Shown here piece after piece: positions 1 through 64,000 of a stretch of 64,000 nucleotides of DNA. The DNA lies in NCBI RefSeq assembly GCF_007990545.2, contig NZ_AP019829.2, positions 1,054,001 through 1,118,000 on the forward strand. The letters are read 5' to 3'. This DNA is from Leptotrichia wadei. Lineage in GTDB: Bacteria; Fusobacteriota; Fusobacteriia; Fusobacteriales; Leptotrichiaceae. The notes beneath the pieces were generated by a model, which was not told where the DNA came from, made no database searches, and worked only from the letters and a program-made list of their open reading frames with translations. The translations under genes were made by a program, and so were the position numbers. Numbering within the stretch: the stretch's first letter is position 1; each line of letters starts with the position of its first letter.

Positions 1-726
1 CATTATAGCAAGAGGCGTTTTTAATTCGTGCGACACGTCAGAAGAAAAAGTCTTTTGACTCTTTATAATCTCCTCTTTTTTCTTAAAAGTTTCATTCAAC
101 ACATCAATTAATTCTCCAATTTCGTCATCTCTTGTTTTGGTCAATTGTGCATCAATATTATGATTATTTATTTCCTTACTTTGAAAAATTATATTTGACA
201 ACGGATTTAACACATATTCTGCTACAATTTTTGAAATTACGATAATCGAAATTGTGATTAAAACAAACATTAAAAGCATAACATACAAAATTTCATGTGC
301 TTCCATAAATTCAAAATTTCTTATCGCATAATATTTTATATTATTTACAGTGTAAATTCTTTTGTAGACAAATCTGTCCCATTTTATTTCAAGTTTATTC
401 TCTTCAATTTTCTTAAAATCCGAATGATTTTCGTCATCTGTCAAATAAATGAAATTCCCATTTTTTTCAACTGCAAGGGAAATATATTGTTTATCAGCAT
501 AATCGTAGTTTTTGTAAGTTTCTTTCAATTTATCAGTCGGAACATTATTTAATTTTTCAATGGCAGATAAGACAAGCTTATCCATTTCTTTAGTTTCCGC
601 TTCAACAGCTTTATGAATTAAAAATATGGTCATTCCCAAGATAATTATAAACGAGATAAAAACTAGACTTACTGTATTTGCAAAAATTATTTTGTCTTTT
701 ATCTTTTTTAATTTTATTTTTTTCAT
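1..726 (-). CDS. Sensor histidine kinase, C-terminal half cut off by window edge
   Basis: The minus strand is open for 242 codons from an ATG at 726 to the window edge. The product has a basic N-terminus, a first membrane helix (about residues 14-37), an extracytoplasmic sensor region of roughly 105 residues, a second helix (about 147-166), a HAMP-like linker with NPL near residue 174, and the HisKA motif SHELKTPL whose His233 is the expected phosphorylation site. The catalytic ATPase domain lies outside the window. Its ATG overlaps the TGA of the response regulator gene (ATGA), so the two are translationally coupled and form a two-component pair. The signal sensed cannot be told from the sequence. 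Confidence 0.93.
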   Translation of the reverse strand, partial: MKKIKLKKIKDKIIFANTVSLVFISFIIILGMTIFLIHKAVEAETKEMDKLVLSAIEKLNNVPTDKLKETYKNYDYADKQYISLAVEKNGNFIYLTDDENHSDFKKIEENKLEIKWDRFVYKRIYTVNNIKYYAIRNFEFMEAHEILYVMLLMFVLITISIIVISKIVAEYVLNPLSNIIFQSKEINNHNIDAQLTKTRDDEIGELIDVLNETFKKKEEIIKSQKTFSSDVSHELKTPLAIM

Positions 727-1370
727 ATTTTTAAAATATACCCAATTCCTCTCACAGTCTTAATTTTTTCTTTTCCCAATTTTTGCCTAATTTTTTTTAT
801 TGTGCTGTCAAGAAGATTGTCACTTGCATCCCAACCCCATATTTTTTCAACGATTTTATCTCGTGAAACAATTTCCTCTTTATTCTCAGTCAAAAGTTTA
901 ACCAGTTCAAATTCTGTTTTTGTCAATAAAACAGGAGTTTCTTCCAAATAAACAGAATAATTTTCTGTATTTAACTTTAAAGTTTTATAAACGATTTCAG
1001 AATTTTTTTCTTTTCTAATATTTATGTCAATTCTTGCATCAAGCTCCAAAAAATCAAAAGGTTTTGTAACATAATCGCTCGCTCCTGATTTTAATAATTC
1101 AACTTTTTCTTCCGTATTATTTTTCGCAGAAACAACAATTATAGGAACTTCTGATATTTTTCTAACATTTTTACAAACTTCATTTCCTTCCATCGAAGGA
1201 AGTCCCAAATCCAAAAGCATCAAATCATAAAAATCCCTCTTTTTGTCAATTTCATTTAATGCGTCAATTCCATTTTCGATTATCGTTATTTCATGATTTT
1301 TGTGTTCAAGCTGTAATTTTAAAATACGTGATATTTTTTTATCATCTTCAACAATCAGCATTTTTCCCAT
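723..1370 (-). CDS. OmpR/PhoB-family response regulator
   Basis: Receiver domain plus winged-helix DNA-binding domain. The acidic pocket is visible as LIVEDD at the N-terminus, the phospho-acceptor Asp sits in LMLLDLGLPS, and the conserved Lys is in YVTKPFD. The C-terminal half (TKTEFELVKLL, SRDKIVEKIWG, VRGIGYIL) is a typical trans_reg_C domain. An upstream TTG at 1385 is in frame, but the only purine-rich ribosome site (AGAGG) lies between it and the ATGs at 1370 and 1361, so one of those ATGs is the likely start; I chose 1370. It is co-transcribed with the overlapping kinase gene and probably controls its own divergent promoter region. Confidence 0.93.
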   Translation of the reverse strand: MGKMLIVEDDKKISRILKLQLEHKNHEITIIENGIDALNEIDKKRDFYDLMLLDLGLPSMEGNEVCKNVRKISEVPIIVVSAKNNTEEKVELLKSGASDYVTKPFDFLELDARIDINIRKEKNSEIVYKTLKLNTENYSVYLEETPVLLTKTEFELVKLLTENKEEIVSRDKIVEKIWGWDASDNLLDSTIKKIRQKLGKEKIKTVRGIGYILKI

Positions 1371-1424
1371 TTTTCCTCTTTTCAAAGTTTACTTAGTTTA
1401 AATTAATTAGGTAATCTTAAGAGT

Positions 1425-1453
1425 ATTATATCCTATTTATCGTTTCTTTGCAA
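1425..1453 (-). promoter_or_regulatory. Sigma-70-type promoter of the response regulator gene
   Basis: On the minus strand a TTGCAA hexamer (1448-1453) is followed after exactly 17 bases by a perfect TATAAT (1425-1430), about 55 bases before the gene. The whole promoter lies within or beside the imperfect inverted repeat at 1433-1474. Confidence 0.6.
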
Positions 1454-1474
1454 AGCAAAAGAGTATAAAAATAG
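1433..1474. repeat. Imperfect inverted repeat over the regulator promoter
   Basis: The left arm CTATTTATCGTTTCTTTGC matches the reverse complement of the right arm, CTATTTTTATACTCTTTTGC, with a few mismatches. Because it covers the -35 box and spacer it could be an operator, for example for autoregulation by the two-component regulator, but this is inference. Confidence 0.4.
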
Positions 1475-1719
1475 AGATAATTAATATTATAACTTTTTTA
1501 TATATTATCGGACGTAATAAAATCTTAATCTTTATGTATATCAATTTTTATTTATTCACATAAATTATAAACAATATAATATAACTAATCTGACTAAATT
1601 TATTTATCTTTATATTTTTTACTCTGTCCAAAATAGTAAATTATTTGATTTATTGGGGGAAATAAGGTAAAATATAGCATGATAATATTACATAAACAAA
1701 TTTAATAAGGGGGAAGTAA

Positions 1720-2460
1720 ATGAAAGAAAGTAAAAATAAAAATGTAGCAGCATTTTTTGATATTGATGGGACGATTTATAGGGATTCGCTGTTAATTGAA
1801 CATTTTAAGATGCTTGTTCAGTATGAGTATATTGATATGATGACTTGGGAAGGGAAAGTTAAGGAGAAATTTTCCAAGTGGGAGAATAGAACTGGGGATT
1901 ATGATGATTATTTAGATGAGCTTGTACAAACTTATATGGAGGCATTGAAAAATTTTAGTAAGGAGGATATGGATTTTATTGCTAAAAGAGTAATGAAGTT
2001 GAAAGGTGATAAAGTTTATCGATATACACGAGAAAGATTGAAATTTCATAAGGAAAAAAAACATAAAGTTATAATTATTTCAGGAAGTCCAGATTTTCTT
2101 GTGAGTAAAATGGCTGAAAGATATGGTGTCGAAGATTACAGGGCTTCTATTTATGAAGTTAATGAAAATGGAATTTTTACAGGAAATGTAATTCCAATGT
2201 GGGATGCTAAAAGTAAGCAAAAGGCAATAACAGATTTTTGTAAAAAGTACGACATTGATTTGAAAAAATCGTATGCCTATGGGGATACAACGGGAGATCT
2301 GACAATGTTTAAAAATGTTGGAAATGCCATTGCTATAAATCCAGCAAAAAAATTATTGCAAAAAATAAAGAGGGATAAGGAATTGAAGGAAAAAGTTATG
2401 ATTGTTGTGGAAAGAAAGGATGTTATTTATAAATTGAAGGCAGATGTCAGCATTATATAG
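1720..2460 (+). CDS. HAD-superfamily subfamily IB phosphatase (SerB-like)
   Basis: The 246-residue product carries all HAD motifs: FFDIDGTIYRDS (motif I, nucleophile and acid/base Asp), IIISGSP (motif II) with a Lys in the following region, and YGDTTGDLTMF (motif III). Subfamily IB includes phosphoserine phosphatases and related enzymes acting on small phosphorylated metabolites, so the likely role is cytosolic phosphomonoester hydrolysis with an unknown substrate. The start follows AAGGGGGAAG at a normal distance. The gene stands alone between two gaps, so context does not suggest a pathway. Confidence 0.88.
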   Translation: MKESKNKNVAAFFDIDGTIYRDSLLIEHFKMLVQYEYIDMMTWEGKVKEKFSKWENRTGDYDDYLDELVQTYMEALKNFSKEDMDFIAKRVMKLKGDKVYRYTRERLKFHKEKKHKVIIISGSPDFLVSKMAERYGVEDYRASIYEVNENGIFTGNVIPMWDAKSKQKAITDFCKKYDIDLKKSYAYGDTTGDLTMFKNVGNAIAINPAKKLLQKIKRDKELKEKVMIVVERKDVIYKLKADVSII

Positions 2461-2628
2461 TATATTTGTTTTAAAATTTGAATTTGGGAAAATAAATAAT
2501 GAACTAGGTTATTATAAATAAAATTAAAAAGTTTATAGAATATATTCCGTAAAAGTATAGTTTGGAATATAATCTGAGAAAATTGATTTTTTATTAAATA
2601 GTTAAATACTAAAAGAGGGATGATATTT

Positions 2629-3588
2629 ATGGAAAAAAATTTAAAAATAGTGTATTTGGATAGAGTTACGGCTGGACCGATTGATTTAAGGGAAAAGTTT
2701 GATAAATATGGCGAATATACTGAATATGAAGATACTGAAGTTGGAGAAATTGATGAAAGAATAGAAGATGTGGATGTTGTAATAACGACTAGAATAAGAC
2801 TTGGGAAAAAGCAGTTTGAGAAGGCTAAAAAACTTAAACTGATACTTATTACAGCGACTGGATTTAATCATATTGATGTGAAAAGTGCGAATGAATTTGG
2901 AATAAAGGTGGCAAATGTTTCAGGCTATTCGACTAACTCTGTTGCACAGCTGGCAATTACTTTTCTTTTAAATGAATTAACGCCTGTTAATAAATATTTT
3001 GAGGAAGTAAAAAATGGTAAATGGATTGATATTCATGTTCCTGATTATCAGAAATATCCGATTGATGATGTGGAAGGGAAAATTTTAGGAATTGTAGGAT
3101 TTGGAAATATTGGAAAAAAAGTTGCTCAGATGGCAGAAGCATTGGGAATGGAAGTGATGGTTGCTGGAAAAGATTATAAAAAAGTTGAAGAGGATGGAGT
3201 TTTACGGTATGATTTAGATGAAGTTCTAGAAAAATGTGATGTTTTAACACTTCATGTACCATTGACCAATTCAACACGAAATCTTATAAATCTTGAAAAA
3301 ATGAAGAAAATGAAAAGGAGTGCTAGAATTTTGAATTTAGCAAGAGGGCCAGTTATAAATCAGGATGATTTGTATTTTGCATTAAAAAATAAAATAATAA
3401 AATCAGCAGCTATTGATGTAACGAGTGTTGAGCCGATTGAAAAAAATTCTAAATTATTTGAATTGGAGAATATTGTAATTACTCCACATATTGCATGGAA
3501 ATCTGAAAAAAGTATGATAACACTTATGAATGATGTTGAAAAAAATTTGAAATTATTTCTTGAAGGAAAGTTAGAAGGACTGAAATAA
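2629..3588 (+). CDS. D-isomer specific 2-hydroxyacid dehydrogenase
   Basis: NAD-dependent oxidoreductase of the 2-hydroxyacid dehydrogenase family, 319 residues, close to family length. The Rossmann motif GIVGFGNIGKKVAQMAEALG is present, followed by LHVPLTNSTRNLI, NLARGPVI (catalytic Arg) and ITPHIAW (catalytic His). Substrate (lactate, glycerate or another 2-ketoacid) cannot be fixed from sequence alone. An ATG at 2620 is in frame, but AGAGGG abuts it; the ATG at 2629 has a proper 9-base spacing and is preferred. The HIRAN-like gene follows after 34 bases, probably in the same transcript. Confidence 0.9.
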   Translation: MEKNLKIVYLDRVTAGPIDLREKFDKYGEYTEYEDTEVGEIDERIEDVDVVITTRIRLGKKQFEKAKKLKLILITATGFNHIDVKSANEFGIKVANVSGYSTNSVAQLAITFLLNELTPVNKYFEEVKNGKWIDIHVPDYQKYPIDDVEGKILGIVGFGNIGKKVAQMAEALGMEVMVAGKDYKKVEEDGVLRYDLDEVLEKCDVLTLHVPLTNSTRNLINLEKMKKMKRSARILNLARGPVINQDDLYFALKNKIIKSAAIDVTSVEPIEKNSKLFELENIVITPHIAWKSEKSMITLMNDVEKNLKLFLEGKLEGLK

Positions 3589-3622
3589 GGAATAAGAAGG
3601 TACAATAAAAGAGGTGAAAAAG

Positions 3623-4267
3623 ATGTTGGTAAGTAATTTTAATGGGATAAAACTTGAGTTTGATGGGCTTTATTATGGAGGAAATTATGAAATTGAGGTT
3701 TTTGGGGATGGAAGATTTTATTATTCGTATATTGAGAATACATCAGTTGAACTGAAAAAGGGATCATTTCAGATTAATCAGAAGGAAATTATGATTTTTG
3801 AAGAAATGATGGAATATTTTGAACTTTTGAAAAATCAGAGAAATTATATGATAAATGAATTTAATTTTGGAAATGGAGTACTTGTTATTCAAAAGGATAA
3901 TGGGCGTGAAGAAAAAATTCGGCTGGGAAAGGAAATGATGTTTGAATATGCAAAGACATTAATTGACAAATATGCAAAAAAGTCAAGAAGGCTGTTTTTG
4001 TTGGATACTTATTTGGAAGGGGCTAAGTATATTAGAAATTTTGCAATTAAAATCAAAGATGAGGTTCAGTTGGATTTGTTTCGGGAATTTAACGGTATTT
4101 CTTTAAATGCAGTTGCTGTTTATAATTCTAGAAAGGAAAAAGTTGGATATTTGCCAAAAAGTCAAAGTGAAATTATTGCTAGAATGATTGATGCTGGGAA
4201 AAAATTTGTTGCTGTACCAATTCCCTTTGATGAAGAAACTGCTCTTAAAGTTTATCTTGTAGATTAA
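3623..4267 (+). CDS. HIRAN-domain-like protein of unknown function
   Basis: A 214-residue soluble protein. The C-terminal third (from about residue 150) reads FNGISLNAVAVY, KVGYLPKS, SEIIARMIDAG, which fits the HIRAN pattern of a small beta domain containing NAI/NAV and GYLP. HIRAN domains bind DNA ends in some helicases, but stand-alone copies also occur and have no assigned role. The N-terminal two thirds I do not recognise. GAGG at 3611-3614 lies 8 bases before the ATG at 3623, so this start is preferred over the GTG at 3614 that overlaps the ribosome site. A strong promoter follows directly downstream for the next gene. Confidence 0.55.
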   Translation: MLVSNFNGIKLEFDGLYYGGNYEIEVFGDGRFYYSYIENTSVELKKGSFQINQKEIMIFEEMMEYFELLKNQRNYMINEFNFGNGVLVIQKDNGREEKIRLGKEMMFEYAKTLIDKYAKKSRRLFLLDTYLEGAKYIRNFAIKIKDEVQLDLFREFNGISLNAVAVYNSRKEKVGYLPKSQSEIIARMIDAGKKFVAVPIPFDEETALKVYLVD

Positions 4268-4290
4268 TTAATAAAAAATTAAAATTTTTG

Positions 4291-4319
4291 TTGACAAATG
4301 AATATTTTTGTTGTAGAAT
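4291..4319 (+). promoter_or_regulatory. Near-consensus sigma-70 promoter
   Basis: TTGACA (4291-4296), a 17-base spacer, then TAGAAT (4314-4319), about 80 bases before the ATG at 4401. A perfect -35, ideal spacing and 5/6 -10 suggest strong constitutive expression of the small protein downstream. Confidence 0.7.
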
Positions 4320-4400
4320 AATAACAGATAATTAAAATTAAATTAATTTAAAAAATAGTGCTATTGTTTAATTATCAAAAATAAATAGGGGGAATTATTT

Positions 4401-4838
4401 ATGGGATTCAGATTGAGCGTTAAAGGACAAGAAAATGAAATTCTGCTAGACAAGGAAAGTATTTTGGATGTAAAATATATTTCTGAAACGCCTGATGATT
4501 CAAATGCGAGAGCAACAGATTTGGGAGTAATTTTGGAAATTAGGGGGAAAATTCTAGCTGCGGCAAGTGGAGATACAGAAGATGACACAAGAAAAGTTGC
4601 ACAATGGTCATTAGTTCCATCAGAAGCAAGCGATGCCTACAGACAAGCAAGCCTTGAAATTATTTCAGCAGGACAAATGGTAAGAAAAATTGACATGACA
4701 AACGTATTTGTAGTTGATTATATTGAAGAATATGGAAATCAGGCTGGAACAGGGACTTTTTCGCTAAAAATTAAACAAAAGAAGGAAAAAGTGAAGGAAG
4801 TTGCAATTGAAGGTGGATATGCAGCACAGGAAGCATAA
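4401..4838 (+). CDS. Small conserved protein, unknown function
   Basis: A 145-residue soluble protein with no signal peptide or membrane helix. It begins MGFRLSVKGQENEIL and contains YISETPDDSNARATDLG, a pattern I associate with a family named membrane-associated protease 1 in clostridia and relatives; that name has no visible support here, since no protease motif is present. The C-terminal stretch from about residue 120 is Lys/Glu-rich. It has its own strong promoter, a GGGGG ribosome site and a hairpin terminator downstream, so it is a monocistronic, probably abundant protein. A tube- or shell-type structural role is possible but speculative. Confidence 0.6.
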   Translation: MGFRLSVKGQENEILLDKESILDVKYISETPDDSNARATDLGVILEIRGKILAAASGDTEDDTRKVAQWSLVPSEASDAYRQASLEIISAGQMVRKIDMTNVFVVDYIEEYGNQAGTGTFSLKIKQKKEKVKEVAIEGGYAAQEA

Positions 4839-4945
4839 ATTAATTTTTTATAAAACTAAAATCTGAAATATTAAAAATAAAAAAGGAAATAGTAGTAAAT
4901 TATTTTTGAACTTTGGAAGACTTTTGTAAGTAAATTAAGAATAAG

Positions 4946-4993
4946 AATAATCTCTTTCTAAATATTAATTTAGAATAGAGGTTATTTTTTTAT
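4946..4993 (+). terminator. Rho-independent terminator
   Basis: Long stem formed by AATAATCTCT..CTAAAT and ATTTAGAATAGAGGTTATT with few mismatches, followed by a run of T. It ends the transcript of the gene at 4401. Confidence 0.75.
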
Positions 4994-5144
4994 TTTATTG
5001 ACTTTAGTCAGTTGAGTATGCAAAGCGTGCGAAACATAAAACCATCCGTTATGTGGGTGCGGAAACGTAAGTTTGCAACAAAATACATCTTCCATTATAA
5101 TAGAGCTGTTCAAGCACTATTTTAATGAAAGAAAGGTGTTTAAT

Positions 5145-5450
5145 ATGGCTAAATAGCCTGTCTCATACTAAATGGATGTGTAAGTATCATATAGTATTTA
5201 CACCTTACACCTAAGTATAGATGAAAAATTACATATAGTCAATACAGAAAAAATGTGGAAAAAATTTTAAGAAGATTATATGAATATAAAGGAGTTAAAA
5301 TAATTGAAGGAACATCTGATGAAAGATCACGTGAGTGTGCTGGTAAGCATACCACCGAAAATAAGTGTATTAAGTTTTATGGGATATCTGAATAGGAAAA
5401 GTGCATTGATGATGTTTGATTTTATTTGAAACAAATATTTTGAATATAAA
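5145..5450 (+). pseudogene. tnpA: IS200-type transposase TnpA, multiply broken
   Basis: Recognisable blocks in successive frames: NSLSHTKWMCKYHIVFTP (from 5152), then KYR-KITYSQYRKNVEKILR, then HLMKDHVSVLVSIPPKIS and FMGYLNRKSALMMFD. Four lesions are visible: a frameshift right after the start, a 7-bp tandem duplication (TTACACC twice, near 5210), a TGA where an Arg codon is expected, and a frameshift near 5315. The catalytic HUH motif, HVHM in active members, reads HVSV here, so the second catalytic His is also lost. The C-terminal part with the nucleophilic Tyr is missing or unrecognisable. Confidence 0.85.
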
Positions 5451-5472
5451 ATAATTAAATTGTGCAGTACCA

Positions 5473-5512
5473 CGATGGCACTCAAAAAAATTCGATGGCA
5501 CTCAAAAAAATT
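5473..5512 (+). repeat. Tandem 20-bp direct repeat
   Basis: CGATGGCACTCAAAAAAATT occurs twice, head to tail, with no mismatch. It lies at the right edge of the IS remnant. A recent slippage duplication is the simplest explanation. Confidence 0.85.
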
Positions 5513-6059
5513 TATTAAGCGAAAAAAATTTTGGTTGTATAAACCTCTAAAATATATGTAGTAAAATAACTTATATGATATTTAAAGATTTTTGTTATGA
5601 TTAATAAAGAAAATTAACAACAAAATTTTTAAAACTTTAATTTGGAATAAAAACATTAATGACATCAAGGATTTAATCTCAATAGATTATTCAAACGATG
5701 CTTGAAGTTTGAGTATTTAATAGTTTTTATGACTGAGATAGTTTGGATTTAGTTTAAGTAGTGCTAATCAATTTTCTTTTTATTTAATACTATTTATTTT
5801 TGAAGTTTTATGTGTTAAAATAATAATAACATTTTAAGTTTGAATATTTAAATAAACTAATAAACAAAATAGGCAATTGTAGAAGTAATAATATAAAAAC
5901 TCAATAAATATAATATTTTTATTTAAAATATCAAAATTTTACATTAAAAAATACTGGAGAAATGGTAAGAAGTGGAACTGTAAAAAATATTGTAATTAGC
6001 AGAAATTTAAAACTTTTATAAATGGCTATAATAATTAAAAGTAAGTGAAGGAGATACAA

Positions 6060-6409
6060 TTGTATAAAATAAAGATTAATAACATGAAATTTCATTCATA
6101 TATAGGTGTTTATGAAGAAAAAAAAAAATTGGACAGAATATTGAAATTGATTTAATTATATCACTTTCAAAAGAAATTATTAAGAATGATGATATAAATA
6201 ACATTTTAAGTTATGGAGACTGTTATAGAAAAATTGAAAAAATTGTGAAGGTAAGTAATGTTGATTTGTTAGAAACGCTGGCTTTGGAGATTATAAGGGA
6301 AATAAAAAAATTAAATGGAAAAATCGAAAATGTGCAGGTAAATATTAGAAAATTGGCAGTTCCGATTGATGGGATTTTTGATAGTGTTGAAATTCAGATA
6401 AATGATTAG
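6060..6409 (+). pseudogene. folB: folB, dihydroneopterin aldolase, frameshifted in an A11 run
   Basis: AAGGAG (6048-6053) precedes a TTG start at 6060. The frame gives MYKIKINNMKFHSYIGVYEE, then runs into a stop; the next frame continues KIGQNIEIDLIISLSKEI to VQVNIRKLAVPIDGIFDSVE and a TAG at 6407. Together this is a full-length FolB of about 116 residues, which in folate synthesis converts dihydroneopterin to hydroxymethyl-dihydropterin. The break is a missing base within eleven A residues at 6118-6128. It could be a real mutation, a sequencing error, or be corrected by polymerase slippage on the A-run. It heads the folB-folK-folP cluster. Confidence 0.85.
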
Positions 6410-6423
6410 GCGGGTATGGAAAA

Positions 6424-6923
6424 ATGGAAAAAAATAAAGTTTATTTAAGTTTAGGTGGAAATATTGGAGATAGGAAAGGATATATCCAAAAAGCTATTAA
6501 AATGATTGGAAAAATTAATGGAATTAAAATATTGGGAAAGTCTGGGTTATATGATATGAAACTACTCTAGTTGGATATTTAGAGCAGAATTTGTTTCTAA
6601 ATGTAGTAATTAAAATTGAAACTAAATTTTCAGAAAGAGAAATTTTGAAAATTATAAATAAAATTGAGGCAGAACTAGATAGGAAACGTGAAATTAGATG
6701 GGGACCAAGAACAATTGATATTGACATTTTACTTTTTTCAAATAAAAAAATAGATGAAATAGATTTAATAATTCCCCATAAAGAAATGCTAAATCGACTT
6801 TTTGTATTGATTCCATTAATTGAGATTTACGATGGAGATTATTTTGAAAAAGAAGTAATTGTTAAAAGAATAGATGAGTTATTTAAAATAGAAGACCAGA
6901 AAATACAAAAGATAAATGATTAA
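6424..6923 (+). pseudogene. folK: folK, HPPK, broken by a 5-bp tandem duplication
   Basis: The ATG at 6424 opens VYLSLGGNIGDRKGYI, the typical FolK N-terminus, and ends at a TAG after LYDMKLL. Shifted, the frame continues ETTLVGYLEQNLFLN, then RWGPRTIDIDILLF and the LIIPHKEM motif to a stop at 6923, so both halves of 6-hydroxymethyl-dihydropterin pyrophosphokinase are present. The break is an exact tandem duplication TATGA TATGA at 6550-6559; removing one copy restores the reading frame. The ATP- and pterin-binding residues lie in the separated halves, so the product should be inactive. The downstream half keeps an internal ATG at 6591. Confidence 0.88.
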
Positions 6924-7252
6924 TTTTAAAAAGAATATGAATTATATATAAATAATTATTTTATTGAATAATAGATAGTGTGTTAATAAATATAATTTTC
7001 ATATATAATTCTTATATTTTTAAAATTTTATAATTTTATTATCGGACGTATTTTTTAATAATTAATTAACTAATTAATTTAATAACAATTTCAGAATTTT
7101 AAATTATATGTTTAAAATTTAGTAAAAAGATGACAACAGTTTTTATTTTCTTAATTATCTAAAAGGTATTAAATTTTTATAAATAGTTGTAAAAATGCTA
7201 AGTTAAAAAGTAAAAGATAAAAAAATATGTACAAAGAAAGGAAAATGTTAAG
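6924..7252. other. Intergenic stretch between folK and folP
   Basis: Very AT-rich, with stops in all frames. It contains the motif ATTATCGGACGTA at 7038-7050, also found at 1504-1516 and resembling the ends of the inverted-repeat element at 44348-44463. AAAGGA at 7236-7241 serves the ATG at 7253. Confidence 0.6.
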
Positions 7253-7426
7253 ATGCTTAAAATTAATGAAATAAAAAATAGGAATCCTAAAAATATTGTT
7301 ATTGAATTTGATGGAGAAAAAAATGAATTGAATAAATTTGGAAATTTTCTGGAAGATAAAAATGTATTTTCTTTTAATCAAGATAAAAAGATTGTGGGAA
7401 TTTTTAAATATTCTGAGTTAAAGTAG
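7253..7426 (+). pseudogene. folP: N-terminal extension of folP, cut off by an in-frame TAG
   Basis: The ATG at 7253 follows AAAGGA and opens a 57-codon frame ending ...KIVGIFKYSELK and TAG (7424-7426). The same frame continues without shift as SVEILKKENNFEFENG into the DHPS barrel. Clostridial-type FolP proteins carry an N-terminal extension of about this kind before the barrel, and KIVGIFKYSEL-K-SVEILKK reads smoothly across the stop. I therefore read 7253-8335 as one original folP gene with a premature amber codon, a one-base change from a Lys, Gln or Glu codon. Alternatively it is an independent small gene. Confidence 0.65.
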
Positions 7427-7438
7427 TCGGTTGAAATC

Positions 7439-8335
7439 TTGAAAAAGGAAAATAATTTTGAGTTTGAAAATGGGATTAATAAATTGAAAGATATTTTGCA
7501 AAGGGACAGGCTGATTTGGAAGGGGAATAATTTTGAGTTTGATTTGACAACTGAGTCGGTTATTTATTCGATTTTGAATATTACTCCTGATTCATTTTAT
7601 GATGGAGGGAGAAATTCGAGTGTAGATAAAGTTTTAAAGAGAATTGAGGCAGATATTAAAAATGGAGCTAAGATATTTGAGTTTGGAGGAAAATCATCAA
7701 AGCCTAATTTTGATGATATTTCGGCACAGGAAGAATGGAATCGGATTGAAAAATATATTGAAGCTGTAAAAAAGGAGTTTCCAGATGTTGTGCTGGCTTT
7801 GGACAGTGATACTGAAGAAGTTATTGAAAAAGGACTGGATGCTGGAATTGATATTATTAATGATTTTAATGGATTTGCTTCGGAAGGGAAACTAAAACTT
7901 GTTGAAAAATATAAGCCTGCATTAGTTGTTATGAATAATGGAAGATTTGATGAAATTCCAAATTTGAAGAATTATTTGGAGAGTTATTTTGATGAAAGAG
8001 TGAAGGCGATTTTGGGAACTGGGATTGAAAGGGAAAAAATTTCGATAGATCCAGGAGTTGGATATTCTTCAAATAATAGTATGAATACGCCTGAAGATAT
8101 GGAAAGAATTAAATCGGTAAAATATTTGCGGGATATGAAGTTACCAATAATGGTTGCAATTTCAAGAAAAAGTTTTAATGAAAAGATATTTCAATTGACA
8201 TTGGAAGAAAGATTGATGGGAACATTGATATTTGAAAGTTTGATGGTACAAGATGGAGGAAGGATTTTGAGAGTTCATGATGTGAAGGAAACTAGGGATA
8301 TTTTGAATATGCTGGAAGTTTATAATAAGTTTTAA
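7439..8335 (+). CDS. folP: Dihydropteroate synthase, catalytic barrel
   Basis: Joins pterin pyrophosphate to p-aminobenzoate in folate synthesis. Family motifs: SILNITPDSFYDGG, FGGKSSKP (usually GGESTRP, so Glu, Thr and Arg are replaced by Lys, Ser and Lys), LALDSDT, DIINDFNG, ISIDPGVGYSS, AISRKSF and LRVHDVKE. Most substrate-binding positions are kept, but the second loop is atypical. The only start within this frame is a TTG at 7439 with no ribosome site, and the frame is continuous with the small frame upstream apart from a TAG at 7424, so this barrel may be translated poorly or not at all. folB and folK just upstream are both broken. Confidence 0.8.
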   Translation: MKKENNFEFENGINKLKDILQRDRLIWKGNNFEFDLTTESVIYSILNITPDSFYDGGRNSSVDKVLKRIEADIKNGAKIFEFGGKSSKPNFDDISAQEEWNRIEKYIEAVKKEFPDVVLALDSDTEEVIEKGLDAGIDIINDFNGFASEGKLKLVEKYKPALVVMNNGRFDEIPNLKNYLESYFDERVKAILGTGIEREKISIDPGVGYSSNNSMNTPEDMERIKSVKYLRDMKLPIMVAISRKSFNEKIFQLTLEERLMGTLIFESLMVQDGGRILRVHDVKETRDILNMLEVYNKF

Positions 8336-8753
8336 TAATTAAAATTGAAAAATTGAAACATTTTATTTTGTATGATATAATGAAGAAGCATAAATTTAAA
8401 AATAGAAAAATATTGGATTTATTTGATTTGGTAACTATTAAATAATAAATTTTTTTATTTTAAAATTTTATTATATTTATTAAGGATATTAAGCTTTTTA
8501 ATAAATTATGTATTTAAAATTTAATAAAATAAAAATTTTGAATATAGAATAGTCATAATTGAAAAAAGTTGATTTAAAAAGCAAAAGTTATAAAAATTGA
8601 ATAATATATAATATTAGTAGTAACAAGGAGTTTTGATATCTTATATTTTACCCAAAAATGGAAAAAAATAAAAAATTAACAGTATTATATTTTATGGTTT
8701 TAGACTTTTGTAAATAAATATAATAAAAAACTAAAAATAGGAGGAATGTAAAA
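8336..8753. other. Intergenic stretch before the M48 protease gene
   Basis: 418 bp, almost only A and T, with no ORF, hairpin with a convincing T-run, or RNA gene that I can see. The downstream gene has a strong AGGAGG at 8741-8746. Confidence 0.5.
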
Positions 8754-9548
8754 ATGAAGCAATATTCAAAAATATTATTTTTAATTACAGCAGTGACAAT
8801 GATTTCAAGTTGTACAGTAGCACCACTTACAGGGAGAAGACAATTAAAATTAGTAAGTGATGAAAGTGTTGCGGAAAAATCAGTTTCTACATATAGAGAA
8901 TTTATTCAACAAGCTAATGCTAAAGGACTTTTGGCAAATAATACAGCTGATGGACAACGACTAAGAAGAATTGGCGGAAGAATATCAGTGGCAGTTGAAA
9001 AATATTTGAATGAAAATGGGATGTCTAAAAAAATATCTGGTTTACAGTGGGAATTTAATTTGATAAAAACGAAAGAAATAAATGCGTTTGCTATGCCAGG
9101 CGGGAAAATTGCTTTTTATACTGGAATAATGCCAATTTTAAATAGTGACTCTGGTATTGCCTTTGTAATGGGACATGAAATTGGGCATGTTATCGGAGGA
9201 CATCATGCAGAAGCATCAAGTAATAATGCTCTTGCAGGGATTGCAGCAGGTGTAACAGATGCACTAACAGGTGGAAATATTATATCTTCTTTAGTTTCAA
9301 GTGGACTTTCGATTACTCTTTTAAAATTTAATAGAACCCAGGAATATGAAGCGGATAAATATGGAATGATATTTATGGCAATGGCTGGGTATAATCCATC
9401 AGAAGCAATTACAGCTCTTGAAAGAATGGATTCGATAGGTGCACGTCAAGGTGCAGAAATTTTGTCAACACATCCATCTGGAAAAAATCGAATTGAAGCA
9501 GCTAGAAAATTTTTACCTGAAGCAATGAAATATTATAATGCAAAATAG
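8754..9548 (+). CDS. M48-family metalloprotease, lipoprotein
   Basis: A 264-residue zinc protease exported as a lipoprotein: residues 1-19 are a signal peptide ending in the lipobox ISSC, with Cys20 as lipidation site. The zinc motif is HEIGH at residues 141-145, with the third ligand Glu199 in EYEADKYG. Short single-domain M48 lipoproteins of this kind (LoiP/YggG-like) act in envelope quality control on the periplasmic face. An AGGAGG precedes the start at good distance. The dus gene follows after 23 bases and could be co-transcribed, although the functions are unrelated. Confidence 0.92.
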   Translation: MKQYSKILFLITAVTMISSCTVAPLTGRRQLKLVSDESVAEKSVSTYREFIQQANAKGLLANNTADGQRLRRIGGRISVAVEKYLNENGMSKKISGLQWEFNLIKTKEINAFAMPGGKIAFYTGIMPILNSDSGIAFVMGHEIGHVIGGHHAEASSNNALAGIAAGVTDALTGGNIISSLVSSGLSITLLKFNRTQEYEADKYGMIFMAMAGYNPSEAITALERMDSIGARQGAEILSTHPSGKNRIEAARKFLPEAMKYYNAK

Positions 9549-9571
9549 ATAATTAAAAGAAAAATAAAATT

Positions 9572-10579
9572 ATGAAAGGAAATGCAGTGGGAAATAAGGT
9601 AAGTATAGCTCCAATGGTTGATAGAACAGATAGAAATTTTAGAAATTTTGTTAGAATGATAAATAAGGATGTTTTGTTGTATACAGAAATGATAACGGCA
9701 CTGGCAATTCTTAATGGAGATTTGGAATACATTTTGGGATTTGATGAAGTAGAACATCCAATTGTGCTGCAAATTGCAGCAACTAATCCAAAAGAGGCTT
9801 ATCAGGCTGTAAAAATTGCTGAGAAATATGCTTATGATGAAATTAATCTAAATGTTGGATGTCCATCGGATAGAATTTCGGGAAATATGATGGGTGCTTA
9901 TCTTATGGCATTTCCAGAAGAAGTGGTAAATATTGTGAAGGCAATGAAAGATGCAACAAATAAGCCGATTTCTATAAAACATAGAATTGGAATTGATGGG
10001 AAAAATATATTGCCTAATACTTTTGATAGGACATTATTTGATAAGTATGAGGATATGATAAATTTTATTCATATTACTGAAAAAGCTGGAGTAAATAAAT
10101 ATATTATTCATGCTCGAATAGCGATATTAGCTGGGCTTGATCCAAAACAAAACAGAAGCATACCGCCACTTAGATATGATGAGATTTATCGAGCAAAAAA
10201 AGAAAATCCTAATTTGCATATAGAAATTAATGGTGGAATAAAAACAGTTAAGGAAATTGATGAGCATCTAAAACACGTGGATTCTGTAATGCTAGGTCGT
10301 GAAATTTATGACAATCCTATGATTTTGACTGAATTTGGAAAATATTATGGAAGTGAAAAAAAAATAAATATTACACGTAAAGAAATTATTGAAAAGATGA
10401 TTCATTATGTTGAAAATATGGAAAAGCAGAATCTTCGTCCACATTTATTTTTAATGCACACTCACGGATTATTTCATAATGTACGTGGCAGTAAGGCATG
10501 GAAAAGAGCAATTAATGATCCAAAGGCAGATTCTGGAACATTGAGGAAATTATTGAAAGAAATGGAAAATTTAAGATAA
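9572..10579 (+). CDS. dusA: tRNA-dihydrouridine synthase, DusA type
   Basis: FMN-dependent enzyme that reduces uridine in the tRNA D-loop. The product (335 residues, normal for DusA) has SIAPMVDRTDRNFR, LYTEMIT, LQIAATNP, LNVGCPSDR (catalytic Cys), KHRIGID, YIIHARIAIL and INGGI followed by VMLGREIYDNP. The DRTDR and NVGCPSDR wording is that of the DusA rather than DusB branch. The ATG at 9572 has a weak ribosome site; a GTG at 9587, preceded by AAAGGAA, would give a product beginning closer to the usual DusA start and may be the true initiation codon. A hairpin terminator follows. Confidence 0.92.
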   Translation: MKGNAVGNKVSIAPMVDRTDRNFRNFVRMINKDVLLYTEMITALAILNGDLEYILGFDEVEHPIVLQIAATNPKEAYQAVKIAEKYAYDEINLNVGCPSDRISGNMMGAYLMAFPEEVVNIVKAMKDATNKPISIKHRIGIDGKNILPNTFDRTLFDKYEDMINFIHITEKAGVNKYIIHARIAILAGLDPKQNRSIPPLRYDEIYRAKKENPNLHIEINGGIKTVKEIDEHLKHVDSVMLGREIYDNPMILTEFGKYYGSEKKINITRKEIIEKMIHYVENMEKQNLRPHLFLMHTHGLFHNVRGSKAWKRAINDPKADSGTLRKLLKEMENLR

Positions 10580-10616
10580 AGTTATTATTTTTTTAAAATA
10601 ATAAATTTTAAATTAT

Positions 10617-10653
10617 TAATCGTTGTTGTAAAAGACGGCGATTTTTTTATTAT
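10617..10653 (+). terminator. Rho-independent terminator of dusA
   Basis: AATCGTTGT and ACGGCGATT pair (two G-U pairs) around a short loop, followed by seven T. Confidence 0.75.
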
Positions 10654-10924
10654 TTTCAAATAATTAAAATAAACCTTCGCTTTTTAAACGAGGAATAGTA
10701 TAAACAGTAGTTTTCCTATAATTTTTATAAAATCTGATATGAAGTAATAATAATTATAGAATCAAAATATTATAAATACAAATATAAATAAAATATTTTT
10801 TTTGTGGACTTTTTATTATAATTGTGTAATAATTTAATGAAAACAAATTATGAATTTTTTCACAAATAAATTTAATTTAAAAAAGAAATTTTTATAAAGA
10901 TAAAAAAATTAGTAGAAAGGAGAT

Positions 10925-10944
10925 GTGATAAGTTATCTTATCAC
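10925..10944 (+). promoter_or_regulatory. Perfect hairpin between Shine-Dalgarno and start of the FNT gene
   Basis: GTGATAAG, loop TTAT, CTTATCAC: an 8-bp perfect inverted repeat. AAAGGAG ends at 10922, three bases before it, and the ATG of the FNT gene is at 10955. With the hairpin folded, the ribosome site is 12 bases from the start; unfolded it is 32 bases away. It could be a translational control element or a DNA operator. Confidence 0.6.
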
Positions 10945-10954
10945 GATATGAAAA

Positions 10955-11716
10955 ATGAGAAATAATCAAACTTTGGAACAAGTGTCAAATGTTGCAGAAA
11001 GTAAGGTTCAGTTGCTAAAAAATTCTAAGGGGAAATATTTTTTATCGTCATTTATGGCTGGGATGTTTATTGAATTGGGGATTTTATTGACGTTTACGGT
11101 TGGAGGAGTTAGCAGTGGATTGCCAACTAATAAAATTCTTATGGGAGTCAGTTTTGGGATAGCACTTAGTCTTGTAGTTGTGTTTGGAACGGAGCTTTTT
11201 ACGGGAAATAATATGATTGGAGTAACAGGGATGCTAAATAAGGCAATAACTTTTAAAGATATGATCTTTATGTGGATAGCGGCTTATATTGGAAATATTG
11301 TTGGATCAGTTGTACTTGCCATTATATATGTTTTTTCAAATTCTGCTTCAAAGTCTGTTGTAGATTTTATTGTGAAAGTTTCAAAGGCTAAAGTTGCAGC
11401 TCTACCGCAAGAATTGTTTTTTAAAGGAATTTTATGTAATATTTTAGTATGTCTTGCTGTTTTGGCTGGAATAAAATTAAAGGAAGAAACTGCTAGGCTG
11501 ATAATGGTTTTTTGGTGTCTTTTTGCATTTATCACTGCTGGATTTGAGCATAGTGTTGCTAATATGACGCTTTTAATGATGGGAATTATGTATAAAGGAA
11601 TTACTTTGAATGGATATTTCTATAACTTGCTGTTTGTAACTTTGGGAAATATTGTTGGTGGAGGCTTTATTGGGTATGCCTGTTATTATTTGGGGAAAAA
11701 GGAAATAAAAAAATAA
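10955..11716 (+). CDS. Formate/nitrite transporter family channel, probably hydrosulfide channel
   Basis: A 253-residue polytopic membrane protein of the FNT family with about six helices. Family features: the GMFIELGILL first helix, ELFTGNNM (the usual LFTGN pore motif), and GFEHSVANM (usual GFEHSVANM/pore His). FNT channels carry formate, nitrite, lactate or hydrosulfide. In Clostridioides difficile an FNT member beside asrABC was shown to conduct HS-, and the same neighbourhood here makes export of sulfide, the product of AsrABC, the likely role. The start is set by MRNNQ at 10955; an ATG at 10948 is out of frame and stops after five codons. Confidence 0.9.
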   Translation: MRNNQTLEQVSNVAESKVQLLKNSKGKYFLSSFMAGMFIELGILLTFTVGGVSSGLPTNKILMGVSFGIALSLVVVFGTELFTGNNMIGVTGMLNKAITFKDMIFMWIAAYIGNIVGSVVLAIIYVFSNSASKSVVDFIVKVSKAKVAALPQELFFKGILCNILVCLAVLAGIKLKEETARLIMVFWCLFAFITAGFEHSVANMTLLMMGIMYKGITLNGYFYNLLFVTLGNIVGGGFIGYACYYLGKKEIKK

Positions 11717-11791
11717 GAATAAAGAATTGAAATAATTGGAGAATATAACAAGGGGCCTAATCCTTTGTTTATGAAAAATTTAGGAGGAGTA

Positions 11792-12856
11792 ATGAAAATT
11801 AGCTTAAATCGTGAAAATTTTAATTCAGCACTTGAAAAGCTGAAGAGAGAGTATAAAATATATGCCCCAATTGAAATACCATTTCGTGGGACATTTTCAG
11901 ATACTTCTGTAATTAGATATTCTGAAATTGACAAGATTGAAGAGATATGTTTTGATAAAAAATCTCATTTTTCAGCAAAGGAAGTAATGCTGCCAATAAC
12001 ACAGACAATGTTTTACTTTACAGAAGATGGATGTACAATGCCTAAAGAGCAGAATGAAAAGTATCTTATTTTTCTTAGAAGCTGTGATTTACATTCCGTA
12101 AAGAGAGTCGATGAAGTCTATTTAAATAACAAATTTTTGGATATTTACTATAAAAGAGTAAGGGATAAAGTAAAATTTGTAGTATTTGGATGTCCAAATT
12201 CGTTTGAAAACTGTTTTTGTGTGGATATGAAGACTAATAAGACTGATGAATATAATATTGGGATAAAAGTTACAGATGATAAAGTATTTGCTGATATAAG
12301 AGATGATGAATTAAAGGCATATTTTGATGAAGTTATTTCTGAAAATAAGGAAAATAGTAAAGTAAATGAAAATGTAGAATTTGAAATGGAATTTGTGGAA
12401 GATAATGAAATTCATGTAGATATTCCAGATAACATTGAACTTTCCGATATTATAAATTTAGATTTATGGCGTGAATATGATAGCCGTTGTATTGCCTGTG
12501 GAAAATGTAATTTCGTTTGTCCAACTTGTACTTGTACGACAACGCAAGATGTTTTTTACAGTGAAAATGACAATAATGGAGAGCGAAGAAGAGTGTGGGC
12601 TTCGTGCCATGTAAATGGGTTTACTGATATGGCTGGTGGACATTCGTTTAGACAAAGACATGGAGATAGAATGAGATTTAAAGTTATGCATAAAATTTCT
12701 GACTTTAAAAAGAGATTTGGCTATCAAATGTGTACGGGATGTGGACGATGTGATGATGCTTGTCCTGAATATATTTCATTTTCAAATTGTATAAACAAAC
12801 TAAGTGCGGAATTAAAAAGAATTTCAGCTGAAAAAAGAGGTGAAAAATCAGAATGA
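11792..12856 (+). CDS. asrA: Anaerobic sulfite reductase subunit A
   Basis: Iron-sulfur subunit of the dissimilatory/assimilatory anaerobic sulfite reductase. The 354-residue product has an N-terminal region rich in conserved Cys (LRSCDLHSVKRVDE, FGCPNSFENCFCVD) and two ferredoxin-like clusters, CIACGKCNFVCPTCTC and CTGCGRCDDACPEYISF, near the C-terminus. It passes electrons toward the siroheme subunit. AGGAGG at 11782-11787 favours the ATG at 11792 over one at 11765. Its TGA overlaps the ATG of asrB (ATGA), so translation is coupled. Confidence 0.95.
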   Translation: MKISLNRENFNSALEKLKREYKIYAPIEIPFRGTFSDTSVIRYSEIDKIEEICFDKKSHFSAKEVMLPITQTMFYFTEDGCTMPKEQNEKYLIFLRSCDLHSVKRVDEVYLNNKFLDIYYKRVRDKVKFVVFGCPNSFENCFCVDMKTNKTDEYNIGIKVTDDKVFADIRDDELKAYFDEVISENKENSKVNENVEFEMEFVEDNEIHVDIPDNIELSDIINLDLWREYDSRCIACGKCNFVCPTCTCTTTQDVFYSENDNNGERRRVWASCHVNGFTDMAGGHSFRQRHGDRMRFKVMHKISDFKKRFGYQMCTGCGRCDDACPEYISFSNCINKLSAELKRISAEKRGEKSE

Positions 12857-13725
12857 ATACTAATACATTAAATACAATAAATATAGATGAGCAGGATATA
12901 ATAGATATGAATGTATACTTGCCAACTGTTCACAAACTTTTATTCATTGAAAAAGTTACAGAGCTGGAATGGCTATTTCGTGTAGAATATAAAAATGGAA
13001 AAGTAAATGCTGGGCAGTTTATGCAAGTTTCGTTGCCAGGAGTTGGAGAAGCTCCTATTTCTGTTGCGAATTTTAACTTAGAGGAAGGATATCTTGATTT
13101 TTTGATTAGAAAAGTTGGGAAGGTTACAGATAAAATTTTTGAATTAAAGGCAGGAGATAGAATTTTTTTAAGAGGTCCTTATGGAAATGGATTTCCGATT
13201 GAGGAATATAAAAATAAACATATTGTAATGGTTGTTGGAGGAAGTGGAATTGCACCAGTTCGTCCGATTATTGAATATTTTACAAAACATCCTGAAGAAA
13301 TGAAGTCTTTTAAAATAATTGTGGGTTATAAAAATTATGAAAGTGTTATTTTTGAAAAAGAATTTTTACGTTGGAGAAAAAATATTGAAATCTTAGTCAC
13401 TTTGGACAATGCTGAAAGTGCAAGAAATTTAGGAAAAACGGAAAATGAATTTCACGAAGGAATGGTGACTAAATATATCCCAGATTTGAAAATTGAAAAT
13501 ATGAATGAAACCGAGTTTATTGTAGTGGGACCGCCAATAATGATGCATTTTGCCTGTCTTGAAATTTTGAAATTAGATGTGCCGGTTGAAAAAATATGGG
13601 TTTCATTTGAGAGAAAAATGTCGTGTGCAGTTGGGAAATGCGGACATTGTAAAATTGATGAAACGTATATCTGCTTAGAAGGACCTGTATTTAAGTATGA
13701 TAAAGCACAAAAATTGTTGGATTAA
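12853..13725 (+). CDS. asrB: Anaerobic sulfite reductase subunit B
   Basis: FAD/NAD(P)H-binding electron-transfer subunit, 290 residues. An N-terminal flavin-binding barrel (GQFMQVSLPGVGEAPIS, IRKVGKVT, LRGPYGNGF) is followed by a nucleotide-binding domain (VVGGSGIAPVRPI, FIVVGPPIMMHF) and a C-terminal 2Fe-2S motif, ERKMSCAVGKCGHCKID with a later Cys in YICLEGP. It accepts electrons from NADH and hands them to AsrA/AsrC. It overlaps asrA by four bases and precedes asrC by 43 bases, in the usual asrABC order. Confidence 0.95.
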   Translation: MNTNTLNTINIDEQDIIDMNVYLPTVHKLLFIEKVTELEWLFRVEYKNGKVNAGQFMQVSLPGVGEAPISVANFNLEEGYLDFLIRKVGKVTDKIFELKAGDRIFLRGPYGNGFPIEEYKNKHIVMVVGGSGIAPVRPIIEYFTKHPEEMKSFKIIVGYKNYESVIFEKEFLRWRKNIEILVTLDNAESARNLGKTENEFHEGMVTKYIPDLKIENMNETEFIVVGPPIMMHFACLEILKLDVPVEKIWVSFERKMSCAVGKCGHCKIDETYICLEGPVFKYDKAQKLLD

Positions 13726-13768
13726 AAAAAATTTTTAGAAATTTGAATTTAAGAAAGAAGGCAATAAA

Positions 13769-14746
13769 ATGAGTATGGATTTAAATAGAAAAGTTGTTAC
13801 AAAAAATGCATATAGGGTGACAAAAGATAGATCAAAAACTGCACTTCGTGTAAGAGTCCCAGGCGGAGCAGTTACAGCGGAAATAATGGGCTTAGTTGCA
13901 GATATAGCAAATACTTACGGAGACGGAAATGTGCATATTACAACTCGTCAAGGATTTGAAGTTTTGGGAATCAATTGGAAGGACATTGAAAAGGTCAATA
14001 AAATGGTTCAGCCAATTATGGAAAAATTGGATATTAATTACAAGGATAAAGATAAGGGATATGCAGCTGCAGGGACAAGAAATGTAGCAGCTTGTATTGG
14101 AAACAAAGTTTGTCCAAAAGGGGCTTACAACACAACTGAACTTGCAAAAAAAATAGAAAAAGCGATTTTTCCAAATGATTTTCACTTCAAAGTAGCCCTA
14201 ACTGGCTGTCCAAATGATTGTCAAAAAGTAAGAATGCACGATTTTGGAATAATCGGAATGGCAAAGCCTGAACTAGATGAATCAAGATGTGTTTCGTGTG
14301 GAATGTGTGAAAGAAAATGTAAAAAATTGTCAACAGGAGCAATTTCATATAAAAATTATAAACCTGTGAGAGATCATCAAAAATGTATTGGCTGTGGTGA
14401 ATGTGTTTTAAACTGTCCGACAGGTGCATGGACAAGATCGCCTAAAAAATATTATAAACTTGCGATAATGGGAAGAACCGGAAAGCAAAATCCAAGACTT
14501 GCTGAAGATTGGCTATTTTGGGCAGATGAAGAGTCAATAATAAAAATTATGAAAAATACCTATGAATATGTTGACAAATATATTGATAGAAGCCTCCCAA
14601 AAGAGCATATCGGTTATATTGTTGACAGAACTGGATTTGAAGAATTTAAGAAATGGGCTTTAAAAGGTGTAAATTTACCTGAAGAAACCGTTATGGTAAA
14701 TAATATTTATTGGGGAAATGGTATAAAATATCAAGGAATATTATAA
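13769..14746 (+). CDS. asrC: Anaerobic sulfite reductase subunit C, siroheme catalytic subunit
   Basis: Catalytic subunit reducing sulfite to sulfide by six electrons. It carries ITTRQGFEVLG, the siroheme/4Fe-4S motif split as CIGNKVC (C-X5-C) and TGCPNDCQK (C-X3-C), and a ferredoxin domain with CVSCGMCERKCKK and CIGCGECVLNCPTGAW. Length 325 residues matches the family. A clear GAAAGAAGG precedes the ATG. Together with FNT, AsrA and AsrB it forms a complete sulfite-to-sulfide pathway including product export; a small acidic gene follows after 30 bases. Confidence 0.96.
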   Translation: MSMDLNRKVVTKNAYRVTKDRSKTALRVRVPGGAVTAEIMGLVADIANTYGDGNVHITTRQGFEVLGINWKDIEKVNKMVQPIMEKLDINYKDKDKGYAAAGTRNVAACIGNKVCPKGAYNTTELAKKIEKAIFPNDFHFKVALTGCPNDCQKVRMHDFGIIGMAKPELDESRCVSCGMCERKCKKLSTGAISYKNYKPVRDHQKCIGCGECVLNCPTGAWTRSPKKYYKLAIMGRTGKQNPRLAEDWLFWADEESIIKIMKNTYEYVDKYIDRSLPKEHIGYIVDRTGFEEFKKWALKGVNLPEETVMVNNIYWGNGIKYQGIL

Positions 14747-14776
14747 AATATTTTAAATACGAAAGAAGTGATTTGG

Positions 14777-14929
14777 ATGTCTTGGATGGATAAATATAAA
14801 AAATTAAAAAATGATTTTAACAAAAAAGATTATCATGGTGAAGATCCTAGTGAAGTTAATGAGTATGATGAATATGACGAGTATGAAGAACATCAGGATA
14901 AGGATAATGATGATTGTGATAAAGATTAA
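14777..14929 (+). CDS. Acidic mini-protein at the end of the asr operon
   Basis: A 50-residue frame: MSWMDKYKKLKNDFNKKDY followed by a strongly acidic tail of Asp, Glu and Tyr (EYDEYDEYEE) and a single Cys in DDCDKD. It starts 30 bases after asrC with a purine-rich GAAAGAAG ahead of the ATG, and a strong terminator follows 21 bases after its stop, so it is the last gene of the operon. I recognise no family. A basic head with an acidic tail could suit binding to a partner or metal, but this is speculation. Confidence 0.65.
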   Translation: MSWMDKYKKLKNDFNKKDYHGEDPSEVNEYDEYDEYEEHQDKDNDDCDKD

Positions 14930-14950
14930 CTTATAAAAATAAAAAATTTG

Positions 14951-14993
14951 AACTGTACTTGGTTTTTGAATAATAGAAAGTACAGTTTTTTTA
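14951..14993 (+). terminator. Rho-independent terminator of the asr operon
   Basis: AACTGTACTT and AAGTACAGTT form a perfect 10-bp stem around a 17-base loop, followed by a T-run. Confidence 0.9.
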
Positions 14994-15122
14994 TTTAAAT
15001 TTAAATATTGAAAAATTTCATATATTATAGAAATTTATAATAATTTTATGTTAAAATATTATAGTGAAAATAAAAATTATTTATGATGAACTGAAAAACT
15101 TTTAGAATAGAGGGTGATTGCA

Positions 15123-15548
15123 ATGGAAAATTTTTGGAAAAAAGAAGAAAATAATATAGAAATACAAAATATTGAAATTTTAAACAATGGAAAAGTAGAA
15201 AAAAGTAAACTATTTTTATTAGAAATTGAAGATGAAATTAATTTGAAAATAGAAATTGAAAATATGGTATATTTTTCAAAAAGTGATAATATATTTGATT
15301 CTATTGTAGAATTACGAAAAAAATTAGAATTAAATAATATTTATTTACTTTGTAATGCTTCAGCTATTAATGTTTATCCTTCTACAATGCAAAAAGAGTT
15401 TGGAGGGACAAAAGCGTATAAATTACAAATGGGGAAACAAGCGACTTTAAATGATGTAGTAGATATTTTTGATTATGATAGTGAATTAAAAATTGGTAGT
15501 GTTAAAGAGCAAGAGGAATTTTATGAAAGTTGGATAGAGAGTTTTTAG
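15123..15548 (+). CDS. Hypothetical protein, possible immunity protein
   Basis: A 141-residue acidic soluble protein beginning MENFWKKEENNIEIQNIEIL. It has the central segment LLCNASAINVYPSTM and KAYKLQMGKQATLNDVVDIFD. No family is recognised. AGAGGG lies 8 bases before the ATG at 15123, so this start is preferred over a GTG at 15114. It leads a run of small, acidic, unrelated-looking genes that resemble the immunity genes of contact-dependent or polymorphic toxin loci, hence the suggestion; no toxin gene is present beside it. Confidence 0.55.
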   Translation: MENFWKKEENNIEIQNIEILNNGKVEKSKLFLLEIEDEINLKIEIENMVYFSKSDNIFDSIVELRKKLELNNIYLLCNASAINVYPSTMQKEFGGTKAYKLQMGKQATLNDVVDIFDYDSELKIGSVKEQEEFYESWIESF

Positions 15549-15717
15549 TGAGAAATTGTTATTTTGTGTTAGGACATATTACCAAATATGAACAAAAATA
15601 ACAATACATTGTCAATACAACGAAACCATAGAGAAAGTTTAAAATGAAATTTACCAAAATAATAAAGAAATATACTTAATCCAAATAAAATATTCCAAAC
15701 TAAGAAAGGGATGTAAA

Positions 15718-16038
15718 ATGAGAATAATAAAAAGAGATAAAAATGGAGAGGAAATAGCAGAGATTTTTGGTATTTATTGGGATGAAGAAAGAAATCAAAC
15801 ACTTTTTTTGGGGATGACAGATAAATATAGTGGAATGTATGTTTATTCAGAAAGTGAAGTTGAGATTATTGACCCAAATATAAATTTTAGAACAATTTAT
15901 CTTTCTGGGCATCTTCCAGGGATATTTCATTGGGCATTAATAGAAAAAGATTTATTAGATGAGGTTATTGACGGTAATTTAGAATTAAGAAAAAAATTTT
16001 TGGACGTATTGCGTTCAGAGAATATAATAGATTGGTAA
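15718..16038 (+). CDS. Small immunity-like protein, paralogue of genes at 48705-49486
   Basis: 106 residues with EEIAEIFGIYWDEERNQ, a middle DPNINFRTIYLSG, and a short PGIFHWALIEK motif. The layout (a short beta-rich start with an IFG or VFGI motif, then a PxxxHW or PFxW motif and a helical end) resembles the two minus-strand genes near 49 kb, where EVFGIVILDNRK and IPFDWHWKIINKE occur. Such families typically sit in toxin-immunity arrays. AAAGGGATG precedes the ATG. Function is not demonstrated by any catalytic motif. Confidence 0.55.
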   Translation: MRIIKRDKNGEEIAEIFGIYWDEERNQTLFLGMTDKYSGMYVYSESEVEIIDPNINFRTIYLSGHLPGIFHWALIEKDLLDEVIDGNLELRKKFLDVLRSENIIDW

Positions 16039-16170
16039 TTTTATATAAAAATACTATGTATTTTTTATATATATGGAGTGTGTCCAATCAAATAAAAAAT
16101 GGGTAGAGATAATTTTTTTTATAAACTTTAATCTTATATTTTTTAAAATTATAATTAAAATAACTATAAA

Positions 16171-16240
16171 TTTAGGTAAAGGTAGTGGTTTAGAGATATT
16201 TAATCAACGGATTAAACAGATAAATGTTAAACGAGGAGAT
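16171..16240 (+). pseudogene. Possible toxin C-terminal remnant
   Basis: Without its own start, this frame reads LGKGSGLEIFNQRIKQINVK and runs into the next gene's ribosome site. A similar tail, RKGKGLEIFNKNLKEYEV, precedes the next immunity-like gene at 16764. The shared GKG-GLEIFN-+-K wording upstream of two paralogous small genes suggests C-terminal scraps of toxin genes left when toxin-immunity cassettes were shuffled. Confidence 0.4.
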
Positions 16241-16247
16241 ATTCATC

Positions 16248-16763
16248 ATGGAAAAAATAAATGATTTCAATGAAGCTAAAAATTTGCTAGAAAAATATTT
16301 AGATAAAAAAATATCAATAAATAAATTGAAAAAAAATTATTTTATTGATGATATAAAATTTATAAAAGAAGAACTAGAAAAAGCCTATTTATTTAAAGAT
16401 AAAACAAAATTAGATATTTTATTTTGGTTAATATTTACATTTGATTTTTATTCTGAAGAGTTCATAAATATCTTATGTAAGATTTCAAAAGAAGAATGGC
16501 ATTGGAGACACGAAGATATTGCTATTTACTTTATGAAAATGAAGTTACCGTCTACGCTAGAATGTCTTTATGAATTAGCAATTTCAGATTTTGAAAAATA
16601 TCGTGATGATGAATACTGTCAATTAGTTGAAAAATGTTGTTATGCATTGGGAGCAATAGGGACGGAAGAGGCAAAAGAAAAACTTAAATTGTTGGCTAAA
16701 AGTAGTAAAGATATTATACGAGAACATGTTGAAGATACGTTTGAAATGTATAAATTATCTTAA
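16248..16763 (+). CDS. HEAT-like helical protein, possible immunity protein
   Basis: 171 residues, predicted all-helical. The C-terminal half carries HEDIAIYFMKMKLPSTLECL, YELAISDFEKYRDDEY, KCCYALGAIGTEEAKEKL and IREHVEDTF, which look like two HEAT-type helical pairs. It is a clear paralogue of the next gene (same motifs in the same order). GAGGAG at 16233-16238 fixes the ATG at 16248; an earlier in-frame ATG at 16224 has no ribosome site. Proteins of this kind often neutralise toxins of polymorphic systems. No toxin is intact nearby. Confidence 0.6.
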   Translation: MEKINDFNEAKNLLEKYLDKKISINKLKKNYFIDDIKFIKEELEKAYLFKDKTKLDILFWLIFTFDFYSEEFINILCKISKEEWHWRHEDIAIYFMKMKLPSTLECLYELAISDFEKYRDDEYCQLVEKCCYALGAIGTEEAKEKLKLLAKSSKDIIREHVEDTFEMYKLS

Positions 16764-16837
16764 TTTAGGAAAGGAAAAGGATTAGAAATATTCAATAAAA
16801 ATCTAAAAGAATACGAAGTGATAAAGGAGAACAAATA
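16764..16837 (+). pseudogene. Possible toxin C-terminal remnant, second copy
   Basis: Frame FRKGKGLEIFNKNLKEYEVI, ending at a TAA just before the ATG of the next gene. It matches the segment at 16171-16240 in both DNA and protein wording. It has no start and is embedded between two immunity-like genes. Confidence 0.4.
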
Positions 16838-17407
16838 ATGAAAATATCAGCAAAATATGAAAAAGAATTAAAAAAATTCTTTGAATTAAGCAAAAAATTT
16901 TATATTGTAAATTTTCAACTGAGAAATGAGGAATTAATCTCAAATTTTTCTGGTGTTACAGATGAAGAAAAAATAGATATGATTAAAGAAGGAATAAAAC
17001 AAGCATGCTATAAAAAAAATTCAGATGAGATAGCGTACTTAATGTATTCCATTGGGATTTTTGGTTTATTTCCAAAATATTCATTAAATTTTGTTAAGAG
17101 TTTCAGCGAATTATCAAGAGAGGAATTTCATGAAGAACATGAAGACATTGCTAGTTATTTTCAAAGTTTACATTTACCTCAAACAATAGACACGGTATAC
17201 GAACTAGCAATTTCAAATTTTGAAAAATACCGTTGGGACGATAATTTTGCACTGGTCAGAAAATGCTGTTTTGCTTTGGGAGACATAAACACTCCTAAGG
17301 CGAAAGAAAAATTGGAATTATTATTACAAAGTGATGAAGAAATGATAAGAAAACATGTAATGGAGCAATTAAACAGATGTGATTTTACAAATAAAGATGT
17401 TGAATGA
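16838..17407 (+). CDS. HEAT-like helical protein, paralogue of preceding gene
   Basis: 189 residues sharing with the upstream gene HEDIASYFQSLHLPQTI, YELAISNFEKYRWDD, RKCCFALGDINTPKAKEKL and IRKHVMEQL. The N-terminal 60 residues differ, as expected if only the repeat part is conserved. AAAGGAG precedes the ATG. Its TGA overlaps an ATG of the DUF4291 gene, so these genes are probably one transcript. A role as immunity protein is inferred from duplication, size, acidity and the toxin-like remnants before each copy. Confidence 0.6.
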   Translation: MKISAKYEKELKKFFELSKKFYIVNFQLRNEELISNFSGVTDEEKIDMIKEGIKQACYKKNSDEIAYLMYSIGIFGLFPKYSLNFVKSFSELSREEFHEEHEDIASYFQSLHLPQTIDTVYELAISNFEKYRWDDNFALVRKCCFALGDINTPKAKEKLELLLQSDEEMIRKHVMEQLNRCDFTNKDVE

Positions 17408-17418
17408 AAGGATTAATT

Positions 17419-17985
17419 ATGAAAAAAGAAGAGGAAAGAAATATTTATGCAGTATTTGATGACAAGACAATAAGAGTTTATCAAGCATATAGCAATGAAA
17501 TAGCAGACGAGGCTTTAAAATTAGGAAAGTTTGGAAGTAAGTTCAGTTTAAACAGAATGACTTGGATAAAGCCGTCGTTTCTCTGGATGATGTACAGAAG
17601 TGGCTGGGCTACTAAGCAAGGACAGGAAAGAATATTGGCAATTGACCTGAAAAGGGAAGGATTTGATGAAATAGTGAAAAATGCTGTACTTTCATCTTTT
17701 AGAGAAGTTTCTGATTTATCTAAGGAAGAATGGAAAGAAAAACTGGAAAATTCAGAAGTGAGATGCCAATGGGATCCGGACAGGGATATTTATGGTAATC
17801 CAATAGGAAGAAGAGCAATACAGTTAGGCATAAAGGGAGAAATGGTAAAAAAATATATAAATGACTGGATTGTAAATATAACGGATATAACTGATAAAGT
17901 TGTTGAGATAAGAAATAGCATTCAAAATGGAACTTTTTCAGAATCTATGCTTCCTCAAGAGAAAAAGTATATTTTGAATGATTAA
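17419..17985 (+). CDS. DUF4291 family protein
   Basis: 188 residues. The DUF4291 signature is clear: RNIYAVFDDKTIRVYQAYS, then FSLNRMTWIKPSFLWMMYRS and GWATKQGQERILAIDLKREG, and later VRCQWDPDRDIYGNPI followed by RRAIQLGIKGE. The biochemical role of the family is unknown; the many conserved Arg, Trp and Tyr suggest a nucleic-acid or nucleotide ligand. AAAGGA at 17407-17412 supports the ATG at 17419 rather than the overlapping ATG at 17404. It ends the run of small accessory genes. Confidence 0.9.
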   Translation: MKKEEERNIYAVFDDKTIRVYQAYSNEIADEALKLGKFGSKFSLNRMTWIKPSFLWMMYRSGWATKQGQERILAIDLKREGFDEIVKNAVLSSFREVSDLSKEEWKEKLENSEVRCQWDPDRDIYGNPIGRRAIQLGIKGEMVKKYINDWIVNITDITDKVVEIRNSIQNGTFSESMLPQEKKYILND

Positions 17986-18050
17986 ATTTTAAAAAATTAT
18001 ATAAATAAAATATTATTTAAATATAAATTTGTAAAAATTACAAAAAACTA

Positions 18051-18078
18051 TTGATTTTTTTCTAAAATATAGTATAAT
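18051..18078 (+). promoter_or_regulatory. Promoter of the NADH oxidase gene
   Basis: TTGATT (18051-18056), a 16-base spacer and TATAAT (18073-18078), 84 bases before the start codon. Confidence 0.6.
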
Positions 18079-18162
18079 TAAATAAATTGAGAAAAAAATA
18101 ATTTGATATACTAATTGTTATTATTTAAATAATAATATCTTGATAGAAAAGGAGAAATAGAT

Positions 18163-19494
18163 ATGAAAGTTGTAGTAATTGGATGTACACATGCTGGGAC
18201 GGCGGCGATTTTGAATTTGAGAAAGATGAATCCTGAAGCGGAGGTAACTGTATTTGAAAGGAATGATAACATTTCGTTCCTTTCTTGCGGGATTGCCTTA
18301 TATGTTGGAGGAGTAGTGAAGGATCCTAAAGGGTTATTTTATTCTTCGCCTGAAAAATTAAAGGAATTGAATGTTGATACGAAGATGAAACATGAAGTTA
18401 AAAATGTTGATATTGAAGGTAAAAAAATTCATGTTGTAAATCTTGAAAATGGGAATGAATTTGATGAAACTTTTGATAAATTGATTATTACATCAGGTTC
18501 TTGGCCGATTATTCCGTCAATTGAAGGAATTAATCTAAATAATATTTTGCTTTGTAAAAATTATAATCATTCAAATGAAATTATTGAAAGGGCAAAAAAT
18601 TCTCAAAAGATTGTTGTCGTTGGTGCTGGGTATATTGGAGTGGAACTTGTGGAAGCATTTACGGATAATGGGAAAGAAGTTGTGCTGGTAGATGCTGAAG
18701 AAAGAATTTTGAGTAAGTATTTTGATAAGGAATTTACAGATGTTGCTGAAGAATCGATTAAACAAAGGGGAATTGTGCTTGCAACTGGGGAAAAAGTTTT
18801 AAAATTTGAAGGAAGTAATGAAAATGTGGCAAAAGTAATTACTGATAAAAATGAATATGAAGCTGATATGGTAATTATGTGTGTTGGATTCTTGCCAAGT
18901 ACTTCATTATTTAAAGGACAGCTGGAAATGTTGCCAAATGGAGCGATTAAAGTTGATGAATATATGCGAACAAGTAATAAGGATGTTATGGCGGCAGGAG
19001 ATTGCTGTTCGGTATTTTATAATCCTTTACAAAAGGAAGTATATATTCCGCTTGCGACAAATGCCGTGAAAATGGGAACATTGGCAGGCATAAATTTATT
19101 TGAAAATAAGATTAGACATATTGGGACACAAGGGACTTCTGGAATAAAAATTTATGAAAATAATATGGCGGCAACTGGATTAACAGAAGAAAGTGCAAAA
19201 GAAGAAGGAATAGAAGTGGAAAGCGTAATTGCTGTCGATAATTACCGTCCTGAATTTATGCCGACTTATGAAAAAGTAACATTAAAAGTTGTATTTGAAA
19301 AAAATAGCAGAAGAATCTTGGGAGCACAATTAACTTCTAAGATTGATTTAACACAATCAATTAATACATTGTCAGTATGTATTCAAAATAAAATGACAAT
19401 AGAAGAATTGGCATTTGTTGACTTTTTCTTCCAGCCTCATTATAATAAACCTTGGAATTTCTTAAATTTGGCAGGATTGAATGCTTTAAAATAG
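18163..19494 (+). CDS. nox: FAD-dependent NADH oxidase, water-forming type
   Basis: 443 residues, the size of the NADH oxidase/peroxidase and CoA-disulfide reductase group. VVVIGCTHAGTAA binds FAD and includes His10; the redox Cys42 lies in SFLSCGIAL, at the same positions as in enterococcal Nox/Npr. The NAD site is VVVGAGYIGVELVEAF, and VMAAGDCCSV is the second FAD motif. The likely role is reduction of O2 (or peroxide) to water with NADH, a detoxifying reaction in an anaerobe. CoA-disulfide reductase activity is a possible alternative. AAAGGAG precedes the ATG. The OsmC gene 26 bases downstream fits an oxidative-stress unit. Confidence 0.9.
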   Translation: MKVVVIGCTHAGTAAILNLRKMNPEAEVTVFERNDNISFLSCGIALYVGGVVKDPKGLFYSSPEKLKELNVDTKMKHEVKNVDIEGKKIHVVNLENGNEFDETFDKLIITSGSWPIIPSIEGINLNNILLCKNYNHSNEIIERAKNSQKIVVVGAGYIGVELVEAFTDNGKEVVLVDAEERILSKYFDKEFTDVAEESIKQRGIVLATGEKVLKFEGSNENVAKVITDKNEYEADMVIMCVGFLPSTSLFKGQLEMLPNGAIKVDEYMRTSNKDVMAAGDCCSVFYNPLQKEVYIPLATNAVKMGTLAGINLFENKIRHIGTQGTSGIKIYENNMAATGLTEESAKEEGIEVESVIAVDNYRPEFMPTYEKVTLKVVFEKNSRRILGAQLTSKIDLTQSINTLSVCIQNKMTIEELAFVDFFFQPHYNKPWNFLNLAGLNALK

Positions 19495-19520
19495 AATTTG
19501 AGATAATTAGGAGATAAAAA

Positions 19521-19919
19521 ATGGATAAAATAATAGTAAAATATGACAAAAATTTCAGAATGAAAATCGAAAATAACAGAAATAGCGAGATTATTTTGAC
19601 AGATCGTAATGGTGAAATGCTTTCTCCATCGGAACTTCTCGCTGCATCTGTAGCTTCATGTGCTATGACAGTTTTATCAATAAAATTGGAATCTAATAAC
19701 CAGAATTTTCAAAATTGCTATGCAGAAGTTGGGAAAAAAGTCGATTTAACAACTTTTAAAGTTACAGAAATCAATATTGCATTTCATCTGAAAAAGGAAT
19801 ATAGTCAGAAAGTAAGAGAAAAAGCTGAAAAATCAGTAGAAGAAATGTGTGTAGTTGGCAGAAGTTTAAGTAAAGATGTGAGACAGAATTATTCTTTTAT
19901 TTATGATGTTGAAAATTAA
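19521..19919 (+). CDS. OsmC/Ohr-family peroxide-handling protein
   Basis: 132 residues. The family features are the N-terminal strand region, LSPSELLAASVASCAM with the first redox Cys, and VEEMCVVGRSLSKDV with the second. OsmC/Ohr proteins reduce organic hydroperoxides by means of this Cys pair. It sits 26 bases behind the NADH oxidase gene with an AGGAG ahead of the ATG, which supports a shared stress function. It is the short YhfA/OsmC-like branch rather than classic Ohr, so the exact substrate is open. Confidence 0.88.
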   Translation: MDKIIVKYDKNFRMKIENNRNSEIILTDRNGEMLSPSELLAASVASCAMTVLSIKLESNNQNFQNCYAEVGKKVDLTTFKVTEINIAFHLKKEYSQKVREKAEKSVEEMCVVGRSLSKDVRQNYSFIYDVEN

Positions 19920-19940
19920 AACTGCATATAGGTGAGAAAA

Positions 19941-20483
19941 ATGATATATGATATATTAGATTTTTTAGAAGAACTATTTTGGAAAGTAAGAGCTTACTAC
20001 AGGAAAAGAAAAAGTACAGTTATAAGTATTTTTATTTTTATAATTTCAATTTATGCAGGAAGTTTAATTTATTTTCTAAAAGATGAGAGAATTAGGCTTA
20101 TAAAAGAAAATCGAAAATATAATTTCTGGTTTGTTCACAATTTTGATTTCAAAAGAAAACTTTACGCAATGAATTATGGATTTTCACTTAATGAGACAGT
20201 TAGGCTATATAATTTTAATTTTAAAAGGTATTTAGTTGGATTGAAATGGAAGATAGGAAGTAAAGATGTATTTTATGTTTTTATATTGCCATATAATAGA
20301 AAATACTTTTACGTTCCAGAAAGGCAGATACTGTATTTGAAAAAAGCTGATTATTCAAAAGAATTTGAAAAAGAAGCTATAGATTATAAAAATATTGGAG
20401 AATTTCTTGAAGTAAAATTAGTGGAAGATGAAAAAGACAGAAAAATACGGAAATTTTTAAAATTTTTAGAAGAAAATAATTAA
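19941..20483 (+). CDS. Membrane-anchored protein of unknown function
   Basis: 180 residues. A basic N-terminal stretch (KVRAYYRKRKS) precedes a single helix, TVISIFIFIISIYAGSLIYF, at about residues 27-46, with the rest outside or at the membrane face. The soluble part is rich in aromatic and basic residues and has no known motif. AGGTGA just before the ATG at 19941 fits that start better than the overlapping GTG at 19932. It ends at a strong bidirectional terminator and may be the last gene of the nox-osmC transcript. Confidence 0.65.
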   Translation: MIYDILDFLEELFWKVRAYYRKRKSTVISIFIFIISIYAGSLIYFLKDERIRLIKENRKYNFWFVHNFDFKRKLYAMNYGFSLNETVRLYNFNFKRYLVGLKWKIGSKDVFYVFILPYNRKYFYVPERQILYLKKADYSKEFEKEAIDYKNIGEFLEVKLVEDEKDRKIRKFLKFLEENN

Positions 20484-20484
20484 G

Positions 20485-20531
20485 AAAAAAAGGAGCAACC
20501 TCACAGATTAACTATGAGAGAACTCCTTTTT
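20485..20531. terminator. Bidirectional rho-independent terminator
   Basis: AAAAAAGGAG and CTCCTTTTTT enclose a 26-base loop that itself can pair (CTCA with TGAG). A-run and T-run on opposite sides allow termination on both strands between the convergent genes. Confidence 0.85.
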
Positions 20532-20574
20532 TGTTTCTTAATTTTTTATAAAAATCAAAAATTTAATTATCTAA

Positions 20575-20943
20575 CTACATTTGAAAATCTCCAGTTTCGC
20601 CATTATTTGCTTTATCCATTAAGAAGTTTGACATTTCTTTAAATTCTGATACTGCTTTTGCATCTTTTCCTGTTACAGAACTTACGCTTTGTGAATTTAT
20701 AAGACTTCTTGAGATTTCAAGAGCTATATCTCTGAATGAATTCTGGCTCATTGAGAATAATTCACCATTTTTGTTTTTTCTATCATATTGAGCGCCAATT
20801 ATTTTTCCATCTCTAACTGTTAATTTTACAAATGAATTCCAATTTCCGTCATATCTTTTTTCAACAGAATAAATACCGTTTTTTAATGCTGAAAATCCCA
20901 AAATATTTAATAAAAACATTAAGATAACTAAAAATTTTTTCAT
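20575..20943 (-). CDS. Secreted FMN-binding-like protein
   Basis: 122 residues with an N-terminal signal peptide (MKKFLVILMFLLNILGFSAL) and a small domain of the kind KLTVRDGKIIGAQYDRKN, ending with NSQSVSSVTGKDAKAVSEF. The S-V-T-G-K segment takes the place of the SGAT-type motif to which FMN is covalently linked in FMN-binding domains. Members of this group occur in envelope electron-transfer chains and as membrane immunogens. No lipobox Cys is seen. AAGGGGTG supports the ATG at 20943; a GTG at 20952 overlaps it. Confidence 0.6.
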   Translation of the reverse strand: MKKFLVILMFLLNILGFSALKNGIYSVEKRYDGNWNSFVKLTVRDGKIIGAQYDRKNKNGELFSMSQNSFRDIALEISRSLINSQSVSSVTGKDAKAVSEFKEMSNFLMDKANNGETGDFQM

Positions 20944-21039
20944 ATTTAACACCCCTTTTCTATCTAAATAAAAATTTTTTCTGAGATACCCCTTTTCTAA
21001 TAATATTATACACTATTTTTTAATAAAATCAAATATTTT

Positions 21040-21942
21040 TTAATAAAATGCTTGTGTGTCTGTTACATAGCCATCTTTGTTATAAAAAGTCCAGTTTCCA
21101 TAAGCCTTGTAATTTCTTAAAGCTCCTTGAACTTTAACTTTTCCGTTATCATAATATTGAGTAAAATTACCATTTCCATTTACTAATTTCATTTCACGTT
21201 CTTTTGAACCATTTCTTGAATAACCTAAAATATCAGTAATAATACCATTTTGATAATTTTCAATTAATTTTTTTGCACCATTTTCATAGTTCCAAGTCCA
21301 TTGTCCATTTCTATAATTACGAGAATAGTTTCCATTTGAACGGACAATACCGTTGGAATAATATGATTTTGCTTCTCCATTTAGTTGCCCATTTGTATAA
21401 TTATTTTCATTTGTAACAATGCCATTTGAAATTTTTAATTCTTTTCCATTTTTCATATTATTTATATATTCAAGTGATGAAGTTAAACGTCCAAATTCGT
21501 CAAAATCATAACTTGCACCATTTAACATTCCATTTTTGTAATTTCTTATAGTTTTAGAATTACCATTCCCATAGAAATCAACATCTTCACCTTCTCTTAT
21601 ACCATTTATATAATTTGCAACTTTTTGTAGATTACCGTTTTGATAATATAGAAACATAGGCCCATTTAATGTCCCGTTTTGATAATTCCTAACAACTTGT
21701 GCATTTCCAACCTTATCAAATTCAACATAAACTCCAGTAAATGGCTGTCCAGTTTCCTTCACTGTGGCAAAATTTCCAGCAATTGCAACATTGTCGACTG
21801 TGCTATAGTATGAAGTTAATGCATGTGAAGACTGGGCTGAATATTCACTGCTTCTTTTGGCAGAAACTTTGGGAACTGCTGCTGCTGACAAGTTACTTAT
21901 AGATAAACATGAGAATAAGACTATTATTGATTTTTTTAACAT
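21040..21942 (-). CDS. Secreted YwqK/MORN-like repeat protein
   Basis: 300 residues with a signal peptide (KKSIIVLFSCLSISNLSAA). From about residue 80 it consists of about eleven repeats of 20-23 residues of the type YYQNGNLQKVANYINGI, as in proteins named YwqK-family antitoxins, which are beta-rich MORN variants. Secretion argues against an antitoxin role and for a surface or periplasmic binding scaffold. AAAGGAGG lies inside a longer frame that begins at 21969, so the ATG at 21942 is the likely start. Confidence 0.75.
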   Translation of the reverse strand: MLKKSIIVLFSCLSISNLSAAAVPKVSAKRSSEYSAQSSHALTSYYSTVDNVAIAGNFATVKETGQPFTGVYVEFDKVGNAQVVRNYQNGTLNGPMFLYYQNGNLQKVANYINGIREGEDVDFYGNGNSKTIRNYKNGMLNGASYDFDEFGRLTSSLEYINNMKNGKELKISNGIVTNENNYTNGQLNGEAKSYYSNGIVRSNGNYSRNYRNGQWTWNYENGAKKLIENYQNGIITDILGYSRNGSKEREMKLVNGNGNFTQYYDNGKVKVQGALRNYKAYGNWTFYNKDGYVTDTQAFY

Positions 21943-22050
21943 AATAAATTTTCCTCCTTTTTTAAACATTACTTTTATTATAACAATAGTTAATTATATT
22001 TATCTTAGAAAAATATAATTATAAAAAAATTTTTAAAAATAAATAAAGTA

Positions 22051-22059
22051 TGCTATAAT
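22051..22059 (+). promoter_or_regulatory. Extended -10 promoter element
   Basis: TG-C-TATAAT (22051-22059), 64 bases before the ATG of the membrane protein gene. No good -35 box is seen. Confidence 0.45.
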
Positions 22060-22122
22060 TTTATTGCTTGTCAAATATATCGTAACTTTGAATTTTAAGT
22101 AAAATAAAAGAAAGGAGATTTT

Positions 22123-22998
22123 ATGGATTTATACAATTTAAGAAATAATATGAGAAGCAGGTATTTTTCGATGTGGGAATATTTAAATAATGGATTTGAA
22201 ATTTTTAAAATGTTTGTAAAAAATCATCCTTTGATAGTTTTTTTATATTTTATATTTTCAACTATTATGGTACTTTTTATTACGTTTCCATTTACAGAGC
22301 AGGCAATAAAGATGTATGAATTTACAAAAAAAATAAATAATGAAAAAATGCAAGAAAATATAAATGAATATGCTTCACTTTTATCCAGACTTTTTTCTAT
22401 GCTTTTGCTGTATGCTTTAATTTCATTAATTATTCAGTTTGTAGCAGTAATTATACGAAAAAAAGCAGGTCTAGAAATTGAGATGGAAGAAGAAAAAAGA
22501 GAAAAAATGAGAAAAAGTAATTTTAAATTAGGAGAAATTATTCTTAAATTCGTAACTATGATAGCAGTATATTTAATTATTGGGATAGTTCTAATGATGT
22601 TCATTGTTGTACTTTCATTATTTTTAGGTAGCTCTTCTGGATTATTTATAGTATCTGTCATATATCTTGTTTTATTCCTTAATATTTTATATTTACAGCA
22701 AATATACTATTTAAGAAATGTCAATTTAGTGGAAGCATTTAAATATAATTTATATTTAAGTAAGGGAAAAAGATTAAGAATATTACTTCCAATAATAATG
22801 ATTACATTAATTGCATTTTTTATTAATTATGCCTTAAATCATTTTGCTGGAATGGCGATTGGAAATTTACAAATGTTAGGAATAGTTACATCTGTAACTA
22901 GCGGAATTGTTAAGACTTTTTCAACTTTGTATACAATAATAACAGAAAATCTTATATATTTTAATGTGGAGTATATGGATTTAAAGGAATTAAAATAA
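22123..22998 (+). CDS. Polytopic membrane protein, paralogue 1
   Basis: 291 residues with about five to six hydrophobic helices and an N-terminal cytosolic stretch MWEYLNNGFEIFKMFVKNHP. It shares design and local wording with the next gene: an N-terminal KLGEYFS/SMWEYLN plus F-KMF motif, a central large hydrophobic pair, a LYLQQIYYLRNVNLVEAFKY segment (FFQIFYVRNMKIWDSFKY in the paralogue), then KGKRLRILLPIIMI. This layout resembles the membrane domain of glycerophosphodiesterase-like and DUF975-type proteins. No catalytic motif is seen. Confidence 0.7.
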   Translation: MDLYNLRNNMRSRYFSMWEYLNNGFEIFKMFVKNHPLIVFLYFIFSTIMVLFITFPFTEQAIKMYEFTKKINNEKMQENINEYASLLSRLFSMLLLYALISLIIQFVAVIIRKKAGLEIEMEEEKREKMRKSNFKLGEIILKFVTMIAVYLIIGIVLMMFIVVLSLFLGSSSGLFIVSVIYLVLFLNILYLQQIYYLRNVNLVEAFKYNLYLSKGKRLRILLPIIMITLIAFFINYALNHFAGMAIGNLQMLGIVTSVTSGIVKTFSTLYTIITENLIYFNVEYMDLKELK

Positions 22999-23089
22999 TT
23001 TTTTTGAAAATTATATAAATTATAATTAATAAAAAGTTCTAAAATAAGAAATTAATATTTTTGTCAAAATAAAAAAGAAGGAGAGAGTT

Positions 23090-24022
23090 ATGAATTTTGA
23101 AAACTTACAAAAAGATCTGTTTGAAAGAAAATTTAAATTAGGAGAATATTTCTCAAAAACATTTGAACTTTTAAAGATATTTTTAAAAGAAAATAAATTA
23201 TGGTTTATTTTGCTTACAATCGGAAATACTTGGCTGCTTTTTTCCAATATATTGATACAACACATTGGGATAAGTTTAAAGATTGCAGAAAGTACTGGCG
23301 ATAATCGTGGTATTCTTGGAGCACTTTTTTCCAATATTTTGGTGCTTTTTGGTATTGTTATAGTGTCACTTGGATTAGGACTATTAAGAGTAATAATTTA
23401 TATGAAGTCAGGCTATAAAATTGAAGGAAGAGAAAAGGAATATCGTTTTGAAAATGCCTTTATTAAATATTTGAAATATATTGGGCTGTCTCTGTTATTC
23501 ATAGTTGCAATTATGATTGTAGTAATGCTTTTACTGCTAATAACAACTATTCTTGCTATTGCCACTAAAGAGATTCATTCAAATTTTGTCGGATATATTC
23601 TAATTGCAATACCATTGATAGCTTATGTTGCAATTATACTTGCATTTATATTGAATATTCTTTATTTTTTTCAAATATTTTATGTTAGAAATATGAAAAT
23701 ATGGGATTCGTTTAAATATAATTTAGAATTATCTAAAAAAAATAGATTTAGAATAATAGTTCCAGCAATTATAATTGTATTGATAAATCTAATATTTATA
23801 GTACCTTTTTCTATTTCGATATTTACTTTTTTGCCAACCTACATTGGATTTATAGCTTCTGTTATATGCGGATTTTTTTCAGGAATCTTAGGAGTCGCTG
23901 GAATAGTAATGAATATTGTAGTATTTTTAAATGTGGAATATGATTATTTGAAAAAGCAAGATGAAAAAAGGAATGAAAACAATAGTAAAGAAAATAATAG
24001 TGATGATTTGAATTTAGAATAA
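23090..24022 (+). CDS. Polytopic membrane protein, paralogue 2
   Basis: 310 residues, five to six helices, and a charged C-terminal tail rich in Asn, Glu and Lys. FQIFYVRNMKIWDSFKYNLE and KKNRFRIIVPAIII align with the matching parts of the preceding gene, so the two arose by duplication. AAGGAGAG precedes the ATG. A strong terminator follows 14 bases after the stop. Two related polytopic proteins side by side could form a heteromeric membrane complex; the substrate is unknown. Confidence 0.7.
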   Translation: MNFENLQKDLFERKFKLGEYFSKTFELLKIFLKENKLWFILLTIGNTWLLFSNILIQHIGISLKIAESTGDNRGILGALFSNILVLFGIVIVSLGLGLLRVIIYMKSGYKIEGREKEYRFENAFIKYLKYIGLSLLFIVAIMIVVMLLLLITTILAIATKEIHSNFVGYILIAIPLIAYVAIILAFILNILYFFQIFYVRNMKIWDSFKYNLELSKKNRFRIIVPAIIIVLINLIFIVPFSISIFTFLPTYIGFIASVICGFFSGILGVAGIVMNIVVFLNVEYDYLKKQDEKRNENNSKENNSDDLNLE

Positions 24023-24035
24023 ATAAAAATAATTT

Positions 24036-24063
24036 TAAGTGGAATAAGAATTCCACTTTTTTT
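24036..24063 (+). terminator. Rho-independent terminator
   Basis: AAGTGGAAT and ATTCCACTT form a 9-bp perfect stem around a short loop, followed by T residues. It ends the membrane-protein pair transcript. Confidence 0.85.
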
Positions 24064-24172
24064 AAAATTATTTTAAATTTTAAACATTTTTCATTTTGAG
24101 TACGTTGTGTTTTCAAATTATTTATGATAAAATAATAAAGTATAAAAATAATGTATTATTTAAAAAAATTGT

Positions 24173-24189
24173 GCTATACTATTTATAGC
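24173..24189 (+). promoter_or_regulatory. Small palindrome over a putative -10 box
   Basis: GCTATA and TATAGC flank five bases; the left part supplies TG-C-TATACT, an extended -10 type sequence, about 120 bases before the TPR gene. A regulator or simple chance could explain the symmetry. Confidence 0.35.
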
Positions 24190-24302
24190 ATAACAATAAC
24201 ATAGTGATTACACTTTGGAATTAAGTTTTGAACTTTAAAAACAATTATAAGTAAAAAAACAATGAAGAATCACTGTAAATATTATATTAGATAGGAGGAT
24301 GT

Positions 24303-26285
24303 ATGGGGATTTTCGATTTTTTTAAATCTTCCGAAAAGAAAGATAAAGAAAAGGAAAAAGCTGGCAACGGTAATAATAGCAATACTGCCAAAAATGTTCA
24401 AATCAGAAGACAAATTTATGATATTACGAATAATGAGTCGGAAATGATGGAAAACGGTAATTACACAGAAGATTTTACGGATATTTCCTATTATGATGAT
24501 TTTGGAAAAGAATTTAAGATGCCCAAAAAAGACTGGCTTGATAAAAAACTGTATCCATCTATAAGAAAAAATTGGAATAATATGGATGGACTATATCCAA
24601 TAATCCAAGATGCTTTCTCAAAGGGAATCTATACAGAAGTAAAGGAAGCTGTACTGAGATTTTATGCGACAGATGAAAATTTTGAGAGAAAACTAATTTT
24701 GCTTGGAACTTATCATACAAAAATAGGAGCTTATCAAAATGCTCTCGAGCTGTATGAGAAAAATTTGAATATTGATAATGTAACAGAAGGATTATGTATA
24801 GCGTATGCAGAAGTTTTGGAACTTTGTGGAAAAGCTCCTGAAGCAGAAAGAAAATATTATGATGCGCTTGAAATTAATCCAAATTCAGCAACAGCATTTA
24901 AGAAGTACTTTGACATTGTTAAAAAGAGAAATGTTAAAGAGTATGAAAGCAAACTTGAAAAATTATCTGAAATAAATGGAAATTGGCGTGCAAAAATGAT
25001 GAGAGCGATGGTTTTCTTTAAAAAAGGCGATAAGGAAAGTGGAAACTTCTTTTTAATAAATGCATTAAAAGAATCTGGATACAATTCAGAGGTAATGTAT
25101 ATTACATCAAGTATTTATATTCTTAATGAACTTTATGATGAGTTTAAGCAATATGTACTTGCTTATTATAATCCTGAAAAACATAATGCGTATACGGCCT
25201 TAAATGTTTTAAAATATTATAAAGTTAGAAACTTGTATAAAGAAGGATTAGAATTGTGTAAATTTACATCTAAATTTCCCTGGATTGAACATTATAAGAA
25301 ATTCATGCATTATGAAGACTACTTTTGGAAAATGAAGGTAAATTCTGAAAGTATAAGTAATAATGAAGGTATTTCAAATCACTTTTTTTCAACAAACAAG
25401 CCAATTTGGTATTATGGATTCAATCATCCAGAGTTTATGCTAAATCAAAGTAGACGGGTAAAACCAAACGTTCTTATACTTACGTTCACTTCGATAGGAG
25501 AAAAATCAGAATTAGCTGAAAATCTGGCTGTTTCATTACCATTGTACTTAAATGAAAATTTGCATTATAAAACAAATTTAAATTATCAATTGGCAATAGC
25601 TTATAATAAAGAAAGTTTATTTGTATCTAAAAAACGTTATAGTACTGACTATATGAAACTGATAAGGCAACAAAATAATAATTTAAATTTTGTTCTTGCA
25701 GGAAATATTTTAAAAATGCCAAATGTAGAGAAATATGAAATTGAGATTTATCTTTATGATACATTTAATGAGCAAAAATCAATTTTAGTTAATAAAATTT
25801 ATGATGAAAATAATATTTATAGTGTTCAAAATGATTTACTAAAAGCTGTAAGTACTTTTTTTGAGAGAGATTTTTCTATAAAATATGAAAGAAACTTAAA
25901 TAATTTAATTTTATTTTCGCCTAAATTAAAATTTCTGATACAAAGTAAGATTCATAAAGAACATCAGTCATGGAGATATAAAAAACTTCTGTCAGATCAG
26001 ATTGATGTGGTACTTGAAGATAGAAATAATGATCTTAAAAAAATAAATCTTTTAGCACTTTTATATGAAATAAAAGAGACAAATAGCCAGCTTTTAAAAT
26101 TTCAAAAACCTCTTATTTACAGTATGAATATTCACGGAATATTTGAAACACAAACGTTAAAAATACTTGCACCAATTATATTTAAAATATTTGATGATGA
26201 CGTTAACTTTCAAGCAAATATAGAGGCCCTAAATATTACAGATTCAAATTATTTGAGCTGGATAAATAAATTTTCGGGAGAATAA
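24303..26285 (+). CDS. Large TPR-containing protein
   Basis: 660 residues. After a Lys/Asn-rich N-terminal linker (about residues 8-35) there is a TPR-type section at about 130-330, with KIGAYQNALELYEKNLNID and APEAERKYYDALEINPNS typical of single repeats. The C-terminal half (residues 370-660) is a separate alpha/beta-looking region without a known motif. No signal peptide or membrane helix is present, so it is cytosolic. It is followed after three bases by a small membrane protein and then an amidase, which suggests an envelope-related assembly role. GGAGG lies close (4 bases) to the ATG. Confidence 0.7.
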   Translation: MGIFDFFKSSEKKDKEKEKAGNGNNSNTAKNVQIRRQIYDITNNESEMMENGNYTEDFTDISYYDDFGKEFKMPKKDWLDKKLYPSIRKNWNNMDGLYPIIQDAFSKGIYTEVKEAVLRFYATDENFERKLILLGTYHTKIGAYQNALELYEKNLNIDNVTEGLCIAYAEVLELCGKAPEAERKYYDALEINPNSATAFKKYFDIVKKRNVKEYESKLEKLSEINGNWRAKMMRAMVFFKKGDKESGNFFLINALKESGYNSEVMYITSSIYILNELYDEFKQYVLAYYNPEKHNAYTALNVLKYYKVRNLYKEGLELCKFTSKFPWIEHYKKFMHYEDYFWKMKVNSESISNNEGISNHFFSTNKPIWYYGFNHPEFMLNQSRRVKPNVLILTFTSIGEKSELAENLAVSLPLYLNENLHYKTNLNYQLAIAYNKESLFVSKKRYSTDYMKLIRQQNNNLNFVLAGNILKMPNVEKYEIEIYLYDTFNEQKSILVNKIYDENNIYSVQNDLLKAVSTFFERDFSIKYERNLNNLILFSPKLKFLIQSKIHKEHQSWRYKKLLSDQIDVVLEDRNNDLKKINLLALLYEIKETNSQLLKFQKPLIYSMNIHGIFETQTLKILAPIIFKIFDDDVNFQANIEALNITDSNYLSWINKFSGE

Positions 26286-26288
26286 ATT

Positions 26289-26912
26289 ATGCTTTTTTAT
26301 AAAAAAATAGTGGCAGTAGTAATATCTATTTTTTACATATTTGCAAATTGTAGCTTTTATAATTCAATTTTTCATGAATATACAAATAATAGACTTTTTC
26401 ATATAACAACATGGCTTGGAATTGTTGAAGCACTTTTCTGGATTACATTATTTCTTTCAGTATTTCAACTTGAAGATAAAAGTATTCAAAAAGGTGATAG
26501 AACTAGGGAAGAAAAAGAAAAGGAAATAAAAAAAGATACAAGAGATTTAATAATTTGTTTTTTCATATTTATAGCAAGTTTAATTTGTATAAATATTTCC
26601 CGTGTGATTTTAACAAGTTCACCTTATATAAATGACATAGCTTCAACTGTAAGTTCATACACTATGTTTATTGGAGGTACAAGAGTCTTATTTATATTTT
26701 CAGCAATAATGTTTATTTTTATTGCAGTAAGTAGAAAAAATATATTTTTAATTATTATTTCAGCAATAAATACTATAATTTCTATAATGATATGGCTAGA
26801 TTTTGATGGAAATATTACTGCAATTATGAGAATTACTATTGCAATATTAGCAATTATTTATTATTTAAAAAATGATATTATAAAATTTAATAAAAAGAAC
26901 GGAACTAAGTAA
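26289..26912 (+). CDS. Membrane protein of unknown function
   Basis: 207 residues with about six hydrophobic helices and a charged loop (KSIQKGDRTREEKEKEIKKD) after the second. The stop of the TPR gene is three bases upstream and GGGAG overlaps its end, so the two are translationally linked. No family recognised. It lies between a TPR protein and a cell-wall amidase. Confidence 0.65.
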   Translation: MLFYKKIVAVVISIFYIFANCSFYNSIFHEYTNNRLFHITTWLGIVEALFWITLFLSVFQLEDKSIQKGDRTREEKEKEIKKDTRDLIICFFIFIASLICINISRVILTSSPYINDIASTVSSYTMFIGGTRVLFIFSAIMFIFIAVSRKNIFLIIISAINTIISIMIWLDFDGNITAIMRITIAILAIIYYLKNDIIKFNKKNGTK

Positions 26913-26979
26913 TAGAAAAATTAGTAATTAAAAATAAAATAAGTAAAAAAAATTATTAAAATAGGAGGATGACAAACAA

Positions 26980-27969
26980 ATGAAAAAGAATGTAGCAAAT
27001 ATATTATTTTTAATATCAATATTATCTGTCGGAAATATATTAAATGCAAACAATCAAGATGTTTCAAAAGATGTTAAAAAGCCAATAGAAATACGTATTG
27101 ATGATAATGGACAAGTAAGGAAAGATCAATCGGGTCCTAATAAAAACAAAAAAAATGATAATAGTGGACAAAATAGTTATGTAAACACAAATACTCAAAG
27201 AGGAGGAACTGAAACAATATCAAATTCAGCAGGAACAGTTAAAGTAGATGCTTCTTCATATAACTCACAAGGTCAAGATTATAGACAAAAATTCATAATC
27301 TTACATTATACAGCGGGAAATAGAGATTCATCGTTAAAAACTTTGACAGAAAATGAAGTAAGTGCACACTATCTGGTTTCAGATGACAAATCAGAACCAG
27401 TTTATTCATTAGTAGATGAAAATAAGAGAGCTTGGCATGCTGGAGTTAGTGATTGGAAAGGAAGAAACAATTTAAATGACACTTCAATTGGAATTGAAAT
27501 TGTAAATGGTGGAGATGTCAGTGGAACATTTGTGCCATATAAAGATTTTCAAATAAAGGAAGTTGCTGTTTTAGTTAAATATTTAGCTGATAAATATGAA
27601 ATTCCTGCGACGAATATTTTAGGACATTCAGATATTGCACCACAAAGAAAATCTGATCCAGGTCCACTATTTCCTTGGAGGGAACTATATACTCAGTATA
27701 ATATTGGAATGTGGTATGACAACGAGACAAAAAATAACTATGAAAGAGAATATGAAACTAAACTAAGTATGACACCTGTTTCTGACGTTCAAAGAGAATT
27801 AAACAAATTTGGATACGGCATTAGTATAACAGGTTCTTGGGATAAACAAACTAAAAACGTAATAAAAGCATTCCAGCATCATTTTAGACCATCAAATTAT
27901 AGTGGTGAAATGGATGTTGAAACATTTGCTATTTTAAAAGCATTAAATGAAAAATATAATAAAAAGTAG
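26980..27969 (+). CDS. N-acetylmuramoyl-L-alanine amidase with peptidoglycan-binding domain
   Basis: 329 residues. A signal peptide (residues 1-24) and an Asn/Lys/Gln-rich linker lead to an Amidase_2 (AmpD-like) domain at about residues 100-240: FIILHYTAGN with the first zinc His, SAHYLVSDD, RAWHAGVSDW, SIGIEIVNGGD, and LGHSDIAPQRKSDPGPLFPW with the other ligands. A PG_binding_1 domain follows (about 265-325, VQRELNKFGYG). It cuts the bond between muramic acid and L-Ala in the cell wall. AGGAGG precedes the start. Confidence 0.93.
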   Translation: MKKNVANILFLISILSVGNILNANNQDVSKDVKKPIEIRIDDNGQVRKDQSGPNKNKKNDNSGQNSYVNTNTQRGGTETISNSAGTVKVDASSYNSQGQDYRQKFIILHYTAGNRDSSLKTLTENEVSAHYLVSDDKSEPVYSLVDENKRAWHAGVSDWKGRNNLNDTSIGIEIVNGGDVSGTFVPYKDFQIKEVAVLVKYLADKYEIPATNILGHSDIAPQRKSDPGPLFPWRELYTQYNIGMWYDNETKNNYEREYETKLSMTPVSDVQRELNKFGYGISITGSWDKQTKNVIKAFQHHFRPSNYSGEMDVETFAILKALNEKYNKK

Positions 27970-28077
27970 TATTTTTAAAAAGTTTATTATAGCAAAAGAA
28001 AAACATTATTCACAGACAGTAGAGCTTTTCAGCAAACAGATAATTTAAGAAAATGAGAAGAAAGGAAAAATTATAAA

Positions 28078-29289
28078 ATGAAAAAGTTTTCAAATAGAGC
28101 TTTAAATATGCACTATTCACCGATTAGAAAATTAGTTCCGTACATTGATGAAGCTAAAAGGAATGGAGTAAAAGTGTATCAGTTACATATCGGACAACCT
28201 GATGTGGAAACGCCAGATACGTTTTTTGAAGGACTGAATAACTATAAAGAAAAAATTGTAAAATATACAAATTCAGCTGGAATAATAGAACTTAGAGAGT
28301 CATTTTCTAAATCTTATAAAAAAGTTGAAATTAATCTTTTACCAGAAGAAATTTTGATTACTCAAGGTGGAAGTGAAGCAATTCAAATTACACTTCAAAC
28401 TCTTTGTAATCCTGGGGATGAAGTTTTAGTACCAGAGCCATATTATACAAATTATGACAGTTTTTTGAGAATTGCAGATGCAAAATTGGTTCCAATTGAA
28501 ACTTCAATTGAAAATCATTATCATTTACCAGCAAGAGAAGAAATTGAAAAATTAATTACCCCAAAAACCAAGGCAATAATGTTTTCTAATCCAAGTAATC
28601 CGACAGGAATTGTTTTTAGACCCGAAGAAACGGAATTGATAAAAGAAATTGCGATAAAATATGATTTATACATAATTACAGATGAAGTTTATAGACAATT
28701 TATTTATGATGAAGAAATTGCAAAAAGTTATCAATCATTTATGTCAATTCCAGAAATTGAAGATAGAGTTATTCTTGTGGATAGTATTTCTAAGCACTAC
28801 AGTGCAACTGGAGCAAGAATTGGTGTTATCGCTTCTAAAAATAAAGATTTTATGGCACAAGCATTAAAATTTTGCCAGGCTAGATTATCAGTTTCAACAA
28901 TTGAACAATATGCCAGTACAAACTTGATAAATACGCTGGATACATACATTGATAATACAAAGTTGGAGTATAAAGTTAGACGGGATATGATTTACAACAA
29001 TATTACTAAAATACCTGGTGTTGTAACATACAAGCCAAGCAGTTCATTGTATTTAATTGCTGAATTGCCTGTAGATGATATTGAAAAATTTGCAATTTGG
29101 CTATTAACAGAATTTAGATATGAAAATCAAACATTATCATTTGCACCAGGACCAGGATTTTATACAACACCTGGAAAAGGTATAAAGGAAGCCAGATTCT
29201 CATTTTGTACTCATAATTTAATTGAAATTGAAAATGGAATGAAAGTACTGAAAAAAGCTTTAGAAGAATATAACAAAATAAATAAATAG
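28078..29289 (+). CDS. PLP-dependent aminotransferase, class I/II
   Basis: 403 residues, fold type I. NPSNPTGIVFRPEE, ITDEVYRQFIYD and DSISKHYSATGARIG are the usual cofactor segments, the Lys in SISKHYS forming the Schiff base; RFSFCTHNLIE near the end supplies the C-terminal Arg. It belongs to the aspartate/aromatic aminotransferase family, but the amino-acid substrate is not fixed by these motifs. The ribosome site is AGAAAGGA. A terminator follows, so the gene is transcribed alone. Confidence 0.92.
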   Translation: MKKFSNRALNMHYSPIRKLVPYIDEAKRNGVKVYQLHIGQPDVETPDTFFEGLNNYKEKIVKYTNSAGIIELRESFSKSYKKVEINLLPEEILITQGGSEAIQITLQTLCNPGDEVLVPEPYYTNYDSFLRIADAKLVPIETSIENHYHLPAREEIEKLITPKTKAIMFSNPSNPTGIVFRPEETELIKEIAIKYDLYIITDEVYRQFIYDEEIAKSYQSFMSIPEIEDRVILVDSISKHYSATGARIGVIASKNKDFMAQALKFCQARLSVSTIEQYASTNLINTLDTYIDNTKLEYKVRRDMIYNNITKIPGVVTYKPSSSLYLIAELPVDDIEKFAIWLLTEFRYENQTLSFAPGPGFYTTPGKGIKEARFSFCTHNLIEIENGMKVLKKALEEYNKINK

Positions 29290-29298
29290 ATTTCTTTG

Positions 29299-29356
29299 GA
29301 CTTGTTTAGTAATTCAAAATTAGTTTTTTGTAATTATTTGAGCAAGTCTAATTTTT
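29299..29356 (+). terminator. Probable terminator of the aminotransferase gene
   Basis: GACTTG..TAGTAATT pairs with AATTATTTGAGCAAGTC through an imperfect stem, followed by TAATTTTTT. The wording of the arms (AGACTTG) also recalls the ends of the inverted-repeat element at 44348. Confidence 0.6.
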
Positions 29357-29435
29357 TATAAAAGTTTAGAAATATTATATTTATTAAAATTTTTATACTT
29401 TTACAAATGACTAAAAAAAGGAGAAAATAATTTTT

Positions 29436-30152
29436 ATGGAAAATAAAGAAAACTTTATTGAAAAGGATATAAAAAATGCAAAAGAAATTTTAGAGAGGAT
29501 GAATCCTAATCAAAAAGTCAATTATCATACAATTTTAACAAAATTGATTTCAGATTGGAAAAGTAAAAATATTCGTCCCAAAATAATGATTCACAGCTGC
29601 TGTGCACCTTGCAGCACCTATACTTTAGAATTCCTTACACAATATGCTGATGTAACTGTGTTGTTTGCTAATAACAATATTCATCCTAAAGCTGAATATG
29701 AGAAAAGAGCTTTAGTTCAACAGGAATTTATAAATAAATTTAATGAAAGAACAGGAAATAATGTCGGATTTATTGAGGATGAGTATAAACCAGCTGACTT
29801 TTATCGAGCTGTGAAAGGATTGGAAAATGAAAAAGAAGGTGGAGAAAGATGTACGGTTTGCTTTCAAATGAGATTAGATATTGTTGCAAAAAAGGCCCAA
29901 GAATTGGGATTTGATTATTTTGGAAGTGCATTAACATTAAGTCCTCACAAAAATAGTCAGTTGATAAACACTCTTGGATTAGAGATTCAAGAGATTTTTG
30001 ATGTGAATTATTTGCCATCAGATTTCAAGAAAAATAATGGTTACAAGCGTTCAGTCGATATGTGCGCAGAATACGATGTTTATCGTCAATGTTATTGTGG
30101 GTGCATTTTTGCAGCATTGGATCAGGGTATCGACTTGAATGAGTATAAGTAG
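29436..30152 (+). CDS. queH: Epoxyqueuosine reductase QueH
   Basis: 238 residues. QueH reduces epoxyqueuosine to queuosine in tRNA, the last step of queuosine synthesis, in bacteria that lack QueG. The Cys pattern of the family is complete: HSCCAPCSTY near residue 52, GGERCTVCFQMRL in the middle, and RQCYCGC near the C-terminus, giving the ligands of an Fe-S cluster and a second metal site. AAAGGAG lies upstream of the ATG. The other queuosine genes are not in this window. Confidence 0.94.
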   Translation: MENKENFIEKDIKNAKEILERMNPNQKVNYHTILTKLISDWKSKNIRPKIMIHSCCAPCSTYTLEFLTQYADVTVLFANNNIHPKAEYEKRALVQQEFINKFNERTGNNVGFIEDEYKPADFYRAVKGLENEKEGGERCTVCFQMRLDIVAKKAQELGFDYFGSALTLSPHKNSQLINTLGLEIQEIFDVNYLPSDFKKNNGYKRSVDMCAEYDVYRQCYCGCIFAALDQGIDLNEYK

Positions 30153-30169
30153 GATTTTTATAAAATAAA

Positions 30170-30198
30170 TTGTAAAAATCTTTTATTTGAGGTATAAT
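30170..30198 (+). promoter_or_regulatory. Promoter of the phosphatase-DUF697 cassette
   Basis: TTGTAA (30170-30175), a 17-base spacer and a perfect TATAAT (30193-30198), 62 bases before the ATG at 30260. With the terminator at 34050-34102 it bounds a four-gene unit. Confidence 0.65.
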
Positions 30199-30259
30199 AT
30201 TAACAAAGCTTAAATTATAAATAAAAATTAATTTGAATAATTTGGAAGATGATGGGAAA

Positions 30260-31189
30260 ATGGAACTAAATATAAGAAGAATTAAAGAAGATGATTATCA
30301 AAAAATTTTTGTTTTGACGGATATTCATGGAAGATTTGATTTGTTTGAAAAAATAATGGAGAAAATAGATTTGAAAAAAGAAGATTTACTACTGATTCTT
30401 GGAGATAGTTGTGATAGAGGAAAATTTTCTTTTGAGTTATATAATTGGTATGAAAAAATGATTCAGAAAGGATATAATATTATTCACTTAATGGGAAATC
30501 ACGAAAATATGCTTTTTGAATCAATAAGCGATGAAAATACTCGTTTAAATTGGTTATATAATGGTGGAAATGTTACTATAAAATCTTTTTTTGAACATCA
30601 AACAGAAGAAAAAACAATAGATGAATATTGGAAAAATAATAAATTCTATGAAGAAAAATGGTTATTTAATTTTATTGAAAAAATGCCACATATCATTGAG
30701 AGTGAAAATCATTTATTTGTTCATGCAGGAATTGATTTTTCTAAAAATTTGGAAGATCAAGAAATTAAATATTTATTATGGACTCGAGATGATTGGTATA
30801 AAAAAAATAATACAGGAAAAATCGTATATTATGGTCATACCCCACAAAAAGATATTAGCATTAAAAATAATTGTATAAATTTAGATTCAGGATGTTTTTC
30901 TACTGATGTTTTAAGATGTGTTGAGTTAAAGGAAAAGAAATTGTTTGTTTTAAAAAATAATAATGTTAAAATAGAAAAATTTGATATAAAACAAATAAAA
31001 AAGAAATTAACTGAAGAAAGAAAAGAAGAAAGAAAAAAAGAATATGAAAAATTGATTGAGGATTATAAAGAATATATAATAGATTTAGAAAATAAAACAG
31101 ATAAAACAAAAAAAGATGAACAAAATTTATTAGAAGTTAAAGAAAATCTAAAAAAATTAATTAGATTAAAAAGAATATTGGAAAAGTAG
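30260..31189 (+). CDS. PPP-family metallophosphoesterase with coiled-coil tail
   Basis: 309 residues. The metal-binding motifs are VLTDIHGRFD, LGDSCDRG, LMGNHENM, FVHAGIDF and YGHTPQKD, so a two-metal Ser/Thr-type protein phosphatase or related phosphoesterase fold is complete through about residue 230. The last 70 residues (KKKLTEERKEERKKEYEKLI onward) are a highly charged coiled coil, unusual for small bacterial PPP enzymes, and may tether it to partners. The ATG at 30260 is chosen; a TTG at 30233 is in frame but lacks a ribosome site. The next gene begins 11 bases after its stop, in an apparent four-gene operon. Confidence 0.82.
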   Translation: MELNIRRIKEDDYQKIFVLTDIHGRFDLFEKIMEKIDLKKEDLLLILGDSCDRGKFSFELYNWYEKMIQKGYNIIHLMGNHENMLFESISDENTRLNWLYNGGNVTIKSFFEHQTEEKTIDEYWKNNKFYEEKWLFNFIEKMPHIIESENHLFVHAGIDFSKNLEDQEIKYLLWTRDDWYKKNNTGKIVYYGHTPQKDISIKNNCINLDSGCFSTDVLRCVELKEKKLFVLKNNNVKIEKFDIKQIKKKLTEERKEERKKEYEKLIEDYKEYIIDLENKTDKTKKDEQNLLEVKENLKKLIRLKRILEK

Positions 31190-31200
31190 GAGAATAAAAT

Positions 31201-32046
31201 ATGTTTAACGCAGAATTGAAAGAAAGAGCAAAAAAAGATTTAGAGGAAGTATATGAAGATTACAAAAGAACATTAGCTAATACTGTAAATCACTCTGAAT
31301 CATTATATGAGAAAAAAGTATATGCTGTTGAAATACTTAAAAATTTTAGTAGTTATATTCAGAAGTTGTCAAATAAACCAATAGAGTTTGAAACTATTTT
31401 AGGTAAAATAGAGATGAATATAAAAAAATTTGACAATAAAATTGAAGAAGTAGCGAAAGAGGTTAATCAAGCAAAAGTAGTTCCAACAGCTGTGGCTGGT
31501 GCAGGAGCATTAGCTGGTGCAGGAGTCGCTGCATTTGCTCCAACGGCGGCGATGGCAATAGCAACAACGTTTGGAACGGCTTCTACTGGAACAGCAATAG
31601 CAAGTTTATCAGGTGCTGCTGCGACAAATGCTGCATTAGCATGGCTTGGTGGAGAAGCATTGGCTGCAGGAGGAGGTGGAATTGTAGGTGGGGAAGCGCT
31701 TCTAGCATTAGCAGGACCAATAGGTTGGGCTATAGGAGGAAGTGCATTATTAGGTGCTGGATTAATCTTAAATGGTAAAAATAAAGAAGCTGCCGATAAA
31801 ATTGAAGAACAAATATTAGAAATAAAAAAAGAAATGATGAAAATAATGAAATTAGATATTAAAGTTTTAATGTCTGAAAAAGAAATAAAAGAAATTTCTG
31901 ATAATATGGAAAATGGATTTGAATTAATAAAGTACAATAATGATTACAATCAGTTTTCGATAGAAAATAAAGAACGATTAGCAACATTAATGAATATTTC
32001 TGAATCGTTATCGACTAAAATAGGAGAATTTGTGTCAAATGAATAA
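31201..32046 (+). CDS. Coiled-coil protein with Gly/Ala-rich hydrophobic core
   Basis: 281 residues in three parts: a charged helical N-terminus (1-95), a long Gly/Ala-rich hydrophobic region (about 97-200) with repeated GAG, GGG and GxxxG-like spacing such as LAGAGVAAFAPTAAMAI and WLGGEALAAGGGGIVGGEAL, and a charged helical C-terminus. The middle resembles glycine-zipper membrane-inserting segments of pore-forming or membrane-remodelling proteins. There is no signal peptide, so it would act from inside the cell. AGGAG precedes the ATG. The end overlaps the start of the next gene by eight bases, so the two are probably made in fixed ratio. No family recognised. Confidence 0.65.
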   Translation: MFNAELKERAKKDLEEVYEDYKRTLANTVNHSESLYEKKVYAVEILKNFSSYIQKLSNKPIEFETILGKIEMNIKKFDNKIEEVAKEVNQAKVVPTAVAGAGALAGAGVAAFAPTAAMAIATTFGTASTGTAIASLSGAAATNAALAWLGGEALAAGGGGIVGGEALLALAGPIGWAIGGSALLGAGLILNGKNKEAADKIEEQILEIKKEMMKIMKLDIKVLMSEKEIKEISDNMENGFELIKYNNDYNQFSIENKERLATLMNISESLSTKIGEFVSNE

Positions 32047-33379
32047 ATACGAATTGAAAGAAAAAGAATGGAAGTTGTCGACCTGTGATAGGTATGATTT
32101 CATGATTGCCGGCTTTAGTGGAGCTATTGCAGGAATTATTGATGTCTTTTTTGTTGGAAATCCTAGTTTAAGTAAATTAGGAAGTTTGACAGATGATGGA
32201 GCAGATGAATTAGTAAAAAAATTTGCTAAAGTGAGTGGTTGGAAACCTAAAATAGATAATGAGAATAATGTAGCTTCTGCGATAGGATTTCTTGAAGGTA
32301 AATTTAGAGTGAACTATGATCAGAGAAATACAACTGATGTAAACAAATTATTTAAAATGGGAGCTAAAAATCATCATATAAAGTCACTAAGCCATTCACC
32401 TGATATTATTGGATTATTTTTTTCAATATTAAATCAATTTACATCTACTGCAACATTTGTTAGTGAAGGGAAAATATTTAATATTGATACATCAGATGGA
32501 AAATTTGAATTGAAAGGGAATAATTTTATTGAAAAATTATTTTGCGGATTCTGTAATTGGATTGGACATATAATGTCTGATCTATCTGGAAGTTCAGGTG
32601 GAAGAGGAAAAATAAATGCTGGAAGAGGTTCAGGAATACCGATTCCTTTCATGGAGTTATTTTTAATGTGTGATTTTGGTAAATTTCAAAATGGAAATGA
32701 TAGACAAACATTAGCTGTAACAATGACAAGGGTTTTTCAAGAAGGATATGATGCCCGTTTTGGAGTAACAATGTCAATTCCTGTTTTAATACAAGAATTA
32801 ATGATTAGAAGTTTATGGATAATTAAAAAAAGATATTTTGAAAAGAAAGATTGGAAAGAATGTATTCCAACTGAAAAACATGGAGATCTGAGATTAATGT
32901 TACTTATAGGATATACAACTTTTTGTTTAATAGATGGTATTGATGCAGGACTTCGTTCAGGTGGCAATATGGTACAATTTATTCTCCATTTAAATTATGT
33001 CGCTTGGGTAAGATTAATAATGTTGGTATTTAAAGAATTAATTATACGTTATGGGCCTTTCATAAAGGAATATTTAGATAAGTTTTTATATTCTATATTT
33101 AATACAATTAAAAATTTAAATGAACAAAAATTAATAGAAGAATTCTATGAAAGAATACAAAAAACCGATAGAGAGATAACAAGGACTTTGTATGAATTTA
33201 TTCAACAAGTACAAGAAGAATACAAACAAAGACAAAAATTATTAATCGAATCTTTTTCAAAAAAAAATAATGCAACTCAACAAATGATTTATAGTGTTGA
33301 ATATGCTAAAATAATGGGAGTTTCAAAAGAAAAAATAATTTATTCTATAGAAGAATTAGATGAGTTGTTAAAAAAATAA
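32039..33379 (+). CDS. Large protein of unknown function, cassette component
   Basis: 446 residues. It contains hydrophobic stretches near residue 18 (MIAGFSGAIAGIIDVFFVG), HSPDIIGLFFSILNQF and LMLLIGYTTFCLIDGIDAGL, and a compact block with CGFCNWIGHIMSDLSGSSG followed by RGSGIPIPFMELF. These read like conserved, possibly catalytic or ligand-binding motifs but I cannot assign them. The C-terminal 80 residues are coiled coil (REITRTLYEFIQQVQEEYKQ). The ATG at 32039 is chosen over a TTG at 32030. It overlaps the preceding gene and is followed by the DUF697-like gene after 28 bases. Confidence 0.7.
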   Translation: MNKYELKEKEWKLSTCDRYDFMIAGFSGAIAGIIDVFFVGNPSLSKLGSLTDDGADELVKKFAKVSGWKPKIDNENNVASAIGFLEGKFRVNYDQRNTTDVNKLFKMGAKNHHIKSLSHSPDIIGLFFSILNQFTSTATFVSEGKIFNIDTSDGKFELKGNNFIEKLFCGFCNWIGHIMSDLSGSSGGRGKINAGRGSGIPIPFMELFLMCDFGKFQNGNDRQTLAVTMTRVFQEGYDARFGVTMSIPVLIQELMIRSLWIIKKRYFEKKDWKECIPTEKHGDLRLMLLIGYTTFCLIDGIDAGLRSGGNMVQFILHLNYVAWVRLIMLVFKELIIRYGPFIKEYLDKFLYSIFNTIKNLNEQKLIEEFYERIQKTDREITRTLYEFIQQVQEEYKQRQKLLIESFSKKNNATQQMIYSVEYAKIMGVSKEKIIYSIEELDELLKK

Positions 33380-33407
33380 TATAAAATAATAATAGGAGAT
33401 ACTGAAA

Positions 33408-33995
33408 ATGAGCGAAAATTATTATGATAATGAATTTGAAAAACTAAAAGAAGAGTTAAACAATTTAAAAAAGGAAGCAGGAAAAAATGAGGAAATAGAT
33501 CAAGAAAATGAAAGGATAGAGAAAAAAAGAAAGCAAGAAGAAGAAATTGAAGAAGTAGAGTATCAAGAAAAGAAAGCGAGAGAAATTGTTGATATGAGTT
33601 CTGTAGCAGCAGGTGGAGTGGGAGTTATACCGATACCTTTTGCAGATGCAATTCCTATTTCAGGAATACAATTAAATATGATTTATCAAATAAATGAAAA
33701 ATTTAATGTTGAAACAGAAGCTAAAATGATCGTTAGTGGACTAGGAACTGTTATCGGAGCTTCTATGATTGGAAGAACAGTCGCTTCTAATCTATTAAAA
33801 TTTATTCCTATTGTTGGTTCAGTGGCTTCAATTGGAACAGCTGCTGCTATAACAAAAGCTATGGGAGAAGCTTACATAATAACGTTGAAAAATTTATGTA
33901 TCAGATATATTAAAGAAGGAAGATCAACTAACTATCTTGATATAGATGATATTATTGAGGAATTTAAAAATAATTTTAAACCACCTAAGAAATAA
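33408..33995 (+). CDS. DUF697-like membrane protein
   Basis: 195 residues. A charged coiled-coil N-terminus (residues 1-60) leads to SSVAAGGVGVIPIPFADAIP, ISGIQLNMIYQINEKF, VSGLGTVIGASMIG and LKFIPIVGSVASIGTAAA, the hydrophobic hairpins found in DUF697/YcjF-type proteins, which are normally fused or adjacent to GTPases. Here there is no GTPase; the partner is a PPP phosphatase and two unknown proteins. AGGAGATAC precedes the ATG. It is the last gene of the cassette; the branched terminator lies 54 bases downstream. Confidence 0.7.
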   Translation: MSENYYDNEFEKLKEELNNLKKEAGKNEEIDQENERIEKKRKQEEEIEEVEYQEKKAREIVDMSSVAAGGVGVIPIPFADAIPISGIQLNMIYQINEKFNVETEAKMIVSGLGTVIGASMIGRTVASNLLKFIPIVGSVASIGTAAAITKAMGEAYIITLKNLCIRYIKEGRSTNYLDIDDIIEEFKNNFKPPKK

Positions 33996-34049
33996 AAAAT
34001 TCCCAATTGACATTCTAAAAAAAATAATATAAAATAAAATATATTAACC

Positions 34050-34102
34050 CCCTGCAGTATTTTAAATAATACAAGGTTCGTATACCTACGCAGGGCTTTT
34101 TT
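34050..34102 (+). terminator. Branched (three-way) hairpin with T-run
   Basis: CCCTGC (34050-34055) pairs with GCAGGG (34090-34095) and encloses two inner hairpins, GTATT/AATAC (34057-34072) and GGT/ACC (34075-34086); CTTTTTT follows. The shape fits a terminator for the four-gene cassette, but the branched form is unusual and could be a small RNA. Confidence 0.7.
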
Positions 34103-34120
34103 ATAAGAGAAATTACTATA

Positions 34121-34288
34121 ATGACAAAACATAAACTTTTGACATGCAAAGAACAAGTAATGGTTTTTAAAAATAGAGGAATGATTATCGAGGATGAGAA
34201 AGATGCAGAGAGAATATTTAATTTTATAAATTATAAATTGAAGGAGTGTTCGTTGCCTTTTGAAGAGAGTGTTCATAATTTTGTGTAA
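34121..34288 (+). pseudogene. Abi_2-family abortive infection protein, N-terminal fragment
   Basis: A 55-codon frame: [47 protein letters not shown], then a stop. This matches the opening of Abi_2 (AbiD/AbiF) proteins, in which a LKxRGLIIxDE-type segment is followed by INYYRLSGY and LPF. Full-length members have about 300 residues, so more than four fifths of the gene is missing. No continuation is seen in the next 460 bases. It lies directly behind the terminator of the phosphatase-DUF697 cassette, which hints at a defence-rich locus. Confidence 0.7.
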
Positions 34289-34748
34289 ACTAATAGATAA
34301 ATCCAGTAAATTTAATACTTTGCTGTTCTATTTATACAAAAATTTTTACACATCCTTTTTGAAGTATGCGAAATATATTTAAGGAATCACTTTTAACCAA
34401 GTTTTAAATAGTTTTTTTGAGATAAAATTTGCAATTATATTTATTAAAAAAATTGAACTTTAAAATAGCAAAATAGCAATAGCAATTTTAGTATATTTGA
34501 TTCATTAGAGAAATATGTAATAATAGCACGAATGAAGAGACCTAAAGGTTAAGATTTAAAAATTTTAGAATTGTTGAAAGTTTGAAAATATAGAAATATT
34601 AGAAAAAAATAATCAAGTATTAAAAAGTTATATTTAAAAAATTGAGAAATTTGTATCATAAGCGACTTGTAAAATACATATTTTTTATGTTATAATAAAA
34701 CATAATAACTATAATCATTTGTAAATAAATAAGGGAGATGAATAAAAA
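34289..34748. other. Intergenic region before the ATP-grasp gene
   Basis: 460 bp of AT-rich sequence with stops in all frames. The right end holds the promoter of the ATP-grasp gene. I see no gene or convincing hairpin in the remainder. Confidence 0.5.
34667..34696 (+). promoter_or_regulatory. Promoter of the ATP-grasp-esterase pair
   Basis: TTGTAA (34667-34672), an 18-base spacer and TATAAT (34691-34696), 53 bases before the ATG at 34749. Confidence 0.6.
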
Positions 34749-35948
34749 ATGAATTTCGTTTATATTTCACCACAATTTCCAAAAACAAACTGGGAATTTT
34801 GTGATAGATTGAAAAAAAATGGAGTAAATATATTAGGGATAGCAGATATTGAGTATAATCAATTGGATCAAAAATTAAAGGACAGCTTGACTGAATATTA
34901 TAAGGTTTCTAGTCTTGAAAATTATGATGAAGTATTAAAGGCGGTAGCTTTTTTTACTCATAAATATGGAAAGATAGATTGGCTTGAATCTAATAACGAA
35001 TATTGGCTTACACAAGATGCACAGCTTCGTTCTGATTTTAATATTACAACAGGAATAAAAGCTGACAAAATTGCTAATATTAAAGAAAAATCGAAAATGA
35101 AAAAAGCATATAAGAAGGCAGAAGTGCCGTCTGCAGATTTTTCATTAGTGACAACACCTGCAAAGGCAAAGAAATTTATTGAAAAAGTTGGGTATCCAGT
35201 TGTAACTAAGCCTGACAATGGAGTTGGAGCGAGCGACACTCATAAAATTAAAAATGAAGAAGAGTTAAAGGCATTTTTTGAAAATCGTAATAAAGATATA
35301 AAATATATTATGGAAGAGTATGTTGATGGAGATCTTGTATCTTATGATGCAATTATTGATTCTAATGGTAATCCTCTTTTTGAAACTGGTATATTTGAAC
35401 CTGCGATTATGGATGTTGTAAATGATGGGCTTGATGTTTTTTATTATGTGCAAAAGAAAATGCCTGAAAAATTGTTAGATGCAGGAAGAAAAGCCATAAA
35501 AGGATTTGGAATAAAAAGTAGATTTGTTCACTTGGAATTTTTTAAACTTAATAAAGATAAAGATGGATTAGGTAAAAAAGGAGATTATGTTGGATTGGAA
35601 GCAAATATGCGACCAGCAGGCGGATATACTCCTGATATGTACAACTATGCCAATAATACAGATGTTTACCAAATTTGGGCTGATATGGTGGCTTTTGATA
35701 AAATTGAAAAGGCTAATTTAAATGAAGATTTAGAAAAAAATTACTGTGTTTATGCCAGCCGTCGTGATAATAACAATTATGTTCATTCACATGATGAAAT
35801 TAAGCAAAAATATGGAAATGCGATTGTAATGGATGAAAGAATGCCTGACATTTTTTCAGAAGCTATGGGAAATTATATGTATACAGCAAAATTTGCTACA
35901 AAAGAGGAAATGGAAGAGTTTATAAACTTTATACATGAAAAGGCATAA
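34749..35948 (+). CDS. ATP-grasp carboxylate-amine ligase
   Basis: 399 residues. The N-terminal Rossmann-like part (NFVYISPQFPKTNWEFCDRL) is followed by the ATP-grasp core: GYPVVTKPDNGVGASDTHKI (phosphate-binding loop), YIMEEYVDGDLVSYDAII, and LEANMRPAGGYTPDM with the metal-binding Glu and Asn. The family joins a carboxylate to an amine with ATP. The next gene, an esterase 24 bases downstream, is a recurrent partner of such ligases, suggesting that the pair makes and trims an amide or ester-linked metabolite. GGGAG precedes the start. The substrate cannot be read from the sequence. Confidence 0.88.
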   Translation: MNFVYISPQFPKTNWEFCDRLKKNGVNILGIADIEYNQLDQKLKDSLTEYYKVSSLENYDEVLKAVAFFTHKYGKIDWLESNNEYWLTQDAQLRSDFNITTGIKADKIANIKEKSKMKKAYKKAEVPSADFSLVTTPAKAKKFIEKVGYPVVTKPDNGVGASDTHKIKNEEELKAFFENRNKDIKYIMEEYVDGDLVSYDAIIDSNGNPLFETGIFEPAIMDVVNDGLDVFYYVQKKMPEKLLDAGRKAIKGFGIKSRFVHLEFFKLNKDKDGLGKKGDYVGLEANMRPAGGYTPDMYNYANNTDVYQIWADMVAFDKIEKANLNEDLEKNYCVYASRRDNNNYVHSHDEIKQKYGNAIVMDERMPDIFSEAMGNYMYTAKFATKEEMEEFINFIHEKA

Positions 35949-35971
35949 AAAATAAATTATAGGGAGAAAAA

Positions 35972-36709
35972 ATGCAAGTAGAATACAGAAAAGAATATAG
36001 CCATAATCTTGGAAGAGAAATGGAATTTAAAAGATATGGGCATGCTGGAAAACCAGTTTTAGTATTTCCTTCACAAGATGGAGATTGCAATCAATATGAA
36101 GAATTTGGGATGATAGATGTCTTATCAGACTATATTGAGCAAGGAAGATTGCAGTTATTCTGTGTTGGAAGTGTTGATAAAGAAAGCTGGTCAGATATAA
36201 ATGGTAATCCAAGATATAGAATAGAAATGCAGGAAAAATGGTTTAATTATATTGCAAATGAATTTGTACCTAGAATGCAAGATATTTCTTGGAGAAGTGA
36301 CATTATTGTTACAGGATGCAGTATGGGTGGAGCACATGCGGGAATTTTATTTTTCCGTAGACCTGACTTATTTGATACATTAATTTCACTAAGTGGAATG
36401 TTTGATGCATCAATGTTCTTTGGAGATTATAAGGATGATTTAGTTTATAACAATTCTGTTGTTGATTTCTTGAGAAATATGCCTTGGGATCATTATTATT
36501 TAGATTTGTACAGACAAAAAAATATCATTATATGTATTGGGCAAGGTGCATGGGAAGGTGAACTGCTTCCAAGTAATAGAGAATTAGCACACATTCTTTA
36601 TGAAAAACAAGTTCCAGCATGGACAGATTTCTGGGGTTATGATGTAGCCCACGACTGGGACTGGTGGAGATTGCAAATAAGATATTTTATGGAACATTTG
36701 GATATTTAA
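35972..36709 (+). CDS. Alpha/beta-hydrolase esterase
   Basis: 245 residues, EstA/esterase D-like. The nucleophile elbow is VTGCSMGGAHAG (G-x-S-x-G), and the triad His is probably the one in GYDVAHDWDWWR near the C-terminus, with an acidic partner before it. VLVFPSQDGDCNQYEEFG forms the oxyanion-side loop. No signal peptide, so it acts in the cytosol. AGGGAG precedes the ATG. It is co-transcribed with the ATP-grasp gene; a hairpin terminator follows 55 bases after the stop. Confidence 0.88.
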   Translation: MQVEYRKEYSHNLGREMEFKRYGHAGKPVLVFPSQDGDCNQYEEFGMIDVLSDYIEQGRLQLFCVGSVDKESWSDINGNPRYRIEMQEKWFNYIANEFVPRMQDISWRSDIIVTGCSMGGAHAGILFFRRPDLFDTLISLSGMFDASMFFGDYKDDLVYNNSVVDFLRNMPWDHYYLDLYRQKNIIICIGQGAWEGELLPSNRELAHILYEKQVPAWTDFWGYDVAHDWDWWRLQIRYFMEHLDI

Positions 36710-36763
36710 GTTTGAATCATAAATATTAAAATTTTTAAATGATAAATAAATAATTAAATAAAG

Positions 36764-36824
36764 AAGCACTGAGATTTATTAATTAAAATAAGTTTTTATT
36801 TTTTCAATAAGTTTCGTGCTTTTA
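36764..36824 (+). terminator. Terminator of the ATP-grasp-esterase operon
   Basis: AAGCAC..GAGATTTATT pairs with AATAAGTTTCGTGCTT in a long imperfect stem, followed by TTT. Confidence 0.65.
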
Positions 36825-36973
36825 AATTTATATTGATTATTCTAATAAAATTGAGAGCAATATAAAATATAAAAAAAGAATTTTATATCCAGTTCGCTGG
36901 TTAATAAATGGAAATAGTATAAGTTAATTTATTTTAATAAAAAAATCAAAAGAAAGGAAAGGTGTTTATTTAA

Positions 36974-38713
36974 ATGTTAAAAAAATTATTTTCCAGTCTT
37001 AGGGAATACAAAAAAAGTGCATTAATTTCGCCTATATTCATTGGAATAGAAGTTATTTTTGAAATGCTTATTCCGACACTTATGGCGATGATTATAGATA
37101 ATGGACTTAATGGAAATAATGGAAAAGGTGATATGAATTTTATTATCGTTATGGGCCTTATAACGCTGGGAGTGGCGATGCTGTCGCTGTTATCGGGAAT
37201 ACAAGCCAGTAAATATGCTTCTTATGCTTCGGCTGGATTTGCTAAAAATTTGAGAAAGGATTTGTTTTCCAAAATACAGTCATTTTCGTTTACAAATATT
37301 GATAAATTTTCTACAGCTGGACTTATTACAAGATTTACAACAGATGTTAATAATATCCAAAATTCATTTCAGCTGTTAATAAGGGGATTTGTAAGAGCTC
37401 CACTTATGATGTGTGTTGCAATATTTATGTCCTTTATGATAAATCCAGGACTGTCAATGATATTTGTTGTTGCAGTTTTATTTTTGGGAACTTTTCTAGC
37501 TTTTATCATTTTTAAAGTTCATCCAATATTTACTGCAGCAATTAGAAAATATGACGACATTAATGCCAGTTTGCAGGAAAATATTAACGGAATCCGTGTT
37601 GTAAAAGCATATATCCGTGAAAAATATGAAACAGGAAAATTTAAAAAGGCAACGGAAAATTTGAAAAATATGCTATTAAAGGGAGAAAATATTATAATTT
37701 TTGTATCTCCAGTAATGCAGCTGACTGTATTTTCATGTATTTTGCTGCTTTCCTGGTTTGGTGCAAAGATGATTGTCGTGCATGAATTGACAACTGGAGA
37801 ATTGACAAGTTTATTTGCCTATACAACAAATATTCTTATGAGCCTTCTTATGCTTGCAATGATGCTTGTAAACATTGTATTTTCAAGAGCATCAGGAGAT
37901 AGAATTGCAATGGTTTTAAATGAAGAGCCTAGCATTAAGAACCCTGAAAATGGAATAACTGAAGTAAAAGATGGTTCAATTTTATTTAAAAATGTTGACT
38001 TTAGTTACAGCAATAATCCTGAAGTGCTAAATTTGACAAAAATCAATCTGGAAATAAAATCTGGAGAAACTATTGGGATTATCGGTGGAACTGGAAGTGC
38101 AAAATCGGCTCTTGTTCAGTTAATTCCAAGACTGTATGATGTTTTAGATGGAGAACTTTTAGTTGGAGGAGTTAATGTTAAGGATTACGATATAAAGACA
38201 CTTCGAGACAATGTAGCGATGGTTCTTCAAAAAAATGTGCTGTTTTCAGGAAGTATAAAGGACAATTTACGTTGGGGAAATGAGAATGCGACTGATGAGG
38301 AAATGGAACATGCCTGTAAATTGGCACAGGCTGATGAATTTATTCAAAAATTTCCTAAAAAGTACGATACTCGTATTGAACGTGGCGGAGCAAATGTGTC
38401 TGGAGGGCAAAGACAAAGGCTATGTATTGCAAGAGCTTTGCTAAAATCTCCAAAAATATTAATTTTAGATGATTCAACCAGTGCAGTTGACACAAAAACG
38501 GATAAACTAATAAGAGAAGCCTTTAAAAATGAATTGCCACATATTACAAAAATTATTATTGGTCAAAGAATTTCATCAATAAAGGATTCTGATAAAATAT
38601 TAGTTTTGGAGGATGGAGTTATTACAGCTGCAGGAACACACGATGAGCTAATTAAAATGAGCAACGTATATCGTGAAGTTTACGAATCTCAGACAGAAAG
38701 GAGTGATGAATAA
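36974..38713 (+). CDS. ABC exporter half-transporter with degenerate ATP site
   Basis: 579 residues: six helices (ABC_membrane) then a nucleotide-binding domain. Walker A is GGTGSAKSA instead of GxxGxGKST, Walker B ends ILILDDSTSAVD with Asp in place of the catalytic Glu, and the switch His is Gln (GQRISS); the signature VSGGQRQ is normal. This is the pattern of the inactive-site subunit in heterodimeric exporters such as TM287/288, LmrCD or TmrAB. The stop and the next start overlap by one base (TAATG), so the two are made together. Substrate unknown, probably a lipid, drug or peptide. Confidence 0.92.
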   Translation: MLKKLFSSLREYKKSALISPIFIGIEVIFEMLIPTLMAMIIDNGLNGNNGKGDMNFIIVMGLITLGVAMLSLLSGIQASKYASYASAGFAKNLRKDLFSKIQSFSFTNIDKFSTAGLITRFTTDVNNIQNSFQLLIRGFVRAPLMMCVAIFMSFMINPGLSMIFVVAVLFLGTFLAFIIFKVHPIFTAAIRKYDDINASLQENINGIRVVKAYIREKYETGKFKKATENLKNMLLKGENIIIFVSPVMQLTVFSCILLLSWFGAKMIVVHELTTGELTSLFAYTTNILMSLLMLAMMLVNIVFSRASGDRIAMVLNEEPSIKNPENGITEVKDGSILFKNVDFSYSNNPEVLNLTKINLEIKSGETIGIIGGTGSAKSALVQLIPRLYDVLDGELLVGGVNVKDYDIKTLRDNVAMVLQKNVLFSGSIKDNLRWGNENATDEEMEHACKLAQADEFIQKFPKKYDTRIERGGANVSGGQRQRLCIARALLKSPKILILDDSTSAVDTKTDKLIREAFKNELPHITKIIIGQRISSIKDSDKILVLEDGVITAAGTHDELIKMSNVYREVYESQTERSDE

Positions 38714-40611
38714 TGGCTAAAGATAACAAAAAATCCCAAAAATCGGAATCTAAAAATCAGATAAAAGGGTTAATAAGACTACTGGGGTATATGTTTAAGC
38801 ATTACAAGATTCGTACATTATTTGTCATTGCATTTATTTGCCTTGGTTCATTTGGAATGGTTATCGGAACGATGTATTCAAAGGAATTAATAGATGGAGT
38901 TATTATTCCAAACATTGGAAAAAATAATCCAGAGTTTTTAAAGAGCCTAATTTCAATAATTTTTAAGATGATAACTGTTTATGCCGGAGCAGTTGCATGT
39001 ACATATATTTATGAAGTTTTTATGATTTACATTGCACAAGGAACATTAAAAAAATTAAGAGATGATGTATTTATACACATGGAATCACTTCCTATAAAAT
39101 ATTTTGACACGAATGCACACGGAGATATAATGAGCGTCTATTCAAGTGATATTGATGCATTGAGAAATATGATGGTAGAAAGCTTATCACAAGTGATTTC
39201 TTCAATCATTACAATTATAAGCGTGCTTATTTCAATGTTTATCCTAAATGTTCCATTGACATTCTTTGTAGTAGTAATGATTATAATTATGATTGTCACA
39301 ACAAAGACTATTTCTGCAAAAAGTTCAAAGAACTATACTGCACAGCAAAGAAATATCGGTATTGTAAATGGATATGTAGAGGAAATGATAGAAGGTCTGA
39401 AAGTTGTAAAAGTATTTTCGTATGAGAAAAAGGCTGATGAACGTTTTAATAAGCTGAATACAGCATTATTTAACAGGGCAAACAATGCAATGAAATTTGC
39501 AAACATTCTAGGCCCTGCTGTCGGAAACCTTGGAAATATAAACTTTGTACTTACATCCGTTCTTGGTTCAATAATAGTGTTTAATAACATTGCAGGATTT
39601 ACAATCGGTGGACTTGTATCATTCTTGCAGTTCATAAAAGTAATAAATCAGCCTGTTTCACAAATTGCACAGCAATTAACATCAGTAATATTGGCATCGG
39701 CTGGAGCCCAAAGGGTATTTAACCTGCTAGATCAGACACCTGAACAAGATAACGGCTATGTAACTCTTGTAAACGCAAATATTGATGAAAATGGAAACAT
39801 TACAGAAACTGAAAAGCACACAGGTGCATGGGCTTGGAAATATCCACATTCTGACGGAATTATTTCCTATGAAAGACTAATGGGAGATGTTGTTTTTGAA
39901 GATGTAACATTTGGCTACAATGATGAAAAGACAATACTTCACAATATCAATCTTTATGCTAAGCCAGGAGAAAAAATCGCCTTCGTTGGTGCAACAGGAG
40001 CTGGAAAAACTACAATTACAAACTTGATTAACAGATTTTATGATATTAATTCTGGAAAAATCCGATATGATGGCATTAACATTGAAAAAATAAAAAAACA
40101 TGATTTAAGAGAATCGCTTGGAATTGTATTGCAGGACACACACTTATTTTCTGGAACAGTTGCCGACAACATTAGATATGGAAAACTTGATGCAACAGAT
40201 GAAGAAGTGTATGCTGCTGCAAAACTTGCCAACGCTGACCATTTTATAAAACATTTACCACAAGGCTACGACACTTATTTAAGCGGTGACGGTTCCAGCC
40301 TTTCACAAGGGCAACGGCAATTATTGTCAATAGCAAGAGCAGCAATCGCTGATCCCCCAGTCTTAATCCTGGATGAAGCAACTTCAAGCATTGATACAAG
40401 AACAGAAAAAATCGTGCAGGAAGGAATGGACAAGTTAATGGTGGGAAGAACAGTATTTGTAATCGCCCACAGACTTTCAACTATCAAAAATTCCGATGTA
40501 ATAATGGTACTTGATCAAGGAAAAATTATCGAACGTGGAAATCACAATGAACTGATTGCACAAAAAGGAACTTATTATCAGCTTTATACGGGTGGATTTG
40601 AAAATCAGTAA
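38713..40611 (+). CDS. ABC exporter half-transporter, catalytic-site subunit
   Basis: 632 residues with six helices and an NBD: Walker A GATGAGKTT, signature LSQGQRQLL (Gln replaces Gly), Walker B LILDEATSSID with the catalytic Glu, and switch His in IAHRLSTI. Its Walker motifs pair with the partner's normal VSGGQ to make the active site; its LSQGQ contributes to the degenerate site. An insert of about 40 residues precedes the NBD (residues 345-390, rich in Asn, Glu and Trp). A terminator follows 24 bases after the stop. Confidence 0.93.
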   Translation: MAKDNKKSQKSESKNQIKGLIRLLGYMFKHYKIRTLFVIAFICLGSFGMVIGTMYSKELIDGVIIPNIGKNNPEFLKSLISIIFKMITVYAGAVACTYIYEVFMIYIAQGTLKKLRDDVFIHMESLPIKYFDTNAHGDIMSVYSSDIDALRNMMVESLSQVISSIITIISVLISMFILNVPLTFFVVVMIIIMIVTTKTISAKSSKNYTAQQRNIGIVNGYVEEMIEGLKVVKVFSYEKKADERFNKLNTALFNRANNAMKFANILGPAVGNLGNINFVLTSVLGSIIVFNNIAGFTIGGLVSFLQFIKVINQPVSQIAQQLTSVILASAGAQRVFNLLDQTPEQDNGYVTLVNANIDENGNITETEKHTGAWAWKYPHSDGIISYERLMGDVVFEDVTFGYNDEKTILHNINLYAKPGEKIAFVGATGAGKTTITNLINRFYDINSGKIRYDGINIEKIKKHDLRESLGIVLQDTHLFSGTVADNIRYGKLDATDEEVYAAAKLANADHFIKHLPQGYDTYLSGDGSSLSQGQRQLLSIARAAIADPPVLILDEATSSIDTRTEKIVQEGMDKLMVGRTVFVIAHRLSTIKNSDVIMVLDQGKIIERGNHNELIAQKGTYYQLYTGGFENQ

Positions 40612-40634
40612 ACTAAAATATTTGTGTAAAAAAT

Positions 40635-40665
40635 AAAGAGTGGATTAAGTGCCACTCTTTTTAAT
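40635..40665 (+). terminator. Rho-independent terminator of the ABC exporter operon
   Basis: AAAGAGTGG and CCACTCTTT form a perfect 9-bp stem around eight bases, followed by T residues. Confidence 0.85.
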
Positions 40666-40684
40666 TTATTGTAAAAAATTAATT

Positions 40685-40750
40685 TTAATAATGTCCTCTA
40701 CAAGAAATTATCCATAAAACCCCATTTTCATCAATGGCATAGACAAATTT
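40685..40750 (-). pseudogene. yoeB: YoeB-type toxin, last 21 codons only
   Basis: On the minus strand, six bases after the antitoxin stop, the frame reads KFVYAIDENGVLWIISCRGH Y and TAA. This is the conserved C-terminal end of YoeB/Txe mRNA interferases (YAI-x-W..SCRGHY, including the terminal His and Tyr of the active site). The rest of the toxin, about 65 codons, is absent, so a deletion has removed its start and body but left its tail and the full antitoxin gene. Confidence 0.88.
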
Positions 40751-40756
40751 TTAAAT

Positions 40757-41011
40757 TTATTCATCGTCGACCTCGATTAAATCATGAACTTGTCCTTTTC
40801 CACTTTTCATCTGAGAAAACCCTCTATCTATTTTTGCAAGATATTCAGCATTTTGGACTGCTTTCAAAAATTGATTATATTTTTCAAGATTTATTAAAAC
40901 TACATTTTCTTCATTTTTTCTTGTTACAATTACATCTTCATTTTCTTTCACTGCTTTATCACAATAATTTTTTAAATTATTTCTCATAGTTGAAAAACTT
41001 ACAGCTAACAT
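40757..41011 (-). CDS. yefM: Phd/YefM-family antitoxin, orphaned
   Basis: 84 residues. The N-terminal DNA-binding part reads MLAVSFSTMRNNLKNYCDKA and continues with EDVIVTRKNEENVVLINLEKYN, the YefM hallmark; the acidic C-terminus would wrap the toxin. AAGGAG precedes the ATG at 41011; the longer frame to 41101 includes the promoter and is not real. The partner toxin is deleted. YefM represses its own promoter through TGTACA sites, two of which lie just upstream, so it may persist as a lone repressor or as immunity against related toxins. Confidence 0.93.
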   Translation of the reverse strand: MLAVSFSTMRNNLKNYCDKAVKENEDVIVTRKNEENVVLINLEKYNQFLKAVQNAEYLAKIDRGFSQMKSGKGQVHDLIEVDDE

Positions 41012-41034
41012 ACTTATCACTCCTTTATAGTTTT

Positions 41035-41064
41035 TGTACAATTTATTATAGTTCTTTTTGTACA
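41035..41064. promoter_or_regulatory. Paired TGTACA operator sites
   Basis: TGTACA occurs at 41035-41040 and 41059-41064, each within the palindrome TTGTACAA, with centres 24 bases apart. YefM-type antitoxins are known to bind TGTACA motifs spaced by multiples of 12. One site lies in the spacer of the antitoxin promoter and one between its -10 box and the gene. Confidence 0.8.
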
Positions 41065-41073
41065 AAATGTCAA
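41045..41073 (-). promoter_or_regulatory. Promoter of the antitoxin gene
   Basis: On the minus strand TTGACA (41068-41073), 17 bases, TATAAT (41045-41050): a full consensus sigma-70 promoter overlapped by the TGTACA sites. Confidence 0.85.
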
Positions 41074-41094
41074 TTAAAAAATAAAAACAAAAAA

Positions 41095-41123
41095 TTGACA
41101 ATTATGGTAAAATATAATAAAAT
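41095..41123 (+). promoter_or_regulatory. Promoter of the vapD gene
   Basis: TTGACA (41095-41100), 17 bases, TAAAAT (41118-41123), 37 bases before the ATG at 41160. It is divergent from the antitoxin promoter. Confidence 0.75.
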
Positions 41124-41159
41124 ATTGTTGTAAAATATTTAAAAGAGGAGGGATCACAG

Positions 41160-41444
41160 ATGTATGCAATTGCATTTGATTTAAAAATTGATGATTTGAA
41201 AAAAAATTATGGTGATCCATATAATAGGGCTTACGATGAAATTCGACAGGAATTGGAGATACTAGGTTTTGAATGGACACAGGGCAGTTTATATGTGAAT
41301 AGTACTGAAAAAAACACTTTAGCTGAAGTTTATAAAGCCATAACAAAACTAAAATCTATCGAATGGTTTAAAAATTCTGTAAGGGATATTAGAGCTTTTA
41401 AAGTTGAAGATTGGAGTGATTTTACAGCTATCGTGAAAGAATAA
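41160..41444 (+). CDS. vapD: VapD-like endoribonuclease
   Basis: 94 residues, with [52 protein letters not shown], a near-complete match to the VapD wording ([26 protein letters not shown]). VapD proteins adopt a Cas2-like fold and act as ribonucleases, and in some species as toxins with a partner. Here no VapX/antitoxin gene is beside it apart from the divergent orphan YefM. AGGAGG precedes the ATG. A terminator follows. Confidence 0.93.
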
Positions 41445-41455
41445 TTATTTTATAG

Positions 41456-41491
41456 CGGTTGTTTCAGAAATGGAACAGCCTTTATTTTAAG
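41456..41491 (+). terminator. Terminator of vapD
   Basis: GGTTGTTTC pairs with GGAACAGCC (two G-U pairs) around six bases, followed by TTTATTTT. Confidence 0.75.
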
Positions 41492-41518
41492 AAAGGATAT
41501 TTTTACAATCGAAAATTT

Positions 41519-42184
41519 ATGAAGAATATGATTATAACAGTAATAAAAATTTCTATTATCTTATTTGTTTTTTTATTTTGCTTTGTGCAATATTTTATAA
41601 TAAAAGAATATATAACTGATAGAAAAGCCGTAAATGAGAATAAAAAAGTAGATTATGTAATAATACTGGGAGCAAGAGTAAAAGGAGAAAAGCCGACTAA
41701 ATCACTTATGGAAAGGATAAAGGCTGCAACGGAGTATTTAAGGAAAAATCCAGAGGTCAAGGTTATTGCAACTGGCGGACAAGGTAAAAATGAAGGTGTT
41801 GCTGAAGGATTGGCGATAAAAAGGGACCTTTTGAAAAATAGAATTAGTGAGGATAGAATTATTTTGGAGGACAAATCTAAGAATACTGTTGAAAATTTTA
41901 GGTTTAGTCTTGAGAAGATAGAAAATATTGAAAATAGTAAAAATATTTTAAACAATAATAAAAAAAATCAAAAAATAAAAGTATTGATTGTAACGAATGA
42001 TTATCATATTTTCCGTTCTAAAAATATTGCTAGAAAAGTTGGGTTTGACAATGAAAATTATGAAATTTACGGACTTCCAGCGAAAACGCCACTTATTTCC
42101 ATACCAAAATCATATTTTAGGGAATTTTTGTCAAATGTAAATTATTTTATTTTTCAATCTAGGAATCAGTTAAAAGTTAAATAA
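41519..42184 (+). CDS. YdcF/SanA-family (DUF218) membrane protein
   Basis: 221 residues with one N-terminal helix (MIITVIKISIILFVFLFCFV) and a DUF218 domain: DYVIILGARVKGEKPTKSL, VIATGGQGKNEGVAE, ILEDKSKNTVENFRF, VLIVTNDYHIFRS. Proteins of this group (YdcF, SanA, ElyC) sit at the cell envelope and influence peptidoglycan or lipid carrier metabolism; the exact reaction is unknown. The region before ATG 41519 is weak in ribosome sites, and a TTG at 41459 is in frame but lies within the vapD terminator, so the later start is preferred. Confidence 0.85.
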   Translation: MKNMIITVIKISIILFVFLFCFVQYFIIKEYITDRKAVNENKKVDYVIILGARVKGEKPTKSLMERIKAATEYLRKNPEVKVIATGGQGKNEGVAEGLAIKRDLLKNRISEDRIILEDKSKNTVENFRFSLEKIENIENSKNILNNNKKNQKIKVLIVTNDYHIFRSKNIARKVGFDNENYEIYGLPAKTPLISIPKSYFREFLSNVNYFIFQSRNQLKVK

Positions 42185-42519
42185 ATTTATAATTTAAGTG
42201 ATACAAATATAATTTTTATTTTCAATTTTAAAGTGTACTAGAATCTGTTAAAAATTATATAAACTCTAGATTTGAATAAAATAGTCATGTCTTTAAGTTC
42301 AGTTTTAAAGTGGTTTTGCTATAATTTTATGAAAAATTAAAATATAATATAAAAAATAACTGAATTTTGGTAAAATATTTTTCACAAAGACTATGAAAAA
42401 ATGTAAAATTATTATATAATATACATATTGCTGAGTAACTAGATTCGGATAGAATAGTTACTCATTTTAAAAATATAACAAAGAAGATAATAAACGAGTA
42501 AACGGAGGAAACAATATAA
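42185..42519. other. Intergenic region and leader of lepA
   Basis: 335 bp. A TATAAT lies at 42415-42420. The leader then contains a perfect hairpin (42433-42463) before the ribosome site GGAGG of lepA. Nothing else recognised. Confidence 0.6.
42433..42463 (+). promoter_or_regulatory. Perfect hairpin in the lepA leader
   Basis: GAGTAACTA and TAGTTACTC form a 9-bp stem around 13 bases, 13 bases after the -10 box, followed by ATTTTAA. It would lie at the 5' end of the lepA mRNA and could stabilise it or act as an attenuator. Confidence 0.55.
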
Positions 42520-44316
42520 ATGTTGGATCAAAAGAATAAAAGAAATTTTTCGATAATAGCACATATTGATCATGGAAAATCCACTATTGCGGACAGGCTT
42601 TTGGAGCAGACAGGAACTGTAACGCAAAGGGAAATGGTAGATCAGCTGTTGGATAGCATGGATTTAGAAAGGGAAAAAGGGATAACGATTAAAGCACAGG
42701 CAGTTACACTGAAGTATAAGGCTCGAAACGGGGAGACTTATGAGTTAAATTTAATTGATACGCCGGGACACGTCGATTTTATTTACGAAGTATCAAGATC
42801 GCTTGCAGCTTGTGACGGGGCCTTGCTTGTAGTTGACGCCGCACAGGGAATCGAAGCACAGACATTGGCAAATGTGTATTTGGCTTTGGAAAACGATTTG
42901 GAAATATTGCCTGTAATAAATAAAATTGACTTACCTTCAGCGGATCCTGATAAGGTTAAGCTCGAAATAGAGGAAGTTATTGGGCTTCCAGCAGATGATG
43001 CTGTTCTTGTTTCTGGAAAAACTGGATTTGGAATTGAAGATTTGCTGGAATCAATTATTAAGCATATTCCTGCACCTAAAGGAGAAATTAACAATCCTTT
43101 GAAAGCGTTAATTTTTGACTCACATTATGATGATTTTAGAGGAGTTATAACGTACATTAGAATAATTGAAGGGAAAATTGCAAAAGGAGACAGAATTAAG
43201 ATTATGTCTACTGAAAAGGAATTTGATGTACTGGAAGTTGGAATTTTCTCGCCTAAAATGAAGGAAGTAGATGAATTAACAGTTGGATCAGTTGGATATA
43301 TTATTACTGGTATTAAATCAATTAAAGATACTCAAGTTGGAGATACTATTACACACGTACAAAATCCAACAAGTACAGCACTTGAAGGGTATCGACCTGC
43401 ACTAAGTATGGTTTTTGCTGGAATTTATCCAGTTTCAACAGATGACTATGAAGATTTAAGAGAAGCATTGGAAAAATTGCAGTTGAATGATGCTTCATTA
43501 TCTTATGCCCCAGAAACATCACTTGCGTTGGGATTTGGATTTAGATGTGGGTTTTTAGGACTTTTACATATGGAAATAGTTGTAGAAAGATTGCGTCGTG
43601 AATTTAACATTGACTTGATTTCAACAGCACCATCTGTTAAATATCACGTAACGCCTGAACAAGGGGAAATGGTAGTAATTGATAACCCCGCAGAATTTCC
43701 AGAAGGGAAAAAATATATTGAAGAGCCTTATGTAAAGGGTACAATCATTGTTCCAAAAGATTATGTTGGAAATGTGATGGAACTTTGTCAGGAAAAAAGA
43801 GGAACATTTATTAATATGAATTATCTTGATGAAACGAGAACTATGATCAGTTATGACTTGCCACTTGCAGAAATTGTAATTGATTTTTATGATAAATTAA
43901 AATCACGTACAAAAGGGTATGCTTCATTTGAATATGAAATGATTGGATACAAAGAATCAGACTTGGTAAAAGTAGATATTTTGGTAAGCGGAAATCCAGT
44001 AGATGCCTTTTCATTCATTGCTCATAAAGATAATGCCTATTACAGAGGACGTGCAATCGTTGAAAAATTAAAAGATGTTATTCCAAGACAGCAGTTTGAA
44101 ATACCATTACAGGCTGCATTGGGTACAAAAATAATTGCAAGGGAAACAATTAAGGCACTTAGAAAGAATGTACTTGCAAAATGTTATGGTGGAGATATTA
44201 CACGTAAGAAAAAATTATTAGAAAAACAAAAAGAAGGTAAAAAACGTATGAAGGCAATCGGAAATGTAGAAATTCCACAAGAGGCGTTTTTATCAGTATT
44301 AAAATTAAATGACTAA
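42520..44316 (+). CDS. lepA: Elongation factor 4
   Basis: 598 residues, the normal LepA length. The GTPase motifs are [14 protein letters not shown] (G1), [10 protein letters not shown] (G2), [16 protein letters not shown] (G3), [10 protein letters not shown] (G4); domain IV and the LepA-specific C-terminal part ([36 protein letters not shown]) are complete. LepA binds ribosomes and back-translocates or rescues stalled complexes. A GGAGG precedes the ATG. The gene is single, with a hairpin in its leader. Confidence 0.98.
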
Positions 44317-44347
44317 TTTATCTTATATAAATATGAATATAAAAATT

Positions 44348-44463
44348 AGACTTGTTCGATAACTATACAAACTTAAAATTTGTAAAATAAAAATATTTTG
44401 GAAGCAATGGGGGTATTGATTCCTTGTATATAGATAAAAAGTTTTATATTATCGAACATATCT
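44348..44463. repeat. 116-bp MITE-like inverted-repeat element
   Basis: The ends are related inverted repeats of 27 bases: left AGACTTGTTCGATAACTATA.. and right (complement) AGATATGTTCGATAATATAA.., identical at about 20 positions, with TGTTCGATAA in both. The interior (about 62 bases) has no ORF. Solitary copies of a similar end (TACGTCCGATAAT) occur at 1504 and 7038. No transposase in this window has such ends. Confidence 0.6.
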
Positions 44464-44541
44464 ATTGATTAAATAATCCAAAAGTTTATTCGATGTAAAA
44501 TTATAAAAAAGGTAGAAAAAACAAAAAGGAAAGAGAAAATA

Positions 44542-45210
44542 GTGAATAAGGAAATAAAATTAAATAAGAATATTATATTTTTTGATGTGGAAACAAACGG
44601 ATTTCAGGGAAGTTCTGTTTTGTCGATGTCTGCGATAAAGGTTAATTATAATTCTGAAAATTCTGGAGAAGAGAGAAACAAATGGAAAAAAGTTTCTGAA
44701 TTTAACAGATTTTATTTTAGAAATGAAGGCGAAGAGTTAAATGAAGGTGCAATTAATGTAAATGGATTGACAGATGATGTAATTTTAAGTGAAAGGAAAA
44801 ATATTATTCAAAATACAGGAATTGAATATCCTTTGACTTTTAAGGAAGATATGGATAATTTCTTTTTATTTTGTCAAGATACAAGCCATTTTGTCGCTCA
44901 TAACATAAAATTTGACAGAAGTTTTGTAGATTTTCCATTGCAAAATCAATTTGATACAATGCTAACAAATATAGATATTGTAAAGGTAACAGGTTCTTCC
45001 TGTGGAAACTACAAATGGCCAAAATTAATGGAATGTGCCAATTATTATAATGTTCCATTTGAAGAAAGTCAATTACACGGAAGTTATTATGATGTTTTAA
45101 TAATGTTTAGAATATTTTTTAAAATGATGAAGCATAAAACTGGAAATAAGAGAATTTTAGAATTTTTAGAAAAGAATAATTTACAGGACTTAAATTCTTG
45201 TAAAAATTAA
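44542..45210 (+). CDS. DEDDh-type exonuclease domain protein
   Basis: 222 residues. NIIFFDVETNGF (Exo I with Asp and Glu), FVAHNIKFDRSFVD (Exo II) and LHGSYYDVLIMF (Exo III with His and Asp) define a DnaQ/RNase T-like 3'-5' exonuclease. There is no polymerase-binding or DEAD domain. A GTG start at 44542 follows AAAGGAAAGAG. The broken PLD-helicase gene follows 20 bases downstream, so an exonuclease-helicase pair is implied. Confidence 0.85.
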   Translation: MNKEIKLNKNIIFFDVETNGFQGSSVLSMSAIKVNYNSENSGEERNKWKKVSEFNRFYFRNEGEELNEGAINVNGLTDDVILSERKNIIQNTGIEYPLTFKEDMDNFFLFCQDTSHFVAHNIKFDRSFVDFPLQNQFDTMLTNIDIVKVTGSSCGNYKWPKLMECANYYNVPFEESQLHGSYYDVLIMFRIFFKMMKHKTGNKRILEFLEKNNLQDLNSCKN

Positions 45211-45230
45211 TTAAAATAAAAGGGGTGAAA

Positions 45231-48200
45231 ATGAGTATTTTAGCAAAAAAATCTGAGTCAAGTAATTTAATAAATACAGAAGAAAAAAATGATAATTTTT
45301 TAGAAATAACTGAATACAAGGAAAATTTAGAATTTGAAGTTCTGGAAACTTTTTCAGATAAAATTTCTGATTTTATTGGAAAAATGATTATCAAAAAGTT
45401 ATTGAATTTACTGAAAAACAATTGTATTTGTTAAATCAGGCATTTACAGATGAATCAGAAAAAATAAAGATTCAAAATACTGATTTTCACTTTGAGTTAC
45501 CGTTAAAACGAAAAAATAAAGATATAATTGGCAATATAAATGAATTAATTATAAACGAAAAGGCTAAATTTCGTAATTTTTTTATTTATTTAAAACAGGA
45601 ATTGCTAAACTGTAAAAAATTCTATTTTATTGTAAGTTTTATAAGATATTCAGGGATTCAGTTGTTAATAAGCACTTTGGATGAACTTGAAAAACAAGGG
45701 ATTCAAGGAGAAATTATAACATCTGTTTATCTAAATATTACGGATTCAAAGGCATTGCGAAAACTTTTGTCGTATGAGAACATAAAAGTTAAGGTTTATA
45801 ATAATTCTAGCGAGAGTTTTCACACAAAAGCATATTTATTTGAAAAAGAAAAATATCATAGTGTTGTAATCGGCTCGTCTAATATTAGTCAAAGTGCCTT
45901 GTATTCGGCAGAAGAATGGAATGTGAAGCTCACAGATAGCAGTTTTTTTAATATTTATGGAAAATCGCTGAATCAATTTGAGAAGTTGTGGCATAGTAAT
46001 GAAGCAATAGAATTGACACAAGATTTTATTGATGAATATGAAAAATATAAAAAATCTATAAATGCACAAAATACTTTTGATTATAGGAAAACCAAAATTG
46101 AACAAGAAAATAAATTTGTACCAAATAGCATGCAAAAAAGAGTTTTGCAAAAACTAAAAGAAACTAGAATAAACGGCAATAAAAAGGGCCTTGTAATTTC
46201 TGCAACTGGTACAGGAAAAACCTATCTTGCCGCAATGGATATAAAACAGTTTTTTGAAATTAAGTCTAATGCTAAAAATAAATTATTTGAAATAAATGAT
46301 AAAAAATCAAAAACTTCAAACATAAAATTTTTATTCATTGCTCATCGTGAAGAGTTGCTAGAAAATGCAATAAATGTTTTTTCAAAAATCCTTAAAATTG
46401 ACAAAAATGAATTTGGAAGAATTTATGGCGGCTTAAAGGAAATTGATAAAAATATAATTTTTGCTTCGATTCAGTCTTTAAGAAATTGTTATAATGAATT
46501 TAAGCCTAGTTTTTTTGATTACGTTATAGTTGATGAATTTCATCATTCAATGTCAGACAGTTATTTAAAAACATTATCATATTTTAATTCAAAATTTCTA
46601 TTAGGATTAACAGCGACTCCAAAACGTATGGATGGCAAAGATATTCTTTCACTTTGTGATTATAATGTTGTGGATGAAATTGGAATAAAAGAGGCTTTGG
46701 AAGAGGACTTGATTGTGCCTTTTCATTATTTTGGAGTAAATGATTATATGATTAATTATGATAATATTCCTTACAAAAATGGGAAATACAATGAAAAGAT
46801 ATTACTAGAAAATTTATTGTTGAACACACGTACCGATTATATTGTTGAAAAAATCAATAAATTTGGCTTTGATGGTGATGAACTAAGTGCTGTTGCATTT
46901 TGTCAGAATATTGAACATGCTTTTTTTATGAAAGAAGAATTTTCAAAAAAAGGTTATAAATCAGCTGTGATTACAGCAAATACAAGTTCAAACGAAAGAT
47001 CAGAAATTTTAGAAAAATTTAAAAACAAAAAAATTGAAATTTTATGCGTAGTAGATATTTTAAACGAAGGAATTGATATTCCAACAATTAATTTACTGCT
47101 ATTTTTACGTCCCACAATGTCGTCAACAATTTTTATACAGCAAATTGGGAGAGGATTAAGAAAGGCTAAAAATAAGGATTTTGTAACAATTATTGATTTT
47201 ATTGGAAATCACAAGAAAGATTATTTGCTGATAAATTATTTTTCAAATGAAGTTGATAACAAAGATACGCTGTTTACTAAAAAAGAAAAAATTATTAATG
47301 AAGTTAAAAATCAATTTTCAAATATTCCAAAATCTTGTTATGTGGAGCTAGATAGAATTTGCCAAAATCGTATTATTGAAAAAATAGAAAAGATCAATTT
47401 TAGTTCAAAAAATATTTTAAAGGAAATGTATTTAGATTATAAAGCTGAAATTGGAAAATCTGAAGATGAGTTTTTGCAAGTAAGAGATTTTGATACAAAT
47501 ATCGAGTTATTTCAGGAATTATGCCTAAAAATGCATTCATTTTATAACGCTCAATTACAATTTGAAGATTCTAAAATTTTTAAAAAGGAAAATGAGAAAA
47601 ATCCATTAAATAAAACTGAAATTGAATTTTTAGAATATTTAGAAAAGAAATTAACACTTGTTGAGCCGTTTACCTTTTTGATTATTGATTATTTGGTAAC
47701 TGGAAAAGAGTATATTAATAACAATGATTTATTAAACAAATATAAGGAATTTTTTGATATCAAAGGAAATTTTGAAAAATATTACCTTTTGAATAGGATA
47801 TTTGAGGAATTGATGGAAGACGAGATTTTAGAAAAAACTCTTTATGGCTATAAATTTTCTAAAAAATATAAAATTATTTTCAAATGAAAAATTAAATAAA
47901 AAAAATACTATGAAATCTAACCAAAAAGTAAATAAATCAAATTTTATAAATCGATTGAAACAATTAATTTATCTAGGTTTGAATGAATTTAAAAGAAATG
48001 ATTTAGATGAATTTAACGAAAATATTCTCATTTCGTATAAAGAATATAAGCGGGTGGAATTACAAATATTACTTGATTCTAAGGTACCAAAAGGCAGCTG
48101 GAGAGCTGGTTATGCGAATACTGAGAAAGATATTTGCTTGTTTGCGACAATTGATAAAACGCACATTTTTCAAGAGAATTTAAAGTATGACAATTCATTA

Positions 48201-48473
48201 TTTGCAGATGATATTATTCAGTGGATAAGTCAACCAAAAACTTCTCATAATTCAAGTGTTGGACAAATGTTTATTCATCATAAAGAAAAAGGCTTCAAAG
48301 TTCATATTTTTATACGAAAATATGCTTTTATGAATGGAAATAAGACAAACCCTTTTATCTATCTAGGAAATGCAAAGTATTACAGCAGTCAAGGCGATAA
48401 ACCAATGAAAATATTATGGAAATTGGATAAAAAAATTCCTCAAAAGTTAATTTATGAATTGTATAAATTTTAA
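45231..48473 (+). pseudogene. PLD nuclease-SF2 helicase-DUF3427 protein, two frameshifts
   Basis: Three frames join into one protein of about 1080 residues. The first (45231-45434) reads MSILAKKSESSNL and breaks in an A-run near 45380; the second (to 47887) holds a PLD-like domain (HTKAYLFEKEKY, VIGSSNIS), a superfamily 2 helicase with ISATGTGKTYLAA, VDEFHHS, GLTATPKRMDG and QQIGRGLRKAKN; a second shift near 47870 moves into the third frame (RLKQLIYLGLNEFK, SWRAGYANTEKD, YLGNAKYYSSQGDKPMKI), the DUF3427 C-terminal domain. Such fused proteins occur in nucleic-acid defence or repair contexts. The upstream exonuclease gene is probably its partner. Confidence 0.88.
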
Positions 48474-48704
48474 GTAGTTTAAGTAGTGGTAGTGGAATAA
48501 GTCTTAAAAATCATGGAAAAATCTATCTAAAGAATGAATAATAATGTGAATGATAGTAGTAATTTATGAAATGTGTTTGGCAAAAGTATGCGATAGAGAA
48601 TAGATTTTTATATTATATTTTATTATTTATATTTATCACACATTACATATTACTCCATCTTAATTAATGTATGTTGTTATATAAAAATTTTATAAATGGA
48701 GAAC

Positions 48705-49089
48705 TACAATTTAACTTTTGAAAAAATTTTTTCAAAAGTTATTTCTTTGTTATAGTTATAATAATCTAATTTTTCTAACCATAATTCTAATTCTTTCTTT
48801 CTTTTTTTAAAAAAATTTCCAAATCCTTTTTATTTCCCAACATAATTCCTTCAAAATGCTCGGGCAAATTACATAGTTCATAATAACCGCACAAAAAATC
48901 ATATTTTGAATTATTCACTAATGAAAGAGACCAATTAAATGGCATTTTGGATTTTTCTACTTCAATAAAAGTTTCTGAAATCCATTTTATTTTTTTTTCT
49001 TCTTCTATTAAATAATGTGATTCCTTATTATTTTTAAAATAACATATTCCCATTACTAAATAATCTATATTTTTATATCTTATTTTCAT
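48705..49089 (-). pseudogene. Small immunity-like protein with C-terminal frameshift
   Basis: AAGGAG precedes the ATG at 49089. The open frame, with YLVMGICYFKNNKES and KMPFNWSLSLVNNSKYD, stops at 48787 with KKERKN. Just before that, a run of seven T and seven A (48801-48816 region) allows a one-base shift to KELELWLEKLDYYNYNKEIT, ending at 48705. The shifted tail matches the end of the neighbouring paralogue (NLEYYDEVLNYSNIFDNM), so the shifted form is the ancestral one. It is an immunity-type family member, with related copies at 49103 and 15718. Confidence 0.65.
48714..48741. terminator. Perfect 28-base palindrome, possible terminator
   Basis: AACTTTTGAAAAAA and its exact complement TTTTTTCAAAAGTT meet without a loop. 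It lies within the last codons of the frameshifted minus-strand gene and could be both coding and a hairpin. Confidence 0.55.
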
Positions 49090-49102
49090 ATAAACTCCTT
49101 AT

Positions 49103-49486
49103 TTATCTTTCAAACTTATATAGCATATTATCGAAAATATTGCTATAATTTAAAACCTCATCATAATATTCTAAATTTTTTTGCCAATTTTTCTTCATTT
49201 CATCAGATTGTAGTTTTTTGTATTCTAAAGCTTCTTCTCCTTCCCAATGATATGCAGCATAAATAAGATTTTTTGTCAATTTTTGTGGACCTATAATTAT
49301 CTTACACCATTCTTTATTTATTATTTTCCAATGCCAATCAAAAGGTATCCTTCCATCTACAATTTCTAACTCTGTATCAAGAACTTCAAAATTACTATAT
49401 AATAAAAACAATTTTTTTCGATTATCTAAAATAACAATTCCAAAAACTTCATGAATCGTTCCATTTTCTTTTAATTTTACTTTCAT
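49103..49486 (-). CDS. Small immunity-like protein
   Basis: 127 residues, with NGTIHEVFGIVILDNRKKLFL, IPFDWHWKIINKEWCK and YAAYHWEGEEALEYKKL, then a helical end. It shares its layout with the frameshifted gene directly downstream (13 bases apart) and the gene at 15718. Such families protect against cognate toxins of polymorphic or contact-dependent systems, but no toxin gene is beside it. The ATG has a weak ribosome site (AGGATG). Confidence 0.6.
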   Translation of the reverse strand: MKVKLKENGTIHEVFGIVILDNRKKLFLLYSNFEVLDTELEIVDGRIPFDWHWKIINKEWCKIIIGPQKLTKNLIYAAYHWEGEEALEYKKLQSDEMKKNWQKNLEYYDEVLNYSNIFDNMLYKFER

Positions 49487-49632
49487 TAGATATTTTCACA
49501 TCCTATCTTTTTATTATAATTCAAGTTAAGTATATCACACAAAATCAAAAAAATCGAGATTAAATTTTTCTATTATATAGAGATAAAAATATGATATAAT
49601 TATTTAAGATCAAAAATTAAGGAGACTAAAAA

Positions 49633-50745
49633 ATGCCAGTTTATTATAATGCTGATAAAAAAACATGGTATGCGATGTTTTATGCTAAAGATTACAAAGG
49701 TGTAAATAAAAAGTACAAAAAGACTGGGTTTAAGAAGAAAAAGGAAGCTCAGGAATATGAATATGAATTTAAGAAAAAAATTGCTAAATCTGTAAATATG
49801 TCATTTCAATCGTTGTATGAACTTTATTTTGAGGATTATAGCAAAAGACATAAACCTACAGCTATCAATACTGTGGAAAATTTTTTTAGGTTACATATAT
49901 TGCCTTTTTTTGGCGATGTTGAGATTAGCAAGATTAATTCCTATATGATTCGAGAATGGCAAAATGAAATGCTGGAAAAGAAAAATGAAAATGGAAAGCC
50001 ATTTAGCGAAAATTCTAAAGCTAATATTTATGCAGCTTTAAAAAGTTTGTTTAATTGGGCTGCAAAATATCAAGGATTGAATGAAAATCCTTGTAAAAAT
50101 TTAGGGGCATTTGGAAGTAAAAAAAATCGATCTGAAATGAAAATCTGGTCAGTAGATGATTTTAATAAATTTATAAATTTTCTTGAATCAAAAAATAAAG
50201 AAAAAAATGGTAAATATTCAGATGCGATTACTATATTTAAAGTCTTATTTTGGACTGGATTACGAATTGGAGAAGTTTTGGCTCTTACATTTGATGACAT
50301 TAATTTGGAAGAAAAATTTATAGATGTAAATAAAACTATTTCTCGAATAAATAAAAAAGAATATGTAACCACTCCAAAAACTTTGGGATCAATAAGAAAA
50401 GTTCTTCTTCCTGAAAATCTTATTTCAGATTTAAAATCATATTTTTCTAAATTTGAGTTAGAATTAACAAAAAAAAATTTAAAATCTCAAAGAATCTTTA
50501 ATTTAAAAAAATCTCAATTACGATATATTTTGGAAAAGTATAGTATTCAAGCTGATGTTGAAAAAATAAGACTTCATGATTTTAGACATTCCCACGCTTC
50601 ATATTTGTTATTTATCCAAGCCGACATTACAGCAATCAGCAAACGCCTAGGGCATGACAACCTGCAAACTACTATAAATACTTATTCTCATTTATATAAA
50701 GATGCCAATAAACAACTTATGAAAAAGTTAAATAATAATAGTTGA
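49633..50745 (+). CDS. int: Tyrosine site-specific integrase
   Basis: 370 residues of phage/ICE type: an N-terminal AP2-like arm-binding domain (WYAMFYAKDYKGVNKKYKKT), a SAM-like core-binding domain (about 60-160), and a catalytic domain with Arg in WTGLRIGEVLAL, LHDFRHSHASYLL (His-x-x-Arg), LGHDNLQTTINTYSH and the Tyr nucleophile in that last segment. All active-site residues are present. No phage or conjugation genes accompany it, so it is either a relic or the only gene left of an element. AGGAG precedes the ATG. Confidence 0.94.
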   Translation: MPVYYNADKKTWYAMFYAKDYKGVNKKYKKTGFKKKKEAQEYEYEFKKKIAKSVNMSFQSLYELYFEDYSKRHKPTAINTVENFFRLHILPFFGDVEISKINSYMIREWQNEMLEKKNENGKPFSENSKANIYAALKSLFNWAAKYQGLNENPCKNLGAFGSKKNRSEMKIWSVDDFNKFINFLESKNKEKNGKYSDAITIFKVLFWTGLRIGEVLALTFDDINLEEKFIDVNKTISRINKKEYVTTPKTLGSIRKVLLPENLISDLKSYFSKFELELTKKNLKSQRIFNLKKSQLRYILEKYSIQADVEKIRLHDFRHSHASYLLFIQADITAISKRLGHDNLQTTINTYSHLYKDANKQLMKKLNNNS

Positions 50746-50830
50746 ATTATTAACATTTAAGTGTTATACTATAAATATAAAGGTAAATATTGAAGTTTAG
50801 GTAGAAAAAATATTGAAAAAAACTAAAAAA

Positions 50831-50852
50831 ATAGAACTTTTATAGAACTTTT
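50831..50852 (+). repeat. Tandem 11-bp repeat next to the integrase gene
   Basis: ATAGAACTTTT occurs twice without gap or mismatch, one helical turn apart, 86 bases after the int stop codon. Arm-type integrase binding sites often look like this. Confidence 0.6.
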
Positions 50853-51001
50853 GAATTTTAAAAACAGTAAAGTAAACCTTATTTTATAGTATATATGGCA
50901 AAAAATTCTATTTAAGGTTCACATAAATCAAAAAAGTTTTAAAAATCATAAAATACAAAATTAAAAACTGTTTCATCAAAATAAAGCGATTTGAAGCAAT
51001 A

Positions 51002-51077
51002 AAAAATCATCGACGATAAAAAGTATGGCTTAGTCAATTTTAAGCTCTTATACGGCTTTTTACGCGGTGATTTTTTT
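51002..51077. terminator. Long bidirectional hairpin
   Basis: AAAAATCATCG and CGGTGATTTTTTT pair at the ends; the interior has further pairs (GTAT/ATAC, GCTTA/TAAGC). It lies downstream of the minus-strand murJ operon and after int, and could end transcripts from both sides. Confidence 0.6.
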
Positions 51078-51085
51078 AAAGATTT

Positions 51086-51451
51086 TTATTTTTTATATCT
51101 ATAGTGTATATTTTTTTCTTTTAAAAAATTTGAATCTTTTGCCATAAAGGCTGTCAGAACAAATCTGAGATTTTTTACATTTTTGTGCTGTGAAATTACT
51201 ACAAAATAATTTAGTTTTCCAATTTTCTTTTGGTAAAAATGCTCTTTACGAGATTTTGACTGTTTTGTTACAAAATCTGGATTTTCTAATACTTCCTTTA
51301 TTATTTCAAGTGTAATTTCAGGATGTTTTGGAAAAATATGTTCTTCAAACTGATTTTTACTCATTACTACTTTTTGATGTAACTTAGCTTTAAATTCGTA
51401 AACTTCTAATCGCTTTCCTGTCTTTGTATATCTAATTTTTTCTTTTATCAT
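51086..51451 (-). CDS. PBECR-like nuclease-family small protein
   Basis: 121 residues. SKNQFEEHIFPKHPEITLEI, then EVLENPDFVTKQSKSRKEHF and YFVVISQ, a pattern of the phage-Barnase-EndoU-ColicinE5/D-RelE-like group (His after a helix with HPE, then LENPD and a Lys/Arg/His-rich segment). Such proteins can be toxins or phage-derived nucleases, but many are uncharacterised and chromosomal. It starts four bases after the murJ stop, so it is co-transcribed with murJ. No antitoxin is obvious. Confidence 0.5.
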   Translation of the reverse strand: MIKEKIRYTKTGKRLEVYEFKAKLHQKVVMSKNQFEEHIFPKHPEITLEIIKEVLENPDFVTKQSKSRKEHFYQKKIGKLNYFVVISQHKNVKNLRFVLTAFMAKDSNFLKEKNIHYRYKK

Positions 51452-51455
51452 AACT

Positions 51456-52961
51456 TTACCATTTTCTTTTTCTTCTTAAAATTTTTTTTATTAAATCTTT
51501 TCTAAAAATAAATATTAGAATAAACCAAATAACTAAATATATTATTGCAAATATAATTAAATTAACCACAATTCCATATTTACTATTAAATTTTATCATG
51601 CTCGAAGCCCAATATGAAATCATTGAACTTGCAAATGTCACTCCTAAAATTGCAATATATTTTAGGTTTCTTAATTTTACATATTTTTTGTTTAGCGAAA
51701 TATACAAAATTATAAAGTTCACCATTGCAGAAAATGAAGTTGCAAAAGTTAAGCCTACATGTCTATATTGCTTGTATAAAAGTGCATCTAAAACTATATT
51801 TGTAAATATTGCAGTAAACGATGAAATAACAGGTGTTTTTCTATCTTTATAAACATAATGGCTTCTTGTAAGAAGATGTATTGTTGAGAAAAATAGAAGT
51901 CCTAAAGCATAAAATTGTAGTGTTTCTGAAGTAACTTTTACAGCGATTGCATTAAATTTTCCTCTTTCATAAACTAATCTCACTATCTCTTTTGCATATC
52001 CAAATAAAATCACACTTGATGGAACAATTAGGAAAGAAAGCATATATAATCCTTGATGAACAACTCGCTTTACCGTTCTGCTGTCATTTTTTACAACAGC
52101 TTTTGACAATGTCGGGAAAATCACAACGGCTAGTGAAATTGCAAAAACTCCTATCGGAAGCAAATATAATCTACTTGCATAGTTTAATGCACTTGCTGTT
52201 CCTGCTGGAAGTGAAGTTGCAAATCTGTTGTCGACAATTTCATTTATTTGATAGCCAAAAATTCCGACTAATGTTGGAACCATTAAAATAAACATTTCTT
52301 TCACATATTCATCTTTTAGGTTTAAAATAAATTTATATTTTTTCATAATTTGAAAAAATTGCGGAAGCATTATCACTAATTGAAAAACTCCAGAAAGTAA
52401 ATAAGCCACACCAAGCCCGTAAATCCCCATTTTATTTTTTAATAGCAAAGTTCCAACTATGATTGTCAAGTTAAATACAATTCCCATCGATGCTGAAACT
52501 GCGAATTTTTTGTAATTATTTAGTAATGACGACACAACTCCAGATAGTGCAATGAATAAAAAGTAAAAAGCTACGATTTTTAATAAGTTATTTGCTGCAT
52601 CAAATCTTTTTGGGTCGTTAAAACCTGTTGTCACCTTTAAAATTTGTTTGGAAAAGAATATCATAATTACAGAAAGTGTCGATGTAAATGCAACTATTAA
52701 ATTCAAAAGCGAAAATACAAAGTCATCTGTTCTCTCTTTTCCCTCTTCTTCTATTCCACGATTATAAATCGGAATAAATACCGTTCCAAGCGAACCTTCT
52801 CCAAATAATGTCGTAAAAAAGTTTGGAATTTTTGTAGCACTGACATAAGCGTCTGTCATTCCTGTCGCTCCAAAGACACTTCCAATAATCATTTCCCTTA
52901 TGAGTCCTAAAATTCGGCTTAACATATTTATTATCATTACTATGAAACTAGATTTAAACAT
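51456..52961 (-). CDS. murJ: Lipid II flippase MurJ
   Basis: 501 residues with about 14 membrane helices. The N-terminus SRILGLIREMIIGSVFG, TDAYVSATKIPNFFTTLF and GEGSLGTVFIPIY is diagnostic of MurJ/MviN; the later helix with RLYLLPIGVFAISLAVVIFP also fits. It flips lipid-linked peptidoglycan precursors to the outer face of the inner membrane. AAGGAG lies upstream of the ATG. scpA is 43 bases upstream on the same strand. Confidence 0.95.
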   Translation of the reverse strand: MFKSSFIVMIINMLSRILGLIREMIIGSVFGATGMTDAYVSATKIPNFFTTLFGEGSLGTVFIPIYNRGIEEEGKERTDDFVFSLLNLIVAFTSTLSVIMIFFSKQILKVTTGFNDPKRFDAANNLLKIVAFYFLFIALSGVVSSLLNNYKKFAVSASMGIVFNLTIIVGTLLLKNKMGIYGLGVAYLLSGVFQLVIMLPQFFQIMKKYKFILNLKDEYVKEMFILMVPTLVGIFGYQINEIVDNRFATSLPAGTASALNYASRLYLLPIGVFAISLAVVIFPTLSKAVVKNDSRTVKRVVHQGLYMLSFLIVPSSVILFGYAKEIVRLVYERGKFNAIAVKVTSETLQFYALGLLFFSTIHLLTRSHYVYKDRKTPVISSFTAIFTNIVLDALLYKQYRHVGLTFATSFSAMVNFIILYISLNKKYVKLRNLKYIAILGVTFASSMISYWASSMIKFNSKYGIVVNLIIFAIIYLVIWFILIFIFRKDLIKKILRRKRKW

Positions 52962-53003
52962 TAAAGTTAATTTCCTTTCTCCTTAATTTTTTTTGTTTCT
53001 ATT

Positions 53004-53717
53004 TTATTTTATGGATTTAATAAAAAAAATATTTTCTTCTACAATTATATCAATTTCCCCATTTTTAAACATATCTAAAATACAAAGAAATAAAGTTACT
53101 ATTCTAGATTTAGAAAACTTATTTTTTAATAGATGATTAAATTCAACTTTTCGATCTTCCTTTATAATTTCAGAAATTTCATTATGAGCTTCTTCTGTTG
53201 AATAATTATCATCTTCTAAGTTTAGAATCATCCTTTCTCCTAAATTATCTTTTTTCATCATTTTTGAATTAATTAAATTATTTAAACTTTTGAATAAATT
53301 ATCTAAATTTAGGCTTGAAATATCATATTCAATTATTTCATTCCCTATACTTTCCGTTCCTGTTCTTGTATGTGGAACATTATACTCATTTTCATATTTT
53401 GAGAACAACTCAGAAATCTCCTTAAATAATTGATATTCTATTATTTTTTTTTCTAGGTTTTCAATTTTTTCAATTTTTTTATCTCTATTTAATATTGAAT
53501 AAGCCTTAATCTCAATTAAATCAGTTGCCATTATTAAGAATTCAACTTTTATTTTTAAATTTAATCCCTTTTGTGTGTGAATATAACTTAAATAATCGTC
53601 TATAATTTGTGAAATATTTATTGAATTTATATCCATCTTCTTTTTTTCAATTAAATGAATAAGTAAATCAAGAGGCCCTTCAAAATTTTCAATTTTTATT
53701 TGTATTATATTTTCCAT
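53004..53717 (-). CDS. scpA: Segregation and condensation protein A
   Basis: 237 residues. The N-terminal ENFEGPLDLLIHLIEKKKM is the ScpA kleisin signature, followed by INISQIIDDYLSYI and an acidic, variable middle; a C-terminal winged-helix segment (SRIVTLFLCILDMFKNGEI) contacts the SMC head. ScpA links SMC dimers for chromosome compaction. scpB is not next to it here. Its start is close behind ribF (three-base gap), so it belongs to the ribF-scpA-murJ transcript. Confidence 0.93.
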   Translation of the reverse strand: MENIIQIKIENFEGPLDLLIHLIEKKKMDINSINISQIIDDYLSYIHTQKGLNLKIKVEFLIMATDLIEIKAYSILNRDKKIEKIENLEKKIIEYQLFKEISELFSKYENEYNVPHTRTGTESIGNEIIEYDISSLNLDNLFKSLNNLINSKMMKKDNLGERMILNLEDDNYSTEEAHNEISEIIKEDRKVEFNHLLKNKFSKSRIVTLFLCILDMFKNGEIDIIVEENIFFIKSIK

Positions 53718-53720
53718 ATT

Positions 53721-54725
53721 CTACCTATTTTCTTTTTGACATTTATCTTTATCTAAAATCTTATTTTTCCAATAATATACATCTTTTCCAATTTGTTCTT
53801 TTAATTCCTCTACTGATCCAAATTTTTTTTCACGTCGAATATTTTCTAAAACCTCAATCAAGATAATTTTACCATAAATATCTTCATTAAAATCAAAAAT
53901 ATTAGCTTCAACACTAAGTACTCCAACATCAACTGTAGGATTTTTCCCAATATTCATTACCCCATTATAAATTATGTCATTATCCTGAATATGAATTTTT
54001 ACTCCATAAACTCCAAATTCTGGATAAATCTTATTTTCAAATTTTAAATTTGCTGTAGGAAAACCAATAACCCTTCCAAGTTGCTTTCCATAGACAACTT
54101 CTCCAAGAATAATGAAATTATGCCCGAGAAGTTCTCTAACTTTATCAAAATCTCCTTTTTTAATGAGGTTCCTAACTCTTGTGCTACTTATAACTTCCCC
54201 GTCTTCATCCAGTACAGCATCTTGAATATTTAATTTTATATTTTTCTTCTTTAACAATTTTTTAAGTATGTTAACATTTCCAGATTTATCTTTTCCAAAA
54301 GTGAAGTTAAAACCACAATAAACTTCATTTGCATTTAAAGTATCTATAAGTACTTTTTCTACAAATTCTTTAGGTGAATAATTTTTAACTTTTTCAAACT
54401 GTTCTAAATAAAGATAATCAATTTTACTTTTACTTAATAAGTAGGCCTTTTCAGAACAAGTCGTTATTTTAGTCTGCTTATTTTTTGGATATTCACTAAA
54501 AGTATAAACAATTGTTTTTAAATTTTTTTCTTTTGCTTGTTTTACAGCCTTCTCTAAAATTATCTGATGCCCTTTATGAACGCCATCAAAATTTCCTAAA
54601 ATAACAGTATTTTTACTTTTTTTTATTTCTTCAATATTTTTATGATAATCAGGAATCCCTGTATTAATACAATATTCAATAATCTCCTTTATTTCTGCTA
54701 AATTTTTTGTAATAAATTTTATCAT
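53721..54725 (-). CDS. ribF: Bifunctional riboflavin kinase / FMN adenylyltransferase
   Basis: 334 residues making FMN and FAD from riboflavin. The N-terminal adenylyltransferase half has TVILGNFDGVHKGHQIIL (HxGH) and SSTRVRNLIKKGDF; the C-terminal kinase half has GRVIGFPTANLKF and YGVYGVKI with GVMNIGKNPT. An extra N-terminal stretch of about 35 residues precedes the usual start. The ATG at 54725 is chosen; a TTG one codon earlier is possible. It heads the ribF-scpA-murJ gene group. Confidence 0.94.
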   Translation of the reverse strand: MIKFITKNLAEIKEIIEYCINTGIPDYHKNIEEIKKSKNTVILGNFDGVHKGHQIILEKAVKQAKEKNLKTIVYTFSEYPKNKQTKITTCSEKAYLLSKSKIDYLYLEQFEKVKNYSPKEFVEKVLIDTLNANEVYCGFNFTFGKDKSGNVNILKKLLKKKNIKLNIQDAVLDEDGEVISSTRVRNLIKKGDFDKVRELLGHNFIILGEVVYGKQLGRVIGFPTANLKFENKIYPEFGVYGVKIHIQDNDIIYNGVMNIGKNPTVDVGVLSVEANIFDFNEDIYGKIILIEVLENIRREKKFGSVEELKEQIGKDVYYWKNKILDKDKCQKENR

Positions 54726-55029
54726 CAATTTTCATTCCTTTTTTATACTAAACTCCATTTAAACAATGAATATGTTATAAATCTTTTTACCTGCCTGATA
54801 ATATTTATTTTCAGATAATTAAGATAAATTTTCACTTTTTAAACAGATAATAATATTATTATTTTCTCTCTCTTTAAAAATTAAGTTTATGCTTATTAGA
54901 TTTTATCACAATTTCAATTTAATGTATAGTAAAAAAAGAAAAATGCTAAAAGTTAATAATATAAATAAAAAAAATAGTCATAAACTTAATAAAAATCTAT
55001 GACTATAATTTAATTTTAATTTTTTTGTT
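54726..55029. other. Intergenic region upstream of ribF
   Basis: 304 bp between the ribF start and the bactofilin gene end. It contains the bactofilin terminator at its right end and AT-rich sequence that should hold the ribF promoter; a segment near 54814-54853 resembles one near 10659-10696 (shared CTTTTTAAAC). Confidence 0.5.
54974..55006 (-). terminator. Terminator of the bactofilin gene
   Basis: ATAGTCATA and TATGACTAT form a perfect 9-bp stem; on the minus strand it is followed by a run of eight T. Confidence 0.85.
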
Positions 55030-55536
55030 TTATAGTTCTTTGCTATTTTTTTTTTCAGCAGTTTCTACTTTTGGTTTTTCTTCAACTTTCTTATTTTCTT
55101 TTTTACCTTTACCATCTTCCTCTTTTATAAGAGCAATTTTTATTTTTTTTCTTCCTTCAAACAATCCGCCCTCTTGAATTACAAACACAGCTGATGTTAT
55201 TGTAGCATAGACTTTACCTGTATTTCCAATTTCAACTTTATCTGCTATAATTTCTCCTGAAACTTCTCCATCTACAACCACAGTTTCAGCGGTAATATTT
55301 CCTTTTACTTGCCCAGTTTTTCCAACATGAATGAGTTTATTTCCTTTAATATCACCATTTAGCACACCTTCCATATTAAATACAGAATTTGTTTCAATAG
55401 TCCCTGTTATTGTTGTTTCCATTGAAATTGTACTAATTCCATTTGTATTTTCATCATTATTTGCTGAAAATTGTCTGTTTAATCCTTCGTTTTCTCTTTT
55501 TTCCTTTGATTTTTTTTCACTAGAAAATAATGCCAT
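55030..55536 (-). CDS. Bactofilin (polymer-forming cytoskeletal protein)
   Basis: 168 residues. The central right-handed beta helix (about residues 45-130) shows the usual periodic pattern: ISMETTITGTIETNSVF, MEGVLNGDIKGN, VVVDGEVSGEIIADKVEIG. The N-terminus is polar (SEKKSKEKRENEGLNR) and the C-terminus is a Lys/Glu-rich tail of about 30 residues, both typical linkers of bactofilins. The protein polymerises into membrane-associated scaffolds that place cell-wall enzymes or secretion systems. No M23 peptidase gene is adjacent. AAGGAAG and a hairpin terminator frame the gene. Confidence 0.93.
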   Translation of the reverse strand: MALFSSEKKSKEKRENEGLNRQFSANNDENTNGISTISMETTITGTIETNSVFNMEGVLNGDIKGNKLIHVGKTGQVKGNITAETVVVDGEVSGEIIADKVEIGNTGKVYATITSAVFVIQEGGLFEGRKKIKIALIKEEDGKGKKENKKVEEKPKVETAEKKNSKEL

Positions 55537-55746
55537 TGTTCTTTCCTTCTTCCTTCTTTTATTAATTAATTAAAGTCAAATATATATCATAGTATACTAC
55601 ATTTGATTTGTTTTTTCAAATGTTTTTTAATCTTTTTTATTAAAATTTACTCTTACAGTTTTATTTATTTTAGATTTTTTTCTTTATTTAATTTTTTATC
55701 AACAAAGGTACAATCTTAACTTGTTTTTTTCTAGCAAATAATTTTT

Positions 55747-56595
55747 TTACTTTTTGAAGAATCGACTATAACTACCCAAATTAAAATTTTCAATATTATC
55801 CATAAATTCATCAAAACTATTTGCAACTTTTGCTAATTCAAATGAGAAAAGTACCATATCATCTGCAAAATAAACACCTTTATCAATTTTATTAAGAAAA
55901 AATAAATTTGAGAATGCTCCATTATCATCATAATCGTTATCTAAGTACAGATCATTCCAAACACAAACATAATTTTGTAAAAAATGTCTCTCATATTGAA
56001 CATTTAATAAATTTTCCAAACTAACAAGTTTATATAATAAAATCTTTTTGTGAAATAAACTTTCAGATTTCTTTTTTAACTTTTTCATTTTTTCCCAAGT
56101 TGTCCCAGCATACTCCTTGATAATCTCTCGATATTCTTTAACTTCTTCCAATGAAAATCTTTTCAAAACTTTAGAAATCTCCAGTTTTAATTCATTCATA
56201 AAATCTATAACTTTTTTATCCCCTTTATCAATTTTTTCATTAAATATTTCTATATATATTTTATCAAATATCTCTTTAAATTTTTTTATTTTTTCAAAAT
56301 CAATAAAATTATCAAAACTTTTTTCTGAATCTTTTAAATGAATAATTCCAAACAAAGTTAAAAAAATTTTTTCAAAAAAACTGTATTCTCCATCATAAAG
56401 AAAATCATCAGAAAAATCCATACTCAAAAATGAAATTTTTACATTGTCTTTAAACAAAATAACTTCATATTCTCGCAAGAGTTTTTCATATTTAGTTGGA
56501 AACATTTCAAAAAATTTAGAATTAAAATAATCACTCTCACATTCTCGTTTTCTACTATTCTCAAAATCAACAATATTGTAAATACTACTTCTCAT
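55747..56595 (-). CDS. Hypothetical acidic protein
   Basis: 282 residues, rich in Phe, Asp, Glu and Lys, with no signal peptide or membrane helix and no motif I recognise. It begins MRSSIYNIVDFENSRKREC and contains VKEYREIIKEYAGTTWEKMK and a C-terminal ADDMVLFSFELAKVANSFDE. It lies between the bactofilin and nnr genes on the same strand with gaps of 210 and 25 bases, so it may be part of the nnr transcript. Helical content looks high. Confidence 0.6.
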   Translation of the reverse strand: MRSSIYNIVDFENSRKRECESDYFNSKFFEMFPTKYEKLLREYEVILFKDNVKISFLSMDFSDDFLYDGEYSFFEKIFLTLFGIIHLKDSEKSFDNFIDFEKIKKFKEIFDKIYIEIFNEKIDKGDKKVIDFMNELKLEISKVLKRFSLEEVKEYREIIKEYAGTTWEKMKKLKKKSESLFHKKILLYKLVSLENLLNVQYERHFLQNYVCVWNDLYLDNDYDDNGAFSNLFFLNKIDKGVYFADDMVLFSFELAKVANSFDEFMDNIENFNLGSYSRFFKK

Positions 56596-56620
56596 TAAGT
56601 TTCTTACCTTAAATATTCAA

Positions 56621-58138
56621 TTATACTTCAAAAATTTCTTTCATACATTTTGAAATATTTTCAATAATATGACTTGCATTCACAATATACTGTTGCTCTA
56701 CCAACTTATCAGCTATTTTACCATGCAAATATGCCCCTATACAAGCAGATTCCGCTAACCCATATTTTTGTCCCGCCAATGAACAGATTATACCAGTCAA
56801 GCAATCTCCCATTCCTCCGTTTGCCATACGGGAATTTCCTGTACTATTCACAAAAAGAGTTTTCCTATCTGTAATAACTGTATTTTTCCCCTTTAAAAGT
56901 AAAGTTATTTCATATTTTTGAGCAAAATCTTTCGCTATTTCAAGTTTATTTTTATTAATTTCTTCTGGAGAAAATCCTGATAATCTTGAAAATTCAACTA
57001 AATGTGGGGTTAATACACTTCTATTTTTTATTTTTTCAAAAAGTCCTTTATTTTCAGATAATAAATTCAAAGCATCAGCATCTAGCACAAGTTTTATCAA
57101 ATTTCCTTTATTATTTCTCTCAATGCTGATTAGTTTTTCAAATATTTTCAATGCCTTCTGACTTTTCCCAATTCCAGGCCCAATAGCGATCACATCACTA
57201 TTTAGGATTTCATTTTCCAGTTTTTCAAAATTTTTTTCTATGTTTTCAAAATTTATCGGAAAACTCATAGCTTCAGGAACAAATACGTTAAGTGAAAAAT
57301 TATTTTTATCAGTAATTACAGTTGTAAGCCCAGCTCCACTTCTTACACACGATTTTGCCACGATATTCCCTGCACCATAGAATCCACTACTTCCAGCAAA
57401 AATTAATACTTTCCCAAAATCTCCCTTATGAGAATTTTCATCTCTTTTTATATGAAAACCTTTTATTATTTCAGATGTTAAGTAATATTCACTGACAATA
57501 TGATCAATATTATTTTTATTTAATCCAATATTTTCAATAATCACTGTTCCTAAATATTCTTTTATATCTGATTTTAAAAAGCCTTTTTTATATGTGACAA
57601 AAGAAATGGTAACATCAGCTTTAACAGATACTCCCATTATTTCTCCAGTATCGCCATTAATTCCAGATGGAATATCAATTGCATAAACTTTTTTATTTTT
57701 AGAATATTCATTTATCTTCAAAATAATATCTTTATAAGTGCCTTTTATTTCTGAATTTAACCCTGTTCCAAAAATCCCTTCAATAACAATGTCACATTCT
57801 AAAAGCAGCTTATCCAATTCTTCCAACTTATAAAAAATTTCAATTCCTGAATTTTTACAAATTTCATAATTTACAAAACAGTCATTGCTCATATTTTCAT
57901 CACTAATACAAAAAATCTTAACATTCTTATCTTTTGAAAATAATTGTCGTGCGATTGCATATCCATCGCCTCCATTATTTCCCTTTCCACAAATAATAAG
58001 AAAATTATCTTCATTCTTGCTAATATGCTTTGTAAATGAAATCGCTGCATTTTCCATAAGCATAATACTCGGTATTCTCAATTCATTAATCGCATAACTG
58101 TCAATTTTTCTTGTAGTTTCGTTTCCACCTAATAACAT
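56621..58138 (-). CDS. nnr: Bifunctional NAD(P)H-hydrate repair enzyme
   Basis: 505 residues repairing hydrated NAD(P)H. The N-terminal NnrE epimerase half has MLMENAA, CGKGNNGGDGYAIARQL and IPSGINGDTG; the C-terminal NnrD dehydratase half has VLIFAGSSGFYGAG, DVIAIGPGIGKSQK, LLKGKNTVI and NGGMGDCLTGIICSLAGQ (catalytic Asp in GMGDCLTG). The ATG at 58138 is chosen, since GGGGTG lies just before it; upstream ATG 58144 overlaps the ribosome site. Confidence 0.93.
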   Translation of the reverse strand: MLLGGNETTRKIDSYAINELRIPSIMLMENAAISFTKHISKNEDNFLIICGKGNNGGDGYAIARQLFSKDKNVKIFCISDENMSNDCFVNYEICKNSGIEIFYKLEELDKLLLECDIVIEGIFGTGLNSEIKGTYKDIILKINEYSKNKKVYAIDIPSGINGDTGEIMGVSVKADVTISFVTYKKGFLKSDIKEYLGTVIIENIGLNKNNIDHIVSEYYLTSEIIKGFHIKRDENSHKGDFGKVLIFAGSSGFYGAGNIVAKSCVRSGAGLTTVITDKNNFSLNVFVPEAMSFPINFENIEKNFEKLENEILNSDVIAIGPGIGKSQKALKIFEKLISIERNNKGNLIKLVLDADALNLLSENKGLFEKIKNRSVLTPHLVEFSRLSGFSPEEINKNKLEIAKDFAQKYEITLLLKGKNTVITDRKTLFVNSTGNSRMANGGMGDCLTGIICSLAGQKYGLAESACIGAYLHGKIADKLVEQQYIVNASHIIENISKCMKEIFEV

Positions 58139-58168
58139 TTTCATCACCCCATTATGTCCTGTTATTTT

Positions 58169-59020
58169 TTAAATATCAAAATCCTGAAACTTTCCATCTT
58201 TTAATATTTTAACACTTTTAAATCCAATTTTTCGTATAATTTCCAAACTCTCATCAAAATAAAAATCAATGTTTTGAACTTCATGTGCATCTGAAGAAAT
58301 GGTAACTGGAATATTTTTAGCTAAAATTCTTTCAAGTATAAAAGAACTTGGATAAGGTGTCTGAGTCCATCCACGTGACATTCCTCCTGTGTTAATTTCA
58401 ACAATTGCTCCAGATTTAGCAATTTCATCCAATACATATTCGACTTTATTTTTATACCAATCAGCACTTTCATCAAAATATTTAAAATCTTTATTAAATT
58501 TTTTTACCAAATCCAAATGCCCAATAATATCAGGCTTTTGAGTGTGCACCATTTTTACGATATTATCAAAATATGCTTCAATAAATGCCTTTTTATCTTC
58601 ATTTGCATAATTTTTTATTCCGTACTCTAAAATTTCAGGCGTATTATCAACACAGTAATACTCATCCTTTTCTTTATCCTTTATATAATGAACCGATCCG
58701 ATTCTAAAATCAAGTCCTAAATTTTTATCAAGTTTTGAATTAAATCCCGAATAAAAATCAGCCTCAATACCAACATAAACTTGAATTCTATCTTTATATT
58801 TCTCTTTCAAATTTTTTAATTCTTTCAAATATTCTAATGTTCCTTTTTCAGACATACAATATTCCGTATCAAATTTTGTGAAAGAATGCCCTGAAAGACC
58901 AACACTTGTAAATCCTTTTTCTATTGCTGTTAAAATATAGTCTTCAGCATTGTTTTTTCCATCGCAGTAAAATGTGTGAGCATGAAGATTTGATGGGAAA
59001 ATTATTATTTTAGTTTTCAT
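58169..59020 (-). CDS. hisK: PHP-family histidinol-phosphatase
   Basis: 283 residues. PHP metal motifs: NLHAHTFYCDGKN (first His pair), GLSGHSF, GIEADFYSG, IGSVHYI, DIIGHLDLVKKF, VEINTGGMSRG and ISSDAHEV. HisK/HisJ-type enzymes hydrolyse histidinol phosphate to histidinol, the eighth step of histidine synthesis. The adjoining hisIE, hisF and hisA genes on the same strand support this role. AAGGAG precedes the ATG. Confidence 0.92.
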   Translation of the reverse strand: MKTKIIIFPSNLHAHTFYCDGKNNAEDYILTAIEKGFTSVGLSGHSFTKFDTEYCMSEKGTLEYLKELKNLKEKYKDRIQVYVGIEADFYSGFNSKLDKNLGLDFRIGSVHYIKDKEKDEYYCVDNTPEILEYGIKNYANEDKKAFIEAYFDNIVKMVHTQKPDIIGHLDLVKKFNKDFKYFDESADWYKNKVEYVLDEIAKSGAIVEINTGGMSRGWTQTPYPSSFILERILAKNIPVTISSDAHEVQNIDFYFDESLEIIRKIGFKSVKILKDGKFQDFDI

Positions 59021-59056
59021 TTTTATCAGCTCCTTGTATTGTGATATAATGTTTTT

Positions 59057-59710
59057 TTACTTTTCACCACCCATTTTTTCCTGTTTCACCTTATGATCAA
59101 CAACATGTCTTTTAGCCAGTTCATCTTTCACATCTTGAATAGTAAGCCCTTGCTCAATCATTAAAACCAAAGTGTGATAATATAAATCTGCAATTTCATA
59201 TCTCAATTCATCATTATCATTATTTTTAGCCCCAATTATAACTTCCGTACATTCTTCTCCAACTTTTTTTAAAATTTTATCAAGCCCTTTTTCAAACAAA
59301 TAAGTCGTATAAGATTTTTCATTTGGATTAACTTTTCTATCTTTTATCAATTCATAAAGTTTTTCAGGCGTAAAACTGCTATAATCTTCTGCTTCAAACA
59401 ATGAATTAAAAAAGCAACTTTCAGCACCAGTATGACAAGCAGGCCCATCTTTTTTTACTTCCACAAGCAAAGCATCCGCATCACAATCATATTTTACTGA
59501 AACAACATGCTGATAATTCCCTGAAGTTTCCCCTTTTAGCCAAAGTTCTTGTCTACTTCTGCTAAAAAAACAAGTTTTCTTATCTCTTAAAGTTATTTCA
59601 AGACTTTCTTTATTCATATACGCAAGTGTCAATACTTCTTTTGTATAATAATCCTGTATTATCACAGGAACAAGTCCTTTTTCATCAAATTTTATTTGCT
59701 CTATATTCAT
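59057..59710 (-). CDS. hisIE: Fused phosphoribosyl-AMP cyclohydrolase / phosphoribosyl-ATP pyrophosphatase
   Basis: 217 residues. The N-terminal HisI half has AYMNKESLEITLRDKKTCFF, SRSRQELWLKGETSGN and DCDADALL, with Cys ligands (ACHTGAESCFF); the C-terminal HisE half has KVGEECTEVIIGAKN and RYEIADLYYHTLVL. It catalyses steps two and three of histidine synthesis. AGAGG precedes the ATG at 59710. The hisK gene follows 36 bases later. Confidence 0.96.
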   Translation of the reverse strand: MNIEQIKFDEKGLVPVIIQDYYTKEVLTLAYMNKESLEITLRDKKTCFFSRSRQELWLKGETSGNYQHVVSVKYDCDADALLVEVKKDGPACHTGAESCFFNSLFEAEDYSSFTPEKLYELIKDRKVNPNEKSYTTYLFEKGLDKILKKVGEECTEVIIGAKNNDNDELRYEIADLYYHTLVLMIEQGLTIQDVKDELAKRHVVDHKVKQEKMGGEK

Positions 59711-59738
59711 TTTTACCTCTTTTCTAAAATTATTTATT

Positions 59739-59950
59739 TTAATATTTTAATATTTCTCTCAATAAGTAAATATACTTTAATAAATCTTCCATTTCAAAAA
59801 CAGAAACTTCATAAATCATTTCTCTTCCTTTTACATATAAATCACACTTCGTAAAATTTCTTCTTTTATTTCATCTTTATATTTCTGAACTTTTGGATTT
59901 TTAAATTTATACTCAAACATACTTTCATCAACTAAATCCACTTTTTTCAT
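59739..59950 (-). pseudogene. Small hypothetical gene with a frameshift
   Basis: The minus-strand ATG at 59950 (preceded by AAGAAGAA) opens MKKVDLVDESMFEYKFKNPK and runs to KEEILRSVIYM then stop. One base earlier the other frame gives NFTKCDLYVKGREMIYEVSV and continues to REILKY at 59739. Together this is a coherent 77-residue protein with a single missing base near 59855. No family recognised. It lies between hisF and hisIE. Confidence 0.55.
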
Positions 59951-59995
59951 AATAATTTCTTCTTAGTTCATTTTCAAAATTTTTCTCATTAAATG

Positions 59996-60751
59996 TCAAA
60001 TTCTCATCTCAACGCCATTACTCTTCAAATACTTTTTCAACTTCATAATTTCCACTTCTTTAAAATGAAAAATCGAAGCTGCAAGTCCTGCATCAATTCC
60101 TGGAATTTTAAATAACTCTCTAAAATGCTCCATATTTCCAGCTCCACCTGATGCAACTATTGGGATTGATAATTTTTGTGATAAAATTTCAAGTAATTCC
60201 AAGTCAAATCCATTTTTAACTCCATCTGTGTCGATACTATTTACAACAACTTCTCCAGCACCATTTTCCTGACCATTTACAAACCACTCTATCGCATCAA
60301 TCCCAGTACTTTCTCTTCCACCTTTTGCAAAAACTTTAAATTTTCCATCAACTCGTTTTACATCGACTGACAAAACTACACATTGATCTCCATATTTTTT
60401 TGCAGCTTCTTCAATTAATTTTGGATTTCTTATTGCCCCAGAATTTACGCTCACCTTATCAGCTCCAGCTTTTAAAACTCTATCAAAATCATCCAGCGTA
60501 TTTATTCCACCGCCAACAGTAAGCGGAATAAATATTTGACTCGCCACTTCTTTCAAAATATCTGTAAACAAGCCTCTTTCCTCAACCGAAGCCGTAATAT
60601 CATAAAAAACAAGCTCATCAGCCCCAGATTTATTGTAAAATTTAGCAAGCTCAACTGGACTGTCAACTTCTTTTATCCCAGTAAAGTTCACACCTTTCAC
60701 TACTTTCCCATTTCTCACATCAAGACACGGAATTATTCTTTTTGCAAGCAT
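59996..60751 (-). CDS. hisF: Imidazole glycerol phosphate synthase, cyclase subunit
   Basis: 251 residues, TIM barrel. MLAKRIIPCLDVRNGKVVKG, ITASVEERG, LTVGGGINTLDDF, ADKVSVNSGAI, GAGEVVVNSIDTDGVKNG and IPIVASGGAGNMEHF are the HisF markers, with the catalytic Asp residues in CLDV and IDTDG. It uses ammonia from HisH to make imidazole glycerol phosphate and AICAR. The partner hisH lies at 62609-63244, separated by hisA and a secreted-protein gene. Confidence 0.97.
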   Translation of the reverse strand: MLAKRIIPCLDVRNGKVVKGVNFTGIKEVDSPVELAKFYNKSGADELVFYDITASVEERGLFTDILKEVASQIFIPLTVGGGINTLDDFDRVLKAGADKVSVNSGAIRNPKLIEEAAKKYGDQCVVLSVDVKRVDGKFKVFAKGGRESTGIDAIEWFVNGQENGAGEVVVNSIDTDGVKNGFDLELLEILSQKLSIPIVASGGAGNMEHFRELFKIPGIDAGLAASIFHFKEVEIMKLKKYLKSNGVEMRI

Positions 60752-60823
60752 TCTTATACCTACTTTCTTTGTTAAATTTATTTATTTAGCCTATTATAAA
60801 TTTTTATACACAACTAAAAAATA

Positions 60824-61540
60824 TTATTTACTAATTTCTAAAACTTCCTTCAAATCAAGATTTCCTGAATAAATCGCCTTTCCCACAATTGCTCCATAAA
60901 TATGATTTTTGTTAAGTTCTTTAATCTCATCTAAAAATGTAATTCCGCCTGAAGCAATAATATCTGAATTAACTACTTTCGACAATTTTTTATAAATTTC
61001 AAGATTTGTCCCGCTTAACATTCCATCTTTTGAAATATCAGTATAAATTATTGTTTTCACACCTATATCCGATAATTTTTTGCAAAATTCAACCGAGTTC
61101 AATTCTACAGTTTCAGTCCATCCTTTAACCGCAACTTTCTCATCTTTCGCATCTACAGAAACTGCAATTTTATCGCCATATTTTTTTACCATTTCCTTCA
61201 AAAATTCTTCATTTTCAACGGCAATCGTTCCTAAAATAACACGGTTTACTCCCAATTCAATATATTTTTTTATTCTTTCTTCATCACGAATTCCACCACC
61301 AACTTGAACAAAAAAATCACTTTTTTCAACCAATTCTTTTATAACTTCATAATTTTTTGTATTCCCATCTTTAGCTCCATCCAAATCCACAATATGAAGA
61401 TTTTTTGAATTATTTTTATTAAAAAAGTCCAAAACTTCAACAGGATTCTTAAAAAATACTTCCACTTGGTTATAATCCCCTTGTTTTAATCTAACCGCCT
61501 GTCCGTTATGTAAATCTATCGCTGGAAAAATTTCTATCAT
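60824..61540 (-). CDS. hisA: Phosphoribosylformimino-AICAR-P isomerase
   Basis: 238 residues, TIM barrel. EIFPAIDLHNGQAVRLKQGD, HIVDLDGAKDG, VQVGGGIRDEERI, NRVILGTIAVEN, IYTDISKDGMLSGTNLE and IASGGITFLDEI define HisA, with catalytic Asp in AIDL and YTDIS. It makes the substrate of HisF/HisH. AAAAGGAG precedes the start. It is 72 bases upstream of hisF. Confidence 0.97.
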   Translation of the reverse strand: MIEIFPAIDLHNGQAVRLKQGDYNQVEVFFKNPVEVLDFFNKNNSKNLHIVDLDGAKDGNTKNYEVIKELVEKSDFFVQVGGGIRDEERIKKYIELGVNRVILGTIAVENEEFLKEMVKKYGDKIAVSVDAKDEKVAVKGWTETVELNSVEFCKKLSDIGVKTIIYTDISKDGMLSGTNLEIYKKLSKVVNSDIIASGGITFLDEIKELNKNHIYGAIVGKAIYSGNLDLKEVLEISK

Positions 61541-61679
61541 AGTTATTTTCTCCTTTTATTTTTAAAATTTTTTATCATTTATTAAAATTTGAAATTTTTA
61601 ACAATAATATTTAAGATAAAAATTCTTTTATTGAATTTTTATGTTGTTACTTTTACAATGATTATTCATTTTTAAAATA

Positions 61680-62534
61680 TCAATCAAACATATTTATTTT
61701 TTTTAAATTTTCTTCAAACAATTTTTTATTATTATAGAAATCATTTTTATTTGCCCTTGCCAACTCTGATTTTATAAACCAATTCTGATACTTACTATAA
61801 TCTAATATTTCTTTATCAGGCTTATTTTTTCCTTCAAAATTTTTATAATAAAAATCAATTGCATCCTGTGTACGATTCTCATTTAAATAGAAACTTATTG
61901 CAAACCATCCCATTGTTAATTTATACGCCCAAGCCTGTTCATCAGAAATATGTGATTCTTCCGTTTTTTTCTTATCATCACACATTTTCATAATAGAATT
62001 TAAGCTTGCAAGTGCTGTTTTTTCATCTATTTGCATAACATTCCAAATTGCATCCTCTCCTATTGTATATGTTACAGCAATTCTAGTAATCAAATAATCT
62101 GGATATTTTTCTTTAAGTATTTCATAATTTTTATTGTAAGAATCAAAATCTCCCTTATTGGAATAATACATATTTGAAAAAAACAATTTTGACACTTCAT
62201 AAGGATTATATTTTTCATATCGTTTTAAATTATTTAATTTTTCTGCATCACTTTTTCCAAGTGCGTTATAAATATTTATCAAGTTTTCTGACAGAACAAA
62301 ATTCTTTTCGTTCTTTTTCAACAATTCTTCAATCTTTAATGCCAATTTTTTTACTTTTTCTCTGTCAGGTTCACTCACTACATTAGGCATTTCCTTATCC
62401 AATTCTATTGTTTTTAGTATTATTTCTTGAGAAACTCCTAATTTTGATAAATCCTGACTTATCATCTCGCTTCGACTTTTCGCATTCAAATTCACTATTG
62501 CAAAAATACTCATCAATAATATTATCTTCTTCAT
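61680..62534 (-). CDS. Secreted protein inserted in the his cluster
   Basis: 284 residues with a signal peptide (KKIILLMSIFAIVNLNAKS, cleavage near residue 19). The rest is helical and TPR-like, for example LSENLINIYNALGKSDAEKL and YNKNYEILKEKYPDYLI, with no catalytic motif. It lies between hisH and hisA, on the same strand with gaps of 74 and 139 bases. A secreted solenoid protein has no evident place in histidine synthesis, so it is probably an insertion into the operon. Confidence 0.7.
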   Translation of the reverse strand: MKKIILLMSIFAIVNLNAKSRSEMISQDLSKLGVSQEIILKTIELDKEMPNVVSEPDREKVKKLALKIEELLKKNEKNFVLSENLINIYNALGKSDAEKLNNLKRYEKYNPYEVSKLFFSNMYYSNKGDFDSYNKNYEILKEKYPDYLITRIAVTYTIGEDAIWNVMQIDEKTALASLNSIMKMCDDKKKTEESHISDEQAWAYKLTMGWFAISFYLNENRTQDAIDFYYKNFEGKNKPDKEILDYSKYQNWFIKSELARANKNDFYNNKKLFEENLKKINMFD

Positions 62535-62608
62535 AAATACCTCTTTCGCAATTAATCAAAATCAACCAAAAAATGAATAAATTAAGTAAAATAATTACAA
62601 TTTCACCT

Positions 62609-63244
62609 TTACTTTACTAATTCACCCCAATTTTTCAATAATTTCAATCCAGTATCTCCAGATTTTTCAGGATGAAACTGCATTCCATAAACATTTTTAT
62701 TTTTCACAATTCCAGGAATTTTTGTTCCGTATTCTGAATATGCAACAATATTTTTCATATCAGTTTTTGCAAAATATGAATGAACATAATACACGTATTC
62801 TTCATTTTCAACATTCACATTTTTCAAAATTTTATCATTTCTAAATTCATCATTTATTTTCAAGTTGTTCCATCCCATATGAGGTATTTTCAAATCAGAA
62901 TTTTCTGGAATATGTTTTTTTATTTCCTCAACAGTTCCATTTATAAGCCCAAGTCCTTCAAATTCACCGTATTCGTAACTTTTTTCAAAAAGCATTTGCA
63001 TTCCAAGGCAAATTCCTAAAAATGGCTTTCCATTCTTCGCTTCATTTATCAAAATATCTTTTAACCCATATTTCTCAAGATTAGAAATAGCATCCCTAAA
63101 GGCCCCCACTCCTGGCAAAATTATTCCTTTCGCATTTTTAATCTCTTCAACATCATTAGTCAGTTTTGTATCAAGTCCAACGTAATTTAATGAAGATAGC
63201 AAAGAGAAAAGATTACCCACTCCATAATCAATAACTGCAATCAT
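62609..63244 (-). CDS. hisH: Imidazole glycerol phosphate synthase, glutaminase subunit
   Basis: 211 residues, class I glutamine amidotransferase. MIAVIDYGVGNLFSLLSSL, GIILPGVGAF, PFLGICLGMQML (nucleophile Cys), and GMQFHPEKSGDTG (catalytic His and Glu) are complete. It releases ammonia from glutamine for HisF. AAAGGA precedes the ATG. It is the first his gene on the minus strand inside the window; hisG, hisD, hisB and hisC are not seen. Confidence 0.96.
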   Translation of the reverse strand: MIAVIDYGVGNLFSLLSSLNYVGLDTKLTNDVEEIKNAKGIILPGVGAFRDAISNLEKYGLKDILINEAKNGKPFLGICLGMQMLFEKSYEYGEFEGLGLINGTVEEIKKHIPENSDLKIPHMGWNNLKINDEFRNDKILKNVNVENEEYVYYVHSYFAKTDMKNIVAYSEYGTKIPGIVKNKNVYGMQFHPEKSGDTGLKLLKNWGELVK

Positions 63245-63554
63245 ATTTAAAAATCCTTTCTTTTTCTTTACATTTTTACTTTATTTTTTGATAAATTTAT
63301 ATAATTTTTTTTACTTGTTTTTGATTCGTTATTTCTTTCAAATTTTCAGTAACTTTATGAAATTTATTAAATCTTTTTACTTTTTTTACTTACTTAAATT
63401 ATATCAAAAAAAATATATTGTTGCAATTAAGAAAAAATTTTCCATAAATAAAAAGGCCCCACTTTTTTATGAGACCTTTTTTGCTTTGCTCCCCTGCCAA
63501 GGAACACAATTTTACATTATTTTTTATATATTGTCAACCATTCAAAAAAATTTT
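63245..63554. other. Intergenic region upstream of hisH
   Basis: 310 bp. It holds a bidirectional terminator at 63450-63484 and otherwise AT-rich sequence, presumably including the hisH promoter. No ORF of interest. Confidence 0.55.
63450..63484. terminator. Bidirectional terminator
   Basis: AAAAAGG and CCTTTTTT flank an interior that can also pair in part, with A-run and T-run on opposite sides. It separates hisH from the partial gene at the right edge. Confidence 0.65.
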
Positions 63555-64000
63555 TTAGTTTTTCACAACTTTATATTTCACTTTAACTCTTTTTCCAAAA
63601 AATGCCATTCCAATATGTACAATTTCTTTTACTCCACATTCCTTTAATAAAACAGGATATTTTTTATTTTCAATTTGACTCAATGCTTCCTCTGCTCTTT
63701 CTTCAAGCTCTTCTTCAGTTTTAGCCACTTTAAATTCAAATATATATCCAACATCTCTTTTATTTATCGGATTTAAAGCTAAATCATTTCTTCCATATCC
63801 AGTTTCATTATTTGATAAAACTGTGTACTCATTATCAAGATACAACATCATTCCTAAAATAAAAGTATGATACGGTTTTTCTGTTTTAGAAGTATCATGA
63901 TAACTCATTGACACTAAAAATATTTCATTTAAAAGTTTTTCAAATCTGTCAAATTCAAAGTTTTTAAACGCTTTGATCATTTCTCTAAATCTGCTAAAAC
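63555..64000 (-). CDS. PD-(D/E)XK nuclease-like C-terminal domain, gene runs off right edge
   Basis: On the minus strand the frame is open from the window edge to a stop at 63555. The visible C-terminal part has KPYHTFILGMMLYLDNEYTV, SNNETGYGRNDLAL, VGYIFEFKVAKTEEELEERA and IVHIGMAFFGKRVKVKYK: the G-R-x-D and E-F-K order of the PD-(D/E)XK domain that ends many AAA-type ATPases annotated DUF1703. The ATG at 63980 is probably internal, since the frame stays open to the edge with a plausible SRFRE continuation. The ATPase part should lie to the right of the window. Confidence 0.8.
   Translation of the reverse strand, partial: FSRFREMIKAFKNFEFDRFEKLLNEIFLVSMSYHDTSKTEKPYHTFILGMMLYLDNEYTVLSNNETGYGRNDLALNPINKRDVGYIFEFKVAKTEEELEERAEEALSQIENKKYPVLLKECGVKEIVHIGMAFFGKRVKVKYKVVKN

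Follow-up and report, generated by a model that had tools for sequence, protein, structure and literature searches.

The locus analysed here raises the question of whether Leptotrichia wadei, which lives in the mouth and has also been recovered from blood cultures, still makes its own folate. It lies in a stretch of 64,000 nucleotides (hereafter, the window) corresponding to positions 1,054,001-1,118,000 of the 2,305,216-bp chromosome of strain JCM16777, the single genome from which L. wadei was read. The assembly contains one second contig of 32 kb, and one plasmid is given in the publication of this genome (AP019829; PMC7029190). It was produced by MinION, Canu and nanopolish, followed by MiSeq/Pilon (PMC6914741). 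An initial sequence-only reading had described a three-gene folB-folK-folP cluster in which every gene is damaged, downstream of a dead IS200-type element, and had taken this to suggest relaxed selection on de novo folate synthesis. We compared the locus with those of 12 Leptotrichia congeners, including JMUB3936, L. shahii JCM16776, L. hofstadii JCM16775, L. hongkongensis JMUB5056 and L. buccalis C-1013-b; gene identities in the congener operons were assigned by NCBIfam and Pfam searches. As detailed below, the de novo folate operon of JCM16777 (folB-folK-folE-folC-folP) is very probably undergoing natural decay, with folE and the operon folC deleted, the rest broken and no replacements, and the cell would salvage folate instead.

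The features referred to are the following (window coordinates, strand):

about 5100-5460, + strand: relic of an IS200/IS605-type TnpA (Y1 transposase), matching PF01797 with E 1.9e-6 on one fragment and 0.006 on another
6060..6409, + strand: folB pseudogene (dihydroneopterin aldolase), matching PF02152 from profile position 18 only, in a shifted frame; 1-base gap relative to JMUB3936
6424..6923, + strand: folK pseudogene (HPPK), matching PF01288 from profile position 34, with one stop; 5-bp insertion relative to JMUB3936
7057..7104, no strand: deletion junction, at which about 2.68 kb of JMUB3936 (folE and operon folC) are absent in L. wadei
7253..8335, + strand: folP (dihydropteroate synthase) with a nonsense TAG at codon 58; CAG to TAG relative to JMUB3936

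The operon in the sister species and other congeners

In eight congeners, the gene order is folB-folK-folE-folC-folP, with variable genes after folE in some, and the operon is intact in these eight of 12, save for a one-base folC indel in one. The intact relatives for which the sequence-only reading had proposed a search therefore exist, and they include JMUB3936, the sister species, where all five genes are intact. In a tree of MetH and FolC, L. wadei and JMUB3936 are sisters (100%) and L. shahii comes next (80%; unrooted Newick). The intact operons (those of JMUB3936, L. buccalis, L. hofstadii and others) have their gene order and site in common with L. wadei, the downstream side being common with JMUB3936, to which L. 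wadei is 83-86% identical in nucleotides over aligned blocks. Measured against these operons, L. wadei has folE and folC deleted and its remaining three genes broken. Thus, the lesions first described are all there, but the cluster is not a three-gene one: it originally held five genes.

The remaining four of the 12 congeners, L. shahii among them, have no folB, folK, folP or folE. In L. shahii JCM16776, both flanks of the L. wadei operon are recognisable and the pathway is lost as in L. wadei, but the operon is entirely gone: three unrelated genes stand between the flanks, with no fol remnant. Because JMUB3936, the sister of L. wadei, is intact, the losses in L. wadei and L. shahii are independent of each other. 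Across the family, no folB and no folK match was found in 14 of the 23 other Leptotrichiaceae genomes searched. For the other three pathway-less congeners, which form one clade, and for most other genera of the family, the sequences would fit either a loss or a later gain by core Leptotrichia equally well.

Two further observations concern the interior of the operon. Firstly, the folE-folC interval of intact congeners contains species-variable ORFs, making it an insertion site. Secondly, an intergenic repeat of ~120 bp with an inverted-repeat fold is dispersed in many copies through Leptotrichia genomes; one copy lies between folE and folC of JMUB3936 (reverse-complement 7937-8063) and others are found in the window at about 10648-10704 and 54742-54858. 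The repeat has no Rfam match in the window.

Deletion of folE and operon folC

When the window was aligned by blastn to the reverse-complemented JMUB3936 locus, 6027-7056 matched 5854-6924 and 7105-9598 matched 9606-12012, leaving folK and folP nearly adjacent in L. wadei. A profile search for folE elsewhere, as the sequence-only reading had advised, found no match anywhere in the L. wadei genome. The sole full-length folC lies away from the operon, at 449,960-451,225; every congener, operon-less ones included, has a copy of this second folC gene. At the level of sequence, the deletion, which is not visible from the window alone, is the strongest evidence for the predicted loss of the pathway. 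The set of genes that would make up a functional de novo operon, i.e. intact folE, folB, folK, folP and a DHFS-type folC, is not present.

Lesions in folB, folK and folP

The three remaining genes each carry the lesion originally reported. In folB, which opens with a TTG start at 6060, the A-run at 6118-6128 is one base shorter than in JMUB3936, and the frame that matches the profile is shifted from there on (6119-6400). folB is most likely inactivated, judging from this frame. As evidence, the single-base indel is weak when taken alone, and a sequencing or assembly error could have occurred there, because one-base indels are also found in the DHFR and folC genes of L. hongkongensis JMUB5056, sequenced by the same group. 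In folK (ATG at 6424), the frame is shifted by a tandem duplication of TATGA (6550-6559), so that translation stops at the TAG at 6568-6570. In folP (ATG at 7253), the codon 58 stop is the TAG at 7424-7426, ahead of the barrel, and lies in a cluster of four substitutions within nine bases. Profile searches found no other folB, folK or folP copy in the genome, so the broken copies are the only ones, and the full-length copies that would have argued against a defect are lacking. The second pterin-binding domain in the genome is part of a 1180-aa MetH-type protein.

Beyond the folP stop, the barrel frame (7439-8335; 298 aa) remains open and scores 239 bits against the DHPS model TIGR01496 (cut-off 162.6). 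We therefore considered whether the pathway is partially retained, with translation of folP initiating internally to give a functional DHPS barrel that draws on external pterin. The open frame and its score above the cut-off speak for this, but the in-frame starts ahead of the barrel are TTG only, with no clear ribosome-binding site seen. Moreover, with folB, folK and folE broken or absent, no 6-hydroxymethyl-dihydropterin pyrophosphate is made, and operon folC is deleted. Partial retention is thus very unlikely; initiation at a TTG codon might still give a barrel protein, but the cell itself would supply no substrate for it.

Upstream of folB, the element described as a dead IS200-type one is indeed present. 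The TnpA relic is split over frames and so contains no intact Y1 transposase, and a stretch 80.7% similar occurs in one congener locus (L096).

Decay probably genuine and recent

Could the lesions be sequencing or assembly errors, the frames being intact in the living strain? The assembly is nanopore-based with MiSeq/Pilon polishing, the JMUB5056 genome of the same series has an indel-split DHFR and folC, and the folB lesion is exactly of the homopolymer-indel kind. By contrast, homopolymer errors do not typically produce a deletion of 2.7 kb, a tandem duplication of 5 bp or a stop codon amid clustered substitutions. To these we can add the rate of lesions in a sample of 320 kb of the L. wadei assembly, in which the orthologues that L. 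wadei and JMUB3936 have in common were judged by eye: about 3 of 103 other orthologues are clearly broken as against all three fol remnants (Fisher p 1e-4, the fol genes not being mutually independent). Taken together, error is a highly improbable explanation and natural decay of the operon is strongly preferred. Two of the roughly three broken non-fol orthologues are accessory genes of restriction/helicase type.

Three damaged loci were noted individually. A PLD/ResIII/DUF3427 helicase gene of defence or restriction type (window 45225-48470) has an early frameshift relative to JMUB3936. Just beyond the window, a 772-aa PLD-domain gene (chromosome 1119302-1121582) has lost 8 bp and acquired a nonsense codon when compared with JMUB3936. 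In L. hongkongensis JMUB5056, the single-base indels that split DHFR (contig 668500-670000) and operon folC are either sequencing errors or real lesions.

For the fol genes, the polarised nonsynonymous:synonymous counts are 31:33 (L. wadei) and 17:38 (JMUB3936). The ratio was dropped as a sign of relaxed fol selection, since the control genes MetH and FolC2 are shifted likewise (21:42 in L. wadei, 9:41 in JMUB3936). Because the excess of substitutions is not specific to fol, the inactivation is probably recent on this sequence evidence. The suggestion of relaxed selection on de novo synthesis is thus supported as regards loss of the pathway (folE and folC deleted, no second copies, DHFR and FolC2 kept) but not as a long-standing relaxation, the control genes behaving in the same way.

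A recent loss also bears on how far the result extends. The loss may be specific to the type strain, arising for example during laboratory passage, rather than a trait of the species; this is compatible with decay of the operon and is favoured by the substitution patterns and by the reading of one L. wadei genome. However, natural erosion accounts better for a deletion combined with at least two independent mutations, and for the absence of this operon from other congeners that have lost it, and we regard a strain-specific loss as rather unlikely.

Retained genes and the salvage genotype

L. wadei retains an intact DHFR (699365-699847; 173 aa), the second FolC and the folate-using MetH. Salvage-dependent bacteria typically lack FolK and FolP and have DHFR and FolC (PMC1971073). 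The L. wadei genotype is of this kind, known from lactobacilli and comparable auxotrophs: FolK and FolP are broken without a second copy, and DHFR and one FolC are kept. Unlike in the lactobacilli-type genotype, what is left of the biosynthetic operon can still be read and no FolT importer is recognised. The retained FolC would have FPGS rather than DHFS activity. With FolK and FolP lost and DHFR, FolC and MetH kept, uptake of folate would be required, and L. wadei is probably dependent on folate from outside, as judged from its gene content. The pABA branch is uninformative here, since one chorismate-binding enzyme is present in nearly all congeners regardless of the operon, operon-less ones included.

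We propose that folate, or reduced forms of it, enters the cell from outside, to be reduced by DHFR and glutamylated by the second FolC. Once uptake sufficed, the operon would have lost its selective value.

Search for a folate importer

In streptococci, import of folate is known to provide a bypass of sulfamethoxazole, and ECF S-components of the ThfT/FolT type import folates, including reduced ones (PMC9712650). Such S-components would supply the uptake needed in L. wadei, yet none is recognised there. The sequence-only reading had called for a search for a folate transporter, and no importer was recognised: two ECF S-components were found, but the FolT model TIGR04518 stayed below its cut-off in 40 of 40 genomes and likewise in the controls, so that no positive control stood above it and a FolT-like protein may have been missed. 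The THF riboswitch (RF01831) gave no match, in a search that was also without a positive control. Neither S-component had a match among solved structures by sequence search.

Both candidates were rejected as FolT. The S-component at 454792-455268, near the second folC, has T and A subunits of its own; its closest family is CD3073, whose cut-off it does not reach, and in L. buccalis it is not a neighbour of folC. The one at 784447 is riboflavin-type. Both L. wadei and L. shahii have, near the second folC, a CD3073-like S-component accompanied by dedicated T and A subunits, and an S-component match lies near folC in JMUB3936 too.

We tentatively suggest, as a possibility that we hold with less than even confidence, that L. 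wadei and the pathway-less Leptotrichiaceae import folate by a transporter other than a recognised FolT, and that this importer allowed repeated loss of the operon, at least twice independently in core Leptotrichia. Published work yielded nothing specific on folate or sulfonamides in Leptotrichia; one survey does no more than mention the genus as an exception where it describes Fusobacteria as vitamin prototrophs.

Discussion

The kind of event described here is already known: it is ordinary vitamin-pathway erosion in a host-associated bacterium, caught at its midpoint. With its sister species intact and a congener retaining nothing, L. wadei represents an intermediate state, which makes the order of loss events open to study. 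Because dihydropteroate synthase would be without home-made substrate, sulfonamides are expected to have little specific effect, while inhibition of DHFR of the trimethoprim type should still matter. The prediction is therefore of a folate requirement and sulfonamide indifference in an oral species also found in blood cultures. Perhaps more significantly, loss of the pathway points to an as-yet unrecognised folate importer in Leptotrichiaceae, which is a more interesting question than the erosion itself.

Follow-up and report, generated by a model that had tools for sequence, protein, structure and literature searches.

Hairpins between the Shine-Dalgarno sequence and the start codon probably bridge the ribosome-binding site of an FNT-asr operon and of unrelated genes in Leptotrichia and related genera

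In the leader of an FNT-asr operon of Leptotrichia, a hairpin stands between a strong Shine-Dalgarno (SD) sequence and a start codon that lies far outside the usual distance from it. We propose, with a probability of about 0.75 and by analogy with phage T4 genes 25 and 38, that this leader contains a hairpin-bridged ('split') ribosome-binding site and is one case of a general device. The leader lies within the 64,000 nucleotides of genomic DNA that were analysed (the window), whose Leptotrichia source genome is G000 below; its FNT protein is 83-84% identical to those of L. hongkongensis and oral taxon 879 relatives. Sequence comparison established the hairpin, its placement between SD and start, selection for pairing, its presence or absence at orthologous genes, and the recurrence of GTRTGAT/ATCATAC arms.

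The SD sequence of the window leader, TAGAAAGGAG (10913-10922, on the + strand like all window features described here), includes AAAGGAG at 10916-10922 and is complementary over 10 nt to the end of the 16S gene, GGATCACCTCCTTTCTA. Folding placed the left arm of the hairpin, GTGATAAG, at 10925-10932, a TTAT loop at 10933-10936 and the right arm, CTTATCAC, at 10937-10944, and position 10924 is able to add a U-G pair with 10945 at the stem base. An unpaired linker of 10 nt (10945-10954) leads to the ATG at 10955-10957; an in-frame TGA two codons upstream (10949-10951) makes 10955 the earliest possible start in this frame. SD and ATG are 32 nt apart, and in the folded leader they are separated by 12 unpaired nt, namely 2 nt after the SD and the linker. 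The perfect 8-bp stem (10925-10944) that the first-pass annotation had described between AAAGGAG and the FNT ATG was thus borne out by sequence and fold; the MFE and centroid structures of a 141-nt piece both contain it. That piece as a whole was not unusual in its folding (z -0.96). The 32-nt spacer had a dG of -9.6 (z -4.1), with 1 of 500 dinucleotide shuffles folding as well, and its stem length was equalled by 45 of 3000 mononucleotide shuffles. The exact palindrome was found once in the window, and Rfam 15 returned no match above the gathering score in the window or in 13 further loci.

The gene behind the hairpin (10955-11716), the first of the operon, encodes an FNT-family transporter whose best profile, TIGR00790, scored 188.5 bits against a cut-off of 232.3. 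It is followed by asrA (11792-12856), asrB (12853-13725) and asrC (13769-14746), which passed the NCBIfam cut-offs of TIGR02910, TIGR02911 and TIGR02912, respectively. The earlier gene naming therefore held in outline, with 'sulfide channel' being a label drawn from the position of the FNT gene. A consensus scan predicted a promoter-like site at 10805-10833 (TGGACT, 17 nt, AATAAT, with TG before AATAAT), and this block upstream of the hairpin was kept in 10/10 genus genomes aligned. Transcription starting downstream of the hairpin, which had been named as an outcome that would count against its role, thus looks unlikely. Just 3' of the promoter-like site, the block GAATTTTTTCACAAA (10852-10866) was conserved in all 10 genus FNT leaders aligned; this GAAATTTTTCACAA-type block may be an operator or a 5' end element. 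Pairing of a TTTTTCAC block with the left arm, considered by eye for the window, was rejected because the arms of other species would not permit it. Among other features of the locus, the FNT gene before asrABC is broken into two frames in G004 and has an internal TGA in G006. The AsrA alignment spans 386 columns in G001, G005, G007, G008, G009 and G011 versus 354 residues in the window, with an insertion of ~32 residues in these six genomes.

A search in front of the asr operons of relatives, as had been suggested, showed that 9 of the 13 genus genomes have a hairpin in the same position (G000, G002, G003, G005, G007, G008, G009, G010 and G011). The arms varied among GTGATAAG/CTTATCAC, GTAATAAAA/TTTTATTAC, GTAATAAAA/TTTTGTTGC and GTAACAAAA/TTTTGCTAC, the differences including compensatory and G-U changes, and the loops measured 4-8 nt. 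Whole-leader MAFFT alignments misplaced the arms as loops differ, and pair counts were therefore run on arms with the loops removed and with the identical arms of G010 and G008 entered once. In the resulting 8 distinct rows, 94.4% of cells were paired (slid controls, 39-75%) and 3/9 pairs had changed on both sides, figures that are biased towards pairing since each arm was taken from the fold of its own sequence. The exceptions were an innermost pair open in three rows and one A-C mismatch in G011, whose stem is weak (dG -2.8, with 75/500 shuffles equally good). The compensatory and G-U changes and the variable loop support, by comparison, selection on the FNT stem as RNA.

Six folded FNT leaders left 11-13 unpaired nt between SD and ATG. 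The G001 leader, which has no hairpin, spaces them by 13 nt, close to what hairpin leaders show once the hairpin is folded away; the other leaders without a hairpin (G004, G006 and G012) have 7 nt. On an asrABC tree, G001 was nested among hairpin-bearing genomes, with weak support nearby (47-71), so the hairpin was likely, though not provably, lost in G001.

The same layout, with an SD, a hairpin 0-6 nt later, a further 7-13 nt and an ATG, was found in G000 at typA, adk, mnmG, pheT, a CoA-disulfide-reductase-like gene, a dicarboxylate/glutamate-type symporter gene and an RND pump gene. These seven cases were traced in all 13 genus genomes, and the hairpin was present in 10/13 for each of typA, mnmG, adk and the CoA-disulfide-reductase-like gene, in 6/13 for RND and in 3/13 for pheT; among the 13 genomes searched, the symporter gene was found in 7, all with the hairpin. 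Orthologues without the hairpin mostly had their SD at an ordinary distance. The spacing was not always tight, with typA having about 16-18 nt from SD to start in the three genomes that do not carry its hairpin (G004, G006 and G012). Pairing was kept while RND arms varied (GTACGGTTA/TAATCGTAT, TACACGAT/ATCGTGTG and CATGCGATT/TAGTCGTGTG), and mnmG retained its outer stem while its spacer grew from 40 to 58 nt through an inner hairpin. The symporter-like and CoA-disulfide-reductase-like names rest on profile matches below cut-off, and the RND, pheT, NUDIX, FadA-like, RlpA-like and glycosyltransferase names used here are presumed from our reading of the sequences. An SD-hairpin-ATG arrangement was also seen in G000 before ftsZ and before genes for a FadA-like small protein, an RlpA-like protein, a response regulator and a glycosyltransferase.

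Outside the genus, adk loci were taken from 17 family genomes. Five (G017, G019, G021, G022 and G026) carried the hairpin, 11 lacked it and had their SD at the ordinary distance, and one was not parsed. The five leaders read GAAAGGAG, a hairpin of 7-12 outer pairs with unrelated sequence, 7-11 nt, and ATG. With identical rows entered once, 15 genomes gave 8 distinct rows; across their seven outer pairs, 56/56 cells were paired and 7/7 pairs had changed on both sides, versus 18-50% paired in slid controls; the arms were picked from each fold, and the 100% pairing is partly by construction. As an independent measure, the five non-genus adk spacers were each more stable in folding than 494 to 500 of 500 shuffles.

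We surveyed 1.264 Mb (54%) of G000 for leaders that lack an ordinary SD but carry a distal one, and that fold so as to leave <=16 unpaired nt between SD and start. At dG <= -6, 17 leaders were found versus 4.05 in shuffles (largest of 20 shuffles, 7), and at dG <= -4, 22 versus 9.15 (largest of 20, 13). A 400-kb sample of G012 gave a small excess (6 versus 2.9, largest shuffle 6, at dG -4; 3 versus 1.15, largest 3, at dG -6). The same survey of a 400-kb sample of G005 gave none (4 versus 4.6 at dG -4; 3 versus 2.45 at dG -6) and missed the G005 typA case, although that gene lies within the sample. Loci from other phyla (464 kb) showed no clear excess (5 versus 4.45 and 4 versus 2.95). Due to the weak or absent excess in G012 and G005, some of the 17 G000 leaders are to be regarded as chance. 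In an early version with another start filter, in which leaders were selected by stem length, there was no excess at >=6 bp (13 versus 10.2, largest shuffle 15); the counts were 11 versus 4.25 at >=7 bp and 7 versus 1.65 at >=8 bp. Two further early versions likewise used other start filters: one covered 362 ORFs and gave 16 raw matches, two of them without an ordinary SD (FNT and typA), and another counted 9 leaders versus 4.85 in shuffled sequence.

Ordinary SD-ATG spacing in the window genome is mostly 5-12 nt. The unfolded distances of hairpin leaders, 27-58 nt, fall outside this range, whereas 29 leaders, once folded, had 7-15 unpaired nt between SD and ATG, mostly within or near it. This difference, together with the same arrangement in T4 genes 38 and 25, is the basis for reading the element as a bridged site. 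In such a site, the 30S subunit would bind the strong SD TAGAAAGGAG, the hairpin would fold out so that about 12 unpaired nt instead of 32 separate SD and ATG, and the shortened distance would make initiation possible at 10955. We infer that folding would permit or raise translation and that the device would set a basal level rather than respond to sulfide. The window leader would then be one instance of a device employed at unrelated genes in Leptotrichia and related genera. Of the translation control by RNA structure envisaged by the first-pass annotation, the part that stands is a stem selected as RNA and placed where it would restore a near-normal SD-ATG distance. Control specific to sulfide or to asr by a bound regulator is not supported, the layout being found at unrelated genes, and since these genes have no common pathway, there is no case for a sulfide-specific switch.

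The hairpin arms also recur in sequence. The pattern AAGGAGN{0,2}RYRYGATN{2,24}ATCRYRY, written from the first cases, had 56 matches in 25/33 family genomes versus 1 for a reversed control, and the motif was present in 8/11 genera. Thirteen matches had already been seen (9 CoA-disulfide-reductase-like, 2 RND and 2 adk) and 43 were new. In 55/56, all 7 positions formed standard pairs, where we reckon that the pattern by itself would give 32%. The commonest arms were GTATGAT and ATCATAC (among 48 unique matches, 23 begin GTATGAT and 28 end ATCATAC), and loops ranged from 3 to 24 nt. The window hairpin (ATGTGAT...ATCACGA) matches the pattern except at the outermost pair. A start codon followed the motif after 8-11 nt in 16/16 matches whose surroundings were read, of which 13 had helped to frame the pattern, one was a second copy of one place, and two were new; one of these stands before a gene whose product resembles, by eye, a NUDIX hydrolase, the other before a distant FNT gene of G025. 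Judged from coordinates, G016 and G031 too have matches immediately 5' of FNT genes. A closely similar long-loop copy, which encloses a short ATG ATT TTT ACR stop frame, was observed in seven Leptotrichia genomes (G005:C1:1118302, G007:C1:900388, G009:C5:482009, G011:C15:7460, G003:C1:1156580, G010:C69:288966 and G002:C1:1273145).

This recurrent arm sequence exceeds what bridging alone requires. The shared arms might reflect a general factor, temperature or an exchange with the end of the 16S, any of which would account for them. The hairpins could be a regulated switch, in which the GTRTGAT/ATCATAC hairpin responds to a trans-acting factor (an RNA-binding protein or helicase) or to temperature, which would set the SD-ATG distance and co-ordinate many genes. 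The non-random arms and the breadth of the motif across genera are consistent with this explanation, and the stems are AT-rich (dG about -3 to -17), so that temperature could matter. However, the symporter and typA stems, the adk stems within the genus and 6/9 FNT stems do not fit the motif and nonetheless keep their place, the loops vary from 3 to 24 nt, and the genes have no common pathway; we consider a switch of this kind unlikely, if worth bearing in mind.

The hairpin could instead serve mRNA stability or processing, or be a drifting insertion, with its placement between SD and ATG incidental. Its presence does vary between orthologues, and over the 75 nt compared G006 and G000 have the same pheT leader, although the N-terminal parts of their PheT proteins are only 86% identical, so this leader was likely transferred. 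Incidental placement is nevertheless improbable, because the hairpins of many genes keep to within a few nt of the SD and their pairing is under selection. In a viral contrast with a stricter pattern, only 6 of 69 matching contigs had a start codon 6-12 nt 3' of the stem, versus the 16/16 read matches here; we read these viral matches as chance and discarded a phage origin.

Small reading frames inside the leader offered a further explanation, in which ribosomes begin at an ATG or GTG in the hairpin, stop immediately and re-initiate at 10955. Sequence comparison identified a start-stop, ATGTGA (10923-10928), right after the SD, and an ATG that meets a stop within two codons stands at this position in 9/9 hairpin-bearing FNT leaders. 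Similar start-stops were observed in mnmG leaders (ATGTAA/GTGTAA) and pheT leaders (GTGTGA). These codons lie 0-4 nt from GGAG, whereas used starts here mostly lie at 5-12 nt, and the adk and symporter hairpins carry no start-stop. ATGTGA itself is probably not a used start, since it is 0-1 nt from GGAG. The 8-codon GTG-started leader frame reported earlier does exist (10925-10951) but is not conserved, being kept in 3/9 hairpin-bearing genus genomes with GTA in the other 6, and control by such a leader peptide was rejected on that account. Altogether, we regard start-stop or leader-peptide control as very improbable.

That the hairpin is a DNA operator, bound by a transcription regulator of the asr operon, is scarcely credible: a perfect palindrome does lie 3' of the promoter-like block, but its loop differs by up to 4 nt among orthologues (the 4-8 nt of the FNT leaders suit RNA, not an operator) and spans 3 to 24 nt across the motif matches, G-U pairing is retained, its position is tied to SD and ATG, and the layout recurs at unrelated genes. 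For the same variation in arms and spacing, in place of half-sites of fixed spacing and sequence, a transcription-factor operator was set aside, and variable spacing between the arms ruled out a Fur-like box. A strict arm search of the 13 genus genomes returned the asr sites and a few other palindromes but no regulon; a backward control gave similar numbers, and this search says little.

The bridged-site reading has its closest parallel in phage T4, where, in the account given in PMC3014915, folding cuts the SD-AUG distance from 22 to 5 nt in gene 38 and from 27 to 11 nt in gene 25, and mutations that weaken the structure reduce initiation. The gene 25 hairpin is kept in close relatives and missing in distant ones, according to the same account (PMC3014915). 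As in the T4 split sites so described, the Leptotrichia leaders have a strong SD too distant from the start codon and an intervening hairpin whose folding shortens the distance, from 32 to 12 nt in the window. The 32-nt separation exceeds the usual 5-12 nt and there is no nearer SD; the hairpin lies wholly between SD and start and brings the distance back towards the usual range; and it is kept by pairing in relatives, weakly so at the FNT gene of G011. Unlike those of T4, the Leptotrichia cases are chromosomal, occur at several unrelated genes and across genera, share arm sequence, and are known here from their sequence.

Other structured leaders differ more. In E. coli thrS, the hairpin comes before the SD-AUG region and sets it apart from a single-stranded ribosome contact further 5', rather than lying between SD and AUG. 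The ribosome is said, in the part of PMC3936740 on this split ribosome-binding site, to accommodate the long hairpin without unfolding it. SD-sequestering riboswitches and thermometers also place structure at the translation initiation region, whereas in the Leptotrichia leader neither SD nor start codon falls within the stem, and there is no Rfam match. Structured RNAs 5' of Leptotrichia genes have been described as the manA-II and fhsA motifs, from a 50-genome screen including L. buccalis, but as presented in the relevant sections of PMC11109978 these are multi-stem elements with terminators, not SD-start hairpins. Our searches of open-licence papers returned the T4 and thrS accounts but no example from a bacterial chromosome of an SD-start hairpin recurring at several genes, and a word search of the initiation review PMC4611024 returned no passage on such hairpins under the terms searched. 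Apparently, the trick has so far been described mainly from phage T4; here it would be in recurrent use at unrelated bacterial genes.

The shared arms allow a more speculative reading, to which we give only a small chance: that AAGGAG-N(0-2)-GTRTGAT-loop(3-24)-ATCATAC-N(8-11)-start is a recognisable, family-wide initiation module in which the hairpin is an active ribosome docking element and not just a spacer shortener. The left arm resembles the next part of the 16S complement, AGAAAGGAGGTGATCC, and for this reason the arms may exchange with the 16S rRNA 3' end or be held by a dedicated factor. If true, the module would set the expression of many housekeeping genes, with the asr leader as one member. 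An SD some 5-10 nt from the start codon is a rule built into gene finders and RBS calculators, and start codons of hairpin-bridged genes may be misannotated. In a family of bacteria where several genes, adk included, have foldable inserts of 20-50 nt between SD and start, orthologues with and without the insert form natural pairs, and these would make it directly testable how the 30S subunit accommodates structure between the SD and the P site.
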